Shown here: positions 1-64,000 of the stretch, piece after piece
How positions within the stretch are numbered: the stretch's first letter is position 1
Layout: each line of letters begins with the position of its first letter
NCBI GenBank assembly: GCA_001604185.1
Contig: LVAV01000113.1
Coordinates: 1-64,000 of the forward strand
Direction: 5' to 3'
DNA from: Clostridiales bacterium Firm_16
GTDB lineage: Bacteria; Bacillota; Clostridia; Saccharofermentanales; Saccharofermentanaceae
DNA: 64,000 bases
Program-made: the position numbers and the translations under genes
Notes under the pieces: model-generated
The model's input: the letters and a program-made list of their open reading frames with translations, nothing else
Told to the model about the DNA's origin: nothing
Databases searched by the model: none

Positions 1-61
1 GTAGCTTAACAACTTACATTATGCAGGATTATGAATTTACACACTAATATGGACTTGACCC

Positions 62-241
62 GACTACTTTGGATCTAGTCCCCATTTCCCGAGCTTCGCA
101 GGGGACTAGAATGCCTCTACCTGGGATTTAGTCCCCTTTTCCACGCTTGTCTGTGGGACTAAATCTCGACTACCTTGAATCTAGTCCCCAGCAGGGGACT
201 AGATTGCCACTACCTGGGATTTAGTCCCCATTTCCACGAAT
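62..241. repeat. Degenerate 53-bp-period palindromic repeat array (about 3-4 units)
   Basis: Copies of the arm GGGGACTAGA/AAAT occur at about 101, 154 (imperfect) and 194, each facing a copy of ATTTAGTCCCC or ATCTAGTCCCC. The first two are 53 bp apart and the third 40 bp further, as if 13 bp had been lost. The same unit forms a regular array at 34216-34570. No coding gene is supported in 1-429; the short ORF across this stretch follows the repeat and has no ribosome binding site. Confidence 0.85.
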
Positions 242-331
242 TAGCTCGAGGTGGCACTTCATTGTGGCACTTCATTCAAGGAGCATCCGACAGCGTGCGC
301 GGCCTGCTTCTGAAATTCTCACTGAAAAAAC

Positions 332-361
332 TTGACAAGCGTAAGCGGATGGGTGTATTTT
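332..361 (+). promoter_or_regulatory. Candidate promoter of the large membrane protein
   Basis: TTGACA at 332-337 and TATTTT at 356-361 are separated by 18 bp. The -35 is perfect and the -10 weak. It lies about 70 bp upstream of the start at 430, which has a strong ribosome binding site (AAGGAGG at 412-418). Confidence 0.45.
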
Positions 362-429
362 GAAGAAAATAGTTTGACTATCAAAGTATTTGCTATGGCT
401 TACCGTTCTTGAAGGAGGTGTGAAGATCC

Positions 430-3400
430 ATGGATTTCATCCTGATCTTACTATTCCTCATATACATCGTTTCTCCAATCCCGCTATTGGTGCTGTTTAT
501 TGTTGCGCAAAGAAAGGCCAACCGCCGCAAGCGTGAGCTGGAAGCGCAGCAGATCGAAAACCGCAAGAGTGAGGAACTGTACCGCCAGTATGTCAATCAG
601 CTCCAGCGCCAGGTGAAGAGCCTGGATCCCCAAGCGGATATTGGTTTTATTCCTGAAAAAGACTCGTCCACGAGTGCGCAGATGCAGCCGGCTTCGGCCG
701 CTCCGTCTCCCTCGGTCGGACCGCACCCGACACCAGTGCCGACACCGGTGGCGCCAGTTGCGCAGCCGACTGTTCCGCAACCTGTCGCGCCGGCTCCACA
801 GTTTTACGCGCAGCCAGCGGTTCCGCAGTCTGTCGCGCCGATCATGGCCGCGCAAACTCAGGCCACACCAGCCACGCAGATTCCTGCGCCAATCGCACAG
901 CCTCAGACCGCGCCGGCTCCACAGATTTACGCGCAACCGCAAACCGTGCAGGCCGCGCCCGTCGCGCAGCCTCAATTCGCGCCGGTCGCTCAACCAGCGG
1001 CTCCGCAAGTGCAGACGAATGTTTCGCCGGTTCCGCAGTATACCGCGCCGGCCGCGCAGTACGCTGCGCAGCCGAAGGCAGATCATTCCCACACTAACCT
1101 GATCCTGATCACGGGCGTGATATTGCTTCTTCTGGCGTCGGTCGGATTCATCTCCGCGACCTGGAGCAACCTGGGCATCGGAGTCCGGGCACTGTGCCTG
1201 TTCTCCTTCAGCGCCATCTTCCTCGGCGCCGGCATCCTGGCCCGTGCGAAGTTCCGCCTCAACAGCACAAGTATCGCATTCTACTCCATCGGCAGCGCCG
1301 CACTGCCCATCACCATCTTCGGCGGCAGTGCTTTTGCATTATTCGGAAGCCACTTCGGAATAGATATTCCGCAGATCTATAACACCTCGCTGCTGGCCTT
1401 CACGGCGTTGCTGATCCTGATGGTATTCGGAAGCATATTCTTCCGAAGCCGGGTCTTCGCCATGGGCGCACTGACGTGCCTGAGCCTGGATGTATTTACC
1501 CTGACACTGATGTACGAATATCCATATTCTCTGGATGTTCTCCTGATCGCCGTATTCGCATCGGCCATGACACTCCTGACACCGATCTTCCAGAAGATCC
1601 CGGAAGAATCGATGTTCCGTCCTTTTGCCAAAGTATTCGAGATCTACGCCATCATCAACCTCTATGTGATGACGCTGATCGCCATTACTATCTCCAGATA
1701 TGACCTGTGGTCCGGACTTTTCCTGGTGGGCCTGGCAGCAGTATTCCTGCTGGCCACGATCCTCCGCCGCAAAACCGGTCTTCTGGCTCTGCCTTCTATC
1801 ATACTGATCCTGGTGGGCGCCGTACAGATCCTCCAGCCGGGCGGAGACCTGGGCAAGATCATCATCTGGATGATCGCCGTAGGTGTGACCTTCATCGCAC
1901 TGCATATGGTTCTGAAGGACAGAAAGATCCTGGGCACCGTGATGTTTGTCTTCGGTCTGGTCTTCCTGATCGGTTCTACTTTCCCGACATTCTTCTACAC
2001 CATGATGGCGCAGGGATGGGCTTTCGCCCTGATGACACTGGTTCCGGCTGCCGTTCTGATCTTCCTTTCCATCAAGAAGAAAGCCGCCATCATCTCTGCC
2101 GCGGCAATACTCCCGGTATTCACCCTTTTCTGGCAATTGATCAGCCGCGTTTTCTGCCTGATCCTGGGATACACCCGCGTGGAATTCTTCGATTTCCGAT
2201 TCTTCGGATTCCCCGGCGATACAGGAAATCTTCCGGATGAATATATCCTGCTTGCCGGACTGATCGTGGCAGGCGTGATGTATTTCCTTTTCAGCTACAT
2301 TCCGCATCACCGGTTCTTCACATCGACAGGCAATATCATGTTGTTCCATTTCTTTGTTTACTTCGGATTCGCATACGTGGCCGAGATGAAGAAACTCCTT
2401 CTGCCGGCGCTGCTGTTCAGCGTAGGATTCGCGATCCTCTCGCTGATCAATGCCTGCAGAAATGACCGCCTCAACGTACGTGATCTTTCGGTAGAGAAGA
2501 TGCCACGTTCCATCACGGCAAACCGTTGCTTCTACGGCGCCATCTGGCCGGTCTTCCTTCCGTGGTTCTTCGAACTTTATTCCAGACAAAACTCCTGGCT
2601 CACAGACTTCGTGGCACTCCTTGCCATGATCCTTTGCTGCTTCGGATATCTCATCTATCGTGTTACTCAGAAGGGTGCCTATGCATGGGCCTTTGAAACA
2701 TCCACGACAACAGCTCAGCCCCAGAGAAAGAGCTTCACGCCCGGCACGACCCTGTCCGTATACCTGGGCAGTGTTGCGGTGGTGGTCCTTCTGTTCAGCA
2801 TGATAGATATGGATACGAAGTACTTCCTCGAGAATTACCCGGTCTGCTACGTGATCAAGCACCTGATCGTGCTTCTGGTTCCGGCGTTCCTGTTCTTCGT
2901 GGCTTTCCGCGAGATCCGAAAAGATCCGGAGAACGCACGGCATTCTGCAGGCGTCTTCCTGTGGACACTGTCGGGCCTGATCTCCTTCGCCGTACTTCTT
3001 CCGTACGTACGATCCGTTTTCCGGGGCGAACTGGAAGACAGCTTCTACACATCCGTGCAGTTCATCCTGCCGCTGCTGGCTGTCGTGATCCTGGGCATAC
3101 TGGCCGTGAAACTCAGAAAGACCGATCTTGCCGAAGCCACCTCCGTGCAGAAAGCACTGTTCTACTTCGCGATGGGCATCAGCGCCCTGACCGTGATCTT
3201 CCGCTTCTCCGGACTTCCGCATGACGCGGTGCCGGTCCTGCCGATCCTCATGGGACTGCAGATGATCGCCTTCATCGTATTATTCTGGAAAAACACTCGC
3301 ACCGTGATTTCTGTGCTGGGCGTTTCGCTTCCAGCCACACTGATCTGCTGGAACATCCTTGCCACCGGCCGCTACTATTTCAAGAGGATCGACGGTATTC

Positions 3401-4257
3401 CGACAGCCCTTCAGGTACTGGTCTACCTGCTGCCTGTAGTGGTCTACTGCGGTATCCTTCTGGCACGCAAGAAAACTCCGGTATCCCGTCAGCATATGTT
3501 CTGGGCAGCTCTGGCTTCCCAGCTGTCGGTGTTCATCATGATCCCGGGACTGACCAGAAGTGCCAATGTAAAACTGGAGAACCTGGCCAATACATACGAC
3601 CGCGTGACGGAAGGTGCCAACTTCCTGGACAAGCTCTTCCGATCCTCACCGATATCCTTTGCCCAGTCACATTACGCTGTGATCGGTCTTCTGGGATTCC
3701 TGCTGATCGAGGTCTGCTATCTGATCCTGAACAAAATAAGCGAGAAGCGCCGTCGTGCGGTGGCGCTGATACTGGTAACCTTGTCCACGGTCTTCTGGAT
3801 GCCGATGTGCGGATATCCGTCTGTGGCCCACCTGATCGAACAGTTCTATCTGGTACCGGGTGCCGTATTCATTGCACTTCTGACATGGATCTTCCCGGAC
3901 AGAAAGAAACAGGAACTGACTTCCGGAGGCACCAGTCAGCCTTATACGGGACTGGAAATCATAAGACTGATCTACTCTTGCCTGACCATGGCGATCCTGG
4001 CGGTCATCGCACTGAGCTGCGACGATGTGTTCAGCCTCATCTTCTTCGGTGTAGTCAGCTTCGCCATTCTCGTGATCGCATATTTCCTCAAGAAGAAGGC
4101 GTACATCATTCTGGGCGCTGTCTGTATCTTAGGTATGCTGGCCTACATCGCCAACCGTATCTGGGGCAACATGGCCTGGTGGATCTACCTCTTCGTCACC
4201 GGTGCGACCTTGATCACCATCGCGGTACGAAACGAGATCCGAAAGAGGAAGAACTGA
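430..4257 (+). CDS. Giant polytopic membrane protein with proline-rich N-terminal region
   Basis: 1275 residues; function unknown. Residues 1-25 form a membrane helix, followed by a charged, probably helical stretch (about 28-60). About 80-215 is a low-complexity Pro/Ala/Gln region with recurring APQxYAQP-type motifs. From about 225 to the end the chain is almost continuous hydrophobic segments, by eye some 30 or more. The start of the membrane part (about 225-300) resembles DUF2157-type membrane proteins, but I cannot assign a family securely. The start at 430 is set by AAGGAGG eight to ten bases upstream. It is the only gene of its transcript, with a terminator at 4431-4470. The long antisense frame across 1339-3222 is a codon-bias shadow. 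The protein may span the envelope with a flexible linker, but no catalytic motif is visible. Confidence 0.85.
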   Translation: MDFILILLFLIYIVSPIPLLVLFIVAQRKANRRKRELEAQQIENRKSEELYRQYVNQLQRQVKSLDPQADIGFIPEKDSSTSAQMQPASAAPSPSVGPHPTPVPTPVAPVAQPTVPQPVAPAPQFYAQPAVPQSVAPIMAAQTQATPATQIPAPIAQPQTAPAPQIYAQPQTVQAAPVAQPQFAPVAQPAAPQVQTNVSPVPQYTAPAAQYAAQPKADHSHTNLILITGVILLLLASVGFISATWSNLGIGVRALCLFSFSAIFLGAGILARAKFRLNSTSIAFYSIGSAALPITIFGGSAFALFGSHFGIDIPQIYNTSLLAFTALLILMVFGSIFFRSRVFAMGALTCLSLDVFTLTLMYEYPYSLDVLLIAVFASAMTLLTPIFQKIPEESMFRPFAKVFEIYAIINLYVMTLIAITISRYDLWSGLFLVGLAAVFLLATILRRKTGLLALPSIILILVGAVQILQPGGDLGKIIIWMIAVGVTFIALHMVLKDRKILGTVMFVFGLVFLIGSTFPTFFYTMMAQGWAFALMTLVPAAVLIFLSIKKKAAIISAAAILPVFTLFWQLISRVFCLILGYTRVEFFDFRFFGFPGDTGNLPDEYILLAGLIVAGVMYFLFSYIPHHRFFTSTGNIMLFHFFVYFGFAYVAEMKKLLLPALLFSVGFAILSLINACRNDRLNVRDLSVEKMPRSITANRCFYGAIWPVFLPWFFELYSRQNSWLTDFVALLAMILCCFGYLIYRVTQKGAYAWAFETSTTTAQPQRKSFTPGTTLSVYLGSVAVVVLLFSMIDMDTKYFLENYPVCYVIKHLIVLLVPAFLFFVAFREIRKDPENARHSAGVFLWTLSGLISFAVLLPYVRSVFRGELEDSFYTSVQFILPLLAVVILGILAVKLRKTDLAEATSVQKALFYFAMGISALTVIFRFSGLPHDAVPVLPILMGLQMIAFIVLFWKNTRTVISVLGVSLPATLICWNILATGRYYFKRIDGIPTALQVLVYLLPVVVYCGILLARKKTPVSRQHMFWAALASQLSVFIMIPGLTRSANVKLENLANTYDRVTEGANFLDKLFRSSPISFAQSHYAVIGLLGFLLIEVCYLILNKISEKRRRAVALILVTLSTVFWMPMCGYPSVAHLIEQFYLVPGAVFIALLTWIFPDRKKQELTSGGTSQPYTGLEIIRLIYSCLTMAILAVIALSCDDVFSLIFFGVVSFAILVIAYFLKKKAYIILGAVCILGMLAYIANRIWGNMAWWIYLFVTGATLITIAVRNEIRKRKN

Positions 4258-4430
4258 CCCGGCACGGAGAGGCCGGAAACAAGAACGGCCCGGCACGGAG
4301 AGAAGAGTTCTCCGGCTGAGCACGGGATATAGAAACCTTCATCCGGCAGTCGTCGGAGATGGTAGTAAAACTTGCGGGACGCGCGCCTTTCAGGCAAATG
4401 GAAGGATGCGGAGGCTATAAAATGGGGGGA

Positions 4431-4470
4431 TAAAGGTCATCGATTCTCTACGAGATCGATGGCCTTTTTT
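4431..4470. terminator. Bidirectional intrinsic terminator overlapping a coding 3' end
   Basis: AAAGGTCATCGAT pairs with ATCGATGGCCTTT around a short loop and is followed by TTTTTT on the plus strand, so it would end the transcript of the gene at 430-4257. The stem also encodes the last codons and stop of the convergent minus-strand gene, and an A-rich flank gives a weaker U tract in that direction. Confidence 0.7.
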
Positions 4471-5660
4471 CCAACTTCCAGAATGCATCCGCCCTCGTCG
4501 GTAGAGGTGGATGCTTCCGAAGGATCGATCAGATCCGGACCGATCTCCAGATAGAAGATCTTGTAATCGTCATTGTCCAGAGTGTAGCCGTGCTGACCTT
4601 TCTTATAGGCGCCGAAACTGTATCCGCGGAGGGCGGCAAATCCGCACTCGTATCCCTCGGCGATGGCGCCGCTGCCGCTCATTTCCTCCTCTGTCAGAGG
4701 ACGGCGGGTGCCTTCGTAGGTAGAAAGATACTCCACAACTTCGTCGATCTTTTGGCGGTCTTCCGGTGTGACATCCGGCGCCACACGAAGGAAAGTCGCA
4801 CCATTGGTGTTATGGAACATGGCCGTCTTCACGGAGATACCCCGCTCACGAAGAAGAGTATTCGGATTCAGAGCTTTTGCCACATTAAAACTGGCGTGAT
4901 CGCTGAAGATCAGGATATCGAAATACTGGATGCCTTTGGAAAGGTCGTTGCCGGAGGCGCGCTCTACATCTTCGATGGCGTCCAGCAGGATCCCCAGACG
5001 GCGGTCGTCATTCTCCAGAGAGTGGTGGACTTCCTGGGAATCGATGCCGTGGGCGTGTTTCTGGTGGTCGGTGTCCTGAAGATGGAGCATGTACAGGCCG
5101 ATCTTCTGCTTGCGGATCAGGTCCGCAGCAGAGCTGGCGATAAAGTTATCCACGCCGCACAGGTCGAAAGGCTTGAAGACCTTCCGGTGACGGAAGAATT
5201 TGCAGATGATGAACCCCAGGGAGCTGTAGCGCACGAAACGGGCACCGCGGATCAGGAGACTCTCGGTACCGGGGACCTCGGCCATGTGGTAGCGCACCTT
5301 CTCACCGAGGGTGACAGGGTACAGCATGGCACAGGTGGGGATGCCCTTTCTCTGGGCCCGGGACAGAAGGGACGGAACCTTCAGAAGCTTCTTGTTACAA
5401 CGCCAGACCTCAGCCTTTTTGCCGGGAGTGTCGATGACATTATCGAAAATACCGTGTTCACGCGGCAGCTCACCGGTGGAGATACTGGCGTGGACGGAAT
5501 AGGTGTTGGATACGAATATGGAATCGATGTTGCGGTGAAGCTTGCCGTAGGCGGCAAGCCGGCTGAAATTCTTCTGGGTGAGAAGAAAATCGATGTCACG
5601 GTCGGAGATGGCATCCAGCGACACCATGATAATAGGACGTGTAGGTTTTGCCTGACTCAT
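4437..5660 (-). CDS. Alkaline-phosphatase-superfamily phosphodiesterase (nucleotide pyrophosphatase type)
   Basis: 407 residues. The N-terminus MVSLDAIS supplies the first metal-binding Asp, and SNTYSVHASISTG carries the Thr/Ser nucleophile region with the typical LPREHGI that follows. LQDTDHQKHAHG, FSDHASF and QHGY supply the remaining Asp and His metal ligands. All two-metal ligands expected of the PF01663 type therefore seem present. No signal peptide or membrane helix is visible, so a cytoplasmic enzyme is likely; the substrate is unknown. The start at 5660 follows GGGAGGA; the frame is open further upstream but that extension overlaps deoB and has no support. It is divergent from deoB, itself an AP-superfamily member, but the two are not close paralogues. 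Confidence 0.85.
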   Translation of the reverse strand: MSQAKPTRPIIMVSLDAISDRDIDFLLTQKNFSRLAAYGKLHRNIDSIFVSNTYSVHASISTGELPREHGIFDNVIDTPGKKAEVWRCNKKLLKVPSLLSRAQRKGIPTCAMLYPVTLGEKVRYHMAEVPGTESLLIRGARFVRYSSLGFIICKFFRHRKVFKPFDLCGVDNFIASSAADLIRKQKIGLYMLHLQDTDHQKHAHGIDSQEVHHSLENDDRRLGILLDAIEDVERASGNDLSKGIQYFDILIFSDHASFNVAKALNPNTLLRERGISVKTAMFHNTNGATFLRVAPDVTPEDRQKIDEVVEYLSTYEGTRRPLTEEEMSGSGAIAEGYECGFAALRGYSFGAYKKGQHGYTLDNDDYKIFYLEIGPDLIDPSEASTSTDEGGCILEVGKKAIDLVENR

Positions 5661-5702
5661 AGGAAATCCTCCCGGATCGAATCCAATCACGAATTTATAC
5701 GA

Positions 5703-5708
5703 TATAAT
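5703..5708 (+). promoter_or_regulatory. Candidate -10 element for deoB operon
   Basis: TATAAT lies in the 102-bp divergent spacer between the phosphodiesterase gene and deoB. No good -35 is visible at 17 bp, so an activator or extended contacts may be needed. The same AT-rich patch could serve the divergent gene. Confidence 0.35.
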
Positions 5709-5762
5709 TAGAACAGAATTTACCGTACCTCGCAAGCGTAGCGGGGTGAAAGAGGCAGTAAC

Positions 5763-6941
5763 ATGGGCAAAAGAGTGATTCTTATCGTGCTGGACAGTTG
5801 CGGCATCGGCGGAGCGAAGGATGCAGAGGCTTTCGGAGACGAAGGCTCCCACACACTCGCCGCCTGCTCTAAGGACAGTGCTTTTTCCATATCGAACATG
5901 AAGCGCATCGGCATGGGATGCATTCCGGACGCGCTTCCTTACGATGAACCCACCGGCAAGGGCGTGGGCGCCTGGGCGAGGCTCGAGGAGGCCTCCATGG
6001 GCAAGGATACCACCATCGGCCACTGGGAGATCGCGGGTGTGATCTCGCCGAAGCCGCTGCCGACCTATCCGGAAGGATTCCCGCCGGAGGTCATCGAGGA
6101 GTTCGAGAAGCAGACCGGCCGCAAAACGCTGTGCAACAAGCCTTACTCGGGCACTGAGGTGATCCGGGACTACGGCAGACAGCACGTGGAGACCGGAGAC
6201 CTGATCGTCTATACTTCTGCGGACAGCGTGTTTCAGATCGCATCTCACGAAGAAGTCGTTCCGGTAAAAGAACTGTACCGTTACTGCGAGATCGCAAGGG
6301 AGATCCTGGTGGGCGAACACGGCGTCGGCCGCGTAATTGCAAGACCTTTTGTAGGAGAATACCCGAACTTTGAGAGAACCTCCAACCGTCACGATTTCTC
6401 CCTTCTGCCGCCTCGTCCGACTCTGCTGGACGACCTCACCGAGGCCAAGATTCCGGTGTACGGCGTTGGCAAGATCTACGATATTTTTGCCGGTAAAGGC
6501 GTGGGCATGTCGGTCCGTACGTCGGGAAATGCCGACGGTATCGAGCAGACTCTGGGCGCCATGGACATGCAGAAAGAGGGCCTGATCTTCGTCAATCTCG
6601 TGGACTTCGATATGCTTTACGGCCACAGAAATGACGTGACCGGATACGCCACGGCCCTGACCTATTTCGATGACCGTCTGCCGGAGATCCTGTCCCGTAT
6701 GCAGAAGGACGATATCCTCATGATCACTGCCGATCACGGCTGCGATCCCTCCACGCCTTCCACGGACCATTCCCGTGAGAACGTGCCCTTCCTGGCCTAT
6801 GGCGAGCGGGTTCGTCCGGGCACGGATCTGGGAGTCAGAAGAAGCTTCGCGGATATCGCCAAGACCATCGGTGATTTCTTCGGGATCAATACGAATAATC
6901 TGGATGGCGAGTCCTTCTGGAAAGAAATGCGGAAGAACTAA
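5763..6941 (+). CDS. deoB: Phosphopentomutase
   Basis: 392 residues, full length for DeoB. It interconverts ribose or deoxyribose 1-phosphate and 5-phosphate in the cytoplasm, feeding nucleoside sugars to DeoC. LDSCGIGG at the N-terminus provides a metal-binding Asp. DTTIGHWEI carries the phosphorylated Thr. TADHGCDP and TDHSREN near the C-terminus give the other Mn ligands. It begins 102 bp from the divergent phosphodiesterase and is followed 92 bp later by deoC and then cdd, a complete deoxyribonucleoside salvage set. The ribosome binding site is weak (GGGGTGAAAGAGG). Confidence 0.97.
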   Translation: MGKRVILIVLDSCGIGGAKDAEAFGDEGSHTLAACSKDSAFSISNMKRIGMGCIPDALPYDEPTGKGVGAWARLEEASMGKDTTIGHWEIAGVISPKPLPTYPEGFPPEVIEEFEKQTGRKTLCNKPYSGTEVIRDYGRQHVETGDLIVYTSADSVFQIASHEEVVPVKELYRYCEIAREILVGEHGVGRVIARPFVGEYPNFERTSNRHDFSLLPPRPTLLDDLTEAKIPVYGVGKIYDIFAGKGVGMSVRTSGNADGIEQTLGAMDMQKEGLIFVNLVDFDMLYGHRNDVTGYATALTYFDDRLPEILSRMQKDDILMITADHGCDPSTPSTDHSRENVPFLAYGERVRPGTDLGVRRSFADIAKTIGDFFGINTNNLDGESFWKEMRKN

Positions 6942-7033
6942 GACGCGGCGCGGACATTTTTGCCGTTGTCAAAAAAACTGCCCCATGGGTTCTATGGGCA
7001 CATGAAGTGCTATGTGAGAAAGGAAGTACCGAT

Positions 7034-7681
7034 ATGCAGTATTCAGAAGAAGAGAAGAAGATCCTAAGCAAAGTCGACCATACCTTGCTTCGTACCACAT
7101 CTACCCTGGAGGAGATCCGGGCTTTGTGCAAGGCGGCGCTGGCGGCCGGTACCGCCAGTGTCTGTATTCCGCCCTGCTATGTCAACGATGCGGCCCAGTT
7201 CCTGAAAGGACAGCTTCCGGTATGCACGGTGATCGGTTTTCCGAACGGATACTCGACTACCGCGGCCAAAGCTTTTGAAGCGAAAGAAGCCATCCGTCTG
7301 GGAGCTTCGGAGATCGATATGGTGGTCAATCTCTGCGATGTGAAGAACGGCAATTTCGACCGGGTATATCTGGAGCTTCTGGCCATGCGGGAAGCCTGTG
7401 AAGGCGTGATCCTGAAGGTGATCATCGAGACCTGCCAGCTGACGCGGGAAGAGAAGATCAAGATGTGCGAACTGGTGAGCAAAGCCAAGGCTGATTTCAT
7501 CAAGACATCTACCGGATTCTCTACCGGTGGCGCGACCATCGAGGACGTACGTCTTCTGCGTGAATATTCCGCTCCGGAGGTGAAGGTGAAAGCCGCCGGC
7601 GGTATCAAGGATATGGAGGACGCCAAGGCCATGATCGAGGCCGGCGCGGACAGACTCGGCACCAGCAGACTGGTCAAGTGA
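7034..7681 (+). CDS. deoC: Deoxyribose-phosphate aldolase
   Basis: 215 residues, typical of short DeoC enzymes. It cleaves 2-deoxyribose 5-phosphate into acetaldehyde and glyceraldehyde 3-phosphate. DHTLL at the N-terminus and ADFIKTSTGFSTGGAT, with the Schiff-base Lys at about 156, are diagnostic, and VKAAGGIKD holds the second conserved Lys. The ATG at 7034 is chosen because AAAGGAAG lies at the right distance and the product then starts like other DeoC proteins; an upstream ATG at 7007 would add nine unsupported residues. It lies between deoB and cdd on the same strand. Confidence 0.96.
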   Translation: MQYSEEEKKILSKVDHTLLRTTSTLEEIRALCKAALAAGTASVCIPPCYVNDAAQFLKGQLPVCTVIGFPNGYSTTAAKAFEAKEAIRLGASEIDMVVNLCDVKNGNFDRVYLELLAMREACEGVILKVIIETCQLTREEKIKMCELVSKAKADFIKTSTGFSTGGATIEDVRLLREYSAPEVKVKAAGGIKDMEDAKAMIEAGADRLGTSRLVK

Positions 7682-7702
7682 GAGACGGAAAGGCGGTCTT
7701 GT

Positions 7703-8101
7703 ATGGATCACAAGTGGTTACTTCAGCAGGCACATGAAGCACGGCAGATGGCCTACGCACCCTATTCCGGGTTTGCCGTAGGCGCGGCTCTTCTGACCCG
7801 GGAGGGGAAAGTGTACCGCGGATGCAATATCGAATCCTCGGTTTTTTCACCCAGTCTCTGCGCAGAGAGAGTGGCTCTGGCCAAGGCCATCAGCGAGGGG
7901 GAGAAGGAGTTCGCCGCCATCGCTATCGTCGGTGCCAATGTGGGTGAGGAACCGGTGCATGCATGCTTCCCCTGCGGCGTCTGCCGCCAGGTCTTAAGTG
8001 AGCATGTGGACCTGGAGTCCTTCCTGGTGGTGGTGGAAGAAGAGGGCGAGGTTAAGACCCATACGCTTGGGGAGTTGTTGCCGAAAGCTTTCGTGTTCTG
8101 A
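7703..8101 (+). CDS. cdd: Cytidine deaminase
   Basis: 132 residues, a normal homotetrameric-type enzyme that deaminates cytidine and deoxycytidine to uridine nucleosides. The zinc site is visible: CNIESSVFSPSLCAERVAL gives a Cys ligand and the proton-shuttling Glu (CAE), and PCGVCRQVL gives the other two Cys ligands. It begins 21 bp after deoC and completes the deo operon, so pyrimidine deoxynucleosides could be deaminated and their sugar passed to glycolysis. Confidence 0.96.
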   Translation: MDHKWLLQQAHEARQMAYAPYSGFAVGAALLTREGKVYRGCNIESSVFSPSLCAERVALAKAISEGEKEFAAIAIVGANVGEEPVHACFPCGVCRQVLSEHVDLESFLVVVEEEGEVKTHTLGELLPKAFVF

Positions 8102-8135
8102 GGGAAAACTGTGCAATCTTACAATCCCCGTAGAA

Positions 8136-8163
8136 TTGAAAGAATCCGAAAACTTTATATAAT
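8136..8163 (+). promoter_or_regulatory. Promoter of the LTA-synthase-like gene cluster
   Basis: TTGAAA at 8136-8141 and TATAAT at 8158-8163 are 16 bp apart. The predicted transcript starts near 8170, leaving an approximately 88-nt leader containing GGATC direct and inverted repeats (8216-8241) before the GTG at 8258. Confidence 0.65.
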
Positions 8164-8257
8164 GTTTTAGAGAAGAACCGTTGAGAGGAAACGAGAGAAA
8201 ACAGGGAGAAAGATTTCGGATCTTAAGGATCTTAGGGATCCGCCGCAAGAGGTTTTT

Positions 8258-10861
8258 GTGATTAAGTTTGAGAGAAAAACGATCTGTTTCACGCGCAACA
8301 GACTCAGACAGGGTATTGTCGCTTTTATTGCGGTTGTCCTGATCCTGATCGTGATCTTCGGTGGAACGAAGATGTTTACTTCCCATAAGAACGTGGCCTA
8401 TCTGGGAGAGAAGTCCCAGCCTATCGGTGTCCTGAACGGAGCCTGGGGATATGAGCAGGCCTTTATGCCGGAGATCCGGCACATCGATCTCATCGAGATA
8501 CGTATTTCCCGTAACGACGAAGTCGGTAACGTAGTAGAGACCAAGGGTGACCTGGTGTTCCAGATCATCGACCCGATGGGACAGATCATGCAGGAGCAGT
8601 CTGTGCCGGTCAAGGATATCCAGCCGGATGCCTATCACCGGTTCAAGATCGATCTGAGCTTCGATACCGAGAAGACCTACCGCTTCCGTATGTTTACGGA
8701 AGGAGTCGCATCGGAAGAAGCGCCGACGGTGTGGATGTCCACCAACGATGACGAAGCTTTCCGCTATGTTTCTTTCCCGGGTATGGAACATGGTTCCAAT
8801 CTGCAGACCAATGCCCAGATCCGCTATTCTAAGATGGATTACTGGGCTATACCGGTAAGTATCGTCCTGATCCTGCTTTGCGCGCTGGCGGCACTGGTCA
8901 ATGTCCACTTCTCCGAAGTAGGAGACCGAAGATTCACGTTGGCCGTACTTTTTACCATGCCGGCCGTCATGTACCTTGTGGTAGAGATGCTGAACAATAA
9001 CACCGTCTTCCTCAAGCGCTTCCCGGTATTCATCCTCAATTACATCTTCTATCTGCTGATCTATATCCTGCTTTTCGTAGGTTTCAACCATTTCCGTGTT
9101 TCCACGATCTCCGTCAATGTGATCTTCATGGCCATGTCCATCTTCAACTACTTTAAGCTCCTCTGGAGAGGCGAGCCTTTCCAGGTGTGGGACGTAGTGA
9201 CGCTGCAGACCGCCATGAATGTGTCGGGAAACTATAAGATCGAATTGTCCTCGCCGCTGGTGGTGGCGGTGCTGATCTTCATCCTGACGGTGCTGATCAC
9301 GCTTCGATGCCGGTATTCCTTCGTACTCAGAAGAACCCGTATTTCCTTCGGATGCGCGGGTCTGGTGCTGGCCGTATCTCTGGTGACCGCTCTTCTGGAG
9401 ACGAAGAATTATCACATTTCGGCCTATACCTTCATGCAGCGCATCGGTGTGGTGAACAGTGACTGGAACCAGCCTCATAACTATGCCAATAACGGCATGA
9501 TGATCGCTCTTACCATGAACGCCAACAACATTGCCGTGAAGAAGCCGGATCCGTATACACCGGAGGTCCTGGGAGAAGTGCGGGACAGTATTGCTTCTGA
9601 CAGTTACGAATATTCCATCCTTCCTAACGATGTCCTGAAGAAGTATGAGCAGGATAAGGCCCGCCATGCCGAGGAAGGACAGAAGAGCCTGCAGAAGGGG
9701 CAGCTTCCGAACATCATCTGCATCATGGACGAGTCCTATACCGATATGTCTTCGGTAGGAGAATTCCAGACCAACCTTCCGATGCGGCCTTTCATGGATT
9801 CACTTCATGACAATACCATCCGCGGTAACCTGTATGTTTCGGTTTACGGCGGCGGTACCGCCAACTCGGAATTTGAGTTCCTGACAGGTAACTCCATGTC
9901 ATTCTTCCCCAGCGGAAGTATCCCGTACCAGCAGTATGTCGAGGAACAGACAGGTTCCTTGCCGAGATACCTGAAGACCCTGGGATATAGTGCCATTGCA
10001 GTGCACCCGTATCTGGCCAGCGGCTGGAACCGTCCGGATGTGTACCAGGCCATGGACTTCGACCGGTTCATATCTCTGGAGGATTTCGCGGAAGATTCCG
10101 AGTGCCTGCGTTCCTATATCACAGACAAGTGCTCCTTCGAGAAACTGGTGGAGCTCTACGAACAGAAGGAGGAAGGACAGCCGATCTTCCTTTTCAACGT
10201 GACCATGCAGAATCACGGTGCCTATAAGAGCACCGACCCAAACTTCGTTCAGGACGTGAACCTGCCGGATTATCCGGAGATGTTCCCGGAGACGGAGCAG
10301 TATCTGTCTTTGTCCAGACATACCGACGAAGCGGTGGAATACATTCTGGATTACTTCAGCAAGGTGGATGAGCCGACCCTGATCTGCTTCTTCGGCGACC
10401 ATCTGCCCAGCATGAAGAACGGTTTCTACGAGGAACTCCTGGGCAAGGAGATCGTGGATCTTTCCGCCGAAGAGATGCAGAGACTGTACCAGACGGATTA
10501 TTTCATCTGGGCCAACTACGATATCCCGGAGTGCGAACTGAACGATATCAGCCTGAACTATCTGTCGACACTGGTACTGCAGACCGCCGGAATTGAGCTT
10601 ACGGACTATAACCTCCTGATCGCGAAAGCCTACGAGGAATATCCGATCCTTACTACCATGGGGGTTTACGATTCTGCCGGCAACCGCTACAATACGCTTG
10701 CGCAGGTCCCGGATGAAAGCGGCATCCTCAGACAGTACAACCTGCTTGCATATAACAACGTTTTCGATGTGGAAGAAGACCGTCAGAGTGTCTTCTTCGA
10801 CGGGCTGGACGTGATCCCTGCCCGCAAAGAGATAGAAGAGAGTAGAAGAAAAGAGGAATAA
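8258..10861 (+). CDS. LTA synthase-family membrane sulfatase / phosphoglycerol transferase
   Basis: 867 residues. The cytosolic tail and first membrane helix span about 18-40. An unusual extracytoplasmic domain of about 150 residues, rich in beta-type sequence, follows. Further helices lie between about 192 and 390. The extracellular sulfatase-fold domain runs from about 480 to 800. MDES (about 490), a Thr nucleophile in YGGGTANSEFEFLTG (about 533) and FFGDHLPS (about 712) match the metal and nucleophile sites of LtaS-type enzymes. The likely role is transfer of glycerol phosphate or a related group to a lipid or wall polymer outside the membrane. The start is GTG behind AGAGG. The TTG-initiated helicase gene follows immediately. 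Confidence 0.85.
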   Translation: MIKFERKTICFTRNRLRQGIVAFIAVVLILIVIFGGTKMFTSHKNVAYLGEKSQPIGVLNGAWGYEQAFMPEIRHIDLIEIRISRNDEVGNVVETKGDLVFQIIDPMGQIMQEQSVPVKDIQPDAYHRFKIDLSFDTEKTYRFRMFTEGVASEEAPTVWMSTNDDEAFRYVSFPGMEHGSNLQTNAQIRYSKMDYWAIPVSIVLILLCALAALVNVHFSEVGDRRFTLAVLFTMPAVMYLVVEMLNNNTVFLKRFPVFILNYIFYLLIYILLFVGFNHFRVSTISVNVIFMAMSIFNYFKLLWRGEPFQVWDVVTLQTAMNVSGNYKIELSSPLVVAVLIFILTVLITLRCRYSFVLRRTRISFGCAGLVLAVSLVTALLETKNYHISAYTFMQRIGVVNSDWNQPHNYANNGMMIALTMNANNIAVKKPDPYTPEVLGEVRDSIASDSYEYSILPNDVLKKYEQDKARHAEEGQKSLQKGQLPNIICIMDESYTDMSSVGEFQTNLPMRPFMDSLHDNTIRGNLYVSVYGGGTANSEFEFLTGNSMSFFPSGSIPYQQYVEEQTGSLPRYLKTLGYSAIAVHPYLASGWNRPDVYQAMDFDRFISLEDFAEDSECLRSYITDKCSFEKLVELYEQKEEGQPIFLFNVTMQNHGAYKSTDPNFVQDVNLPDYPEMFPETEQYLSLSRHTDEAVEYILDYFSKVDEPTLICFFGDHLPSMKNGFYEELLGKEIVDLSAEEMQRLYQTDYFIWANYDIPECELNDISLNYLSTLVLQTAGIELTDYNLLIAKAYEEYPILTTMGVYDSAGNRYNTLAQVPDESGILRQYNLLAYNNVFDVEEDRQSVFFDGLDVIPARKEIEESRRKEE

Positions 10862-10865
10862 GAAA

Positions 10866-11987
10866 TTGGAATACACATCTTTCGATGAAATGGACCTTTC
10901 CAAAGAGATCATGCAGGCTCTGGATAAGATGGGAATGACTACGCCTACTTCCGTACAGCGGAAGGCGATCCCCCTCATGATGGATAACCGTTGCGTCATC
11001 GCCAAGGCCCCGACAGGCACCGGCAAGACCTTCGCTTTCGGTATCCCGATCCTGGAATATCTGAACATGAATGCAGACTTCGTCCAGGCCCTGATATTGT
11101 GCCCCACAAGAGAACTGGCCCTTCAGATCTGCACGGAACTGCGTGGTCTGGGAGCCTTCATCAAGGGACTGAAGATCTGTGCCATCATCGGCGGACAGAA
11201 GATGGATAAGCAGATCCAGATGCTGAAAAAGAAACCGCAGATCGTGGTAGCCACGCCGGGAAGACTGCTGGACCACGTGCAGCACAAGAGCATCAACATC
11301 TCCGACATCTACACCCTGGTGCTGGATGAGGCAGATAAGATGCTGGATATGGGCTTCATCAAGGACATCCGCAAGGTCATGAAACTCACTCCGAAGGATA
11401 AGCAGATCGCCATGTTCTCCGCCACCATGTCCCGTGAGGTCATGGACATCACCTGGGAGTATATGGACGGTGCCGATGAGATCGAAGTGGAGCCGAAGGC
11501 GGAAGATATGCCGAAGATCCGCCAGTATCTCCTGCATATCGAAGAAAGACAGAAGCTGGATGCTTTTGCCAAGATCATGGAAAAATATGACTGCAGCCGT
11601 GTCATGGCTTTCTGCAATACCAAGACCCGCGTCCGTATCGTGACAGAGGGCATCAAGAAACTGGGCTTCAAGGCGGACTGCCTCCACGGTGATATCGGCC
11701 AGGGTGCCCGAAACCACATCATGGATGACTTCCGTAGAGGCAAGTTCAATATCCTGGTGGCTACCGACGTGGCGGCACGTGGTATCGACGTATCGGATAT
11801 CGACACGGTCTTTAATTTCGAAGTTCCCAATGAGAATGAATACTACCTGCACCGTATCGGCCGTACCGGTCGTGCGGGAAGAGAAGGACAGGCCTTCACT
11901 TTCGTGACATACGGCCAGGCTCCGAGAATGGATGACATCATCCACTACACCAAAGTTTCGACAGAGGAGTTGGATATCGAATTATGA
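10866..11987 (+). CDS. DEAD-box ATP-dependent RNA helicase
   Basis: 373 residues, a minimal two-domain helicase core. A Q-motif region near the start (MGMTTPTSVQRKAIPL), Walker A APTGTGKT (about 47-54), PTRELA, VLDEAD (about 152), SAT (about 186), and HRIGRTGRAGREG in domain 2 are all present. There is no C-terminal RNA-binding extension such as DbpA or CsdA has. The start is a TTG, with AGAGGAA inside the end of the preceding gene. It is four bases after the LTA-synthase-like gene and its stop overlaps the GH9 start (ATGA), so the three are probably co-transcribed. Confidence 0.93.
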   Translation: MEYTSFDEMDLSKEIMQALDKMGMTTPTSVQRKAIPLMMDNRCVIAKAPTGTGKTFAFGIPILEYLNMNADFVQALILCPTRELALQICTELRGLGAFIKGLKICAIIGGQKMDKQIQMLKKKPQIVVATPGRLLDHVQHKSINISDIYTLVLDEADKMLDMGFIKDIRKVMKLTPKDKQIAMFSATMSREVMDITWEYMDGADEIEVEPKAEDMPKIRQYLLHIEERQKLDAFAKIMEKYDCSRVMAFCNTKTRVRIVTEGIKKLGFKADCLHGDIGQGARNHIMDDFRRGKFNILVATDVAARGIDVSDIDTVFNFEVPNENEYYLHRIGRTGRAGREGQAFTFVTYGQAPRMDDIIHYTKVSTEELDIEL

Positions 11988-14740
11988 AAAACAATGTAAA
12001 ACTGATCGCGCTGCTGGCGACGATCGTTTTTGTGGCCGGAGTTGTAGGATTCACGATCTATAAGGTCCGTAAGGCTATGAATGAATCTCTGGATAAGAAG
12101 GAGTCCACGACTTCCGTGACCCAGAGCGAGAATGCCGCGGATGCGGACGATAACACCTCTAAGGCGCCTGAGGAGTCTGCTGAGAGTGCTGTTTCGGATT
12201 CAGAAACATCTTCCGAGGCATCCTCTGAGACCTCTTCCGAACCGTCCGGTTCCGAAACTGCTGCTCCTACGAAAGTTCCCTCTGCTCTCGGCGGAAGCCG
12301 GTATGCCAGTGGAACGATGGCGGGAGACGGTGTAGAAGGCACCAAGGGTACAGGAAAATATAACTACGGCGAGGCGCTTCAGAAGTCACTTCTATTCTAC
12401 GAACTCCAGCGCTCCGGAGTTTTGCCCGAGGTAACACGTAGTAACTGGCGCGGCGACTCCTGCCTCAATGACGGTAAGGACGCAGGCGTAGATCTTACCG
12501 GCGGCTGGTTCGATGCCGGAGATAATGTGAAGTTTAATCTGCCGATGGCTTACACGGCTTCCGTGCTGGGCTGGTCGGTACTGGAAGATCAGGATGCGTA
12601 CGAGGAAAGCAACCAGCTGACCTATGCGCTGGGAAATATCCGCTGGGCCAATGAGTACTTCATCCGCTGCCATACGGCGGACGAAGTTTACTACTATCAG
12701 GTAGGCGACGGCAACAAGGATCACTCCTGGTGGGGACCTTGTGAATGTGTGGAATACCAGATGAACCGTCCTTCCTACAAGGTGACGGCGGATGCACCGG
12801 GTTCCACGGTAACGGCGGAGACCGCGGCATCCCTTGCGGTATGCAGTATGGTCTTTAAGGACGTGGATCCGACTTTCGCCAAGACATGTCTGGATCACGC
12901 CAAGTCTCTTTACGCCTTCGCGGACAAGTATAAGAGCGATGCAGGATATACGGCGGCCAAGGATTTCTACAATTCCTGGAGCGGTTTCTACGACGAACTG
13001 GCCTGGGCCGGTGTATGGCTTTACCGTGCTACCAATGATTCGTCCTATCTGGACAAAGCGAAAGAATACTATCCGAAGGCCGGTCAGGATTTCGACTGGT
13101 CGCTCTGCTGGGACGACGTCCACATCGGCGCGGCGGTGCTTCTGGCGCAGGAGACTTCGGACAAGAAATATACCGATGCCGTGGAGAAGCATCTGGACTT
13201 CTGGACGAAAGGTACCTCTGACGGAAAGCGCATCACATACACCCCGAAGGGCCTGGCATGGCTGGATTCCTGGGGCAGCCTCCGCTACGCCACCACCACG
13301 GCTTTTGTCGCCGCTCTCTATAGTGAATGGGACGGCTGCGATTCAGCTAAGAAGGATACCTACTGGAGCTTCGCGGTTTCCCAGGCAGACTATGCGCTGG
13401 GTTCCACCGGCCGATCTTTCCAGATCGGATTCGGCGAGCACTATCCGCAGCATCCTCACCACAGAACATCCCAGGGCTCTTATGCCGATAACCAGGGCGT
13501 TCCTTCCGAGAGCCGTCACATCCTCTGCGGTGCCCTCGTAGGCGGACCGGATGCTTCTGACGGATATAACGATCAGGTATCGGACTACACGGCCAACGAA
13601 GTGGCCTGTGACTATAACGCCGGATTTACAGGCCTTCTGGCCAAGCTCTATACCCGCTATCACGGCCAGACCCTGACAGGATTCGGCGCCTGCGAAGAAG
13701 TGGGAGAAGAGTATAAGGTCGACACTTCCGTCAATGCCAGCGGCAAGGATTTCCTGGAGATCAAGGCCCTGACCTACAACATGACGGCATGGCCGGCCAG
13801 AGCACCGAAGAATCTGGAACTGCGGTACTTCTTCAATACAGAAGGAAAGGCCGTCTCCTCTCTGAGCGTATCTTCGAACTATGGACAGAATTCCACCGTC
13901 CAGGGCATCGTGGACGCCGGCGGTAACTACGCCTACGTTTCCATAACTTTTGACGCGAATTCCTGCTATCCGGGCGGACAGGAAGAATATAAGAAGGAAG
14001 TACAGTTCCGTATTACGGGCATCTCTTCCGATGTGAAGGATACCGCGGCAGCCTGCCTCTATGAGAACGGTGTGCTGGTATATGGACAGGAGCCGTCTTC
14101 GGCAACGATCCCGCCGGCGCCGACAACTGCACCGACCGATGCGACGCCGACACCGACAGGACCGATCGACACTCTGCCTTCCGGCCCCACCCAGACCGAT
14201 CCTTCGACACCTTCGGATCCGAAGGAACCGACGAAGCCGGCAGAGCCGTCTGAATCTTTCCAGCCGGGTAAGCCTTCTGATCCGGGAAAAGGATCCGACT
14301 TCGTGATCAGCATCGAATATTCCGGCGGTGCATCCAATGCCATCTCCGGAAATATGAGTATCGAATATAAGGGCAAAGATCCGCTCGATCTGGATAAGAT
14401 CTCTGTGGAATACTTCTTTACCAACGAGAAAGACGGGAAGCTGGCCTTCGATTGTTACCATGCGGCCATCTCCCACAAAGACGGAAAATACGACGCAATT
14501 AACGATGTTACAGGAGCTTTTGCCAAGGTAGAACCGAAGAAAGAGGGGGCCGATACGGTCTGCACGATCTCCTCCTTCGGCAAGGGTAAGCTGGAGCAGG
14601 GAGACAAGCTGATCGTACAGTTCTCCATCCATCACGAAGACTGGTCTGACTTCAATCTCTCGGATGACTATTCGAGAAAGTCTGAAGAGAATATCGTCAT
14701 CGTGTGCGATGGGAAGATCCTGTCCGGTCAAGAGCCGTAA
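11984..14740 (+). CDS. Membrane-anchored GH9 cellulase with two CBM3-like modules
   Basis: 918 residues. A signal-anchor helix lies at about 5-27, then a Ser/Thr/Glu-rich spacer to about 105. The GH9 catalytic domain spans about 120-560: TGGWFDAGDNVKFNLPMAYT holds the catalytic base Asp pair, HPHHRTSQG is the conserved His/Arg motif (about 490), and NEVACDYNAGF contains the acid Glu (about 539). A CBM3c-like module (about 580-700) follows, as in processive Cel9 enzymes, then a Pro/Thr spacer and a terminal CBM3-like domain (about 765-915). No dockerin or LPXTG is present. No signal-peptidase site is evident, so the enzyme may stay tethered to the cell. It overlaps the helicase stop by four bases, an unusual partner for a cellulase. 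Confidence 0.92.
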   Translation: MKNNVKLIALLATIVFVAGVVGFTIYKVRKAMNESLDKKESTTSVTQSENAADADDNTSKAPEESAESAVSDSETSSEASSETSSEPSGSETAAPTKVPSALGGSRYASGTMAGDGVEGTKGTGKYNYGEALQKSLLFYELQRSGVLPEVTRSNWRGDSCLNDGKDAGVDLTGGWFDAGDNVKFNLPMAYTASVLGWSVLEDQDAYEESNQLTYALGNIRWANEYFIRCHTADEVYYYQVGDGNKDHSWWGPCECVEYQMNRPSYKVTADAPGSTVTAETAASLAVCSMVFKDVDPTFAKTCLDHAKSLYAFADKYKSDAGYTAAKDFYNSWSGFYDELAWAGVWLYRATNDSSYLDKAKEYYPKAGQDFDWSLCWDDVHIGAAVLLAQETSDKKYTDAVEKHLDFWTKGTSDGKRITYTPKGLAWLDSWGSLRYATTTAFVAALYSEWDGCDSAKKDTYWSFAVSQADYALGSTGRSFQIGFGEHYPQHPHHRTSQGSYADNQGVPSESRHILCGALVGGPDASDGYNDQVSDYTANEVACDYNAGFTGLLAKLYTRYHGQTLTGFGACEEVGEEYKVDTSVNASGKDFLEIKALTYNMTAWPARAPKNLELRYFFNTEGKAVSSLSVSSNYGQNSTVQGIVDAGGNYAYVSITFDANSCYPGGQEEYKKEVQFRITGISSDVKDTAAACLYENGVLVYGQEPSSATIPPAPTTAPTDATPTPTGPIDTLPSGPTQTDPSTPSDPKEPTKPAEPSESFQPGKPSDPGKGSDFVISIEYSGGASNAISGNMSIEYKGKDPLDLDKISVEYFFTNEKDGKLAFDCYHAAISHKDGKYDAINDVTGAFAKVEPKKEGADTVCTISSFGKGKLEQGDKLIVQFSIHHEDWSDFNLSDDYSRKSEENIVIVCDGKILSGQEP

Positions 14741-14763
14741 GGCACAGAAAGAGTGGTTGGTTT

Positions 14764-15207
14764 ATGGGTTTATTTGGATCAAGATCGAAAGAGAAGGTTG
14801 ACCTGAAAGCGCAGGCGAAGGTCATGGCGGAAGGAGTGCAGGTCGGAGCGTCCGGGATACAGTTCACCTCGGTATTCTCATGCGCAAGTACTTTTGCCAT
14901 CGCACCGAAGCCTATCGAGGTCGGTGTGAAACGTTCGAAAGAATTGAAGAACAGAATCGTGGTCAGCGGGCAAGTCAAGGGCGGACAGTTCACTAAGGGC
15001 GAGACGGTGGCGGTCGTGGGAAACGACGGAGTCGTCAAGGCCGTAACCACGATCCTGGACCTGATCCCGGACGACGGGACGCTGGATTTCACGACAGAAC
15101 TGAATGCCAATATGCACAAGAAGGAGGCAGGTCCGAGTGCGAATGCGTGGTTGATCCTGGATGTTGAAGACGGGATCACCGGTGGAGACCTGATTGCGAA
15201 ATTATGA
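14764..15207 (+). CDS. Small protein with an EF-Tu domain II-like beta-barrel
   Basis: 147 residues. The C-terminal half reads like translation-factor domain 2: NRIVVSGQVKGGQFTKGETV, a VTTILDL strand, then a spacer and AWLILDVEDGITGGDLIAKL, matching the GRV-G-GD-V, I, A-GD-V-L pattern of EF-Tu/EF-G/IF2. There is no GTPase domain. The N-terminal 60 residues are basic and unassigned. The start at 14764 is preferred over an upstream ATG overlapping the cellulase because MGLFGSRSKEK is a plausible N-terminus, although its AGAGTGG site is weak. It overlaps the next gene by four bases (ATGA), so the pair should act together. Confidence 0.75.
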   Translation: MGLFGSRSKEKVDLKAQAKVMAEGVQVGASGIQFTSVFSCASTFAIAPKPIEVGVKRSKELKNRIVVSGQVKGGQFTKGETVAVVGNDGVVKAVTTILDLIPDDGTLDFTTELNANMHKKEAGPSANAWLILDVEDGITGGDLIAKL

Positions 15208-16220
15208 GTTACATATTTATGATCCTTGGCCTGATCGCAGGTGCTTTTGCCGCCGGATGCATCGTATCTCTGGTGGGTTATATCGAAGGACGTATCAAAG
15301 GTCTGACCTTGCAGAGCCTGACGTTCATGGCTCTCAGGTGGGAGCGGGACTACTATGACAAAGAAAGACCCGGCAGATGGAAATGTTCCTTCTCTGTGAG
15401 GAGACTGGGCCAGTTCTTCCCGACGATCACCATGGCACCGGACCCGTCGAAAATAAAGGCGGAAGACAAGAAGAAAGAAGGACCGAAGGGATCCACTCTG
15501 GCGGTGTCCATTATCTTTGTGATCCTGGCTCTGGCTGCCTTCGGAGTGGGTTTATACATTGCCGTCAAGGGAATTGAAGGCTTGAAGGAGTGCTTCATTC
15601 TCGGTGCTATGTGCGGGGTATCCGCATATCTTCTGGTCCTGGCCTGGATCGGATTCGGTATGAGCGGCCGTAACGGACTGCTCAGGAAGATCCAGGAACT
15701 GGCCGTCGGAACAGCAGACGAAAGCAAGCTGGAATCCTTCGTGATCCCGCCTTTCGCCCATGAGGAGTACGATCCTGCCCAGACCGTCATGAAGCTTCGT
15801 TATGCGACGGTCTACTTTACCGTGGCAGAGTTCAAGAACGACCTGCCGGCCATGACCGAAGCGGCCCATGAGTTGATGGCCCTCGGGACAACAGGATTGA
15901 GCGAGTCCGGAAAGTTCGCCGTGGACACCGTGCTTTTCTCCTTCTTTTCTTTCAGAAAGATCGATCCCGAGCAGGCAGAGAAGTACTACCAGCGTTCCCG
16001 CAGATCCATAGATAATGACAAGGATTGTAACGGCAGAAGAAAGCTTGCCTACTACGCTTTCTTCATCAAGAAAGACCGGGAACTGGCCCGTAAATATGCA
16101 CAGGAGGGACTGGATGCCTTGCGCGCACCGGATCCCAGAATGGGTATCGTACAGAGAAATTTCGAGGAGAAAATGCTCCGCTATCTGATTTCCCGACTCG
16201 ACGAGGAGCCGGAGAACTGA
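15204..16220 (+). CDS. Membrane protein with helical cytoplasmic C-terminal domain
   Basis: 338 residues; function unknown. Hydrophobic segments lie near residues 3-25, about 96-120 and about 128-152. The remaining 180 residues are soluble and largely helical, with a repeat-like region around ERKxxYYQRSRRSIDND that could be TPR-like, though this is not certain. It is translationally coupled (ATGA) to the EF-Tu-domain-II-like gene. It ends 25 bp before the pta promoter, so it closes the 8-16 kb cluster. Confidence 0.75.
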   Translation: MSYIFMILGLIAGAFAAGCIVSLVGYIEGRIKGLTLQSLTFMALRWERDYYDKERPGRWKCSFSVRRLGQFFPTITMAPDPSKIKAEDKKKEGPKGSTLAVSIIFVILALAAFGVGLYIAVKGIEGLKECFILGAMCGVSAYLLVLAWIGFGMSGRNGLLRKIQELAVGTADESKLESFVIPPFAHEEYDPAQTVMKLRYATVYFTVAEFKNDLPAMTEAAHELMALGTTGLSESGKFAVDTVLFSFFSFRKIDPEQAEKYYQRSRRSIDNDKDCNGRRKLAYYAFFIKKDRELARKYAQEGLDALRAPDPRMGIVQRNFEEKMLRYLISRLDEEPEN

Positions 16221-16244
16221 TTTCATCGGATACTATGGTTTCCG

Positions 16245-16273
16245 TTGCGAATCCAACCAGGTAAGAGTATACT
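16245..16273 (+). promoter_or_regulatory. Promoter of pta-ackA
   Basis: TTGCGA at 16245-16250 and TATACT at 16268-16273 have the ideal 17-bp spacing. The predicted leader is about 80 nt before the pta start at 16360. The strong promoter agrees with the T-ending, expression-optimised codon use of both genes, which differs from the C/G-ending habit of their neighbours. Confidence 0.75.
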
Positions 16274-16359
16274 ATTTAGGCATGATTTCAACACCGCAGG
16301 TATTTTCTGAAGGAGAAACCCGCGGGTGAAAAATATTTAGTAAGGCAGGCGATTGATTT

Positions 16360-17355
16360 ATGGCATTTATTGACGAGATTAAAGCAAAAGCAAAACAGAA
16401 CAAGAAGACCGTTATTCTTCCGGAGTCCATGGACAGAAGAACTTTTGAAGCAGCGGCTGAGATCCTTGCTGAGGATATCGCAAACCTGATCATCATCGGT
16501 ACAGATGAAGAGGTAAAGGCGAACAGCGAAGGTCTGGATATTTCCAAGGCTACCATCATTAACCCGCACACCTACGAGAAGACACAGGAATATATCAATG
16601 GTTTCTATGAGCTCCGTAAGGCTAAGGGCATGACTTTGGAAGAAGCAGAGAAGACTCTTCTCGGTGACTATATGTACTACGCCTGCATGATGGTAAAGAT
16701 GGGCGATGGCGACGGAATCGTTTCCGGTGCCTGCCACTCTACTGCTAATACACTCCGTCCGTCTCTGCAGATCATCAAGACTGCTCCGGGCACCAAGCTG
16801 GTTTCCGCTTTCTTCGTAATGGTCGTTCCGAACTGCGAGTTCGGTGAAGACGGTGTATTCGTATTCGGTGACTGCGGTCTCGTTCAGAACCCGAATCCGG
16901 AAGAACTGGCTGCAATCGCAGGTTCTTCTGCTGCTTCCTTTAAGCAGCTGGTCGGCAAGGAGCCGGTCGTAGCTCTGCTTTCCCACTCTTCTATGGGTTC
17001 CGCTAAGCACGACGACGTTACCAAGGTCGTTGAAGCAACCAAGATCGCTAAAGAAGAATATCCGCAGTTCGCTATCGACGGTGAACTTCAGGCAGACGCT
17101 GCCATGGTTCCTTCTATCGGTGCTTCCAAGGCTCCGGACAGCAAGGTTGCAGGTCATGCCAACGTTCTGATCTTCCCGGACCTCGACGCCGGTAATATCG
17201 GATACAAGCTGGTTCAGAGACTGGGTAAGGCTGAAGCTTACGGCCCGATGTGCCAGGGTATTGCCAAGCCGGTCAACGATCTGTCCCGTGGATGCTCTGC
17301 CAAGGATATCGTTGGTGTTATCGCTATCACAGCTGTACAGGCTCAGAATTCTTAA
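16360..17355 (+). CDS. pta: Phosphate acetyltransferase
   Basis: 331 residues, the short class lacking the N-terminal P-loop and DRTGG domains of enterobacterial Pta. It converts acetyl-CoA and phosphate to acetyl phosphate. ILPESMDRRT at the start, SGACHSTANTLRP in the middle, and SxxSMGSAKHDDVTKVVEA followed by DGELQADAAMVPS are hallmarks of the family. The codons favour T-ending synonyms, as expected for a very abundant enzyme. It is followed by ackA after 19 bp, making the acetate- and ATP-producing end of fermentation. Confidence 0.98.
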   Translation: MAFIDEIKAKAKQNKKTVILPESMDRRTFEAAAEILAEDIANLIIIGTDEEVKANSEGLDISKATIINPHTYEKTQEYINGFYELRKAKGMTLEEAEKTLLGDYMYYACMMVKMGDGDGIVSGACHSTANTLRPSLQIIKTAPGTKLVSAFFVMVVPNCEFGEDGVFVFGDCGLVQNPNPEELAAIAGSSAASFKQLVGKEPVVALLSHSSMGSAKHDDVTKVVEATKIAKEEYPQFAIDGELQADAAMVPSIGASKAPDSKVAGHANVLIFPDLDAGNIGYKLVQRLGKAEAYGPMCQGIAKPVNDLSRGCSAKDIVGVIAITAVQAQNS

Positions 17356-17374
17356 GTCATAAAGGAGTAAATAC

Positions 17375-18568
17375 ATGAAGATTTTAGTTATCAACTGCGG
17401 AAGCTCTTCCTGCAAGTTCCAGCTTTTCGAGACATCTACCGGTGATGTTCTGGCCAAGGGTAATGCCGAGCGTATCGGTATCGACGGTAAGCTCACCTAC
17501 AAGAGACCGGGTCAGGAAGACTTCGTCTGCACAGACGCTATGCCGGACCACAAGGTTGCCGTCAAGATGATCCTCAATGCTCTCGTAGATAAGGATCACG
17601 GTGTACTTTCCGATATCAGCGAGATCAAGGCTGTCGGCCATCGTGTACTCCATGGTGGTAAGTACTACAGCAAGTCTGTTATCGTAAACGAAGACGTTAA
17701 GCGTGTTATCCGTGAGTGCTTCCCTCTGGGACCTCTGCATAACCCGGCTAACCTGACAGGTATCGAGGCTTGTGAGTCTGTTCTGCCTGAGGGCACACCG
17801 CAAGTTGCAGTATTCGATACGGCTTTCCATATGACCATGCCGCCGAAGGCTTACACCTATGCTCTTCCTTATGAGCTGACAGAGAAGTATTCCATCCGTC
17901 GTTATGGTTTCCATGGTACATCCCATCGTTATGTTTCCCGCCGTGCGGCTGAGTTCCTCGGCAAGGACTACAATAACATCAAGATCATAACATGCCACCT
18001 TGGTAACGGTTCTTCCTTTGCTGCAGTTGATCATGGTAAGTGCGTAGATACTTCCATGGGTCTGACACCTCTGGCCGGTATCTGCATGGGTACCCGCTGC
18101 GGTGATATCGACCCGGCTATCGTTCCGTTCCTGATGACGAACGAGAACATGACTCCGGACGATATCGATGTTCTCATGAACAAGAAGTCCGGTGTTGAAG
18201 GTCTCTCCGGTGTATCTTCTGACTTCCGTGACCTGGAGAAGGCATCCCGTGAAGGTAACGAGCGTGCTACACTGGCTCTGGATATGTTCGAGTATCAGGC
18301 CAGAAAGATCATCGGTTCCTATGCAGCTGCTATGCAGGGCGTTGACGTCATCGCTTTCACAGCCGGTATCGGTGAGAACACTGACTACATCCGTGCACAT
18401 GCCTGCGAAGGCCTGGAGTACATGGGCGTGAAGATCGATCCTTCCAAGAATGACGGTCTGCGTTCCGAAGGCATCATCTCTACAGACGATTCCCGCGTAA
18501 CCGTATGTGTCATCCCGACCAACGAGGAGCTGGCTATCGCTCAGGAGACAGAAGAGCTCGTAAAATAA
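17375..18568 (+). CDS. ackA: Acetate kinase
   Basis: 397 residues, full length. It transfers phosphate from acetyl phosphate to ADP, giving acetate and ATP. The phosphate-binding N-terminal motif (NCGSSSCKFQLF), the HRVLHGG motif, the catalytic Asp region FDTAFHMTMP, the HLGNGSS loop and the Glu in TAGIGENT are all present. AAAGGAG sits eight bases before the ATG. An intrinsic terminator at 18597-18635 ends the pta-ackA transcript. Confidence 0.98.
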   Translation: MKILVINCGSSSCKFQLFETSTGDVLAKGNAERIGIDGKLTYKRPGQEDFVCTDAMPDHKVAVKMILNALVDKDHGVLSDISEIKAVGHRVLHGGKYYSKSVIVNEDVKRVIRECFPLGPLHNPANLTGIEACESVLPEGTPQVAVFDTAFHMTMPPKAYTYALPYELTEKYSIRRYGFHGTSHRYVSRRAAEFLGKDYNNIKIITCHLGNGSSFAAVDHGKCVDTSMGLTPLAGICMGTRCGDIDPAIVPFLMTNENMTPDDIDVLMNKKSGVEGLSGVSSDFRDLEKASREGNERATLALDMFEYQARKIIGSYAAAMQGVDVIAFTAGIGENTDYIRAHACEGLEYMGVKIDPSKNDGLRSEGIISTDDSRVTVCVIPTNEELAIAQETEELVK

Positions 18569-18596
18569 GATCTGATCCGCGATCCGCGGCGTAAAG

Positions 18597-18635
18597 AAGG
18601 ACCGAACCGGTATTTCCGGTTCGGTCCTTTATTTG
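18597..18635. terminator. Strong intrinsic terminator after ackA
   Basis: A perfect 14-bp stem (AAGGACCGAACCGG with CCGGTTCGGTCCTT) closes a 5-nt loop and runs into TTTATTTG. Being symmetrical with an A-rich left flank, it may also stop the convergent lipoprotein gene. Confidence 0.9.
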
Positions 18636-18655
18636 TTATCTGATGGATCCGGGGA

Positions 18656-20473
18656 TCAGCCGTCTGTCTGGACCTTACTTGTCGGACGAATGGTCAGACG
18701 GAAGGCCAGATCCTCACTGACACCGTTATTGTCGTAGGAGAAGATGACGTAGAATACGCCGTCGCCCACAGGAATCATGGACAGAGCCGGGTAGAGGACA
18801 CGATCGATATCTCTTACCGGAAGTCCGAAGAGAGAAGAGGCGGAAATGGAACCGACATACTTACCCTCGGCGGTCCACATGTGGAAGTTGTTGTCCACGA
18901 TGGAAGGTGCAATGACGACTTTGTCGTATTCGCAGAAGCAGTAGGTCGACATATAGGATCCTTCCCCATCTGTCAGCTCAGCGATGAACTTGCCCGAAAT
19001 ATCGAACATGTAGTTGTGATAGTTGTAGTCGCTGTCCTGCGTGTCTGCGAAGATGTAGTTATCGGTTATGGACATATTCAGGATGTGCAGATCCGATCTG
19101 GGGAACCCGAGGAAGTACGAAGACTGGTTGATCTCTCCGTATGCTGTGACCTCCACCGTCCTGACGTCCAAAGAGGAATAACTGTAGGCCAGCGCGAAGG
19201 AGTGATCCGGGCTGACGGCGACGTCCGAATTCAGTGAGAAAAGATGACTCGGGTCGGTCTCCTCGGCATACAGGGAATAGAAAATGCCGTTATCCTTGGT
19301 GGTGTAGCAGTTCAGCACCGAATCGGTACTGGATGCGGTGGAGTAAGACTTGTCCGCCGGCACCTTCTCCTCAAGGATGAGCTTGAAAAGGTTATCCTCG
19401 ATATCGTAGATGCGAATGATGTCTCTGCCGGTATCCATGGTGTAAAGGTGATTGCCCAGGATCGCCGCATGGGAAGCCGTGGAAGGAATCGGAATGATTC
19501 CGTTGGAGCTTGCCGCGGTAAAAACTCTGTCACTGAAGTTCATCTGCTCGGGCTCGATAGTGTAGGACCCCAGTTCCATATTCTTTACCGGTGCCTCGAT
19601 CGGATCGTCTTCCCACGGGAAGGGTGCATCGCTAAGACCGAGATCCGGAAGATGGAACTGCAGATTCTTGAATACTTCCTCACTCTCTTCCGTGTTACTT
19701 CCGACGACGATACGGATCGTCATGCCGGACGCCTCGTCACGGTAGAAGTAGATCGTCTCATAAAGAGCGATCTGTTTACCCATATTCTTGCGGGTATAGG
19801 AGATGAAGTCCAGTCCGCCGATGGTGGTGACCGGAAGATTGCCGGCAGTATAATCCTGCAGAGAAACATAGCACTTCAGAGAAGTACGGTATTCTGTCTC
19901 ACTCTCTTCGGTGATGTTGATACGGATATAACCCCAGTCCACGTTCTGCGGATCCTTGAGGAAATAGAAAGAGGATTCGTCTTCGGTATCGATACTCGAT
20001 CCCTTGTCGAAGAGAAGTGTCTTCGGGAAGATACCGGACCACAGGGACGCGTTGACCGTATAGGTAGATGTCAGGTTCTGTGTGGTGATAGACGGATCAT
20101 CTGTATTTATTGCAGACTCCAACGTGTCGGAAGAATCGATGGGTTCAATGGACGGATCCGAAGCGTAGGGCTCTGACGGCTGAGACACAGCTGGTGAGAC
20201 ATAAGGCTTGTCTTTCTCATCGTCCGAAGCGGGTGTCGATATACTTACAGGTAAGGACGAATCGGTATCATCCGGGATCTCGATGCCGCCGGTTAAGTCG
20301 GATTCTGACGAAGAAACACGAGAAATAACGGAAGACGCAGTCGTTTCCGTTCTGGTCGCATCAGCCTTCTGATGCGCGCACGAAGTCAGTGCCACGCCGA
20401 GGGCTATGAGCATGATGATGAGTCGTGTCGTTTTCTTCATCCGGCTAAGATCCAGTTTCCTTTCTTTCTTCAT
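18656..20473 (-). CDS. Lipoprotein with Ser/Glu-rich spacer and possible beta-propeller domain
   Basis: 605 residues, not assigned to a family. It has a basic N-terminus and a hydrophobic segment ending in ALTSC, a lipobox. A spacer rich in Ser, Pro, Asp and Thr runs to about 140. The last 300 residues show repeated short strands of the type LGNHLYTMDTGRDIIRIYDI and TAEGKYVGSI, suggesting a propeller but without a clear signature. Two starts are possible: 20473 (behind AGGGACA) and 20440, eleven codons later. The asparaginase-family gene lies 59 bp further along on the same strand. An extracytoplasmic role is inferred from the lipobox only. Confidence 0.8.
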   Translation of the reverse strand: MKKERKLDLSRMKKTTRLIIMLIALGVALTSCAHQKADATRTETTASSVISRVSSSESDLTGGIEIPDDTDSSLPVSISTPASDDEKDKPYVSPAVSQPSEPYASDPSIEPIDSSDTLESAINTDDPSITTQNLTSTYTVNASLWSGIFPKTLLFDKGSSIDTEDESSFYFLKDPQNVDWGYIRINITEESETEYRTSLKCYVSLQDYTAGNLPVTTIGGLDFISYTRKNMGKQIALYETIYFYRDEASGMTIRIVVGSNTEESEEVFKNLQFHLPDLGLSDAPFPWEDDPIEAPVKNMELGSYTIEPEQMNFSDRVFTAASSNGIIPIPSTASHAAILGNHLYTMDTGRDIIRIYDIEDNLFKLILEEKVPADKSYSTASSTDSVLNCYTTKDNGIFYSLYAEETDPSHLFSLNSDVAVSPDHSFALAYSYSSLDVRTVEVTAYGEINQSSYFLGFPRSDLHILNMSITDNYIFADTQDSDYNYHNYMFDISGKFIAELTDGEGSYMSTYCFCEYDKVVIAPSIVDNNFHMWTAEGKYVGSISASSLFGLPVRDIDRVLYPALSMIPVGDGVFYVIFSYDNNGVSEDLAFRLTIRPTSKVQTDG

Positions 20474-20531
20474 TTGTCCCTAGTGTACAACCTGGACGGC
20501 CAAATGAAATTACTAAACTGTAAGAAAGCGA

Positions 20532-21527
20532 TCATTTCTTCAGGAGTTTCCCAAGCCAGGTGCTGAGCATCAGGTAGGCCCAGGCCGCCTCGAAAGGCAT
20601 GTCGTAGAGAGGCTTGATCTTGGCGGCAAGAATGGTCTTGGTCGATGCGGACGGAACGAGAGTACTGTCGATCGGTGCGACGAAGACCTGCTTCTCATAG
20701 CGGTCGCAGGCATTCTTCAGGTACAGGATCGAGAAAGGATTCTCGGCGGCCAGTGTGTTGACAGTGCCATCGTAATGCAGGCGCTGCAGCACATACTTAT
20801 AGTCCGAACGGGCAATACTGTAGTTCATGTAATTGACGCATACCGGAGCATCGATCGTCAGGATGGTATCTTCCTTCGGAAGGCCCATGAGCTTGCTGAG
20901 GGCCCGGAGATTCTTCATGGCGTTCGGGCATTCAGCCGGTGCATCGATGTCTTCTGCAGGTACATATTTCTTGCCGGAGATCTTGCCTGCAACACGATTC
21001 TTGTAGCTGGCATAATCGTCGGTCTTACGGTTGGCACTCATCAGGTAGGCGGCATAGTGGACATAGATCTTGCCATCTGCGGCCTTGCCGACCACGTAGA
21101 CGCCCTTATCGACTTCCATAGCCAGAGTATAGGCGGCCTTGAGGTTCACGACGGCATCGGTATCCGGTTCAGTCGGGTCGATCTTGCTTCCGAAGAATAC
21201 GAAAGGAATCTCATATCCGGAAAGCAGAAGATTCGCCAGCTGGGCGGTATATGCCATGGTATTGGTACCATGGGCGATCAGGACACATCCGTAATCTCCC
21301 TTATCTACGGCCTTCTTGATCGCGTCGAAAAGGACTTTATACATAGGTGGTGTGAAGTTCTCGGAGCATACACCCACAGGCTCGATGATGTCGAAGTCTT
21401 TCCCGAATTTTCCTGCGGCATCCAGCACCGCGTACGGAGCAACACCCAGCTCAAGAGCTTTTTTCGAAAGACGGGTAGAAATACCGCCGCCTGTGAAAAC
21501 CATGAGAACCTTCTTATTATCTGCCAT
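20532..21527 (-). CDS. Asparaginase-family protein lacking catalytic Thr and Asp
   Basis: 331 residues, full length for bacterial L-asparaginase, and clearly homologous across both domains. The first motif, normally TGGTI with the Thr nucleophile, reads TGGGIS (residues 12-17). The second, normally HGTDTM, reads HGTNTM (86-91), so the catalytic Asp is Asn at 89. Thr88 and a Lys at 168 (RKTDD), probably the equivalent of the third triad member, are kept, as is a Ser in SENFTP. The codons read cleanly as GGC and AAT, so this is no frameshift artefact. Either the enzyme uses different chemistry or it binds without hydrolysis. No signal peptide is visible. Its GGGGAGG ribosome binding site is excellent, so it appears to be expressed. 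Confidence 0.88.
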   Translation of the reverse strand: MADNKKVLMVFTGGGISTRLSKKALELGVAPYAVLDAAGKFGKDFDIIEPVGVCSENFTPPMYKVLFDAIKKAVDKGDYGCVLIAHGTNTMAYTAQLANLLLSGYEIPFVFFGSKIDPTEPDTDAVVNLKAAYTLAMEVDKGVYVVGKAADGKIYVHYAAYLMSANRKTDDYASYKNRVAGKISGKKYVPAEDIDAPAECPNAMKNLRALSKLMGLPKEDTILTIDAPVCVNYMNYSIARSDYKYVLQRLHYDGTVNTLAAENPFSILYLKNACDRYEKQVFVAPIDSTLVPSASTKTILAAKIKPLYDMPFEAAWAYLMLSTWLGKLLKK

Positions 21528-21679
21528 TGTGAAGTACCTCCCCTATTCACAAAATAAACGTGCATGCAACACACGCTATGGAGTTGCAATTCCAGCAATT
21601 CCATTATAAGCATAATTATGTATTATTTGTTTGATATAATACAGAAGAAAGATAAACGAAATAGTGAGGAAATGTAAAC

Positions 21680-22444
21680 ATGCGGTTAATTAGTTGGAAT
21701 GTAAACGGAATCCGTGCTGTAGCGAAGAAGGGCTTCCTGGAGACGGTCCGGGATATGGACCCGGAGATCCTGTGTATCCAGGAGACGAAGGCTTCGGTGG
21801 ATCAGCTGGATGACAGTCTTCTGAACATTCCCGGATATAGAAGTTATTTCTCCTCGGCAGAGCGTAAGGGATATTCCGGAACGGCGGTCTATACGAAGAT
21901 CGAGCCGAAGTCGGTATCTTATGGTCTGGGCACGGATGAGTTCGACCACGAAGGCCGCACTATCGAACTGGATTTCGGGGATTTTATCCTCTATAACATT
22001 TACTTCCCCAACGGCGGACAAGGCCCGGAGAGAGTGGATTTCAAGCTTCGTTTCTATGACTGCTTCCTGGACAAAGTGAGAAAACAGATGGATGAGGGAC
22101 GGATGGTCCTGGTGTGCGGTGACGTGAATACGGCCCATAAGGAAATCGACCTTTCCAATCCGAAAGCCAACAGCAAGATCTCGGGATTCCTGCCGGAGGA
22201 GCGGGTATATATGGATCACTTCGCGGAGAAGGGGCTGGTGGATACCTTCCGCATGCTCTATCCGGATGTGACGGAGAAGTACACCTGGTGGTCCTATAAG
22301 ACCTTCGCAAGAGACAGGAACGTGGGCTGGCGTATCGACTATTTCTTCGTAGACGATGCCCATAAGGACAGGATCGCCGAGTCGGAGATGCTGGGAGATG
22401 TGATGGGCTCTGACCATTGTCCGATTTATATCGATCTCAAGTAA
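21680..22444 (+). CDS. xth: Exodeoxyribonuclease III (AP endonuclease)
   Basis: 254 residues, full length. It is a Mg-dependent 3'-5' exonuclease and AP endonuclease of base excision repair. WNVNGIRA, QETKA, YSGTAVYTK, CGDVNTAHKEIDL and GSDHCPI give the Asn, Glu, Tyr, Asp-x-Asn and Asp-His catalytic residues of the ExoA family. GAGGAAATG precedes the start. A TATAAT at 21635-21640 with no clear -35 is the likely promoter in the spacer shared with the divergent asparaginase-family gene. Confidence 0.97.
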   Translation: MRLISWNVNGIRAVAKKGFLETVRDMDPEILCIQETKASVDQLDDSLLNIPGYRSYFSSAERKGYSGTAVYTKIEPKSVSYGLGTDEFDHEGRTIELDFGDFILYNIYFPNGGQGPERVDFKLRFYDCFLDKVRKQMDEGRMVLVCGDVNTAHKEIDLSNPKANSKISGFLPEERVYMDHFAEKGLVDTFRMLYPDVTEKYTWWSYKTFARDRNVGWRIDYFFVDDAHKDRIAESEMLGDVMGSDHCPIYIDLK

Positions 22445-22537
22445 GAACGTGGCGGAAAACGCACGGATGCTGAAATAGCAAGCCATGGCGGTGCCGGGCT
22501 TAGTGACAAAAAAGTTCGTGTACAAACAATCAATCTG

Positions 22538-22546
22538 TGTTATAAT
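22538..22546 (+). promoter_or_regulatory. Extended -10 promoter of the PrsA-like gene
   Basis: TGTTATAAT is a perfect extended -10. The -35 region is weak, as is common with this promoter class. Transcription would start near 22553, about 38 nt before the ATG. Confidence 0.6.
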
Positions 22547-22590
22547 GCCCCTGTTACACCTAAAATAAAGGAAAAAGAGGACTCTTAGAT

Positions 22591-23772
22591 ATGAAAAACA
22601 AGAAGATCTGTGCACTGGTCATTGCCGCTTCGTTGATGATCGGTGTTTTTGGAACAGGTTGCGATAAGAATAAAGAGACATCTGCAACCGGTACGTCTGA
22701 CACAGGTATCAGCATTTCTATCGACCCGAATGTTACATCTCCGACGGATGCTTCCACTTCCGGTTCGGGTGCCGGTGATTCCGATACAGCTGCTACCACC
22801 ACACTCCTCAAGATGACCTATGAAGATAACTACGATGCTGCCGCCATCAAGGAAATGGGCAAGAAAGTTACGATCCATGGCATGGAGATCCCGGAACTTG
22901 AGTACAATTTCTACTATGCAAATGAATATGCCCAGATGCTTTCTGAGACCATGTACGGCAAGCAGTATCCGATGACTGCAGCCGGATTCCTGGATCTGGA
23001 CGGTAAGATCAGCACGGTTGAGAATGGTCAGACAGTCGAGAAGACCATCCGTGAGTATCTGAATGATACCGTTACCCGTGACCTGCAGGGTGAGGTTTTC
23101 CTTACCGAATATGCTACGAAGAAGGGCCTGACTCTTACTCAGGAGCTGCAGGATTCTATCGAGAAGCAGATCACAGATGCAGAGGCCAGTTCTGCAAACT
23201 ACAACATGACACTGGTTGAGTACATGCAGTCCTACTATGGTCCGAGTGCAAGTATTGAGGGTATCAGAAGTGTTCTTCAGCGTTACGAGCTGATCAACCT
23301 GGCTTTGAAGGATTACGTACAGAACTGCGAACTCACTGATGAAGAGAAGAAGATCCCGCAGGTTTACCATGTTCTTTACCTGACCATGGACCTGACCACC
23401 GGTGCGGCTCTGACAGATGAGCAGAAGGCTGACGCGAAGGCGAAGGCTGAGGCTCTGAAGGGTCAGATCACTTCTCTGGATGATATCAAGACCAAGGGTG
23501 AAGCGGCCGTAGCTTCTACCGAAGCCGCTGAAGCACACGAGTACAGAGTACAGCGTGGCATGATGGTAAAGCCTTTCGAGGATTGGTGCTTCGCTTCCCA
23601 TAAAGAAGGCGATGTAGATATCGTAGAGACTGAATTCGGTTATCACGTAATGTTCTTCGAGGGTCTGGTAGATATTAACGACGATGAGAAGAGTTCCATC
23701 GCAGGCTCGAAGATGCAGGATGAGATGGATGCTGCCATCGCTACCGGCGATTACGATCCGGTATACAGCTAA
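22591..23772 (+). CDS. Lipoprotein peptidyl-prolyl isomerase, PrsA/parvulin-like foldase
   Basis: 393 residues. A signal peptide ends at FGTGC (Cys24), followed by a Ser/Thr-rich spacer. An N-terminal helical chaperone region of the SurA/PrsA type spans about 85-245. A C-terminal parvulin-like domain spans about 250-375: the QVYHVLYLTMD strand, a helix rich in Ala/Lys, and FGYHVMFFEG at the end. Several usual parvulin active-site positions look diverged, so isomerase activity is less sure than chaperone function. It would assist folding of exported proteins, fitting the many secreted products here. It is monocistronic with its own promoter and terminator. Confidence 0.85.
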   Translation: MKNKKICALVIAASLMIGVFGTGCDKNKETSATGTSDTGISISIDPNVTSPTDASTSGSGAGDSDTAATTTLLKMTYEDNYDAAAIKEMGKKVTIHGMEIPELEYNFYYANEYAQMLSETMYGKQYPMTAAGFLDLDGKISTVENGQTVEKTIREYLNDTVTRDLQGEVFLTEYATKKGLTLTQELQDSIEKQITDAEASSANYNMTLVEYMQSYYGPSASIEGIRSVLQRYELINLALKDYVQNCELTDEEKKIPQVYHVLYLTMDLTTGAALTDEQKADAKAKAEALKGQITSLDDIKTKGEAAVASTEAAEAHEYRVQRGMMVKPFEDWCFASHKEGDVDIVETEFGYHVMFFEGLVDINDDEKSSIAGSKMQDEMDAAIATGDYDPVYS

Positions 23773-23832
23773 GATCTGAATTCATCTCGATCTTTACCCC
23801 GGCCATGAAGCCGGTCGATCCATGAGAAACAG

Positions 23833-23870
23833 GCCCGTCTGAACGGTTATCGTTCGGACGGGCTTTCTTC
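23833..23870 (+). terminator. Intrinsic terminator after the PrsA-like gene
   Basis: GCCCGTCTGAACG and CGTTCGGACGGGC form a 13-bp stem with one G-T pair around GTTAT, followed by TTTCTTC. Confidence 0.88.
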
Positions 23871-23938
23871 ATGTATGGACCGGTCGACGCATGAAATCTT
23901 GCACGTATGAAATATCGGCTCCCGGCCCTATATTCCTA

Positions 23939-23967
23939 TTGCCAAAAGAAGACTTTCCGAGTATACT
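23939..23967 (+). promoter_or_regulatory. Promoter of the zinc uptake operon
   Basis: TTGCCA at 23939-23944 and TATACT at 23962-23967 are exactly 17 bp apart. The start point is predicted near 23974, directly ahead of the Fur/Zur-type palindrome. Confidence 0.75.
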
Positions 23968-23977
23968 CTTTCTGCAA

Positions 23978-23994
23978 TTGCGAATCATTCGCAA
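23978..23994. promoter_or_regulatory. Fur/Zur-family operator
   Basis: TTGCGAATCATTCGCAA is a perfect 8-1-8 inverted repeat. Its core layout TGCGAAT-C-ATTCGCA matches the 7-1-7 architecture of Fur-family boxes and the AATNATT centre of Gram-positive Zur sites. It lies just downstream of the predicted start point, where bound repressor would block transcription. The last gene of the operon encodes a Fur-family protein, so autoregulation by zinc is the simple reading. Confidence 0.8.
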
Positions 23995-24013
23995 CTACAG
24001 AAGTGAAATAGAA

Positions 24014-24997
24014 ATGAGTAGAAACATGAAGAGAATAAGTGGATGGCTGCGCCGCGTGGCTTCGGTTATGCTGGTGGCGGCCATGGGAACAGCGATGGCC
24101 GGTATGGTCACCGGATGTAGTAAGAAGGGTTTCGGAAGTGATTCCGAGGGGAAAGTGAAGGTCCTGGCGACTATCTATCCCATGTACGATTTTGTGAAGC
24201 GGATCGGCGGGGAGAATGTCGCCGTCTCCATGATGGTGCCTGCCGGCACGGAACCTCATGCCTGGGAGCCCTCAACCCGCGATATGCGTATGCTGGAAGA
24301 AGCGGACCTCTTCGTCTATAACGGTGCCGGGATGGAACTGTGGGCGACGGATATCCTTAACGGTGTCCAGAACAAGAAACTGGTGAAGCTGGAGGCATCG
24401 AAGGATGTGACCCTCCTGCGGATCGACGAGCACGAACACGAAGATGACGATGACCACGAGGGTCACCGTCACGGCGAGTATGATCCCCATGTCTGGCTCT
24501 CACCGAAGAATGCGGCTATTGAACTCACGGCCATTGCGGAAGCTCTGATCTCCATCGACCCCGCCCACGAGAGCGCCTATCGGAGCAACCTCGCTACTGC
24601 CCTCAAGGACTGCGACACGTTGGATAGAGCTTTTGCCGAGAAACTGAAAGACTACGCGGGAAAACATATCGTAGTGGCCCACGAGGCTTACGGCTATCTG
24701 TGCCGGGACTACGGCCTGGAGCAGATTGGTATCGAGGGCGTATCGGCGGAATCGGAACCGGACGCCGCGAGAATGAGAGAGATCATCGACCTGGTGAAGG
24801 AGTATGAAGTCAAGTGCATCTTCTTCGAGGAACTGGTGGACCCGAAGGTGGCCAATGCCATCGCGACCGAGACGGGCTGCAAGACCGCGGCACTGTCCCC
24901 GCTGGACGGCATGACACAGGAGAATATCGACGCAGGCAGAGATTATTTCTCCGTCATGCGGGACAACCTGGATGCCATCTTAGCATCTTTTGCATAA
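24014..24997 (+). CDS. znuA: Zinc ABC transporter substrate-binding lipoprotein
   Basis: 327 residues. A signal peptide ends at the lipobox VTGC (Cys35). The SBP_bac_9 (cluster A-I) fold has metal ligands in GTEPHAWEPS, in PHVWLSPKN, in AHEAYGYL, and an acidic site near the C-terminus. An acidic/His-rich loop (DEHEHEDDDDHEGHRHG) before the second ligand is the mark of zinc rather than manganese binders. Starts at 24014 or 24026 are both possible; neither has a good Shine-Dalgarno sequence, and a longer open frame upstream crosses the promoter and operator and is rejected. It is the first gene of znuA-znuC-znuB-zur. Confidence 0.94.
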   Translation: MSRNMKRISGWLRRVASVMLVAAMGTAMAGMVTGCSKKGFGSDSEGKVKVLATIYPMYDFVKRIGGENVAVSMMVPAGTEPHAWEPSTRDMRMLEEADLFVYNGAGMELWATDILNGVQNKKLVKLEASKDVTLLRIDEHEHEDDDDHEGHRHGEYDPHVWLSPKNAAIELTAIAEALISIDPAHESAYRSNLATALKDCDTLDRAFAEKLKDYAGKHIVVAHEAYGYLCRDYGLEQIGIEGVSAESEPDAARMREIIDLVKEYEVKCIFFEELVDPKVANAIATETGCKTAALSPLDGMTQENIDAGRDYFSVMRDNLDAILASFA

Positions 24998-25009
24998 GGA
25001 GGAGCGGCA

Positions 25010-25849
25010 ATGACGAATGTGATCGAAGTACGGGATATGTCCTTCGGCTACACCCAGGACAAGATCCTGGAGCATGTGTCCTTTAATGTCGAGAAGGGGG
25101 ATTTCGCCCTCATCATCGGCGACAACGGCGTCGGCAAGAGTACCATGGTGAAACTTCTGCTGGGCGTGCTGAAGCCGACATCCGGCGAGATCCTGGTGGA
25201 AGGGAAGCCCCTGGTATCTATATCCAAGACCAACATCGGCTACCTGGCCCAGAACGGCGGAAGTAAGGCCGGTGCATTTCCTGCCACCTGCGAAGAAATC
25301 GTCATGAGCAGCCTCTACAAGAAAATCGGTTTTGCCCGGTTCCCGGGGAAAGCCCATAAGCAGAAAGTCCTGGAAGCGCTGCGTTCCGTAGATATGGAAG
25401 ATAAGAGAAAGTCCCTCATCGGTGAGCTTTCCGGTGGTCAGCAGCAGCGCGTCATGCTGGCCCGGGTACTGGCCGGGGATCCGGAGATCCTTATCCTGGA
25501 TGAGCCGACGGTAGGTGTGGATTATGAATCCGTCAACCGTCTCCTGCATATCCTGCATCAGCTGAATATCGAGAAGGGGGTCACGATCCTGATGGTGACC
25601 CACGACGTGGAGAAGGTGGGACCGTATGCCAACCGTGTACTGTGCCTTTCTGAAGGCGCCTGCAGCGAAGAGATGCTGCCTCAGGCCAAGATCGTGCATG
25701 CTCATGCCCACGTCCATGACCACGAACATCACGCCAAAGAACATATCCATTGTGCCAACTGCGAACATGGACATGGTGACGGGGAACACCATCACCACGA
25801 TCCGGAGCACTGCCCGGATTGCAGCCATTGCGAAAGGAGGGAGAACTGA
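25010..25849 (+). CDS. znuC: Zinc ABC transporter ATPase with His/Cys-rich tail
   Basis: 279 residues. The ATPase core has Walker A GDNGVGKST (about 38-46), signature LSGGQQQR (about 140), Walker B LILDEP (about 161) and the H-loop VTHD. The family usually ends near residue 230. Here about 50 more residues form a tail with some 17 His and several Cys (HAHAHVHDHEHH, CANCEHGHGDGEHHHH, CPDCSHCE). This looks like a cytoplasmic metal-binding extension that could sense or buffer zinc arriving through the transporter. AAGGAGGAG precedes the ATG. The stop overlaps the permease start by one base. Confidence 0.94.
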   Translation: MTNVIEVRDMSFGYTQDKILEHVSFNVEKGDFALIIGDNGVGKSTMVKLLLGVLKPTSGEILVEGKPLVSISKTNIGYLAQNGGSKAGAFPATCEEIVMSSLYKKIGFARFPGKAHKQKVLEALRSVDMEDKRKSLIGELSGGQQQRVMLARVLAGDPEILILDEPTVGVDYESVNRLLHILHQLNIEKGVTILMVTHDVEKVGPYANRVLCLSEGACSEEMLPQAKIVHAHAHVHDHEHHAKEHIHCANCEHGHGDGEHHHHDPEHCPDCSHCERREN

Positions 25850-26664
25850 TGCCGGAAATCCTGCAATATGCTTATATGCAAAGGGCCCTTCTGGTAGGTG
25901 TCCTTCTGGCCATTCTGGTGGCCTGCCTGGGTACGGTCATGGTCCATAAGCGTCTGTCCCTCATCGGTGATGCCTTGTCCCATTCTTCCCTGGCCGGTGT
26001 GGCCCTGGGCCTTCTGGGCGGTTTCAGCCCTATCGTCGGCGCCATGGCGACCTGTATCGTAGCGGCTTTTGCCATCGAAGCCATCCGTAAGAAGCTGGGC
26101 AGTCATTCTGAACTGGCGGTGGCCATCGTGTTGTCTACAGGCATCGGTCTGGCCGGTGTCCTTTCGGGCTTCGTGAAGAGTTCTGCCGACTTTAACAGTT
26201 TCCTTTTCGGTTCCATCGTGGCCATCAGCAGCTTCGAAGCAAGACTGGTGCTGATCCTGGCAGTTATCGTGCTGCTGGCCTTTATCCTGCTTTATAAAGA
26301 ACTGTTCTATATTTCTTTCGACGAACAGGCCGCATCCATCTCCGGCGTGCCGGTTGGTGTGGTAAATGCGGTATTTACGATCCTGACTGCGGTAACGGTG
26401 TCCATCGCGTCCCGTACCGTGGGTGCTTTGATCATATCCTCTCTGCTGGTGGTGCCGGTTGCTGCGGCTATGGCCATTGCCGGAAGCTACAAGACTACGG
26501 TACTGTGGGCGGCTTTCGTGTCCGTGACCTCCACGGTGGGCGGACTGGTGCTGTCCTTCTACATGGGACTGAAGCCCGGCGGAACCATCGTACTTCTGGC
26601 AGTAGGATTCTTCCTTCTTTTCCACGCCATCGCCGCGATCCGCGGAACGGCGCGTAAGTCGTGA
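25849..26664 (+). CDS. znuB: Zinc ABC transporter permease
   Basis: 271 residues with about eight hydrophobic segments, of the ABC-3 (PF00950) family. MQRALLVGVLLAILVACLGT at the start, the FGG/LGL helices and the DEQAASISGVPV coupling loop are typical. The ATG at 25849 overlaps the znuC stop (TGATG) and sits behind AAAGGAGGG. An in-frame start further upstream would overlap znuC by 30 bases without need. Confidence 0.95.
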   Translation: MPEILQYAYMQRALLVGVLLAILVACLGTVMVHKRLSLIGDALSHSSLAGVALGLLGGFSPIVGAMATCIVAAFAIEAIRKKLGSHSELAVAIVLSTGIGLAGVLSGFVKSSADFNSFLFGSIVAISSFEARLVLILAVIVLLAFILLYKELFYISFDEQAASISGVPVGVVNAVFTILTAVTVSIASRTVGALIISSLLVVPVAAAMAIAGSYKTTVLWAAFVSVTSTVGGLVLSFYMGLKPGGTIVLLAVGFFLLFHAIAAIRGTARKS

Positions 26665-26678
26665 AAGGGGGAAGGACG

Positions 26679-27122
26679 ATGGATTTTCCAAGTGATCTTC
26701 GTAAAACCAAGCCAAGAGAAGCGGTATGGGGGATCCTGTGTGAAGCCCAGGCGCCGCTGACGGCAAGAGAGATCGCCCGCAAAGTGGCAGACCACAGCGG
26801 GGAGAAGGAGACGTCCGGATCCGTGTGGCTTTCCAGTATCTACCGCGCCCTGGACGCTTTCGAGAAATCCCACGTGGTGACCAAGACGATCCTGTCTGAC
26901 AGTCAGGAGGCCATGTATTCTATCTCGACTCCGGGCCATCACCACTACGCCATCTGTGTCAACTGCAAGAGCCGCACCGAGCTGACGGAGTGCCCTTTCG
27001 AAGAGGAACATGCCTTACATACGAAAGACTCCGACTTTATGGTTATCGGCCATACTGTCGAAGTCTACGGTTACTGTAAGAGTTGTCAGTCTAAGATGCG
27101 AAAAGATCTTAAAGAGCGATGA
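26679..27122 (+). CDS. zur: Fur-family metalloregulator, probably Zur
   Basis: 147 residues. A winged-helix N-terminus (LTAREIARKV, SSIYRALDAFEKSHVV) is followed by HHHYAICVNCKSRTEL, carrying the regulatory His cluster and the first CxxC, and YGYCKSCQSK with the second CxxC of the structural zinc site. It is the last gene of the zinc uptake operon, and a perfect Fur/Zur-type box lies at the operon promoter, so zinc-dependent repression is the natural role. The start at 26679 is preferred to an in-frame GTG at 26661 because GGGGGAAGGA precedes it. Its 3' end overlaps the convergent PAP2 gene by 14 bases. Confidence 0.9.
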   Translation: MDFPSDLRKTKPREAVWGILCEAQAPLTAREIARKVADHSGEKETSGSVWLSSIYRALDAFEKSHVVTKTILSDSQEAMYSISTPGHHHYAICVNCKSRTELTECPFEEEHALHTKDSDFMVIGHTVEVYGYCKSCQSKMRKDLKER

Positions 27123-27648
27123 TCCCGCTGGAGAAAAGATAGGAGATCAACACTCCGATGGATACGCCGAACACGGCACTTGTGAGTACATCGGTCAGGT
27201 AGTGCACGTACAGATACAGTCTGGAGAAGGCGATACCTGCGGCATAGATCAGAACGATAATTCCCAGCTTCGGTGTGAAGTGTGCAATCGTTGTCGCGGC
27301 GGCGAAAGAAGAGAAGGTGTGTCCGGAGGGGAAGGAGAAGTCCTTCGGTCTGCGGATCAGGATATCCCGCTCTTCGCCACGTGCTTCATAGGGACGCGGA
27401 CGGCGGACTACATGCTTCAGGAAAAGATTTACGATCAGCAGGCTGCAGCCCAGTGCGAAGAGAATGCACAGAGCCGCCTGGTTGGCATTGGCGAAGTAGA
27501 ATGCGGCGGCGATGGCCAGCCAGATCAGACCGAAATTACCCGTGATAGAAAGCGCAGTCATAACACGGTCACAGGCACGGCAACGGGTATGCTCGTAGAT
27601 CCAGTCTAAGATCTTCAGTTCGCGTCTTGAAATTCTTGATGATGTCAT
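27109..27648 (-). CDS. PAP2-family membrane phosphatase
   Basis: 179 residues. All three phosphatase motifs are present: KHVVRRPRP (K-x6-RP), FPSGHTFSS (PSGH) and SRLYLYVHYLTD (SR-x5-H-x3-D). Several membrane helices surround them, so the active site faces outside. Likely substrates are undecaprenyl diphosphate or a lipid phosphate, which would recycle the wall carrier lipid. The start at 27648 follows AAAGGAGAG; a longer frame begins 29 codons upstream without support. Confidence 0.92.
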   Translation of the reverse strand: MTSSRISRRELKILDWIYEHTRCRACDRVMTALSITGNFGLIWLAIAAAFYFANANQAALCILFALGCSLLIVNLFLKHVVRRPRPYEARGEERDILIRRPKDFSFPSGHTFSSFAAATTIAHFTPKLGIIVLIYAAGIAFSRLYLYVHYLTDVLTSAVFGVSIGVLISYLFSSGIIAL

Positions 27649-27827
27649 AGGGCTGCTCTCCTTTCTTTCGGTATGCTTGGCAGGGTTCGTCGATGGCCTC
27701 TTCGGAAACGATCCGATCCGGATTTTCCGAATCACCTTGTTGCTATGTGATAGTACCAGAAATCAACAGGTTGTTTCAATTAAAAACCTTTGCGATTGAG
27801 TAAACTTTCGGTAAATGTGATTTTTCG

Positions 27828-27836
27828 TGTTATGAT
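27828..27836 (+). promoter_or_regulatory. Extended -10 placing the dus transcript start at the ATG
   Basis: TGTTATGAT is an extended -10 whose last base is six nucleotides before the A of the dus ATG at 27843. There is no room for a Shine-Dalgarno sequence, so the mRNA would be leaderless. Confidence 0.5.
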
Positions 27837-27842
27837 TGTCTT

Positions 27843-28889
27843 ATGCAGAATTTCTATCATCCAATTCAGATCGGATCCGTGACCGTTCCCGGGAACATTG
27901 CCCTCGCTCCGATGGCGGGGACGAGTACCTGTATTTTCCGTACCATTTCACATGAGTTCGGCTCCTGCCTGGGCGTGACGGAACTGGTGTCCGCAAGGGG
28001 CATCCGCTTTAAAGAATCGCTGGAAAGAAGCATGCGTTATCTGCTTATCGATCCGGCCCGCGAAGGGACCACCGCGATCCAGCTTTTCGGATTCGATCCG
28101 GAAGATTTCACCTATGCCATTCCCTGTATCCTGGAGGACCCGCGTCTTAAGGACGTGGATATCCTGGACCTGAATATGGGCTGTCCGGTACAGAAGGTCG
28201 TCAAGACCGGCTGCGGTTCGGCGCTCATGAAGACTCCGGACATCGCAGAGAGCATCATCCGGGCGTCAGTCAAAGCAGCAGCGCCCTATGGAAAACCGGT
28301 TACAGTGAAATTCCGTTCCGGCTGGGACGAAGGAAGTATCAATGCACCGGATTTTGCCAAAATGTGTGTGGAAGCAGGCGCGTCGGCGCTGGCGATCCAT
28401 GCCAGAACCCAGACACAACTATACCGTGGCAAGGCGGACTGGGAAGTCATTGCCCGTACCAAGGAAGCCATCGCCGATACCGGGATCCCGCTGTGGGGCA
28501 ACGGAGACGTTAAAGACGGAAACTCCGCCCGCGCCATGATTTCAGAAACCGGCGTGGACGGAGTAATGGTCGGTCGTGCGGCCCAGGGTGACCCGTGGGT
28601 GTTTTCAGAGATCCGGGATGCACTTTCCGGAGAGGAAGCAGCCTGCATAGATGGTTCACGCGCACGAGTGTTGCGGGCTGAGAGAGCCGCCGTGATTCGT
28701 CGCCATCTGCATGGGCTTTGTGAGCAGCTGGGAGAATCTACCGGCGTGAAGGAAATGCGCGCCCAGATCGCTTTCTATCTTAAAGGGGAGCGGGGCACCT
28801 CAGAAATCAAGAATCGTCTGATGCGGGCCGCCACGACCGAGGAGGTAGAGGAGCTTCTTAATGAGTATCAGGGTCTGTCGGTCGAGTGA
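27843..28889 (+). CDS. tRNA-dihydrouridine synthase (DusB-like)
   Basis: 348 residues. An FMN-binding TIM barrel begins APMAGTST. DLNMGCPVQKVVKTGCGSALM holds the conserved Cys region, HARTQTQLYRGKADW follows, and WGNGDV and GVMVGRAAQGDPW bind FMN phosphate. The C-terminal helical tRNA-binding domain ends the chain. It reduces specific uridines in the tRNA D-loop. No ribosome binding site lies before the ATG, and the predicted start point coincides with it (see the promoter entry). Confidence 0.95.
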   Translation: MQNFYHPIQIGSVTVPGNIALAPMAGTSTCIFRTISHEFGSCLGVTELVSARGIRFKESLERSMRYLLIDPAREGTTAIQLFGFDPEDFTYAIPCILEDPRLKDVDILDLNMGCPVQKVVKTGCGSALMKTPDIAESIIRASVKAAAPYGKPVTVKFRSGWDEGSINAPDFAKMCVEAGASALAIHARTQTQLYRGKADWEVIARTKEAIADTGIPLWGNGDVKDGNSARAMISETGVDGVMVGRAAQGDPWVFSEIRDALSGEEAACIDGSRARVLRAERAAVIRRHLHGLCEQLGESTGVKEMRAQIAFYLKGERGTSEIKNRLMRAATTEEVEELLNEYQGLSVE

Positions 28890-28901
28890 AGACCGACGGG
28901 A

Positions 28902-29393
28902 TCACAGATCGAATTCGTTGGCGAGAGTGTAGGTCGTGATGCCTGTATCATTGGTTCCCTGCATCATGGTCTCCACCATTCTGTAATGACCGGAAGGAAG
29001 AGTATCGAACTGCTCATCCAGATAGAAGACTTTCTCTTTCGTGGTGCCGGAATACAGCGTGTAACCCATATGCAGGAAGACCCCGCCTTTCTCCCCGAAG
29101 GGAACGGTGTACCAGTTCCCGTCATATTGATATTCAAGTGAATATCCTTCTCCCCAGGTAACCGTGTCGGCATTGTTGTTCTTCGCCGTGATCACGGCTT
29201 TTCTGTCCTTGCTGACATTCAAATCAACATCGACTTTATAGTCATCGTAGTTGGAGAGCTCGGTGGTCGAGCGCTGGGAGAAAGGATTCTTGCTTCCGTT
29301 CTTCTGATTTCTGTTACACCCTGCAGACCCGAGTAAAAGAGCAACGGACAATCCGATGCTGGTCAGGAAACGAACCGGTGATCTGGTTTTCAT
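28902..29393 (-). CDS. Small lipoprotein with Ig-like domain
   Basis: 163 residues. The signal peptide ends in LLGSAGC. The mature part has a short Asn/Lys-rich spacer and then about 100 residues of beta-type sequence (AVITAKNNNADTVTWGEGY, WYTVPFGEKGGVF, LPSGHYRMVE) like the bacterial Ig-like fold used by secreted Firmicute proteins. The start at 29393 is set by GGAGG; the open frame goes 19 codons further. It converges on dus with a 12-bp gap, where GTCGGTC/GACCGAC (28877-28897) may form a short terminator hairpin. Function unknown. Confidence 0.8.
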   Translation of the reverse strand: MKTRSPVRFLTSIGLSVALLLGSAGCNRNQKNGSKNPFSQRSTTELSNYDDYKVDVDLNVSKDRKAVITAKNNNADTVTWGEGYSLEYQYDGNWYTVPFGEKGGVFLHMGYTLYSGTTKEKVFYLDEQFDTLPSGHYRMVETMMQGTNDTGITTYTLANEFDL

Positions 29394-29571
29394 AGGGAAC
29401 ACCTCCATTATTTTGGCATTTGATGCCTGTGTGCTCGGTGCAAAGTGCACTTCAAAGATTTTTATAATATTACTATAATATGGCCGGATCGAAGATTTTA
29501 TCTGTTTAGATTCAGTAAATCACGGCCTATTTCTGTCAAATCCGCAAAATAGAATCTCTTTCCTTAAGGAA

Positions 29572-29607
29572 AAGGACTGATCCCATGTGGCCATGAAATC
29601 AGTCCTT
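29572..29607 (-). terminator. Intrinsic terminator of the HerA-like ATPase gene
   Basis: Read on the minus strand, AAGGACTGAT and ATCAGTCCTT form a 10-bp stem with an inner ATGGCCACAT hairpin, ending in TTTTCC. Confidence 0.7.
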
Positions 29608-29646
29608 GTGAAAAGCTTAATGCGTTCTCTTCGAAGAGATCTGTGA

Positions 29647-31392
29647 TTACTTCTTCAGCAGGCTTCCGAAGATACCACGGATGAGGGAAGAGCCGATCTG
29701 ACGTCCGGCCGCGGTGGTCGCGGAGTTGATCATCTTAGTGACAGGGCTGTTCTTCTTCGCTCTCTCGGCTTCTGCCTTAGCCTTCGCTTCAGCACGCTCG
29801 GCTTCCTTGCGGGCTTTCTCTTCGGCTCTCTGCTGGCGCTCTAATTCACGGCGCTCACGGTCTTCCTGACGCTCGCGCTCACGCTGCTCACGAAGCTCTG
29901 CGGCACGCTCCTTCTCCTCGATACGACGCTCACGGTCTTCCTGACGGTCAGCTTCACGCTGTTCGCGGATCTCGGCGGCACGGTCTTTCTCTTCCTGTCT
30001 CTTCTCAGCAAGAGCAGCTTTCTCTTCTGCCTGGGCAGCTTTCTCCTCTTCACGGGCAGCCTTCTGCTCCTCAGCAGCAGCGGCAGCTTCTGCGGCCTCT
30101 GCATCGGTCTTATTGTACTTCGCCATGAGGATCTCGTAAGCGGACTCACGGTCTACCGGCAGTCTGTACTTCTCGTAGAGAGAATTGGCTTCGGTGATCT
30201 CCTGGATCTTCTCGAATCCGGCAGATCCGATGAAGCTCTGCGGCGGCAGGATGAAGGCACGCTGTACAACACCCGGAGTACCCTTCTCGTCCAGCAGGGA
30301 AACAAGGGCTTCACCAACAGCCAGCTCGGAGAGAGCGGACTCGGTATCGAAATCCGGATTCGCGCGGAAGGATTCTGCAGCAGCCTTCAGCTTCTTCTGC
30401 TCAGCCGGTGTGTAAGCACGGAGTGCGTGCTGGATACGGTTCTGCAGCTGTGCCAGGATGGTATCCGGAATATCGCTCGGGCTCTGGGAAATGAAGTATA
30501 CGCCGATACCCTTGGAACGGATCAGACGTACGATCTGGTCGATCTTCTCGATGAGGAAGGCCGGTGCCTCGTTAAAGAGGAGGTGCGCTTCGTCGAAGAA
30601 GAATACCATCTTCGGCTTATCAAGATCGCCGACTTCCGGCAAATTCTCATAAAGCTCGCTCATGAGCCACAGAAGGAATGTGGAGTACAGAAGCGGCTTG
30701 CTGAAGAGCTCGGTGGCATTGAGTACGTTGATCATGCCGCGGCCGTCAGGTGCGGTCTTAATGAAGTCAAGGATCTCGAAGGCCGGCTCCTGGAAGAAGG
30801 CCTCAGCACCCTCGTCACCCAGCAGTGCCAGATTTCTCTGGATAGCACCGATGGTGGCGGTGGAGATATTACCATAGGTAAGTTTATATTCATTAGCGTT
30901 GTCGCCGATATAGGTCAGCAGGAGGCGCAGGTCCTTGAGGTCATAAAGCAGAAGTCCCTGATCGTCAGCAATACGGAAGACCATGGAGAGAACGGCACGC
31001 TGTACGTCCGTCAGTCCCAGCATACGGCCCAGAAGGATCGGACCCAGCTCGGAGATGGTGGTACGCATCGGGATACCCATCTGTCCGAAAACATCGTAGA
31101 AAGCAGTCGGGTAAGCCTTGTACTCGAAATTCTCGATACCGAATTTCGCGATACGTTCCTGCATATTCTCATTGGAGACACCGGCTGCGCAGATACCGGA
31201 CATATCGCCCTTCACGTCTGCCAGGAATACCGGAACACCCATATCAGAGAAGCTCTCTGCCAATACCTTCAAAGTAACGGATTTACCTGTACCTGTAGCA
31301 CCGGCAATGAGACCGTGACGATTGGCCTTGGACGGCTCGATAAAGCACTTATTTGTGGTTCCACCCACCCAGATCTTGTTATCGTAAAGCAT
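29647..31392 (-). CDS. HerA/VirB4-like ATPase of the YjgR (DUF853) family
   Basis: 581 residues. Walker A is GATGTGKSVT (about 32-41), with KANRHGLIAG before it. Walker B is MVFFFDEAHLLFNEAP near 275, followed by the SKGIGVYFISQSPSDIP sensor. The DUF853 core ends at about 420. The last 150 residues are a very long charged coiled coil of Ala/Glu/Lys and then Arg/Glu (EERERQEDRER type), closed by a Gly-rich segment (AAGRQIGSSLIRGIFGSLLKK). The family belongs to FtsK-HerA ring ATPases; the physiological role is unsettled. GGGAGG precedes the ATG. It is monocistronic. Confidence 0.92.
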   Translation of the reverse strand: MLYDNKIWVGGTTNKCFIEPSKANRHGLIAGATGTGKSVTLKVLAESFSDMGVPVFLADVKGDMSGICAAGVSNENMQERIAKFGIENFEYKAYPTAFYDVFGQMGIPMRTTISELGPILLGRMLGLTDVQRAVLSMVFRIADDQGLLLYDLKDLRLLLTYIGDNANEYKLTYGNISTATIGAIQRNLALLGDEGAEAFFQEPAFEILDFIKTAPDGRGMINVLNATELFSKPLLYSTFLLWLMSELYENLPEVGDLDKPKMVFFFDEAHLLFNEAPAFLIEKIDQIVRLIRSKGIGVYFISQSPSDIPDTILAQLQNRIQHALRAYTPAEQKKLKAAAESFRANPDFDTESALSELAVGEALVSLLDEKGTPGVVQRAFILPPQSFIGSAGFEKIQEITEANSLYEKYRLPVDRESAYEILMAKYNKTDAEAAEAAAAAEEQKAAREEEKAAQAEEKAALAEKRQEEKDRAAEIREQREADRQEDRERRIEEKERAAELREQRERERQEDRERRELERQQRAEEKARKEAERAEAKAKAEAERAKKNSPVTKMINSATTAAGRQIGSSLIRGIFGSLLKK

Positions 31393-31574
31393 GAAAATAA
31401 ACCTCCCAACTCTTTCAAGATAGAAATACTATATCTATTTTCGCAAAGGAATCGGAGAATCGCAAGGTAAAATTATGCAAAAGTGACAAACAAATGAAAA
31501 CGTTTTGTTACATAGCTTTCTTCTTCAGAACGTATAATGATACCCAGAATGAAAGAATGGGGGAGTGTCGTACC

Positions 31575-32330
31575 ATGATGGACAATATAGTGCTGATCCT
31601 GGCCTTCGCAATGGGTATCCTTCTGTGCTATTTCGGTTTCCGTCTGTTCCGTATCTCTATGGCCATGGCGGGATTCTTCATGGGCATGCAGGTCGGAAAG
31701 ATGCTGGACGCCCTGTTCCTTCTGGAGAAGATCCCTGCAGACCGGCAGGAGATCTGGGAGTGGTTCTTCCCGTTAGCTGTCGGAGTCCTGCTGGCCCTTC
31801 TTTCCTACGCGATCTACAAGAAAGCGCTTTTCCTGATATCTATGTTCTTCACCTGGTACACGCTGGTGAAGATATTCCTTCTTTATATAGTAAAGTCCCA
31901 GACGGACATCAAGCTCTTCATTACTTTCGCGCCGGGTTCCATCGCGAAGCTGACCCAGGATGCGGAAGGGTCCAAGAGTCTGATCTCGGATGAGCAGATC
32001 AGTGCCGTCATGAACTGGATCCCCGGTGCGAACGAGTGGGAGAAGTTCCTGGCTATCTGTCTTATCGCACTGGTGATCGGTATCATCGTGGGTGTCATCA
32101 TCTGCATTCTGCAGGAGCCGGCCATCAAGGTCATCACTGCCGTGATCGGTGCGGGTATTCTCCGGGATGCTTTCATTACCACCATGGGACTTCTTTATAC
32201 CTGGGATGCTCTTCCGGAATTCCTGCGCCCCCTGGCTAAGGAAGGTCTGGAGAACGTATGGGTGTCGTTTTTTATCTGGGCGGCTCTTATCGGCTCGGGC
32301 ATTACTGCGCAGATCAAGGCGAAACATTGA
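31575..32330 (+). CDS. Multi-spanning membrane protein (DUF4203/TMEM198-like)
   Basis: 251 residues with about seven hydrophobic segments. The opening pair of Gly-rich helices (FGFRLFRISMAMAGFFMGMQVG) is like the DUF4203/TMEM198 type, though the assignment is from pattern only. Start codons at 31575 and 31578 are adjacent; GGGGGAG lies about ten bases upstream. A TATAAT at 31533-31538 is the likely -10. It is followed, 180 bp on, by the substrate-like gene of the radical SAM cassette, which has its own promoter, so the two need not be linked. Confidence 0.8.
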   Translation: MMDNIVLILAFAMGILLCYFGFRLFRISMAMAGFFMGMQVGKMLDALFLLEKIPADRQEIWEWFFPLAVGVLLALLSYAIYKKALFLISMFFTWYTLVKIFLLYIVKSQTDIKLFITFAPGSIAKLTQDAEGSKSLISDEQISAVMNWIPGANEWEKFLAICLIALVIGIIVGVIICILQEPAIKVITAVIGAGILRDAFITTMGLLYTWDALPEFLRPLAKEGLENVWVSFFIWAALIGSGITAQIKAKH

Positions 32331-32457
32331 CTCTGCCTGGCGCGGCCGGACAGCGGTCCGAGTGGCGAACATATGAGGCCCACCCCGCAGACGACCCCAA
32401 GAAAATGAAAACTTTTTCCAGAGTTTTTGCAACAAAATAGGCAATGCGCTCGTCTTA

Positions 32458-32485
32458 TTGGTAAGAACGCGATAGAATGTATACA
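32458..32485 (+). promoter_or_regulatory. Promoter of the radical SAM cassette
   Basis: TTGGTA at 32458-32463 and TATACA at 32480-32485 are 16 bp apart. The leader would be short and contains the perfect AAGGAGG ribosome binding site at 32495-32501. Confidence 0.6.
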
Positions 32486-32509
32486 AATACCTGTAAGGAG
32501 GCGCGTACG

Positions 32510-33007
32510 ATGGAAAAGAAACCAATGAATCTAAATGAGATCACCAATCCGGGTTACCCGACGCTTTCTCAGGTCAAGGAGAATTCCAAAGGGGCGACAG
32601 TGGCCAAGGTGGCGGCGGTGACCGCGATCGTGGGAACCATGTCTCTGACCACAGCCTGTGGCGGCATGCTTGGCAGCCTTTTTGGAGGCAAGGAAGTGCA
32701 GCTGGCGGGCGATGTCACGACGCAGGTGCCGACTACCGAGGATACAGGTGAAGTGCTCATGGGGGAAGAGACGATGTATGTTCCGACCGATGAGACCACG
32801 GATCCGACCACCGAGACAACGGATCCGACTACCGAGACAACGGATTATGCCATCGAAGGCGAGATGGAGAGCTACACGGAAGAGACCACTGAGTATGAGC
32901 TGGCCGGTGACGAAACGGTATGCGTAGACACTTCTGATTTTACAGATCCGACGGATGAGACCGTCCTCGATGGAGATGTGATCTTTTTCACTTCTCAGAC
33001 TACATGA
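32510..33007 (+). CDS. Repeat-bearing Thr/Glu-rich protein, candidate radical SAM substrate
   Basis: 165 residues, family unknown. Residues 1-30 are a polar leader-like stretch (NLNEITNPGYPTLSQVKE). A hydrophobic segment at about 31-49 ends in LTTACGG, a near-lipobox. The rest is acidic and Thr-rich. Five spaced copies of a loose module L-x-G-[DE]-x-[TEI] start at about 65 (LAGDVTTQVP), 83 (LMGEETMYVP), 115 (IEGEMESYTE), 131 (LAGDETVCVD) and 153 (LDGDVIFFTS), joined by TTDPTTE repeats. There are only two Cys. The adjacent radical SAM-SPASM enzyme begins 24 bp downstream. The simplest reading is a ribosomally made peptide or lipoprotein modified on its repeats. The alternative is an ordinary lipoprotein with the Thr/Glu spacer common in this genome. 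Confidence 0.7.
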   Translation: MEKKPMNLNEITNPGYPTLSQVKENSKGATVAKVAAVTAIVGTMSLTTACGGMLGSLFGGKEVQLAGDVTTQVPTTEDTGEVLMGEETMYVPTDETTDPTTETTDPTTETTDYAIEGEMESYTEETTEYELAGDETVCVDTSDFTDPTDETVLDGDVIFFTSQTT

Positions 33008-33031
33008 TCTTTCACATGAAAGGATAAGGAT

Positions 33032-34141
33032 ATGCGAAGACTCACCCTGGTCATGACACATCAGTGCAATTTCGATTGCAGATACTGTCTGCAGAAGCAC
33101 GAAGATGTGTATATGGATGAGGAGACCGGCAGAAAAGCGCTGGATCTTCTGCAGAAGGAGATACTGGCGGAGAGTGCTTCGGATAAAGACGTGGACAAGA
33201 ATGTGCAGGTCTCTTTCTATGGAGGCGAACCGCTTCTGGCCCGTGAGAAAATAGAACGTCTTGTGGCGTATGCCAACGAGATGATTCGTGAAGTGCCGGG
33301 GGGAACGATCCGTTATGAGATCACGACGAACGGGTTGCTTCTGGACCGGGAATTCATAGATTTTGCAAAGAGAAACAAGATCCTGCTGGCTCTTTCCCAT
33401 GACGGGGAGGCCCAGGATCTTGTGCGTATTGACCGTGGCGGCATGGCTACCCGTGCTCGGGTGGATGAGAAGCTGAAGCTGCTTCTTCGGTCGTTCCCGG
33501 AAACTATCGTCATGATGACGCTCCATCCGGATCATGTGAACACCCTCAGCGATTCTCTGTCCTCTTTTCACGAACTTGGGGTGAAGAGTGTGAATCTCGT
33601 GCCGGCTCATGGCGAGCGGGTGTCCTGGACCCAGGAGAAGTTCGATGTGCTGAAGGCGGAACTGGAGAAGGCCAAGGAGATGTATATTGCCTGGAATCAG
33701 GGAGAGAATGCTTTCCGGCTGATTCCTTTCGAGAATAAGATACGAAACTATATCCGGCAGAAGGATGCCGATAATGCCATGTGTCATTTCAGCTGCAATA
33801 AGACCATGGTGGATGTGGATGGAAGATATTACCCCTGCAGTCATTTCATCGGTCGCGAAGGTTACTGTACCGGATCGGTAGAGGAGGGGAAGGATACTTC
33901 GGCCATCGAGGATCTGGAGGCAAGACGTGTTGAGCCCGGGATCTGCCGGGACTGTGCGATCCGCTTCCGCTGCCGTCATACCTGTGCCTGTGCTAATCAC
34001 GGGCATACCGGTGACATGTCTTCGATCTCGGCACTTCAGTGTGAGTATGAGAAACTCGTTATCCGTCTGGCGGATGAAGCCGCGATGGAGTTGATCCGGG
34101 AAGAGAATCCTGTCTTTGTGAAGAGAATGTATAAGGAGTGA
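33032..34141 (+). CDS. Radical SAM/SPASM peptide-modifying enzyme
   Basis: 369 residues. The radical SAM cluster motif CNFDCRYC (Cys12, 16, 19) is followed by the GGEPLL SAM-binding motif. The C-terminus has a full SPASM signature: C-x8-G-x4-C (from about 255), then C-x2-C-x5-C-x3-C at 305-318 and a final Cys in LQCEYE, enough for two auxiliary 4Fe-4S clusters. Such enzymes (anSME, PqqE, thioether and cyclophane maturases) act on peptide or protein side chains. No RRE-type PqqD domain is evident at the N-terminus. It begins 24 bp after the repeat-bearing protein and ends at a terminator, so the pair forms a self-contained operon with no protease or transporter. Confidence 0.92.
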   Translation: MRRLTLVMTHQCNFDCRYCLQKHEDVYMDEETGRKALDLLQKEILAESASDKDVDKNVQVSFYGGEPLLAREKIERLVAYANEMIREVPGGTIRYEITTNGLLLDREFIDFAKRNKILLALSHDGEAQDLVRIDRGGMATRARVDEKLKLLLRSFPETIVMMTLHPDHVNTLSDSLSSFHELGVKSVNLVPAHGERVSWTQEKFDVLKAELEKAKEMYIAWNQGENAFRLIPFENKIRNYIRQKDADNAMCHFSCNKTMVDVDGRYYPCSHFIGREGYCTGSVEEGKDTSAIEDLEARRVEPGICRDCAIRFRCRHTCACANHGHTGDMSSISALQCEYEKLVIRLADEAAMELIREENPVFVKRMYKE

Positions 34142-34164
34142 GAGGGCGGTCCTTCGTTCGTGGG

Positions 34165-34199
34165 TCCCGTGATCGCGGAAATGCGGCGCGGGAGTTTTT
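34165..34199 (+). terminator. Probable terminator of the radical SAM cassette
   Basis: TCCCG pairs with CGGGA around an inner CGC/GCG hairpin, followed by GTTTTTG. The stem has an internal bulge, so it is weaker than the others here. Confidence 0.55.
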
Positions 34200-34215
34200 G
34201 CTGTGGCGGAGGTGT

Positions 34216-34570
34216 GGGGACTTAATTGCCGCTGGTCGGGATTTAGTCCCCTTATTCCGAGCTCTGATGGGGACTAGATTGCTGCTACTCGGGATTTAGT
34301 CCCCATTTTCCGAGCTTTGCTGGGGACTAAATTGCCACTGGTCGGGATTTAGTCCCCTTATTCCGAGCTCTGATGGGGACTAGATTGCTACTACTCGGGA
34401 TTTAGTCCCCATTTCCCGAGCTCCGCTGGGGACTAGATTGCCACTACTCGGGATTTAGTCCCCATTTTTCGAGTTTCGCTGGGGACTAAATTGCCACTAC
34501 TCGGGATTTAGTCCCCATTTCCCGAGTTTCACTGGGGACTAAATGGCCACTACTTGGGATTTAGTCCCCA
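34216..34570. repeat. Seven-copy tandem array of a 53-bp palindromic unit
   Basis: GGGGACT recurs at 34216, 34269, 34322, 34375, 34428, 34481 and 34534, exactly 53 bp apart each time. In each unit ATTTAGTCCCC faces GGGGACTAGAT or GGGGACTAAAT across 17 bases (for example 34400-34410 with 34428-34438). A second, mutually exclusive pairing is CTCGGGA with TCCCGAG (34395-34401 with 34414-34420). Units alternate between TTATTCCGAGCTCTGAT and ATTTCCCGAG variants, a sign of duplication in blocks. The array fills the gap between the radical SAM gene and the convergent MFS gene and could act as a series of RNA hairpins. No gene is seen in it. Confidence 0.95.
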
Positions 34571-34582
34571 TCGGTCACGGAC

Positions 34583-35905
34583 TCAGTTCTCTGTGCAGTG
34601 AGGCAGGCGTTTCATGGCGACGGCGCCGATGACGACGCCGATGGCGCATACGATAGTGCCGGTGATCAGCATAGGACGGATGCCGAAGTTGTCCAGGATC
34701 ACGCCGCTGATGAGATTGGAAAAGACGCCGCCGATGGTGATGGCGGAAGTGACGTAGGCCTGACCTTTTACCTGGTCCAGTTCCTGCATGGTCTGACTGA
34801 CGTAGTAGGCGGCCGCCGGAATGAAGACCGCGTAGGCGAAGAGCTGGACGGACTGGCTGAGGTACATCATGGCCATGTTGCCGGCGAAGATCAGGATCAG
34901 GATCTTAACAAAGAAGGCGAAACCCGAGAAAGTCATCAGGGTGCGGGAAGAGATCTTCTTCAGCACCAGACCGATGAGCGCCATGACCGGCAGCTCCAGG
35001 ATCGCCTGCAGAAAATTCGCATAGCCCAGTTCTTTTTCCCCGCCACCGAGATTACGGATGATCTGGATCATGAAGTCGTTGATCATGTTGTGGGCGAAGA
35101 AGAAGCAGATGGTTCCGATGAGGAATAGGGAAAAGGCCGGATAGGTCTTGGCGAAATCGAAGAGATTGTTGTGGGCCTTGGCGCCGGGTGCGGATTTCGC
35201 GTCGTCCGAAGCGGACTTCTCCGATGCGGAACCTGCGGATTCCGTGAAGTCCGAATCGGCCTGAGCAGATGCAGCGCCCGTGCCGCTTGTGCCCGCGTCT
35301 GCCTCCGCGCTCGCGGCAGCTTTCCCTGCCGAGCCCTTTGGTTTTTTGAAAGTGAAGATCAGGATGGCGGAAAGCACCATGGCGACGATGTTCACGAAGA
35401 GTAGGATCGTGACGCCGCGGCTCTCCACCAGGCCTCCGATGAAGGCGGCGGTGATGGCGAAGCTGGCGGAACCCAGGCCTCGGGCGAGACCATAGAAGAT
35501 GCCGCAGCCGGCTTTCTGGTATTCGAAACAAAGAGCGGTCATGACCGGCTGGTAGACGAACTGGATCATGTAGATCAAGGCGAATACCGGGAAGATCACC
35601 CACTTATTATTCGGAACGAAAAGAAGAATGATGGAGCCTGCCAGGATCACGAGGACACTGAACAGGATGAAACGCCGGTTCGTTAGCGGACCGGGTTTGT
35701 CGATGATACCTGCGATCAAAGGCTGGAAAATAGCGGAAAGAATATTGGCGATTGCAAGGAGCACGCCGACTTCGGTATTGGAAAAACCATTGTCGAGTAG
35801 GAAGATAGCCGCGCACGCATGGATCGTGCAGAAAGCCACAAAATACGTCGCGTTCAGCAGGGTGTAGCGGATCGTCCAAAGTGCGTCGGGACGCTGGTTT
35901 TCCAT
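34583..35905 (-). CDS. MFS transporter, oligosaccharide/nucleoside symporter-like
   Basis: 440 residues with twelve predicted membrane helices. The N-terminal half (ATYFVAFCTIHACAAIFLLDNGFSNTEVGVLLAI) resembles LacY/NupG-type MFS_1 proteins, so a sugar or nucleoside is a reasonable but unproven substrate. The central cytoplasmic loop, about residues 197-250, is expanded by a low-complexity Ala/Ser/Asp/Gly run (SAGSASEKSASDDAKSAP). GAGGAAAC precedes the ATG. The gene ends 13 bp from the 53-bp array, which may serve as its terminator. Confidence 0.85.
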   Translation of the reverse strand: MENQRPDALWTIRYTLLNATYFVAFCTIHACAAIFLLDNGFSNTEVGVLLAIANILSAIFQPLIAGIIDKPGPLTNRRFILFSVLVILAGSIILLFVPNNKWVIFPVFALIYMIQFVYQPVMTALCFEYQKAGCGIFYGLARGLGSASFAITAAFIGGLVESRGVTILLFVNIVAMVLSAILIFTFKKPKGSAGKAAASAEADAGTSGTGAASAQADSDFTESAGSASEKSASDDAKSAPGAKAHNNLFDFAKTYPAFSLFLIGTICFFFAHNMINDFMIQIIRNLGGGEKELGYANFLQAILELPVMALIGLVLKKISSRTLMTFSGFAFFVKILILIFAGNMAMMYLSQSVQLFAYAVFIPAAAYYVSQTMQELDQVKGQAYVTSAITIGGVFSNLISGVILDNFGIRPMLITGTIVCAIGVVIGAVAMKRLPHCTEN

Positions 35906-35947
35906 AGTTGTTTCCTCAGCTTTATAAGAAATAGGACGGTCAGAAGA

Positions 35948-36742
35948 TCAGCCTCCGAGGATCTCCTTATAGTTGTCACACACTTCTTTATAGTTTTCCG
36001 GCGTGCCGATGTCAATACATGTACCACTGGCACGGTAGGCATAGACATCCTGACGCTTGTAGAGCCAGGACGGGAAGTTGCCCGGTGCATCCGGTGTGTT
36101 GCCCTCGTCGAGATACTGACGGATCAACGGGAGAGTCTCTCTTCTATAGAAATAAGTCGCATAGATCGCGGTGGTAGACTTCGGCTCCTGTGGCTTCTCC
36201 GCCAGATCCAGAACCTTGCCTTCCTCATCCAAGGTAGCGACAGCCAGCTTTCTCAGCTGCTCGATCTCCTCTACATGGATGGCGATGAGGGTGTCCTTAT
36301 TCTTGGCACGGAAGAAATCGTACATGTCACGAAGCTTGTAAGTGAACAGGTTGTCTCCCGCAATGATCACCATATCCTCGTCCACGCCGCACTGGTCGAT
36401 GACGAACTGGATGTCACCGATGGCACCGAGACGATTGGAGTTATCCGTAGTTCCGTCGTCAATGACCTCGATGGGCGTGATCTTCTTGCCCTCTTCGATG
36501 TCAGAAGAAGAAAGCGCCGCCTGCTGGGCCTCCATGCGCGCATCTGCCCACTCCTGGAAATTATCTGCGAAACGATGGTTGGTCACCAGAAGGATCTTCG
36601 AGATATCCGGCAAGGTATCGATCTCGTCGGTGATATAGTCCAGCATAGCCTTCGGGCCGACAGGCAGAAGAGGCTTCGGTGTGTTCAGGGTGAGTGGATA
36701 TAGACGTGTTGCGTAACCGGCAACGAGAAGTAATGCGATCAT
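35948..36742 (-). CDS. Sugar nucleotidyltransferase
   Basis: 264 residues. The N-terminal motif LLLVAGYATRLYPLTLN with PKPLLPVGPKAMLDY is the nucleotide-binding signature of NTP_transferase enzymes (RfbA/GalU/ManC-like). IIAGDNLFTY supplies the metal-binding Asp. The size fits a catalytic domain without the C-terminal beta-helix. It makes an NDP-sugar from a sugar 1-phosphate, probably for surface polysaccharide; base and sugar cannot be told from sequence. It has AAAGGA before the ATG and lies 42 bp upstream of the MFS gene on the same strand, so the two may be co-transcribed. Confidence 0.9.
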   Translation of the reverse strand: MIALLLVAGYATRLYPLTLNTPKPLLPVGPKAMLDYITDEIDTLPDISKILLVTNHRFADNFQEWADARMEAQQAALSSSDIEEGKKITPIEVIDDGTTDNSNRLGAIGDIQFVIDQCGVDEDMVIIAGDNLFTYKLRDMYDFFRAKNKDTLIAIHVEEIEQLRKLAVATLDEEGKVLDLAEKPQEPKSTTAIYATYFYRRETLPLIRQYLDEGNTPDAPGNFPSWLYKRQDVYAYRASGTCIDIGTPENYKEVCDNYKEILGG

Positions 36743-37245
36743 AAATAGTCCTTTCCTGGCGCTTCATGCCACCTCTTCCACGGCAAAAACTCTATCCCGT
36801 CAGTGGGTAGATCTAAGATAGATTGTCGGTTCCGCCGGTGCGTGAGTGGCAGATTTTCTGAATATAATCTTATATTATCAAAACGGGACGTAAAAATCTA
36901 TTTACAAATTGTTTCGGTTACGTAACAAAAGAAAGCCCATAAGTAGTAGATGCATATAGAAAAAACAGTTATAATGAATGTGTCAAAAAAGACTGAAAAA
37001 GACCGGAGGACATCCTGACAAGTGTACCGGAAAGATCGTAGATGGATCGCATTTATGTCGTATTCCGAGGCTTCTGCCGATTCATACACACCCGTGGGAC
37101 GTCTGTTTTCCGGGGTTTTTGTGCGTGCTTTCGGCACGGATTCTGTTGGGGGATCCTGTTTTTGGGTGCAGGGTCAGAAGGAGCGGTCTTGAGACATAAC
37201 ATCAGGCAGATAAGAACAGCAAAACAAGTTTAAGGAGAACACTTT
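36743..37245 (+). promoter_or_regulatory. Long glmU upstream region with promoter and possible structured leader
   Basis: This 503-bp spacer has no convincing gene. A TATAAT at 36970-36975 would start transcription near 36982, giving a leader of about 260 nt before glmU. Inside it, ACCCG at about 37090 faces CGGGGTTTTT at about 37120, which looks like a weak attenuator. A second short hairpin (GTGCGTGCTTTCGGCACG) follows. Two short overlapping ORFs lie here without ribosome binding sites. I recognise no known riboswitch or housekeeping RNA. Confidence 0.4.
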
Positions 37246-38658
37246 ATGGAGTTATGTGCAGTAGTAATGGCAGCCGGCGAAGGTAAGAGAATGCATTCGA
37301 ATCATTCGAAAGTCGTTCAGCTGGCCGCAGGCAAACCTCTGATCCGCTGGGTGGCAGAAGCACTGGAAGGTGTAGGGGCCACAGAACAGGTATATATCGT
37401 AGGACATAAGCAGGAAGAAGTTAGAGAAGTCCTGGGCGAAGACGTAGCCTTCGTTTTTCAGGAGCAGCAGCTGGGAACCGGACACGCCGTCATGCAGGCC
37501 GCACCTTTCCTGGAGGGAAGAAACGGATGCACCATCGTACTTCCGGGTGACGCTCCGCTGATCACATCCGAGACCATCTCCAGCGCGCTGAAGATGTTCG
37601 AAGAAGGCGACTACGGCGCCGTGATCATCACAGGTAAGGCACCGAATCCGAAGGGCTATGGCCGTATCGTAAGAGATGAAAGCGGAGACGTGACAAAAAT
37701 TGTCGAGGACCGCGACTGCAATGATGACGAGAGAAAGATCTGTGAGATCAACTCCTCCATCTACTGCTTCAAGACACCGCTTCTGCTGTCTGCACTGGGC
37801 CGCATCGATGCCAAGAATGCACAGAAAGAATATTACCTGACAGATACCATCGAGATCCTGATCCGCGATGGTCATAAGGTAGGCGCCTATATCGCCGATT
37901 TCGATGAGACCCGTGGCGTCAATGACCGCGTGGAACTGCAGCAGGTCGGCAAGATGCTGAACAGAAGAAACTGCGAAAAACTGATGCGTCAGGGCGTGCA
38001 GATCGTGGATACAGAGACCACATGGATCGCAGACACCGTACAGATCGGCAAAGATACCCTGATCCTTCCGGGCTGCATCCTGCTGGGCAATACCGTTATC
38101 GGAGATGAATGCGAGATCGGTGAGAATTCCCGTCTGGAGAACGTGATCGTCGGCGACGGCAGCGTTATCGACCACTCCGTGGCCTGCGACTGTGAAGTTG
38201 GTAAGAACTGCCGTATCGGACCTTATTCTCATCTGCGTCCGGATACCATCCTGAAGGATAACGTCACCATCGGTGCGTATGTAGAAGTGAAGAATGCCAC
38301 CATCGGCGATTATTCCCGTGCCCGTCACCTGACTTATGTCGGTGATGCCAAGGTCGGAAAGAACGTCAACTTCGGTTGCGGAACCGTAACCTGTAACTAC
38401 GATGGTATGGATAAGACCTGGTGCGTCATCGGAGACAACGTATTTATCGGTGGTAACTCCAACCTGATCTCACCTGTGACCTTGAAGGAGAACTCCTACA
38501 TCGCCGCCGGTTCTACCATTACGGAAGACGTACCGGAACTGGGTCTGGCGATTGCAAGATCCCAGCAGGTGGTCAAGGAGAACTGGGTCGCCAAGAAGAA
38601 CCGTTCTCGTGCTTCCACCGTTATCCAGCCGGACAGAAAACGTACAAGCGGTATGTAA
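37246..38658 (+). CDS. glmU: Bifunctional UDP-GlcNAc pyrophosphorylase / GlcN-1-P acetyltransferase
   Basis: 470 residues. The N-terminal uridyltransferase domain has VVMAAGEGKRM in place of the usual AAGKGTRM and keeps the Lys of HSKVVQL, QLGTGHAV and LPGDAPLI. The C-terminal half is a left-handed beta-helix with hexapeptide repeats and VNFGCGTVTCNYDGMDK, the acetyl-CoA site. It makes UDP-N-acetylglucosamine for the wall. TAAGGAG precedes the ATG. It is the first gene of glmU-pth-mfd, a common Firmicute order. Confidence 0.97.
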   Translation: MELCAVVMAAGEGKRMHSNHSKVVQLAAGKPLIRWVAEALEGVGATEQVYIVGHKQEEVREVLGEDVAFVFQEQQLGTGHAVMQAAPFLEGRNGCTIVLPGDAPLITSETISSALKMFEEGDYGAVIITGKAPNPKGYGRIVRDESGDVTKIVEDRDCNDDERKICEINSSIYCFKTPLLLSALGRIDAKNAQKEYYLTDTIEILIRDGHKVGAYIADFDETRGVNDRVELQQVGKMLNRRNCEKLMRQGVQIVDTETTWIADTVQIGKDTLILPGCILLGNTVIGDECEIGENSRLENVIVGDGSVIDHSVACDCEVGKNCRIGPYSHLRPDTILKDNVTIGAYVEVKNATIGDYSRARHLTYVGDAKVGKNVNFGCGTVTCNYDGMDKTWCVIGDNVFIGGNSNLISPVTLKENSYIAAGSTITEDVPELGLAIARSQQVVKENWVAKKNRSRASTVIQPDRKRTSGM

Positions 38659-38664
38659 TAACCT

Positions 38665-39366
38665 ATGTTCACGCGATTCTTCAGGAAAAACGGCAAAGCC
38701 GGAAGACCCGGTGCCGGAGGTAACTTCAGAAGACCCGGCACTGCAGGTGCGCGTGTCCCGAAAGAGAAAAACACAGAAAGAACAGGAAACGAGAAAATGT
38801 GGCTTCTGGTGGGCCTGGGAAACCCGGGCAAGCAATATGACTGTACATGGCACAACTGCGGATTCATGACGCTCCATGTACTGGCTGAGAGAAACAATAT
38901 CAAGATCGATAAGCTGAAGTGGAAGGGCGAGTATGGACGTGGCACCATCGCAGGTGAAGACGTCATACTTCTGCGTCCTCATACCTACATGAACCTGTCC
39001 GGCCAGAGTGTCGTAGAGGTCATGAAGTTCTATAAGATCCCCATGGATCACCTGGTGGTGGTCTACGACGATATCGACATCGCCAGGGGCAAGATCCGTG
39101 TGCGTGCCAGCGGTTCCGCCGGTACCCATAACGGAATGAAATCCATCATCTACTGTATGGAATCCCAGGATTTCCCGCGGGTCCGTATCGGATGCGGTCC
39201 GGTACCGGAGAAGTGGGATCTGGCGGATTTCGTACTTTCAACCATTCCGAAAGAAGAGCAGGATACCATGTACCAGTCCTTCGTGGAGGGCGCCAAGGCC
39301 ATCGAAGATATCGTGGCCGGCAAACCGATCCCCGGAGGCAACAAATCGGGCGGAGGTAATCGATGA
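38665..39366 (+). CDS. pth: Peptidyl-tRNA hydrolase, with basic N-terminal extension
   Basis: The enzyme core begins MWLLVGLGNPG (ATG at 38797). It has the catalytic His in WHNCGF, the substrate Asn in HTYMNLSG, the Asp in VVYDDIDIARG and the GTHNGMKSI loop. It recycles peptidyl-tRNA released from stalled ribosomes. In the open frame a further 44 residues rich in Arg, Gly and Lys precede the core. Their codon use looks coding and an ATG sits six bases after glmU, but no ribosome binding site precedes it. The core start at 38797 has only AGGAAA at a long distance. The true start is therefore unsettled. The stop overlaps the mfd ATG by four bases. Confidence 0.9.
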   Translation: MFTRFFRKNGKAGRPGAGGNFRRPGTAGARVPKEKNTERTGNEKMWLLVGLGNPGKQYDCTWHNCGFMTLHVLAERNNIKIDKLKWKGEYGRGTIAGEDVILLRPHTYMNLSGQSVVEVMKFYKIPMDHLVVVYDDIDIARGKIRVRASGSAGTHNGMKSIIYCMESQDFPRVRIGCGPVPEKWDLADFVLSTIPKEEQDTMYQSFVEGAKAIEDIVAGKPIPGGNKSGGGNR

Positions 39367-42300
39367 TCTTTCTTCCCGCAATTGAGAAACTGCTGCAGGA
39401 GGCTTTTGCCGATCCGAAGTTCCAGGAGTTTCAAGATGCGCAAGAAAACCAGCTGGGACACATCAATCTCACCGGCATGACGGAGACGCAGAAAGCGTAC
39501 CTCATCGCGGCCGGTGTGCTTTATCGCGTCCGAAACCAGAAAGATCCGGACCAGCCGGCACCGATCCCGGTGATCCTGGTGTCCGACGAACTGCGTGCCC
39601 GACAGCTGAAGGGTTGTCTGGATTCTTTCTTCGACCAGGAATGCGTCGTGCTTCGTGGAAGAGAGACTCAGCTTTCGGCTGTATCAGCATCCAGCCGCGA
39701 GATCGAGAGAGGAAGAGTCAATGCCCTGGTGCGCTACGGGAACCGTCAGTGCGGCGCCCTGATCGTTACCGCCGGAGGTCTTCTGACCCGCATGCTCCCC
39801 AGCAAGCAGTTCTACGGAAACTTTATCGATCTGAAGCTGGGAAAAAGACTGCCCCCGGAAGATCTGGCCATGGCTCTGATCAACCTGGGTTATTACCGCA
39901 CCCGTGAAGTGGTGGCGGTAGGCGAATTCGCCCGAAGAGGTGACATCTTTGATATTTTCCCCAGCGGCAGCGACAAAGGATTACGTATCAGTTATTTTGA
40001 CGACGAGATCGACCAGATCAAGTACTTCGACCTGCAGAGCCAGCGCTCAGAGGAGAAGTTCAAGTCCGTTACGATTCTCCCTGCCAGTGAGCTTCTTCTG
40101 TCGAAGAAATCCTGGGAAGGATTAAGCTATAAGATGAACCAGATCTGCGACGCGGCGGCGAAGAAAGCGGCAGCCGGAGGCGCATCGAGAAACAGCATCG
40201 ATGCCATGACGCGCATGATCGCCAAAGAAAGCGAAGCCCTCCTCAGCGGCGGTTCTTTTGCCGGATGGGAGAAATGGATCTCGGTACTGTGCCCGGAGAC
40301 GGTCTCTTTCCTGTCTTATGCAAGAGAGCGGGGAGACATGATCTATGTCGATGAGATCGGCCAGGTGCGATCCCGCATGGACGGTGTCGTGGCAGATTTC
40401 GAGACCCGGTTCCGCAGCGCTTTCGAGAAGGGACAGATCCCTTCGGAGTGCCAGGATGCCATGTTCCGACGCCCGGAGATCTTCCGGGAACTGGACCAGA
40501 AACAGGTGGTGGCCATGGCGACACTGGCCAGTACCAGCAACGGTCTGCCGGGAGGCGTCCGCATCGAGATCTCCGGTACGGCCTGCAACAGTTATCGCGG
40601 TCATGAAGAAGAACTGGCGGACCTGGTGAAGGCCAGAAATGCCGACGGAAAAACAACATACATCATGAGCGGCGGAGGTCAGCGCGGAGAGAAGCTCAAG
40701 ACCTTCTTCTTCGAGAGGAATACCACACCGACCCTCATCACGAAACCACTGTCCAATGGTTTTGTTTATCCCGCCATCAACCTTCTGGTCATCGGTACCC
40801 AGGATATTTTCGGTATCGAGCGCGGGATCAAGAAGAAGAAAAAGACGGCAATGTCCATCGACCTTTTCTCGGATCTGGTGCCGGGCGAACTGGTCGTCGA
40901 CGACGAGAACGGCGTAGGCCGGTACGATGGACTGGTGAACCTGGAAGTGGACGGCGCCAAGCGCGACTTCCTGCAGTTGACCTATGCCAATGACGATAAG
41001 CTTTATATCCCGATCGAGAGATTGGACTATATCCAGAAATACGTGGCTTCGGACGGAAGGACGCCGAAGCTTGCCAAGCTGGGCGGAAGCGAGTGGCAGA
41101 AGTCTGTCTCCCGTGCCCAGGCCACCATCAAGAAACTGGCCTTCGACCTGGTGGAACTTTATGCCAAGCGCCAGGCCGTGCAGGGGCACGCTTTCCTGCC
41201 GGATACGGTATGGCAGACCCAGTTCGAAGATGACTTCCCGTACCAGGAGACCGAGGATCAGCTCAGTGCCATCCGGGAGATCAAGAAGGACATGGAATCC
41301 ACGAAAGTCATGGACCGACTCCTCTGCGGTGACGTAGGATTCGGTAAGACCGAGGTGGCGTTCCGTGCTATCTTCAAGTGCGTCATGGACGGCAAGCAGG
41401 CCATCATGCTGGCACCGACCACGGTACTGGTGCAGCAGCACTACGAGAACCTCAAGGAGCGCCTGCGCAACTACTCCCTGGTCAACATCGCGATGCTGAG
41501 TCGTTTTGCCACGCCTAAGGAAGTCAAGCGCGTGATCCAGGGACTGCACGACGGAACCATCGACGTGGTTGTCGGTACCCATCGTGTCCTCAGTAAAGAC
41601 ATCCAGCCCAAGGATCTGGGACTTCTGGTCATCGACGAGGAACAGCGTTTCGGCGTGAATCACAAGGAGAAGCTGAAGACCTTGAAGAACACGGTGGACG
41701 TGCTGACGCTGACTGCTACCCCGATCCCGAGGACCCTGCACATGTCCCTGTCGGGCATCCGTGATATTTCCGTACTGGAGGAGCCGCCGCAAGACCGCCG
41801 TCCGGTACAGACCTACGTCATCGAATATGACGAGCAGATCATTGCCGAAGCCTGCCTGCGCGAAATTGCAAGACACGGCCAGGTGTTCTATCTTTTCAAT
41901 AATACCCATCACATCGCCGCCAAAGCGGAGAGCCTGCAGGCCTTGCTTCCGGGGGCCCGGATCCTCTATGCCCATGGCCAGATGAGCGAGCGGGAACTGG
42001 AGACCATCATCGAGGCCTTTATCCATAAAGAGGCGGATATTTTGGTGTGCACCACCATCATTGAATCTGGTGTGGACATGCCGAATGTAAATACCATCAT
42101 CGTGGAGAACAGTGAACGTTTCGGACTGTCCCAGCTCTATCAGCTGAAGGGACGTGTGGGCCGTTCGGACCGTCAGGCCTATGCGTACATTACCTATCAG
42201 CCGGACAAGATCCTGAATGAGGATGCGGAAAAAAGACTGGCCGCGATACGTGATTTCACGGAGCTGGGTTCGGGCATCAAGATCGCCTTGAAGGATCTGG

Positions 42301-42893
42301 AAGTCCGCGGCGCCGGTAACCTTCTGGGTGCGGAGCAGCACGGTCAGATGGATGTGATCGGATATGAACTTTACTGTCGTATGCTGGACGAAGAGATCAA
42401 GAAACTCTCCGGTACCTGGACGGCTCCGCCGGCAGAGATCACCGTGAAGTTCCACGAAGATGCATATATTCCGGCGTCCTATATTACGGATGACGGACAG
42501 CGTATGGACCTTTACCGAAGGATCCGAAACATCGCCAATACCCAGGAACTTTCCGATCTGCAGGATGAACTGGAAGACCGCTTCGGAGATATCCCCGTTG
42601 AGGTGGAAGTGCTGGCCAATGCATCCATTATCCGCCACATTGCTGCGGAACTGGGATTCGAGAAAGTCGAGATCGAGAACCAGAAAGCCATGCTGTATCT
42701 GGATCCGAAATCGCAGACTGTCGGACGGGCCACGCTGAAGGCATCCGCCGACCCGCGATTCGCAGGAAGGATCTTCGTCTTTATGCAGGGAAAAAATCCG
42801 TATATGCTCTTCTCGGCAACGAAGGCCGATGCCGGTTTCAAGCTGGTGGGCAAGGTCGCAGAGATGCTGGAGATCATGAAGAAAGAAGAGTAA
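39363..42893 (+). CDS. mfd: Transcription-repair coupling factor
   Basis: 1176 residues, full length. The N-terminal UvrB-homology region is followed by the RNA polymerase interaction domain (PGELVVDDENGVGRYDGL, about 500). The RecG-like translocase has GDVGFGKTEVAFRA (about 660), DEEQRFG, TATPIPRTL and the domain-2 motif GRVGRSDRQAYAY. The C-terminal TRCF domain carries the UvrA-binding surface. It removes RNA polymerase stalled at lesions and recruits UvrA. Its ATG overlaps the pth stop (ATGA), so expression is coupled to pth. Confidence 0.97.
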   Translation: MIFLPAIEKLLQEAFADPKFQEFQDAQENQLGHINLTGMTETQKAYLIAAGVLYRVRNQKDPDQPAPIPVILVSDELRARQLKGCLDSFFDQECVVLRGRETQLSAVSASSREIERGRVNALVRYGNRQCGALIVTAGGLLTRMLPSKQFYGNFIDLKLGKRLPPEDLAMALINLGYYRTREVVAVGEFARRGDIFDIFPSGSDKGLRISYFDDEIDQIKYFDLQSQRSEEKFKSVTILPASELLLSKKSWEGLSYKMNQICDAAAKKAAAGGASRNSIDAMTRMIAKESEALLSGGSFAGWEKWISVLCPETVSFLSYARERGDMIYVDEIGQVRSRMDGVVADFETRFRSAFEKGQIPSECQDAMFRRPEIFRELDQKQVVAMATLASTSNGLPGGVRIEISGTACNSYRGHEEELADLVKARNADGKTTYIMSGGGQRGEKLKTFFFERNTTPTLITKPLSNGFVYPAINLLVIGTQDIFGIERGIKKKKKTAMSIDLFSDLVPGELVVDDENGVGRYDGLVNLEVDGAKRDFLQLTYANDDKLYIPIERLDYIQKYVASDGRTPKLAKLGGSEWQKSVSRAQATIKKLAFDLVELYAKRQAVQGHAFLPDTVWQTQFEDDFPYQETEDQLSAIREIKKDMESTKVMDRLLCGDVGFGKTEVAFRAIFKCVMDGKQAIMLAPTTVLVQQHYENLKERLRNYSLVNIAMLSRFATPKEVKRVIQGLHDGTIDVVVGTHRVLSKDIQPKDLGLLVIDEEQRFGVNHKEKLKTLKNTVDVLTLTATPIPRTLHMSLSGIRDISVLEEPPQDRRPVQTYVIEYDEQIIAEACLREIARHGQVFYLFNNTHHIAAKAESLQALLPGARILYAHGQMSERELETIIEAFIHKEADILVCTTIIESGVDMPNVNTIIVENSERFGLSQLYQLKGRVGRSDRQAYAYITYQPDKILNEDAEKRLAAIRDFTELGSGIKIALKDLEVRGAGNLLGAEQHGQMDVIGYELYCRMLDEEIKKLSGTWTAPPAEITVKFHEDAYIPASYITDDGQRMDLYRRIRNIANTQELSDLQDELEDRFGDIPVEVEVLANASIIRHIAAELGFEKVEIENQKAMLYLDPKSQTVGRATLKASADPRFAGRIFVFMQGKNPYMLFSATKADAGFKLVGKVAEMLEIMKKEE

Positions 42894-43028
42894 ACACCCG
42901 CGCTCTTTCCTCGCCTCATTCCAATAGAAAAAATCAATATATCATTTCCAGAATTCGATGACACCACAAGATGTTGTTGTGCTACACTGAAAACAGTGAA
43001 CATTTTGAGTGTATGAGGAGGGTGTTTT

Positions 43029-44417
43029 ATGAGTGATAACAAGGATGCGGTATACGATGCGAAAACGCTAGGATACCCGAAGATGTTCGTGCTCGGTCTG
43101 CAGCACATGTTTGCCATGTTTGGTGCCACGGTACTGGTTCCGACGATTACGGGACTTTCTGTTTCCACCACACTGCTTTTCGCGGGATTAGGTACATTAT
43201 TATTTCACTTCCTGACCAAGATGAAAGTACCGGCTTTCCTTGGTTCTTCTTTTGCTTTCTTAGGTGGTTATGCGGCCATCGCGCCGATGCTGGGCGAGAA
43301 TGGCGATATACCGAATAAAGCCATGCTTCCATACGCCTGCTTAGGTGTAGCTGCAGCAGGATGTTTGTACCTGGTACTGGCTGCCTTGATCAAAGCATTC
43401 GGCCAGAAGCGTGTCATGCGTTTCTTCCCGCCGATCGTAACCGGTCCGATCATCATCGCTATCGGTCTTACGCTTTCTGCTACCGCTATCAACAGCTGCG
43501 AAGCCAACTGGATCGTCGCACTGGTTGCGATCCTGGTAGTCATCGTCTGCAATATTCTCGGTAAAGGCATGATCAAGATCGTGCCGATCTTCCTGGGCGT
43601 CATCGCTTCTTATCTGGTTGCCCTGGCCATGGGTCTGGTAGACTTCACTGCCGTCAAAGAGGCAGCCTGGGTCGGACTTCCGATCACCTGGGATGAGACC
43701 GTATTCTCTATCTTCAAGAATCCGGATACATCAACGATCGTAACTTCCATTATTACTATCATGCCGATCGCACTGGCCACCATGGTGGAGCATATCGGTG
43801 ATATCTCCGCGATCTCTTCCACAACCAACCGCAACTTCATCGAAGAGCCTGGTCTTCACAGAACTCTTATCGGAGATGGTCTGGCAACGATCCTGGCTTC
43901 TCTGTTCGGTGCTCCGGCCAACACCACATACGGTGAGAACACCGGCGTACTTTCTCTGACCAAAGTATACGATCCGAAGGTCATCCGCATTGCTGCAGTT
44001 TGTGCAATGGTAGTTTCCTTCTCGCCGAAATTCGCAGCGCTTATCGCGTCCATGCCGACAGCCACCATCGGTGGTGTTTCTCTGGTTCTGTACGGCATGA
44101 TCTCTGCAGTCGGTGTACGTAACGTAGTTGAGAATCAGGTAGATTTCAGCCACAGCAGAAACATCATCATCGCGGCTCTGATCCTGGGTCTGTCCATCGG
44201 TATCAGCTATTCCGCATCCGGAGCCATTGCCTTCTCCATCGGTTCCGTGGACATCTCTCTCTCCGGTCTGGCTGTCGGCGCACTGGTTGGTATTATCCTC
44301 AATGCGATCCTGCCGATGAAGGAAGCAGACTATAAGGGAGCAAGCAAGGACTTCACCACAGTCGAAGAAGACGAAGAGAAAGAAGCAGAAGAGAAGAAGG
44401 CGGCGAAAGAGGGCTGA
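43029..44417 (+). CDS. uraA: Uracil/xanthine permease (NCS2 family)
   Basis: 462 residues, about 14 membrane segments. MFVLGLQHMFAMFGATVLVP, KVPAFLGSSFAF, and NTTYGENTGVLSLTKVYDP with its conserved Glu are typical of uracil-type NCS2 symporters. The C-terminal tail is a run of Glu and Lys. GAGGAGG precedes the ATG. It is monocistronic, with a terminator at 44460-44486. I see no purine riboswitch or PyrR-type anti-terminator in the 135-bp upstream region; a TACACT about 45 bp before the start is a possible -10. Confidence 0.9.
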   Translation: MSDNKDAVYDAKTLGYPKMFVLGLQHMFAMFGATVLVPTITGLSVSTTLLFAGLGTLLFHFLTKMKVPAFLGSSFAFLGGYAAIAPMLGENGDIPNKAMLPYACLGVAAAGCLYLVLAALIKAFGQKRVMRFFPPIVTGPIIIAIGLTLSATAINSCEANWIVALVAILVVIVCNILGKGMIKIVPIFLGVIASYLVALAMGLVDFTAVKEAAWVGLPITWDETVFSIFKNPDTSTIVTSIITIMPIALATMVEHIGDISAISSTTNRNFIEEPGLHRTLIGDGLATILASLFGAPANTTYGENTGVLSLTKVYDPKVIRIAAVCAMVVSFSPKFAALIASMPTATIGGVSLVLYGMISAVGVRNVVENQVDFSHSRNIIIAALILGLSIGISYSASGAIAFSIGSVDISLSGLAVGALVGIILNAILPMKEADYKGASKDFTTVEEDEEKEAEEKKAAKEG

Positions 44418-44459
44418 TCCTTCTGCTCTGAGAATTTCTTAGAAGTGTAATCAATCGAA

Positions 44460-44486
44460 AGGCGTCTCGAAATGAGGCGCCTTTTT
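44460..44486 (+). terminator. Intrinsic terminator after uraA
   Basis: AGGCGTCTC and GAGGCGCCT form a 9-bp stem with one G-T pair around GAAAT, followed by TTTTT. Confidence 0.88.
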
Positions 44487-44538
44487 CCGCGGGAAAAGAA
44501 ACCTCGGATTCTTTCACATAAAATCCACAATAGGGATA

Positions 44539-44544
44539 TATAAT
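44539..44544 (+). promoter_or_regulatory. -10 element placing the response-regulator transcript at its ATG
   Basis: TATAAT ends six bases before the ATG at 44551. No Shine-Dalgarno sequence fits between them, so the mRNA is predicted to be leaderless. The best -35 (TTCACA, 44513-44518) is 20 bp away and weak. Confidence 0.5.
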
Positions 44545-44550
44545 GTCAGT

Positions 44551-45234
44551 ATGAAGAAGATTTTAGTAGTAGAAGATGAACCGGATATTCGCGAACTCCT
44601 TGGCAATTACCTGACCCATGACGGGTATGAGGTAAGCCTGGCGGAGGACGGGGTCGCTGCACTCTCTCTGTTTTCTCAGGGAGAGTTCGATCTGGTGATC
44701 CTGGATATCATGATCCCGAAGATCGATGGTTTCGGTGTGTGCGAAGTCATCAAGAAACAGTCGGATGTACCGGTAATATTCCTCTCGGCTTTGGGCGATG
44801 AGAACTCCTTGATCAAGGGCTATGACCTGATGGCGGACGACTATGTGACCAAGCCTTTCTCCATGCCGGTTTTCCTTCGGAAAGTCCATGCCCTGCTTCG
44901 TCGGCAGGACAGCTCCGATGCGTCCCGGAATGCTTCCCGTATCGTTTACGGAGACATCTCCGTAGACGCGGATACCATGGAGGTACTGGTGGGGAAAACG
45001 AAAGTGGAACTGACTACAAGAGAATTCGATCTGCTGTCACTCCTTCTGAAAAATCCCGGTCGTGTATTCACCCGGGAGATGTTACTGGATATGCTCTGGG
45101 ACTACAATTCTTTCGTGGATGAACGGATCGTAGACAGCCATATCAAGAACCTGCGGCACAAGCTGGGAGAGGCCGGAAACTGCATCGAGACAGTCCGGGG
45201 ACGGGGGTATAAAGTTGCGAAAAAAGATCTATGA
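44551..45234 (+). CDS. Response regulator, OmpR/PhoB family
   Basis: 227 residues. The receiver domain has the acidic pair in VEDEPD, the phospho-acceptor Asp52 in VILDIMIP, and the Lys of VTKPFSMPVF. The winged-helix DNA-binding domain (ELTTREFDLLSLLLKNPGRVFTREMLL, VDSHIKNLRHKLG, VRGRGYKV) completes it. Its 3' end overlaps the kinase gene by 20 bases, so the two are one transcriptional unit. The downstream surface lipoprotein genes are candidate targets, by position only. Confidence 0.96.
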   Translation: MKKILVVEDEPDIRELLGNYLTHDGYEVSLAEDGVAALSLFSQGEFDLVILDIMIPKIDGFGVCEVIKKQSDVPVIFLSALGDENSLIKGYDLMADDYVTKPFSMPVFLRKVHALLRRQDSSDASRNASRIVYGDISVDADTMEVLVGKTKVELTTREFDLLSLLLKNPGRVFTREMLLDMLWDYNSFVDERIVDSHIKNLRHKLGEAGNCIETVRGRGYKVAKKDL

Positions 45235-46690
45235 CCGTCTTTCTTTCAAGGTGTTCATCATCACCTTCCTGGTACAGATCCTGGCCGGAGCCCTGATCTG
45301 TATCGTGCTGTATTTCGGCGCCCCGGAGACCCACTTCTCCACGGCGCAGGAAGATACCGTCAAGACTGTGGAACTTACCAAGAAACTGGCTCAGGTCACC
45401 CCGGAAGAGGGCGGCAGGATCATCGACGATTTTATCCGTGAAAACGATATCGATATTGCGATCTATGACTACGAGAAATCCACTGCCACAGAGAAAGTCT
45501 TCGCGGAGACGACATCGAATCTCTCTCTGAAGACGAAGGAAGAAGTGGATGCAAGAATGCAGTCCACCTCAGAATACAAGTACCAGGGCACACTGAGTTT
45601 CTGGTTCTCGAACGGGGATTCCCTCTGGCTGGCGGACAATAACACCCGTTACGAACTTTCTTATTTCTTTCACGACGCGAAGCAGAATATCCTGCCTCGC
45701 ACCATAACCAGAAGCATCCCTCTCATGGTCTGTGTCATCACGGGGATCTCCCTGGTATGCTCCCTGATCTATACGCTGCTTTTTGCCCGTCCGGTCCGCA
45801 AACTCAGCGAGGTTTCCCGCTCCATGGCCCAGATGGATTTCTCACGGAAATGCAAGTCAGGAAGGAAGGATGAGATCGGTGATCTGGCCCGGGATCTGGA
45901 CACCATGTCCGAGAGTCTGGATGAGAAGATACGTTCCTTGAATCAGCGCACCACGGAACTGGAAGAAGAAGTCACCCGACGCCGGGAACTGGAGAGCCAG
46001 AAGGATATGTTCTTCTCCGCTGCTTCTCACGAACTCAAGACACCGGTCACGGTGCTGGAAGGACAGATCCGCGGTATGATCGAAGGGGTGGGTCCATATG
46101 AGGATCACGATGTTTATCTGGGAAAAGCACTGGGGACGGTGAAGCGTATGGAAAGCCTGATCAATGAGATCCTGACGGCATCGAGAATGCAGTCGGGAAA
46201 GGAGATCGTTTCCTCGAGAACAGACATGGTCCAGCTTCTGGAAGAGAAGATGGAAGAGTGCGAAGAACTCTACGAGGCAAGAGGGATCAAGATGGAACTG
46301 TCCTTCGAGAACGATCTGGTCTTCGAAGGGAATAAAGACCTGACTTCCATGGCTCTGGGCGCCTTCTTAAGCAATGCGGCCTTCTACTCCGGAGAAGGGG
46401 CCGTGGTGTATGTAGACGGAGAGAAAACGAAGGAACATCAGATCCGGGTGACCATAAGAAATACCGGAGCGCATATCGAAGAAGAAGAGTTAGCGCACCT
46501 GTTCGAGCCTTTTTACAGAACAGACAGATCCAGAAGCCGTCGAAGCGGAGGATCGGGACTGGGACTATATCTGGCACGGCTCATCGTTGAGAAGCAGGGC
46601 GGATCCTGTAAACTGGAAAACGATGGAGAAGATGTATTGGCTACGATCGAACTTCCGGCAGTGGAAAGCGGGTCTTCGGAAAAACAGTAG
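45215..46690 (+). CDS. Sensor histidine kinase
   Basis: 491 residues. Two membrane helices (about 10-32 and 168-190) flank an extracellular sensor region of about 135 residues without a recognised fold. HAMP follows (ARPVRKLSEVSRSMAQMDF), a coiled coil, the phospho-His in SAASHELKTPVTVL (about 271), a short N box (GAFLSNAAFYS) and G boxes GGSGLGLYLA. The start is a TTG at 45215 behind ACGGGGG, inside the regulator gene; no in-frame ATG is nearer. It pairs with the response regulator just upstream. Confidence 0.94.
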   Translation: MRKKIYDRLSFKVFIITFLVQILAGALICIVLYFGAPETHFSTAQEDTVKTVELTKKLAQVTPEEGGRIIDDFIRENDIDIAIYDYEKSTATEKVFAETTSNLSLKTKEEVDARMQSTSEYKYQGTLSFWFSNGDSLWLADNNTRYELSYFFHDAKQNILPRTITRSIPLMVCVITGISLVCSLIYTLLFARPVRKLSEVSRSMAQMDFSRKCKSGRKDEIGDLARDLDTMSESLDEKIRSLNQRTTELEEEVTRRRELESQKDMFFSAASHELKTPVTVLEGQIRGMIEGVGPYEDHDVYLGKALGTVKRMESLINEILTASRMQSGKEIVSSRTDMVQLLEEKMEECEELYEARGIKMELSFENDLVFEGNKDLTSMALGAFLSNAAFYSGEGAVVYVDGEKTKEHQIRVTIRNTGAHIEEEELAHLFEPFYRTDRSRSRRSGGSGLGLYLARLIVEKQGGSCKLENDGEDVLATIELPAVESGSSEKQ

Positions 46691-46811
46691 AGATTTCTTG
46701 GCTGATACGGTAACAAAATGCCACTTGAATTGTTACACTAGTGGTGACGAAAGAAGCAGAAGTGATGCTCCGAGGGACAGCATCGGTTTCGTGATCAGGG
46801 AGGGAAGATCG

Positions 46812-47912
46812 ATGAAACGTTTATGTGCGATATGTATGGCGATATTTATACTGTGCAGTACAGCATGTCGTTCAGAAAATGCATCTGCTTCCCGGACGGA
46901 AGGGATTACGAGTGGAAATTCGCAAGTAAGCGCGCAGGACGAAACGCCGCCGACTCCGAATGAAAAGAAAAAGGGTCTTACTAAACTATGTAATAGTTTC
47001 TTCTCTATCGTGACGGACGAACCGCCTCTGAATATCACCCATGACCTGAATCTTCCCAAGGAGATCGACGGTATCAAGGCAGAATGGAAATTCTCGGATG
47101 AGTCATTGATCGAGCCGTCTGGCAAAGTGCATCGACCTCATTATGAAAGTCAATATCTTACTATGACAGCAACCTTTTCAGTTTCGGGAGAATCCAGGAC
47201 CGAGCAGATGGAACTTCGGGTGGCACGCGATATGTACGCGGATGCAGATCCGGAGAAATTTCCGTTGGTAAGTACTCGTTTCGATAAGGATGTCAAAGAA
47301 GAGCAGGAACGCTTGTGGAAGGGAACAGAGGGTCCCTGGTATATGATCGACAGTCCGGACATGATCGGTGCTTTCAGTTCAACACCGGAAGATAAAGCGA
47401 TACTTCGGACTCTCGAAAGCGATGGTTTATGGAGTCGCGCCCTTATGGACGGGAAACTCTCAAATGCCCGTATTGATACGGCAGAAGAAGCATACTTGCT
47501 TCTGCGGTCCATGGAGCGGGCAACATACAGCCAACGATCGATGAAGGAGCTGGTATTGAGAGATATCCGGGAGTCAGACCATACGATTGCTTACTATTTC
47601 ACCCAGTATTATCACGGTATTCGTGTGGAAAGAGGTTCTGCTGTTGTGAGCAGAAGTTTCCATTACGATAATTACTCATCTATATCGTTGTACCTTATGG
47701 CGGTGCCGGATGACATTGATATTACACCGAGTTTCTCGAAGGAGGAGATCATGAAGATGCATGATCTGGGTTCCGCCGAACTGGTGATCTATGATAAGAA
47801 TAACGTTGTATATCTGGCTTATAGTGGTTATAAGAACAGTGATTTCCTGATGCTATATGTGGATGCTCACACGGGAGAAAAACTGGATAGTTTCTCAACG
47901 TTGGTGACGTAA
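46812..47912 (+). CDS. Lipoprotein with atrophied Ig-like domain, paralogue A
   Basis: 366 residues. The signal peptide ends LCSTAC, a likely lipobox. After a spacer comes SIVTDEPPLNITHDLNLP, then WKFSDESLIEPSGKVHRPH and a beta-rich stretch, the pattern of aBig-type Ig domains. The last 120 residues (YYHGIRVERGSAVV, then a strand-rich end with YVDAHTGEKLDS) look like a separate domain with PepSY-like features. The same order, about half identical by eye in the Ig part, occurs in the next gene. The start at 46812 is the first ATG before the signal peptide; the longer open frame overlaps the kinase. Function unknown. Confidence 0.8.
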   Translation: MKRLCAICMAIFILCSTACRSENASASRTEGITSGNSQVSAQDETPPTPNEKKKGLTKLCNSFFSIVTDEPPLNITHDLNLPKEIDGIKAEWKFSDESLIEPSGKVHRPHYESQYLTMTATFSVSGESRTEQMELRVARDMYADADPEKFPLVSTRFDKDVKEEQERLWKGTEGPWYMIDSPDMIGAFSSTPEDKAILRTLESDGLWSRALMDGKLSNARIDTAEEAYLLLRSMERATYSQRSMKELVLRDIRESDHTIAYYFTQYYHGIRVERGSAVVSRSFHYDNYSSISLYLMAVPDDIDITPSFSKEEIMKMHDLGSAELVIYDKNNVVYLAYSGYKNSDFLMLYVDAHTGEKLDSFSTLVT

Positions 47913-47956
47913 GTAATAAACATGAACAGAATGACAAAGGAATGAGGAAAGAAGAG

Positions 47957-49321
47957 ATGAAAAGACAGAAAATATTGGCAGTGTGTGTCGCTATGGTAAT
48001 GGGCGTGTCTGCCTGTTCTAAACCATCTGAGACAACTACAGGAACGACCGGGTCCAGATCGGTCGGGAATGCCGCTGTCCCGATGACAAATGGATCCTTG
48101 GAAGATACGACCACGACGGAAGAGACGACAACAGAGACGACCACGGAACTCACAACGACCACGGAAGAAACAACAACTACGGAAGAAACAACAACTACGG
48201 AGACGACCGAACCTTCCTCTGACTCAGAGAAACAGACAGTATATGTCGAGGATGAAGAAGAACCGATCCTGAAAAGATGTCTTGTGACCGGGGGAGAAGA
48301 TGAGATCCCGCTGGAAGGATATGTCAGTGGTCCGGATCCGGTGTGGTTTATCAGCGGATACTATGCCAGTGTAGGCATCACAACGTCTAAAATGCAGCAG
48401 GTTCGCGGTAAACTGCTTTCCGTGATCACCGATGAACCCAGTCAGAATATCACCCACGACCTGAATCTTCCGGATGAGATCGATGGAATACCCGTAACCT
48501 GGGAATTCTCTGATCCTTCCCTGATCGAACCGTCCGGTAAAGTACACCGTCCGCACGACCGGAGCCAGTATCTGGTCATGACGACCACCTTGACAGAGAA
48601 AGGCACCATCAAGCTCCGTCATGTACTTCGTGTCGCCAGAGATATGTACGATACGACAGACCCGGAGAAACTTCCTATGCTGACCTTCATCGATGATCCC
48701 GCCATGTACGAAGATCTGTATGAATCCTGGATGGGCACTGAGGGCGGCTGGTATATCTTCGATGAGATGGACCTGATCGTATTCTTCGATCCGGATCCGG
48801 AGAATAATGTTTCGGTATATAACCGTTCCCGGGATCAATGGAAGAGTTATATGCTCGGTGGACAGCTTTCGGAACCACACGTGGATACTGCTCATGAAGC
48901 CTATCTGAATATCGTCACACTGGGACAGGTGCTCGATATCACGAAAGAGATAAAGGAACTGAAACTGAAAGGGGCCGATTTTTCCATAGGCGAAGTAGTC
49001 TATGACTTTGAACAATACTACCAAGGTGTTCCGGTTCTGGGAGGAATGGTTCGTGTGCTCAGTTGCATCGATCGCCCCTACGTTTCTTTGAATGTTAATT
49101 TGTTTCCGCTCTCGGGAGACTTCGATGTCGCGCCGAAACTGACTGCTGAGGAAGTGATGGAACAGAATAATATGAGCAGCGCGGAACTTTATATCTGGGA
49201 GGATGAAGGAAAACCATATCTGGTCTATATCGGATCCCGTAAAAACGTCAGTGAACGTGTATGTGTTGATGCGAAGACCGGTAAGGTCCTGCGTACTGCA
49301 TCAACGGTCATCGTGGACTGA
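47957..49321 (+). CDS. Lipoprotein with atrophied Ig-like domain, paralogue B
   Basis: 454 residues. Lipobox GVSAC, then a spacer of TTTEETTT repeats (about 50-95), then the same modules as paralogue A: ITDEPSQNITHDLNLPDEID, WEFSDPSLIEPSGKVHRPHD, and a C-terminal end with YQGVPVLGGMVRV and CVDAKTGKVL. Tandem duplication is clear from shared order and motifs. AGGAAAGAAGAG precedes the ATG at 47957; an in-frame ATG 15 bases upstream is less likely. The C-terminal YQGVPVxGG and VDAxTG elements recall the FTP/PepSY inhibitory modules of secreted proteases, but this is only similarity. Confidence 0.8.
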   Translation: MKRQKILAVCVAMVMGVSACSKPSETTTGTTGSRSVGNAAVPMTNGSLEDTTTTEETTTETTTELTTTTEETTTTEETTTTETTEPSSDSEKQTVYVEDEEEPILKRCLVTGGEDEIPLEGYVSGPDPVWFISGYYASVGITTSKMQQVRGKLLSVITDEPSQNITHDLNLPDEIDGIPVTWEFSDPSLIEPSGKVHRPHDRSQYLVMTTTLTEKGTIKLRHVLRVARDMYDTTDPEKLPMLTFIDDPAMYEDLYESWMGTEGGWYIFDEMDLIVFFDPDPENNVSVYNRSRDQWKSYMLGGQLSEPHVDTAHEAYLNIVTLGQVLDITKEIKELKLKGADFSIGEVVYDFEQYYQGVPVLGGMVRVLSCIDRPYVSLNVNLFPLSGDFDVAPKLTAEEVMEQNNMSSAELYIWEDEGKPYLVYIGSRKNVSERVCVDAKTGKVLRTASTVIVD

Positions 49322-49423
49322 CAGAAAAACAACTCCACATAAAATCCACACAACCTCCCTTAGAGATCCTTCTTCGGGTGATACCATCTCATCAGAAACG
49401 AAAGAAGGGATGGTTGATCCATT

Positions 49424-51037
49424 ATGAAAAGAATAACCAGAATTACCGTGACTGCGCTGAGCATCCTGATGCTGATCCAGGGCCTGGCGGGATGCAGCGC
49501 GAAGAGAGATTCTCAGAGCATACCGGGAAGTGAAGATTCGAAATCGATAGAAAGTGCCGTGGCCGGCGCCAGTCTTTCTTCAGAAGTAAAAACTATCGTC
49601 ACCCTGAAGAACCATATGACAGAGCAGGAGAAATCCCAGGTAACAGAGGGTCCGCTTCAGGTCCTGGATGAACCTTGGAATCTATCGCAGGAAAAGAAGA
49701 AAGAATCAGATCCGTATAAGGAAGGAGTCTTCCTCGAGATCTGGGAGAGGGAAGACCAGCTTCGTGATATAGAGGAGCGTCCCGAGGAGTATTCTTACAT
49801 GACGGCGGAGGAAATGGAAGAATACAAGAAAAACACGGGGCGTAGTTACGCTGGCGCTATCGTAGATGGACGTAGTTATGCCACCATGATCGTACCGGCA
49901 GTTGGTAATGACGATTATTACGGAATCTATTATGTGCGTGAAAATGGTCAACTTGTAATCAAAGAGATCAAGGATTTTGAGGACCTAAAGAAGCGCCTTC
50001 CGGAGATCCTGGAAGAGTACACGAAAGATGAGTATAAGTATTACTTTGTTTCAGATTGTACCGACCGGGAAGTAATGGAGAAAGATATTCTCCGGATTTT
50101 CCAGGCAGCGGATGAGAATACGTATCAGAAACTTCCGATCAGAACAACGAAACAGAGATTTGATAAATACCTGCAAGACAAGGCGAATCAGGAACAGGAT
50201 CTTTCCTGGGAACTGGATAAAGATGCGGTCAAAGCGATCAAGGATCAAGTCACCGAGTACCATTTCTATGATGAAGGACTGGACCGTGAACTGGTGGTGC
50301 ATGTAGCCATTCCCAAGGGTCATGAATCTTCCGCTGTAAAAGCTCTTTCACCTGATGTGCAGCCGGAGGTACTTCCTGCGCTCGTGCTGACAGATGCTGT
50401 CTGGCGCTTCAACGATATCGCGAAACTTCTTGACGAGATGGAAGCGGGAAGGGCGAAACCGCAGATCCTCATCTCCATCGGACAGGACTATTCGATCTGT
50501 AATTCCGAGAACATGGAACGCTCCGCTGTATTCTGCGAAGGCAAGGATAAATTCCTGGATTTCATTACCGACGATCTCATGCCGTATCTAAGCGAAAAGT
50601 ATAACATTGATTTTGAAAACTCGACTCTCTTCGGTCATTCATTGGGTGGTGTTTTCGCCCACTATGCGGCCTTTAACTCAGACCGATATGAGAACCAGCC
50701 CTTCGGGAAATATATCATCGGAAGCCCGGCATTCTGGTCTCCGTATTCCACAGAAATGAAGGATTTCAAAGACCAGAAAAATGACTATGGTTACTTCGAC
50801 CGCAACCAGGCCATGAACAAGAAGATCCTCATCACAGGAGGCACCGATGAGAACGAAGACTATCAGGAATACTTCGGAGAGAACGACTCCACATTAGATG
50901 CTATCGCCCATCTGGAAGAACGTGTCAATGCCCACTGCGATCCGGCGAACTCTATGGCTAGATCAAAACTGTATAAGAGCCACCATTATCAGTACATCCC
51001 GGACATGCTGAAGGAATACGTTGACGAGAAGATCTGA
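49424..51037 (+). CDS. Lipoprotein esterase (Enterochelin esterase-like alpha/beta hydrolase)
   Basis: 537 residues. Lipobox LAGC near residue 24. The first half is charged and unassigned. The second half is an esterase D/Fes-type hydrolase (PF00756-like): RELVVHVAIPKGHE opens it, ISIGQDYS follows, and FGHSLGGVFAHYAAF holds the nucleophile Ser at about 407. GTDENEDYQEY and a His near the end (SHHYQYIP) are candidates for the other triad members. It would act outside the membrane on an ester of unknown nature, perhaps acetyl or feruloyl groups of plant polymers given the cellulase nearby. It is the last gene of the group that follows the two-component system. Confidence 0.85.
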   Translation: MKRITRITVTALSILMLIQGLAGCSAKRDSQSIPGSEDSKSIESAVAGASLSSEVKTIVTLKNHMTEQEKSQVTEGPLQVLDEPWNLSQEKKKESDPYKEGVFLEIWEREDQLRDIEERPEEYSYMTAEEMEEYKKNTGRSYAGAIVDGRSYATMIVPAVGNDDYYGIYYVRENGQLVIKEIKDFEDLKKRLPEILEEYTKDEYKYYFVSDCTDREVMEKDILRIFQAADENTYQKLPIRTTKQRFDKYLQDKANQEQDLSWELDKDAVKAIKDQVTEYHFYDEGLDRELVVHVAIPKGHESSAVKALSPDVQPEVLPALVLTDAVWRFNDIAKLLDEMEAGRAKPQILISIGQDYSICNSENMERSAVFCEGKDKFLDFITDDLMPYLSEKYNIDFENSTLFGHSLGGVFAHYAAFNSDRYENQPFGKYIIGSPAFWSPYSTEMKDFKDQKNDYGYFDRNQAMNKKILITGGTDENEDYQEYFGENDSTLDAIAHLEERVNAHCDPANSMARSKLYKSHHYQYIPDMLKEYVDEKI

Positions 51038-51058
51038 ACCTGCGTCCTATATGAAACA

Positions 51059-51145
51059 AACAACTTCAAAGAACACCTCGGTGCTGGTCCTCGACCTTCG
51101 GCCTGCGTAATCGCACCTCGGTATTCATTTGAAGTTGTTGTTTTC
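51059..51145. terminator. Long inverted-repeat structure between convergent genes
   Basis: AACAACTTCAAA (51059-51070) and TTTGAAGTTGTT (51128-51139) are perfect 12-bp arms, followed by GTTTTCAT. The 57-nt interior has a small hairpin CACCTCGGTG and a second CACCTCGGT at 51114-51122. It sits between the esterase and the convergent protease genes and can terminate both. Confidence 0.7.
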
Positions 51146-51159
51146 ATATTTGGCAGGGG

Positions 51160-52629
51160 TTATGTAAAGAGGACTGTGATACACGGATCGCCCGGAGTCT
51201 TCGCCTCGGCAAGATCGGGGATGCCGTCCATACCTAAGCGGGTCTTAAGGGAAGGATCTGTGATATCTACCCATTCCTCGCCGACCTGGATGAAGGACCG
51301 TCCGGGTTCGGTCTTGGCTTCGTAATGTGCCTTCAGTTTCTGAAGGACGGAATAAACATTCAATTCTCTCGATTCACCTTCGAAAATTCCGATGCCGGCG
51401 GTCTTGACCACTACGGTGAATTTCTTGACTGAGACCGGTTCGTCCAGTGCGATCGTGTGGTATCCGGAGTGCTCGAAACTGCCGCTCTTGGTGGCCAGTA
51501 CATCACCGAATTCCCCATCGCGGATCTCGATGGTATAGGGTTGATTCGGTATGCCGGTCCAGATACCTATTGCGCCGACTTTGCCTTTCTTTTCATAGAC
51601 AGAAGCGGTCACGACATCGTTGCACGACTGGATATCTTTATCGGAGATCTTTGAGTAGTCCATGTCTTTCCCGAGCTTGGCCAGGAGATCCGAAGAAGGG
51701 AGAGAACTCTGGGAGAAGCGGCCATAGGAGATGGCAGAAGAATACTCTTTCGTGACAGAACTGTTGAAAAGAGACGGGATCGCCATATCGTAGGATACCC
51801 AGTAATATCCCTTGTTGCCCCAGTATTCGCCGAAGGAATTCTGTACCAGCCATGCTCCGTTGCGGGTTGCCGGTGTAGCGAAACAGTCAGCCGGGAAGTC
51901 GTCGTCCCATCCCACGATAGTGGCCACATGATCCGTGTCATCTTTCTGGTAATTCTGAGTGTAATAACCATGTACGGTCTTGCAGCCCATCCTGTAATTC
52001 ACGGCCATGCAGATGGCACCGTATTTGCGGATCAGGTCTTTGACCTCCTCCTCGGTCAGGGTAGGAAGGCCCTCTTTGGTGGTGTTGAAGCATCCGAAAA
52101 CGTTGGATTCAGAGATGAGGTATCCGTTTAGCGGATCGGCACTGAGCGCGCCGGTGACCCGGTAAATATCGCCCCCCAGATCGTAAGAGGAACCGGCCAG
52201 AAGATAGAACTTCTCTTCCGTGAATTCCGGCACCTCTCCGGTCTTGGGATCCGGGCTCTGGTAGATACGGTCAATGATGTCTACCGGATTAATATCGATC
52301 AGTTCACCATGTGTTTTCTTGTATCCGGACTGCATGGAAGAGACAGCCGAGTAGGCGTAGCATCCGCCCTTGCCCTGCTGCCGGAGAGGCGTACCGAATC
52401 CCTCGTTGATGGTACTGTAGCTGTGCTCCGGATTCTGGAAGGGAACGTAGTAGTCTTTGTCTCCTGTGGCAAAAAGATCCTCTGCCTTTTCTGCGGGAGC
52501 TTTCGTTGTTTCGGGTGTTCCACTCGGGTTCACGGCAAAGTTGTTTTTCTTACTGCACCCTGTCAGGGCCATAACAGTGGCCAGCGCCAGCGCACAAGAT
52601 AATGTCTTCCGAATCAGTGTCGTCTTCAT
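51160..52629 (-). CDS. Papain-family (C1) cysteine protease lipoprotein
   Basis: 489 residues. Lipobox LTGC (Cys25). There is no long propeptide: the catalytic domain begins by about residue 75. PLRQQGKGGCYAYS has the oxyanion Gln (84/85) and nucleophile Cys90, in place of the usual QGxCGSCWAFS. TDHVATIVGWDDD has the His (234), and WLVQNSFGEYWGNKGYYWVSY the Asn (264). The last 180 residues form a beta-sandwich-like domain (IGIWTGIPNQPYTIEIRDG) seen in other clostridial C1 lipoproteins with lectin-like ends. It would be a cell-surface protease. AAGGAG precedes the ATG. Confidence 0.93.
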   Translation of the reverse strand: MKTTLIRKTLSCALALATVMALTGCSKKNNFAVNPSGTPETTKAPAEKAEDLFATGDKDYYVPFQNPEHSYSTINEGFGTPLRQQGKGGCYAYSAVSSMQSGYKKTHGELIDINPVDIIDRIYQSPDPKTGEVPEFTEEKFYLLAGSSYDLGGDIYRVTGALSADPLNGYLISESNVFGCFNTTKEGLPTLTEEEVKDLIRKYGAICMAVNYRMGCKTVHGYYTQNYQKDDTDHVATIVGWDDDFPADCFATPATRNGAWLVQNSFGEYWGNKGYYWVSYDMAIPSLFNSSVTKEYSSAISYGRFSQSSLPSSDLLAKLGKDMDYSKISDKDIQSCNDVVTASVYEKKGKVGAIGIWTGIPNQPYTIEIRDGEFGDVLATKSGSFEHSGYHTIALDEPVSVKKFTVVVKTAGIGIFEGESRELNVYSVLQKLKAHYEAKTEPGRSFIQVGEEWVDITDPSLKTRLGMDGIPDLAEAKTPGDPCITVLFT

Positions 52630-53313
52630 AGGTTCTCCTTACAATGACTTATTTCCAATCTCGCAGAAAGAGTAACACAGCAAAGGAGGGCAGACAACAT
52701 ACTGTGGGTATGGATTTCTGTGCCGGTATCCATACTCGTCAGTTTTTCATAATGATTCTCTCACGGTAGTTCGGTGTTCCTCTTACGCGTTAAAACATTG
52801 AGTCATCCGATCTGAAAAGGTTCTTCACGAAACCTTGGAAATGATAGCTTTGTATTTTTCATGTCGAGACGAACTTCACTTCTCGTATGACGATTTGGAA
52901 AAAACGGACATATCGTCGTATCGTTTTCGTCCTGTACGACGGATCAGTCAATTATCAGTGTTTCGTCCTACGGTTTTCGCGGTTTTGTCAGACTGTTTCT
53001 ATGGACGAGTACAAAACCGTCCTATACATTTTAGTATTTCATACGATGAATCTTCTGGAAATCATAGAACAGTCCTATATTTCATGGAAAACCGTAGGAC
53101 GATAGGCGCTTAAACTGAAATTCCGTCGCATGCACAAGCCTGAGCTCGGCCCGTGATACGACGAGAATCCCACTATCTGCGAGTCTGTCGTATATGTATT
53201 ACTCCCCAAAGAGTGGACACATGGAACCAACAGTTTGTCCAACGTTTTGTGCCTGAACCTTAATGGTGTACACCTGAGCATTCCAACAGTGCGCACAGTA
53301 ATGTGAGAGATCC
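52630..53313. other. Gene-poor spacer with a 15-bp inverted repeat
   Basis: No gene is supported in this 684-bp stretch. It is AT-richer than its surroundings and contains CGTCCTACGGTTTTC at 52964-52978 and its exact complement GAAAACCGTAGGACG at 53087-53101. Partial copies of GTCCTA recur at 52966, 53019 and 53072, and CGTATGACGA and CGTCGTATCG at 52880-52925. Two short ORFs follow the repeats but lack ribosome binding sites. It may be the remains of a mobile element or a structured RNA. Confidence 0.5.
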
Positions 53314-54648
53314 TTACTTGTAGATGTACATGATGCAGGGATAATCCGTGTTCAGATGGCCCGGATCCGTGATCGACATGGAGAGAGCTTCTTTTCCACT
53401 CGGTGTGGTCTGCATGAAATCAATCGAATACAGGTCGCCGAAGAGATTGATCTCCTTCGACTCCAGATTGCCGTCTTTCAGATGGAAGATCTGGTTAATG
53501 CCGGGATTTTCGCTGTCGATTTTCTGATAGATCGTGCCGAAGAACGGGGTTCCACTTCCATAGGAGGCACGGAAGAGAGGGTCGAGCTCGTGGGCTTTAC
53601 CGGTCTTCAGGTTCACAAGGAATATCTCATCGCTGAAATTGCAGTAGAAGAGATCGCCTTCAGGTGTTATGAAGAAACGGGAAACCTGGTAGTACATATC
53701 CGCTTCCTTGGGATTTGATTCTGTGACCGCTTCCACACCTATGAGCTCTGATGTCGGGATCGAATTCAGGAAGATCTGGGTGATGTCCTGTTCGCCGGTC
53801 TTCGCATAGGACATATCGTAAGTGTCGAGGATCAGGCTGCTGACATCTTTCTCGACATGGACACGGAGAAGGTAGATGGATTTTCCGTCGGAATACAGGG
53901 CTCGGACGGTATCACCTGCATGGTGTTCAGAGAATTTGAATATCATAACTTCCCGAAGTGCTTGCGTTTCCGGATCAAATTCCATGACACGGTCGATCAG
54001 GAGACCATCATCCTGCTGATCGTGTACGAAAGCAAGGACTTTACTTCCTGCCTGACAGAGAGCAACGTAAGGATATCCGTTCTCGGAAAGAACATACTGG
54101 TTGATGCCTCCTTTTTCCAGATCGATCTCCAGCAGAAGAAGCGGATCAGGAATTGTGTCAAAAAGTTCACCCGTCATGGCGAGAGCATAGAACTTCCCGT
54201 TCATCTCGATGTAACTATAGGCTGTCATATAAGATAATCCCGACATTTCACCGATTTTCTTGTCTTCTTTCGTTTCCGTGTCGAAAAGCCGGTACTCGAT
54301 GACCGAATTATCTTCCTCCTTGGGAAGTTTCGTGTAGAGAACACCGTGATCTGTGAGAAAGTTATTTCCGTACATGCTGACTTCAGAAATCTTGTTTCCG
54401 TCTTTATCCACGATCCGCAAAGGGATGTTGTAGTATGTGGGAAGGATGCCTGAATCTTCGGTCTCCGTCGGAGTGGTGGCAGGAACAGAACTTTCGGTAG
54501 TTGCTTCGGTCGTGGTCTCCATAGTAGTGGCAACAGTGGTAGTGGTGGTTGCGGGAATCTTCTTTTCGTTGGCCTTGCTGGTCACGCAACCGGATAAAAG
54601 CAGGAGGGCGCTCAGCCCGAGGGTTTCAATGGTGTGTTTCCTTTTCAT
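53314..54648 (-). CDS. Lipoprotein with Thr-rich spacer, possible beta-propeller
   Basis: 444 residues. Lipobox LLSGC near residue 21, then a spacer of Thr, Glu and Ala (ATTTTTVATTMETTTEATTE). The remainder shows repeated strand pairs (EYRLFDTETKEDKKIGEMSG, FYALAMTGELFDT, VMEFDPETQALREVMIF) that suggest a propeller, not assigned to a family. It is the last gene of an operon with an ECF sigma factor and an anti-sigma factor, whose stop overlaps its start by four bases (ATGA). It may be a sensor or target of that signalling unit. Confidence 0.82.
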   Translation of the reverse strand: MKRKHTIETLGLSALLLLSGCVTSKANEKKIPATTTTTVATTMETTTEATTESSVPATTPTETEDSGILPTYYNIPLRIVDKDGNKISEVSMYGNNFLTDHGVLYTKLPKEEDNSVIEYRLFDTETKEDKKIGEMSGLSYMTAYSYIEMNGKFYALAMTGELFDTIPDPLLLLEIDLEKGGINQYVLSENGYPYVALCQAGSKVLAFVHDQQDDGLLIDRVMEFDPETQALREVMIFKFSEHHAGDTVRALYSDGKSIYLLRVHVEKDVSSLILDTYDMSYAKTGEQDITQIFLNSIPTSELIGVEAVTESNPKEADMYYQVSRFFITPEGDLFYCNFSDEIFLVNLKTGKAHELDPLFRASYGSGTPFFGTIYQKIDSENPGINQIFHLKDGNLESKEINLFGDLYSIDFMQTTPSGKEALSMSITDPGHLNTDYPCIMYIYK

Positions 54649-55445
54649 TTTCTTATCTCCTTGTAGATGTCTTTGACATCATCTACAGTAGCCTCGTCCG
54701 AGGTGAAAAGACAGTAAGACAGAGAACCGTCAGACCATGTGATGGCCTTCTCCATGTCCTTGCCCTGCCAGAGTGTGGCACCGGCAAGATCCGTTGCGGG
54801 ACTTTCTTCGCAAACCGAAAGGATATTCCCGAATGCTGAGAGGTCACCCTTGCAGGCATAGAGGTAGTACATGTTGACGTTCCGGGTAAAGCGTACACCG
54901 GCAATGTAGTTCTGGTCATAAAAGTACAGGACTTCGGTTGCGGATGCGGGGGCGATCAATCGGATCCCCACTGCTTTCTCCAATTCGTCAGTGGAAGAAA
55001 ACGTTTTATTGTAAAGTACTTGTCCTCCCGCTGTGCGGGTACCTGTCTGCGTCGGTTCTGTCTGCGTCGATTCCGTCGGCTGCGGCTTTGTCCGTCTTCG
55101 GATCACGGTTGCGTAAAGTGTCACGCTTCCGATCAGAAGCAGGAAACAGGCGGCCAGGACCAGAAGTCTGGAACGGATCTCATATCTTGGTAGATTGGGT
55201 TTGGTATTTGTTCTTTCCAGGCTCGGATGAGCTACAGTAGTGATGTGCGATGGCTCGTGAGCCGAAGCGGCTTCTACAGGGAGTTCACTACCAGACTTGG
55301 GTGTTTCCGAAGTCGTGGGCGCAAGGTCACTTTCCTGCTGTGCTGCTTTGGCACGGATACGGGCCAGCATTCTGTCATGGGCATCCGGAGCAGGCGAAAT
55401 CGTATGGATCGCATCACGAATTTTGTTTTCAGATGGGTTTACCAT
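54645..55445 (-). CDS. Membrane-bound anti-sigma factor
   Basis: 266 residues. A cytoplasmic N-terminal part (about 1-95) has an anti-sigma-like start (NKIRDAIHTISPAPDAHDRMLARIR). One membrane helix (about 96-115, LLVLAACFLLLIGSVTLYA) follows, then an extracellular domain with a Thr/Glu/Pro spacer and a DUF4367-like fold (KTFSSTDELEKAVGIRLIAP, WSDGSLSYCLFTS). No zinc-binding HxxxCxxC motif of ZAS proteins is visible, so it belongs to another class. It overlaps the sigma gene by seven bases and the lipoprotein gene by four. Confidence 0.85.
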   Translation of the reverse strand: MVNPSENKIRDAIHTISPAPDAHDRMLARIRAKAAQQESDLAPTTSETPKSGSELPVEAASAHEPSHITTVAHPSLERTNTKPNLPRYEIRSRLLVLAACFLLLIGSVTLYATVIRRRTKPQPTESTQTEPTQTGTRTAGGQVLYNKTFSSTDELEKAVGIRLIAPASATEVLYFYDQNYIAGVRFTRNVNMYYLYACKGDLSAFGNILSVCEESPATDLAGATLWQGKDMEKAITWSDGSLSYCLFTSDEATVDDVKDIYKEIRK

Positions 55446-55939
55446 AGAAGGCCTCCTAACTTTTTCTTCAGTTTTTTTCTCGCATCGCTGAGCTGATTGC
55501 GAACCGTAGAAGCCGGTCTGGCAAGTAATTCAGCGATCTCGTCCGTCTGATACCCGTCGAAGTAGAACAGTAGAACGACATCCTTCAGATTCGTCGGAAG
55601 ATCCATTACGGCTTCCAACACCTCACTGAGATCTTCTTTCTCCACCGCTGCGATTTCGGGCAATGAATCATCATCGATCGAGTGGATATCCCGGTGGGCC
55701 GAACTTTTCAGCCTGTCCTTACAAAGATTGATCGTTGCGACGGTCAGCCATTTCCTCTCGTGGGTCTCATCTTGAAACACGATGTTCCTGGTCAGGACCT
55801 TAACAAAGATATCTTCGGTACAATCTTCCGCCTCCTCAACGTTCCGCATATAGGTGAAACTAAGACGGTAGACGTATTTCCAGTGTCGTTCGTAAAATGC
55901 CTCGAAATCCGCATCTGTACACAATGCAGTTTCCGTCAT
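55439..55939 (-). CDS. ECF-family RNA polymerase sigma factor
   Basis: 166 residues. Region 2 (FEAFYERHWKYVYRLSFTYM, AEDCTEDIFVKVLTR) and region 4 (VVLLFYFDGYQTDEIAELLA, STVRNQLSDARKKL) are present with no other domain. AAGGAGG precedes the ATG. The operon order sigma, anti-sigma, lipoprotein is the normal layout for envelope-signal response. The likely targets include its own promoter, but I could not see a distinct ECF promoter motif in the 220-bp divergent spacer. Confidence 0.95.
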   Translation of the reverse strand: MTETALCTDADFEAFYERHWKYVYRLSFTYMRNVEEAEDCTEDIFVKVLTRNIVFQDETHERKWLTVATINLCKDRLKSSAHRDIHSIDDDSLPEIAAVEKEDLSEVLEAVMDLPTNLKDVVLLFYFDGYQTDEIAELLARPASTVRNQLSDARKKLKKKLGGLLW

Positions 55940-56163
55940 GTTCTGTCCTCCTTACACTTATATAACGATTGAGGATCCCGGATTGTCGGAAGAAAATGAA
56001 AAAAGATCCGTGAATATTATCGCATATCTTCCGGGAGAGGGTGAAGACACCTCATGAAGCGGACGCGCAAATGCAGAGAAATAAGGCATCCTGGGGCAAG
56101 TTCTTTTGAAGCAAAAGGATATGGTATATAATGTGCGTGTATTTGTATTGGTGGGAGGCAGAC

Positions 56164-57519
56164 ATGATCGTACTGGATATTCTGTTTATTGTTCTTCATG
56201 CACTGGTGACGGTGCTGCTGGCATGTTATTACATGCTCTCGCTTCCGTCGTGGCTGATCTATCTGCTGATCCCGTGGTTCATCGGATTCAATATCATTCC
56301 TTTGTCTCCGCTTAAGTGGAAACGGCTGCACTCGGATAAACTTCGGAATATCGCCAGTGGCACGATGCTTCTGAAGATCTTCCTGTGCTCGGTGACGGCC
56401 TGCATTGTTTTCGGCATTATGGGGCTGCTCGGCAAACTCACCGAGTATGGTGTCCCGGGTTTCGGAGATGAGAAGATGGACTGGGTCCTCACCATTATCG
56501 TGATCATCCTTGTAGAGAATATTGTTTTCTGGAACGGCATCGTCCGTGTGTATATTTCCTCTACCCAGCTGGGTGCCAGATTCCGTCTTCTGGGCGCGAT
56601 CTGCGGCATGATCCCCATCGTGCATCTGGTGGTGCTGGGCATCATTATCTACATCTGTGACAAAGAAGTGCGGGTGGAGAATGAGAAGGTCCTGCTGAAT
56701 GAGTCGAGAAAAGACCAGCAGATCTGTGCGTGCAAATATCCGATCCTGATGGTGCACGGTGTTTTCTTCCGTGATTTCCGTTATATGAATTACTGGGGCC
56801 GTATTCCGGAGCAGCTGGAAATGAACGGAGCCCGGGTCTTCTACGGTAACCAGCAGTCCGCCGCTTCCGTGCTGAACTGCGGAAGAGAACTGGCACAGCG
56901 GATCAAGGAAGTCTGCGAGCAGACCGGCAGTGAGAAGGTCAACATCATTGCCCACTCCAAGGGTGGTCTGGATACCCGTATGGCGATTGCCAAGTTCGGT
57001 GCCGGTCCGTATGTGGCCAGTGTGACGACGATCAATACACCTCACCGCGGATGTGAATTCGCCGATTATCTTCTCAGTAAGATCGGGGAAGGCCATCAGG
57101 TCCGCGTGGCGGGCATGTACGAAGCCGCCCTTCGGAAACTGGGTGATCCTACACCGAATTTTCTGGCGGCGGTAAATGACCTGACATCGACGACCTGTGC
57201 GAAGCTCAACGAAGAGATGCCGGATCCGGAAGGCATATACTGCCAGAGCGTGGGTTCGAAACTGAACCATGCGGTGTCCGGACGATTCCCGCTGAATTTC
57301 TCCACCTTGCTGGTCCACCATTTTGACGGACCGAACGACGGTCTGGTGGGTGCCAAATCATTCTGCTGGGGACAGGATTACCAGTTTCTGACCATGAAGG
57401 GACTGCGGGGTATCTCCCATGGCGACATGATCGACCTGAACCGGGAGAACATCGACGGATTCGATGTGCGGGAATTCTTCGTACAGCTTGTAAGTGATCT
57501 AAAAAAGAAGGGCTTCTGA
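56164..57519 (+). CDS. Membrane-anchored lipase (alpha/beta hydrolase)
   Basis: 451 residues. Four or five hydrophobic helices fill residues 1-165. The remaining soluble domain is a triacylglycerol-lipase-like hydrolase: ILMVHGVFFRD (oxyanion region), YYGRIPEQLE-like segment, IIAHSKGGLDTR with the nucleophile Ser at about 265, and TINTPHRGCEFADYL. The Asp is probable in FDGPNDGLVG and the His in GISHGDMID. The soluble part most likely faces the cytoplasm, but topology is uncertain. GGGAGG sets the start at 56164; a TATAAT at 56127-56132 is the probable -10. Single gene with its own terminator. Confidence 0.88.
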   Translation: MIVLDILFIVLHALVTVLLACYYMLSLPSWLIYLLIPWFIGFNIIPLSPLKWKRLHSDKLRNIASGTMLLKIFLCSVTACIVFGIMGLLGKLTEYGVPGFGDEKMDWVLTIIVIILVENIVFWNGIVRVYISSTQLGARFRLLGAICGMIPIVHLVVLGIIIYICDKEVRVENEKVLLNESRKDQQICACKYPILMVHGVFFRDFRYMNYWGRIPEQLEMNGARVFYGNQQSAASVLNCGRELAQRIKEVCEQTGSEKVNIIAHSKGGLDTRMAIAKFGAGPYVASVTTINTPHRGCEFADYLLSKIGEGHQVRVAGMYEAALRKLGDPTPNFLAAVNDLTSTTCAKLNEEMPDPEGIYCQSVGSKLNHAVSGRFPLNFSTLLVHHFDGPNDGLVGAKSFCWGQDYQFLTMKGLRGISHGDMIDLNRENIDGFDVREFFVQLVSDLKKKGF

Positions 57520-57530
57520 ATGGAAAAAAG

Positions 57531-57563
57531 AAGAGGATGCATCAAATCGTGATGCATCCTCTT
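57531..57563. terminator. Bidirectional intrinsic terminator
   Basis: AAGAGGATGCATCA and TGATGCATCCTCTT form a perfect 14-bp stem around AATCG. The lipase transcript meets only CTTTG, but on the minus strand the flank reads TTCTTTTTTCC, so it is strong for the downstream secreted-protein gene. Confidence 0.9.
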
Positions 57564-57629
57564 TGTGTACAGGAGTATCCTGAAACCTACCAATAGTGCT
57601 AATTACATTATGATTTCATCCAAGCGGAT

Positions 57630-59249
57630 TTAATCGCTGACAACTCCGAAGCCGCTACCTGCCCAGCAGTGACTGTAATTCATTTTTCCATTCTCATAAT
57701 TGTATGACAATAGACGCCTGCGGTTTACTGTCATCTCGTTCTTACAAGTAAAGTAACTGTACACAACAAATGAGTAATTTATCGAAATGCCTCTGTTTCG
57801 GTCGGGGGTTTTGATAATAGAAAAACATTCAGGAATATAGTTTGTTGTTGGCCATGTAACATTTGCTCCAAACATTACTATATCATCAGCTTTACCTAGA
57901 AATTGTTTGTCTTTTAGTGTTAATTGTAAACCTCTGCAGATGTTCGCATCCTCATTCCAATTTGTGCTATATAAGTTGGATGTTGCAGTACTAATTTCTG
58001 TTGGCACTAAATAATTTCTGACACTAGTTATAACATTCCAACCACTTTTCACATCCTTTTCCGCGAAAGTCTTATATATACCAACTACTACTTCTTTTAA
58101 GGGAAAATCTTTATTTTGTAGAATTGCTTTAAAGTTGTCTGTTCTTGTGATTAAGTCAGGAGTAAATGAGTCAATTTCAGACTTGATCAATGGCGAGGAC
58201 CCATAAGTTCGCAACTCCAAATCATTACCTGCAGATTCAAGAATTTTGACTCCGGAAGAATATGTTATAGCATTATCATTGGGATGACCTACAACCGAAA
58301 TCGGTAAGCTCCAAACAATGAAATCTGTTTTCTTAAAAGAGCATTCAATATATGTGTGAATATAGTAGCCGCATCCGTGGGCATTGTATTCTTCTTTATA
58401 CACGCCTGGAACAGTAAACATACTTTTTGTCATACCATATTTCGAATATTCATCATGCCATTGAGAACTTGTTGACATTTCCCAGTGTGCGTAAAGAGTA
58501 TGTGGAGTTGTTTTATTCACTGTAGATGAACTTGTAACCTGCTGCCCATTTACTTTTTCAGTAAACCAACCAACAAATGTATATTCAGGTGAATCAGCGG
58601 GGTTATCGGGGAATTGGTATTTTGCTCCAACAGTTTGCGTAGTATAGACCACACCATTACAAAGTCCATATGTGTTTACACCATTAGTATCAAGAGTAAC
58701 TTGCACAGTACGTGGAGTAACTTTCCCTGTATTTCCAGAAGAACCGGAATTTGCAGGAGTAACTTTTCCTGTATTTCCAGAAGAACCAGAATTTGCTGGA
58801 GTGGTTTTTGCTGTGTTTCCAGACGAGCTAGACGGTGCGGGTGTAACATTTCCAGTATTCCCGGCAGAAATTAAAGATACCGCATTCCTTCCTTCCTTTT
58901 TTCCGTACTGAATATAATGCTTATAATATTTCGGCAAACTGCTGCCAAATGCATTTTGAAGATCAATATAGTTCGCTCTGTAAACATTTACATTGAAGTT
59001 TGGACTTGCCTGGCGCCCCTCTTTCATTCCGTAAGTTACAAAGTGCTTTAATGCGCCAGCCTTGTTATTACCATATACTTTCTTCAAGTCAGCATGTCCC
59101 ATATAAAAGTTGTAATCATAAACAAGGGCATAATCTACCCCATTATATGTAGTTTCTGACGATGCATCTACCGAAACTACAGGAAAAACTGTTAACATCA
59201 ATACAAGTGTTAACAACATTGCTAATGCTTTGTGTAATTCTCTTTTCAT
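57630..59249 (-). CDS. Secreted repeat protein with InlB-type and surface-motif modules
   Basis: 539 residues. A signal peptide ends near SVDASS. Two 40-residue repeats of a common clostridial surface motif follow (DLKKVYGNNKAGALKHFVTYGMKEGR and the matching second copy to KEGRNA). A flexible spacer has 14-residue repeats SGSSGNTGKVTPAN, then a Listeria-Bacteroides (InlB B-like) repeat (FVGWFTEKVNGQQV, HTLYAHWE). The last 270 residues are unassigned. No LPXTG or S-layer domain is visible. The gene and its flanks are much more AT-rich than the rest of the window and use A/T-ending codons, which suggests recent acquisition. AGGAG precedes the ATG. Confidence 0.85.
   Translation of the reverse strand: MKRELHKALAMLLTLVLMLTVFPVVSVDASSETTYNGVDYALVYDYNFYMGHADLKKVYGNNKAGALKHFVTYGMKEGRQASPNFNVNVYRANYIDLQNAFGSSLPKYYKHYIQYGKKEGRNAVSLISAGNTGNVTPAPSSSSGNTAKTTPANSGSSGNTGKVTPANSGSSGNTGKVTPRTVQVTLDTNGVNTYGLCNGVVYTTQTVGAKYQFPDNPADSPEYTFVGWFTEKVNGQQVTSSSTVNKTTPHTLYAHWEMSTSSQWHDEYSKYGMTKSMFTVPGVYKEEYNAHGCGYYIHTYIECSFKKTDFIVWSLPISVVGHPNDNAITYSSGVKILESAGNDLELRTYGSSPLIKSEIDSFTPDLITRTDNFKAILQNKDFPLKEVVVGIYKTFAEKDVKSGWNVITSVRNYLVPTEISTATSNLYSTNWNEDANICRGLQLTLKDKQFLGKADDIVMFGANVTWPTTNYIPECFSIIKTPDRNRGISINYSFVVYSYFTCKNEMTVNRRRLLSYNYENGKMNYSHCWAGSGFGVVSD
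58714..58869 (-). repeat. 42-bp in-frame tandem repeat in the secreted protein gene
   Basis: Units start at 58714, 58756, 58798 and 58840 (the last is partial), 42 bp apart. They encode the 14-residue Gly/Ser/Thr spacer. The first two copies are nearly identical, so slippage could change spacer length. Confidence 0.85.
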
Positions 59250-59725
59250 TTTTTTCTCCTATTCATAAATCATTGGTTATGTTTTTTGATAGAGATCAAC
59301 CATACTATGACCTCTTACCTTTGGATTTCTGAGTTGGAGACAAATATGTCTTACCCACCATGTCCACGATACCTCCTTTCTTCAGTACAACCAATTTTGT
59401 CAGCGTGCATCTCTGACTAAGTTGAATTGCATTTTCGGTACTTGAGTGAAGAAAGAATATGTAGTCATGATCAGGATTAACTGATAAAACAAAAAAGAGG
59501 ATAATACCACGTTTTCAGTCGATTACACACTCGACCTCCACAAAAGAATTATTCCCCCGTATTGTTAAGTATAACATTACCATGCATCATATTTCAAAAA
59601 ACAGATATGATTATAAAGACAGGGACTGCCGTTTTGTGATACAAATCACTATGAGGCAGTCCCTGTAAATTCACATCGGCTTGGAAGTGGTGATGTGGAG
59701 GGGTATGCAGTTGTGATGCGTCCGA
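59250..59725. other. AT-rich spacer with long hairpin
   Basis: No gene is seen. ACAGGGACTGCC (59619-59630) and GGCAGTCCCTGT (59655-59666) are perfect 12-bp arms enclosing a smaller hairpin (GTGAT/ATCAC). It lies 60 bp past the stop of the minus-strand lipoprotein gene and is probably its terminator, with TCTTTAT following on that strand. The rest of the spacer, toward 59250, should hold the promoter of the secreted-protein gene, but no clear -35/-10 pair stands out. Confidence 0.55.
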
Positions 59726-61399
59726 TCAGCCGGCGAAGGTCATGCCCATGAGGAGTTCTCTATCCTCTTTGCCGGCGATTGTTACAGGATAATTGCTGTC
59801 ATCGTAAGGAACGCGGATGGTTTCTCCGGAACCCTGCTCGGTCATGACAGTGATGTCGATCATATGCTTCGAATCGTCATATGTCTTCAGAAGAACGGCT
59901 GATCCGGAGGGGATAGTAAACTCCTTGCCCTCGCTGCCGTCTTCGTTCACGAGTTTTCCGGTAATATCCTGCTTGGTCAGAAGTGCGTGGCTGATACGCT
60001 GCTTGGTATTGTTCATCTCTGTGATCTGGCCATTGGTACCGATCATAGAATTCGTGGCGATGTAATAGCAGGTGCTGGCGATGTCGGTACGAGCGTGCAT
60101 GACGATCGCTCTCGGATCATAGCACTGATTGATAAATCCGCCGCGGCTTGAACCCTTCTCAAGTGTGCCGTCATCGTTGATCTTGAACATCGTCTGGACA
60201 GAATCGTCATCTTCTACTGTTGTGGTGATGCACAGATAGAAACCCTTATCGGTCTTGATCAGATAGGCGTTATCGTAGAAGCCGTAGAAGCTTTCTCCCA
60301 GGTCGGATTTCAGGACGTTCTCCTTGCCGTTCACATTGATGGTCAGCTTTTCAAATTCGTTGTATTCACCTTCTGTGCTCTCGATGGTGATCTTGTCTGT
60401 TTTGCCGTCACCATCGATATCCCAGTCGATCACATCCTGGACATCGGTTTCGATGCAGTAGTATACCGGTGTCGATCCGAACATATCCATATTGAACCAT
60501 GCGGGATTATGGATCGCGGAGACCTTGACGGCATGGTAATCATCCTGAATGTAGATACCGTCATAACTCAGTGCGAAAGAAGCACTGCCGTTTCTGATCT
60601 TGTCCACGATCCCCTCGCTGACCTTCCAGGTGATGCGCTCATTCTTCTTCATGGCTTCCTTAACATAGTCCGCAAGTGCGTCCTTGTCCAAGACCACATC
60701 CTCGAACTTGATCGGTTCACCGGTCTTCGAGTTGAAGTTGGCATAATTGGTGGTCGTACTGTTGCCGGAGCGGACCAGAAAACTGCAGAACTGATCGTCG
60801 GCTCGTGTGATGCGGGTCTCCGGATAGTAACTGGAAGGATTCGGTTCTTTACCGTCCTTAGCGGTGGCTAGCATCTTGTTCAGTTCCTGCTGGTACTCTT
60901 TGTCGACTTTGCTGATGTATTCATCGAAGAAGGTTTTGACATTCTCGTTAAGCTTCTTGTTCGAAGAATCGTTGAGAGAGAAGTAAAGGATATCTTCATC
61001 AACGAAAAATGCTTCCGGGTAATCTGTTTTGGCCGTGTTCTTAACACTGTAACCGAGTGCCTTGCGCTCGGATGTGATGACGAGATTAGTCAGTGACGCG
61101 TCATACTTTACGTCTGTAGAAGGAGCCTTGGTCTCGGAAGAAGCGGTGCTCTCTTCCGAAGATGTGCCCTCTGTCGTGGTTTCTTCTGTGGCAGAAGTGG
61201 CGGACTCGGTGGTCGTTGTTTCTTCTTTGCTTTCTGAAGTCGTTGTTGTCGCTTCAGTGCTCTCTGTTGTAGTTTCTACCGTTGTTTCTGTTGTGGTCTT
61301 GCTGCTTGCCCTGGTCGTTGTGGACTCAGAAGTCTTGGCGCAGGCGGCGGCAGTCATGATCATGGAACAAACTAAGATCGATGCGATTTTCTTCTTCAT
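59726..61399 (-). CDS. Thr/Glu-rich-spacer lipoprotein with RsiV/DUF3298-like domain
   Basis: 557 residues. The signal peptide ends TAAAC. An exceptionally long spacer of Thr, Glu and Ser covers about 22-95 (ETTVETTTESTEATTTTSES type). The following domain (about 100-330) has ITRADDQFCSFLV, FNSKTGEPIKFEDVVLD and FALSYDGIYI, the order of DUF3298/RsiV-type domains. Then WDIDGDGKTDKITI is an FG-GAP or calcium-binding-like element. GGAGG precedes the ATG at 61399. RsiV domains bind lysozyme in other Firmicutes; a similar role here would be a guess. Confidence 0.82.
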   Translation of the reverse strand: MKKKIASILVCSMIMTAAACAKTSESTTTRASSKTTTETTVETTTESTEATTTTSESKEETTTTESATSATEETTTEGTSSEESTASSETKAPSTDVKYDASLTNLVITSERKALGYSVKNTAKTDYPEAFFVDEDILYFSLNDSSNKKLNENVKTFFDEYISKVDKEYQQELNKMLATAKDGKEPNPSSYYPETRITRADDQFCSFLVRSGNSTTTNYANFNSKTGEPIKFEDVVLDKDALADYVKEAMKKNERITWKVSEGIVDKIRNGSASFALSYDGIYIQDDYHAVKVSAIHNPAWFNMDMFGSTPVYYCIETDVQDVIDWDIDGDGKTDKITIESTEGEYNEFEKLTINVNGKENVLKSDLGESFYGFYDNAYLIKTDKGFYLCITTTVEDDDSVQTMFKINDDGTLEKGSSRGGFINQCYDPRAIVMHARTDIASTCYYIATNSMIGTNGQITEMNNTKQRISHALLTKQDITGKLVNEDGSEGKEFTIPSGSAVLLKTYDDSKHMIDITVMTEQGSGETIRVPYDDSNYPVTIAGKEDRELLMGMTFAG

Positions 61400-61590
61400 A
61401 AATAACCTCCATACAAGTTGAGTGGCCGGCGCATTTCTTGCGCACGTTTATTTGACTCTCAAACCTTATGTCTGGATTGTAGCATCGAACTTATGGAGAG
61501 AAATTACTGGGATGTCATTTAGATACCGGATTATCTGACACTTCTGTCACATAGAAACATAAATTGAAGAAAGTATAGACCTGAGCAGTA

Positions 61591-62061
61591 TTATCGCTTG
61601 TTTAATGCGGCAAAAGCTCTTCGGATGAGTGGTTCATTCATCGGGTCGAGGTCCTGGGGAAGATTATCTTCGGAGAAGAACTCCTGTTCGATGACTTCAT
61701 CTTCCTGGATCTTCATCTCGCCGTGATATTTCCTGCAGAAGAATACGGCGCCGGCCACGTAGATCTCATCGCCGTTAGGGTAGATGTAGTGTGTATCTTT
61801 TCCCGATTCGAGGCAGAAGAATTCTATCTCGTCGCAGATGAGGCCGGATTCTTCCTGTGCCTCGCGGATCGCGGCTTCTTCGAAGCTTTCTCCCAATTCC
61901 AGGGAGCCGCCCGGCCAGCCCCAGAAACCGTTATCTGCACGCTTCTGCAGCAGGATCTCATTCTTATCGTTAACAAAGAGGATTCCGGCGCCCGCCATGA
62001 TCAGCGGACGGTGACAACGCTCCTGTCCAAGTTCTTTTCGTAAATCTAAAAAATAGCCCAT
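61591..62061 (-). CDS. Nudix hydrolase
   Basis: 156 residues. The Nudix box is complete: GGSLELGESFEEAAIREAQE with EESGL directly following, including REAQEE. It hydrolyses a nucleoside diphosphate linked to some group; the short length and AGILFVNDKNEILLQKRADN start suit an ADP-ribose or nucleotide housekeeping type. AAAGGAG precedes the ATG. It follows the MerR-methyltransferase gene after 22 bp on the same strand, so the two are probably one operon. Confidence 0.93.
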   Translation of the reverse strand: MGYFLDLRKELGQERCHRPLIMAGAGILFVNDKNEILLQKRADNGFWGWPGGSLELGESFEEAAIREAQEESGLICDEIEFFCLESGKDTHYIYPNGDEIYVAGAVFFCRKYHGEMKIQEDEVIEQEFFSEDNLPQDLDPMNEPLIRRAFAALNKR

Positions 62062-62083
62062 TGTATAAATAGCTCCTTTCGGT

Positions 62084-63265
62084 TCAGAGGTAACAGTGCG
62101 AGAATTGTGTCTCGAACGCGATTCGGATGCCGTCTTCTTCTTCGATCCTGTGACGGAAATAGGCGCAGATCTTATCCTGGTTCTTGCTGAAGAATTTCTC
62201 CTGAGCGGGATAGAGATCTTTCATCTTGGCGATCAGTTCATCTGCATCGCTGTAGAGGAATTCATTGCGCACCGGCACGATCTCGATGTGACTGAAGTAC
62301 TTCATCAACATAGTTGTGAAGGCGTCACGCCGGATCTCTTGGTCCGCAATGCTTTCGGCGATGAAGGGCATGTCGAGTGACAGTGCCTGAGGAAGCGTGA
62401 TGAAAAACCGGTTCCACGAATTGACGGAGGGACCGTTGCAGGAGAAGAAACCGTTCTTGGACAGAACTTTGGCCGATGCATTCACCAGAGCCTCGGGATC
62501 CTTCAGCTCATAGTTCAGATAGTGTGCGATGATCCGGTCGTATTTCTTATTCTTGGCGATCTTTCTCCATGTAGATTCTTTCTCCACATCTTCGAATGCA
62601 AGATGGATGTCCACGCCTTTCGGAAGAGAGCCGTGGTTCTCGTCGACGTATTTGGCAAAATCGTCCGCCCAGCTGCCATGGATATCGTAGGCGAAGATCT
62701 GTGTGCCGGTGGGGATCTCGCTCCAGTTGTTGCGCCAGAGCTTGGCGAAGCCGCATCCGAGATCGAGGACTTTCAAGTCCTTCTTGAAGTGGAGAGAACG
62801 GAATATCTTGACATACCAGTCCTCCTTCGAGGTCTGGTGCTGCAGTGTCTCGAGATGTGATCTGTCAGCGCGCTGATCGAGACGGATGCTCTGTACGATG
62901 TCGGCTACATCGTCCCAGTCAAGATCGTCGGGGTTGCGTTCCAGGGTCCTTCGGATGGTATCGATGACCTGTGTGATCTCGTCGCGTTTCTGCTCCATTC
63001 CGGCCAGCTGCATCCGGAGTGCAGATCCGATGTCGGCGGCATCCCCGCTCGTAATGTTGTCACGAATCTCTTCCAGAGAGAAACCGATCTGCTTGAGAGC
63101 GACGATCTTCTCCAGGACCTGGAGTGCGCCTTGATCGTAAAGACGGTAGTTGCCTTCCGAGTATTCCGTCGGTTTCAGAAGACCTTTCTCGTCGTAGAGA
63201 CGTACGGCCTTCTGGGACACTCCCGCTTTCTTGGCGATCTCACCTGAAGTCATCTTTTTGTCCAT
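62084..63265 (-). CDS. MerR-family regulator fused to a SAM-dependent methyltransferase
   Basis: 393 residues. Residues 1-75 are a MerR winged-helix (MTSGEIAKKAGVSQKAVRLYDEKGLL, ALKQIGFSLEEI), then a dimerisation coiled coil (about 85-110). From about 150 a class I methyltransferase follows: VLDLGCGFAKLW (motif I, 165-176), FAYDIHG, and YDRIIAHYLNYELKDPEALV with SKNGFFSCNG. The ligand pocket of a normal MerR is thus replaced by an enzyme domain, so SAM or the methyl acceptor may be the signal. AAGGAGG sets the start at 63265; an in-frame ATG seven codons upstream is less likely. Nudix follows in the operon. Confidence 0.93.
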   Translation of the reverse strand: MDKKMTSGEIAKKAGVSQKAVRLYDEKGLLKPTEYSEGNYRLYDQGALQVLEKIVALKQIGFSLEEIRDNITSGDAADIGSALRMQLAGMEQKRDEITQVIDTIRRTLERNPDDLDWDDVADIVQSIRLDQRADRSHLETLQHQTSKEDWYVKIFRSLHFKKDLKVLDLGCGFAKLWRNNWSEIPTGTQIFAYDIHGSWADDFAKYVDENHGSLPKGVDIHLAFEDVEKESTWRKIAKNKKYDRIIAHYLNYELKDPEALVNASAKVLSKNGFFSCNGPSVNSWNRFFITLPQALSLDMPFIAESIADQEIRRDAFTTMLMKYFSHIEIVPVRNEFLYSDADELIAKMKDLYPAQEKFFSKNQDKICAYFRHRIEEEDGIRIAFETQFSHCYL

Positions 63266-63400
63266 TTTCCGGACCTCCTTATCCACTTCATGATACCACT
63301 ATAAAGGGTGCCCCTGGGGGAGAGTCAAGGGGGCGCGGAGAATGTTTTTCTGTGCCGGGGCGGGCTGGTGTGCAAATGACATTCCTGCGGGAAAAACACG

Positions 63401-63479
63401 AAAAACCCCCCTTTGCTCTGCGAGTTCCGCAGGCGCTTCGCGCCGAGGACGGTTCGAAGCCAAGAGCAAAGGGGTGTTT
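63401..63479 (-). terminator. Terminator of the tRNA-Arg gene
   Basis: On the minus strand CCCCTTTGCTCT (63463-63474) pairs with AGAGCAAAGGGG (63408-63419) around a 43-nt interior with its own GGCGC/GCGCC hairpin, followed by GGTTTTTCG. Confidence 0.75.
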
Positions 63480-63484
63480 CTGAC

Positions 63485-63559
63485 TGGCGCTCCGAGCAGG
63501 AATCGAACCCGCATTGGCAGTACCGGAAACTGCAGTCCTATCCGTTGAACGATCGAAGC
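63485..63559 (-). tRNA. tRNA-Arg (anticodon CCG)
   Basis: Read on the minus strand: acceptor GCTTCGA with TCGGAGC (one G-T pair), D stem GTTC/GGAC, anticodon stem GCAGT/ACTGC with loop TTCCGGT (anticodon CCG, reading CGG), a 4-nt variable loop, and T arm GCGGG-TTCGATT-CCTGC. Discriminator G and an encoded CCA (63485-63487) close it. 75 nt including CCA. Confidence 0.95.
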
Positions 63560-63569
63560 GTGTAGAAGT

Positions 63570-63598
63570 ATTATAGCGATACTCTATGTGAAATTCAA
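63570..63598 (-). promoter_or_regulatory. Promoter of the tRNA-Arg gene
   Basis: On the minus strand TTGAAT (63593-63598) and TATAAT (63570-63575) are exactly 17 bp apart. Initiation would be a few bases before the tRNA 5' end. Confidence 0.8.
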
Positions 63599-63650
63599 CA
63601 ACGATGACATATCGACCGGGGCGCGAACCCGCGGTGTTGTCGCCGCGAAC

Positions 63651-64000
63651 TCAGGCCTGAGGTTTTTTTCTGATGATCTCATCGCTGTCCAGCATGATGG
63701 TGAAGGGACCCTGGTTCTCGATGGACACCGCCATGTCCGCGCCGAAGATGCCGGTCTGGACATTCGGGATCTCCGCGGAGCACAGGTCGATGATATACTG
63801 GTACAGTCTCTCGGCCAGGCCGGGATCTCCCGCATTAATAAAGGAAGGCCGGTTGCCGTGGTGGCAGTCCGCATAGAGGGTGAACTGGGAGATCAGAAGC
63901 AGGCTTCCGTTAGTATCGCTGAGGCTGAGATTGGTCTTGCCGTTCTCGTCCCGGAAGATGCGAAGGCCCAGGAGCTTTCTTACCATAGCTACGGCGATCT
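63651..64000 (-). CDS. dtd: D-aminoacyl-tRNA deacylase (5' end beyond window)
   Basis: Partial: the reading frame runs off the window edge, so the N-terminal 30 or so residues are missing. What is present has [21 protein letters not shown], with the conserved SQFTL motif and the Gly/Arg-rich loop, and [21 protein letters not shown] with its NxGP-type motif (here NQGP). It removes D-amino acids mischarged on tRNA. The C-terminal KKPQA and stop lie 92 bp before the tRNA gene. Confidence 0.93.

Follow-up and report, generated by a model that had tools for sequence, protein, structure and literature searches.

A radical SAM-SPASM enzyme gene paired with leader-bearing, glycine-motif lipoproteins in a family of Clostridia: a candidate system for lipoprotein modification

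Organization of the locus

Two neighbouring forward-strand genes form the locus under study within the window (the whole stretch of DNA analysed, 64,000 nucleotides). The first (32510..33007) encodes a 165-aa lipoprotein, regarded from homologue comparison and a 14-protein alignment as the putative precursor or substrate, and the second (33032..34141) a 369-aa radical SAM-SPASM enzyme, identified by profile matches, alignment and fold comparison and regarded as its candidate maturase; all features given below lie on the same strand. Both reading frames and the 24-bp gap that separates them (33008-33031) stand in the sequence as the preliminary description had placed them. A Shine-Dalgarno-like AAGGAGG (32495..32501) lies 8 nt before the lipoprotein ATG at 32510, and the pair follows a same-strand gene at 31494-32330. 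The promoter and terminator of its own with which the pair had been credited were not borne out: a consensus scan of 32200-34700 returned no promoter-like site on the + strand and three terminator-like sites against 1.8 expected, which is near chance.

The 165-aa protein, for which NCBIfam gave no match at E<=1 and Pfam none above the cut-off, begins with a long polar stretch containing PGYPTL, continues into a hydrophobic stretch running to TTAC and ends in an acidic Thr-rich tail; it has two Cys in total. Residues 1-33 (MEKKPMNLNEITNPGYPTLSQVKENSKGATVAK, 32510..32608), marked by a conserved P-x-YPT and by profiles A5, A6 and A7, precede a hydrophobic segment (32609..32659) that closes with SLTTAC and the predicted lipid acceptor Cys50, a Cys kept in 14/14 aligned proteins. 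With its positive n-region, hydrophobic segment and [small]-Cys, all characteristic of bacterial lipoproteins, the small protein reads as a lipoprotein in which the leader is the long n-region of the signal peptide, and the membrane anchoring earlier considered possible would take this form.

Five units of a glycine motif follow in the tail: VQLAGD (unit 1, aa 63-68, 32696..32713, PSSM 19.4), EVLMGE (unit 2, aa 81-86, 32750..32767, PSSM 10.8), YAIEGE (unit 3, aa 113-118, 32846..32863, PSSM 14.8), YELAGD (unit 4, aa 129-134, PSSM 18.5, with Cys138 after it at Gly+5, together 32894..32923) and TVLDGD (unit 5, aa 151-156, 32960..32977, PSSM 13.7). The five L-x-G-[DE] modules of the preliminary description are thus found in number but not quite in kind, four having L and one, YAIEGE, having I. 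Downstream of Cys50 the looser pattern [LYIMVF]xG[DEGAST] is found 7 times, the shuffle mean being 1.8 (window tail, 5000 shuffles, P 0.0004). A Thr-rich spacer outside the motif (32782..32845) consists of a 21-bp tandem DNA repeat x3, and in the lipoprotein gene Tandem Repeats Finder reported this TTDPTTE stretch only and none of the L-x-G units. AlphaFold2, in a shallow fold with 14 rows, predicts the tail to be disordered (mean pLDDT 48.7, pTM 0.15), and a folded repeat domain was rejected on these values.

The radical SAM-SPASM enzyme

In a family alignment of 78 enzymes (five short ones were left out), the Cys residues invariant in 78/78 rows are those of the radical SAM CxxxCxxC (Cys 12, 16 and 19 at aa 12-19, 33065..33088), the seven of the SPASM region (Cys 251, 269, 305, 308, 314, 318 and 337 at aa 251-337, 33782..34042) and an extra one, Cys320 (33989-33991). 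The general hallmarks of a radical SAM-SPASM enzyme are therefore present in every row, and the C-x2-C-x5-C-x3-C at 305-318, like the CxxxCxxC noticed together with it, is confirmed and belongs to a full SPASM set. Cys320 lies in a C-x-C-x-N signature; CteB has Ala here, and so do ten SCIFF-type homologues (typed by eye; nine from the order and one, L015, from the source genome). Cys320 might complete the coordination of an auxiliary cluster as its fourth ligand, or else serve as a hydrogen donor.

The best 25 of 69 NCBIfam matches of the enzyme all lie below their cut-offs, the top scores being those of PapB (168.5 bits, cut-off 340), the nif11 maturase (132, cut-off 519) and the SCIFF maturase (131, cut-off 425); two relatives reach 222.4 and 189.8 bits with the PapB profile. 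Among the structural matches listed, CteB is nearest, followed by anaerobic sulfatase maturase, ChlB and TigE. Membership in the PapB family was rejected on the score and on a substrate without Cys-x3-Asp/Glu units, and membership in the SCIFF maturases on the score, the missing N-terminal extension and a precursor with two Cys, not six. The protein opens directly with the radical SAM core, the SCIFF alignment starting at its residue 2-3, and its SCIFF-type relatives have 96-208 more residues ahead of the core (stop-to-stop frames, n=10). Two observations here count against a maturase: no domain for binding the leader could be recognised in the enzyme, and AlphaFold2 of a fused read-through of substrate and enzyme gave a shallow fold with no confident docking (substrate pLDDT block means 23-38).

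Leader and signal peptide

Across 14 aligned g1-type proteins, M1, P5, P14, Y16, P17, T18, Q21, K33, A35, V37, A39 and Cys50 are invariant, and in the tail E62 and G67 are the sole invariant columns. Proteins of genus g5 start with MKI-x-P-x-K-x-Y-K-K-P-L-Y-A-x-G, after which come a hydrophobic run and, in most of them, [GA]C, and the overall leader consensus is roughly M-K-x-x-P-x-K-x-Y-x-x-P-x-Y. Leader profiles of three lineages align pairwise with hhalign probabilities of 97.9, 96.9 and 95.7%, values helped by the common hydrophobic run. The residue before the Cys in 93 precursors, a set partly picked by a lipoprotein-signal filter, is G in 64, A in 23, S in 2 and another residue in 4. General features of RiPP-type genes are found here as well, namely a conserved leader, a variable core, an adjoining putative maturase and precursor paralogues.

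Distribution and linkage of the two genes

The first relatives came from a scan of 84,980 species genomes, which yielded 13 loci whose enzymes are 59-68% identical; most lie in ruminant-gut assemblies, and two are labelled Mageeibacillus. A homologue of the 165-aa protein lies upstream at 13/13. Within the bacterial family the enzyme occurs in 77/115 genomes (E<=1e-40), and it is absent from 73 other genomes of the order (E<=1e-45). The preliminary description had named two patterns as speaking against a pair, an enzyme without the repeat protein and a repeat protein without the enzyme; within the family, by leader profiles A5 and A6, the leader protein is present in 77/77 enzyme-bearing genomes, so that none of the 77 is without it, and in 1/38 enzyme-free ones. 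At sequence level this co-occurrence is clear (Fisher test 2e-29 over all genomes and 6e-23 within g5, the largest genus, with kinship not corrected for). The one enzyme-free genome with a leader protein, G053, is 85% complete and counts against the maturase reading. The source genome has one leader protein.

These counts depend on cut-offs (E<1e-6 for A5, E<1e-11 for A6) chosen after a gap in the lists was seen. Matches not counted are those of A5 at E>1e-6, the best ones of G000, G101, G113 and G067, those of A6 at E>1e-5, the best of G022, G035, G046, G058, G065, G075, G087 and G091, and likewise weak second leader matches.

Physical linkage is nearly as regular. There are 83 distinct enzyme loci, three of which (L087, L090, L102) have no upstream DNA and were left out; at 79 of the 80 readable ones a leader lipoprotein is encoded on the same strand no more than 1.6 kb upstream, in most cases directly next to the enzyme gene (L047, L057, L061 and L070, missed by the first precursor filter, were added by eye). 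The sole exception is G088, whose leader protein is unlinked and carries four motif units. Among 77 tabulated loci, 74 show one motif unit or more, and 15 have at least two precursors. The idea of a maturase paired with a substrate in which a module is conserved and spacers drift is in this way supported as a gene pair across the loci of the family. Counting against it, the lipoproteins at L057, L060 and L104, beside the second enzyme copies of G005-G007, have the leader without a motif unit, and no unit was scored in the L061 lipoprotein either. The loci are related, and hence the counts are not independent.

Antisense frames aside, no other gene recurs across the loci of genera other than g1 in the 22 largest clusters of neighbours within the few-kb flanks, for which reason the pair looks like a two-gene system; g1 loci have a whole syntenic block in common. 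No conserved protease or exporter was found beside the pair, a flanking gene of the enzyme locus was not found in G103, and plasmid searches gave one distant enzyme match and no lipoprotein match.

A conserved glycine motif in variable tails

Expectation-maximisation on 89 tails (four precursors with tails over 190 aa were left out and served as held-out proteins instead) returned the motif T-[TDE]-[ED]-[VYIP]-x-[LIY]-[ADEM]-G-[EDG]-[VETAIM]-x, in short [VYI]-x-[LIY]-x-G-[EDG], at 315 sites in 87/89 tails. Gly (2.93 bits) and [LIY] (2.76 bits), each with a frequency of 94%, are the most informative positions of the model, and the residue after Gly is E/D in 73%, G in 18% and A in 5%. The L-x-G core of the earlier wording is accordingly kept, but the short form above describes the motif better, its acid being less constrained than Gly and [LIY]. 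Tails of 21-150 aa carry a median of three units, and, as the preliminary description had anticipated for a genuine module, the unit is conserved as spacers, repeat number and tail length vary across the family.

The tails are compositionally biased, and Leu-x-Gly repeats might on that account be a chance or low-complexity product of an acidic Thr-rich tail. This is refuted by the shuffle counts, the model scores and the leader-free controls, and the chance left to it is negligible: the loose pattern occurs 332 times in the tails against 96 +/- 9 in 500 same-composition shuffles, the model scores 4150 against 861-979, with 104-127 sites, in six shuffled runs (40 not 60 iterations), and the motif is found in 0/5 leader-free lipoproteins of the window. 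One of those five is Thr/Glu-rich; the preliminary description had warned that a Thr-rich part by itself is no evidence.

Cysteine is sparse in the tails, being absent from 33/89 and single in 50/89, and 23/74 loci have no tail Cys. Its spacing after the motif Gly is non-random: of 64 tail Cys, 32 follow it at a distance of 4 or 5 residues, and 21 stand at Gly+5 against a null mean of 3.5 and a maximum of 10 (2000 draws). Such a Cys accompanies 32/315 units, including unit 4 of the window protein with Cys138. The low Cys content stressed in the preliminary description holds for the window protein, but about one unit in ten has a Cys 4-5 residues after Gly, so that low Cys content excludes thioethers only in part.

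These cysteines speak for a ranthipeptide-like chemistry, in which [DE]-Cys thioethers would form in G-[DEG]-x2/3-C units, unit 4 among them, and the Cys-free units would be relics or spacers. It is further favoured by PapB being the best NCBIfam match among those listed, and by HGxGR[GS][SAG][FY]GC following the lipid Cys in 9/18 distant partner sequences. A thioether whose acceptor precedes the Cys has a precedent in NxxcA, where Cys23 is joined to Asn20 according to the part of the source available (PMC8326336); however, a transposed Asp...Cys was not processed by PapB in the portion of another study at hand (PMC9413430). Thioethers were rejected as the general chemistry but retained as a rival for units that have a Cys: since so many tails have no Cys or a single one at a median of three units, and most units are Cys-free, they cannot be general, and ranthipeptide-like modification of the system is judged unlikely.

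Leader and motif on unlinked lipoproteins

The g5 leader also opens larger lipoproteins elsewhere in the genomes, which widens the earlier picture of the substrate: a long repeat protein fits the window pair, but leader and motif are found on larger lipoproteins too. A held-out set of 27 leader proteins was assembled from 20 hand-picked regions and seven older loci, several being near-identical orthologues. In 19/27 at least one unit lies within 100 aa after the Cys, with 25 sites in all against a mean of 0.21 and a maximum of 2 in shuffles, and none of the 27 has a unit beyond 100 aa after the Cys. The 8/27 without a scored motif count against the maturase reading; they are the orthologues L150-L152, two proteins whose LIAGEM directly adjoins the Cys and so falls outside the scoring window, and the divergent paralogue set L057, L060 and L104. 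Pfam placed one unlinked 387-aa leader lipoprotein in no family.

Among control lipoprotein-like ORFs scored leader-negative, the motif occurs in 2/27, both with a divergent leader (KIEQKHNSNVPAYA and KIEPKKNSKTPAYA), and among leader-bearing ORFs of the control scan in 19/23, some of them from the training set. Because of these controls and the five leader-free window lipoproteins, the motif is seen to track the leader and not lipoproteins or Thr/Glu-rich tails generally.

A further possibility is that the motif serves as a structural or binding element without being modified, and that the enzyme targets a cofactor or another peptide. An alternating V-x-L-x-G could indeed form a strand or docking element, and modification of the lipoprotein is so far a prediction from sequence. 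Yet leader proteins are present or absent with the enzyme gene from one genome to the next, leader and motif occur together on unlinked proteins too, the tail is predicted to be disordered, and no other gene is common to the loci outside g1 in the clusters listed, all of which make an unmodified element improbable.

Distant relatives

In a class-level sample of 391 genomes, nine enzyme homologues with 31-36% identity come from seven other families, besides seven of the same family. At 8/9 of these loci there are one to three lipoproteins, mostly of about 220-270 aa, with a leader like K-x-Y-x-x-P-x-Y-P-x-K-E-E...L-L-K-x-x-P-x-R-W-K; at L189 the leader lipoprotein is downstream of the enzyme, and at L195, near a contig end, only a piece of it is present. 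Three findings count against the maturase reading: L197, a class-level locus, has no visible leader lipoprotein; L199 and L200, both of the homologues from a phylum-level sample of 398 genomes, have none in 1.5 kb upstream; and the enzyme of L196 has lost several SPASM cysteines with its three leader-lipoprotein partners kept. Pfam and NCBIfam assigned no family above cut-off to four distant or divergent partner lipoproteins. Of 18 aligned partners, including those of G005-G007, two have VLAGD after the Cys in place of the HGxGR[GS][SAG][FY]GC found in nine, and the other seven have neither or are cut. At 31-36% identity, most enzyme homologues are paired with lipoproteins of about 250 aa and not with repeat tails, and a plausible history would have one juxtamembrane unit first and repeat tails later.

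Proposed mechanism and chemistry

In the reading to which we assign a probability of about 0.7, the radical SAM-SPASM maturase modifies leader lipoproteins in the cytoplasm before export. The pairing, leader and motif can be traced directly in the genomes; from them we infer that the motif is where the enzyme acts, which chemistry it performs and how the lipoprotein is exported. The enzyme would recognise the leader, which makes up the n-region of the signal peptide, and would then modify the [VYI]-x-[LIY]-x-G-[EDG] units that follow the lipid Cys; a large lipoprotein has one or two of these, the neighbouring repeat protein several. Since radical SAM enzymes are cytosolic and the leader stands ahead of the membrane segment, modification would precede export. 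In the lipoprotein pathway signal peptidase II cleaves before the Cys; after Sec export and lipidation it would take leader and membrane segment away together, leaving a lipid-anchored, surface-exposed modified tail, and because the leader would be removed in this way the system would need no protease or exporter of its own.

Given a maturase-substrate pair, the first choice for the chemistry, at a little under even odds, is a Cys-independent two-electron oxidation (-2 Da per unit) with hydrogen abstraction at [LIY]-x-Gly, because the near families carry out two-hydrogen loss; PapB, SCIFF/CteB and anaerobic sulfatase maturase are peptide-oxidising maturases. Repeats that lack a strictly conserved Cys or aromatic partner would be neither thioether- nor cyclophane-forming throughout. 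The same lack of a partner residue, together with a site that takes L, I or Y, fits alpha-carbon chemistry, and the best rival to oxidation is a peptide epimerase that would invert the alpha carbon of [LIY], giving D-residues near the membrane anchor that would make the exposed tail resistant to gut proteases. Radical SAM epimerases use a Cys as hydrogen donor, a part that the invariant Cys320, with its Ala counterpart in CteB and the SCIFF-type homologues, might play by returning the hydrogen. Nevertheless, Cys320 sits in the C-x3-C-x-C cluster region and may be a plain cluster ligand, the closest families are oxidising cross-linkers, and none of the 50 structural matches listed is named an epimerase; epimerisation is accordingly doubtful, and Cys-independent oxidation is retained as the first choice.

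Tentatively, and with the odds leaning somewhat against it, the system may be seen as genome-wide lipoprotein tailoring with a hidden leader, with signal peptidase II as leader protease and with an undescribed Cys-independent modification on Gly-centred units next to the lipid anchor of many different lipoproteins, of single-domain origin in Clostridia and with repeat tails expanded in the gut family. Guesses at a role for the modified tail include a tether resistant to proteases, a tag for binding and a cross-linked anchor. The leader and motif definitions make further substrates easy to find.

Comparison with known systems

Most radical SAM peptide systems described so far yield small secreted products and come with proteases and transporters of their own. 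The presumed substrate here is, unlike in most of them, a lipoprotein whose signal peptide would double as leader, and the recurrence of tag and motif on unlinked, long lipoproteins points to tailoring of surface proteins and not to a peptide product. A counterpart to the pairing of a radical SAM enzyme with a putative lipoprotein is TIGR04133/TIGR04134, reportedly described by Haft and Basu in 2011 as an 'rSAM with lipoprotein' pair. TIGR04133 is not among the best 25 of 69 NCBIfam matches of the enzyme, and TIGR04134 was rejected for the 165-aa protein, with no match at E<=1 for the protein or in the source genome; control genomes were also without a match. Among the papers covered by a literature search, no description of such a radical SAM-lipoprotein system was found, and the available part of a graspetide paper mentions lipoproteins near ATP-grasp clusters (PMC8939145).

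TvgA/TvgB resembles the system in its Cys-free aliphatic-Gly repeats, each modified separately, but has another motif and a five-gene cluster with transporters, and a lipoprotein signal goes unmentioned in the part of the source available (PMC9062424). According to the same part, TvgB converts Val to cyclopropylglycine in TVGG repeats; as the site here also takes Tyr, that reaction cannot be general. The SCIFF maturases (TIGR03974; CteB, PDB 5WGG/5WHY) include the top solved structure by both sequence and fold, but the enzyme here lacks their N-terminal extension, which in CteB holds an RRE by the available text of PMC8326336, and reads C-A-C-A-N where they have C-A-A-N. With the PapB family (NF047865) and PapA there is a nearly whole-profile match and the shared plan of a repeat-motif substrate adjoining one SPASM enzyme, whereas the score is half of the cut-off and the substrate here has a lipoprotein signal and no Cys-x3-Asp units. 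Set beside these systems, the pair suggests a chemical route of surface-lipoprotein modification that has so far gone unrecognised.

Cysteines are rare in the tails of the precursors, that is, in the parts following the lipid-bearing cysteine, and half of those present (32 of 64) lie 4-5 residues C-terminal to the glycine of the [VYI]-x-[LIY]-x-G-[EDG] unit. Cys138 of the precursor lipoprotein encoded beside the radical SAM-SPASM enzyme (window 32921-32923, + strand) belongs to this group. Two further lipoproteins of the window (47942-49321 and 59726-61399) carry a long Thr/Glu-rich spacer after the cysteine and are devoid of the conserved leader; of these two, the motif scan of lipoprotein-like ORFs took in the one at 59726-61399 and found no unit in it.

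A 53-bp unit whose ends are palindromic (GGGGACTAAATTGCC...GGGATTTAGTCCCC) forms tandem arrays at window positions 34215-34571 and 155-230. With up to three mismatches allowed, 32 matches were found on six contigs of the same genome, and none with the reversed pattern as a control. The unit is a dispersed repeat family, one array of which lies directly 3′ of the enzyme gene.

Elsewhere in this genome, G000:C96:39930-41875 (loci L016 and L017) holds radical SAM matches of a different kind, at 25-26% identity. The distant, class-level enzyme homologue at L196 retains the radical SAM motif and has lost several SPASM cysteines; it is adjoined by three leader proteins, one of them without the lipid cysteine.

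Unlinked leader lipoproteins of ~387 residues at L139 (+), L140 (-) and L141 (-) all contain DIAHELTHVITERNHRTTEI. A Pfam scan of one of them returned no match; inspected by eye, the stretch corresponds to HExxH and appears metallopeptidase-like, suggesting putative peptidases.
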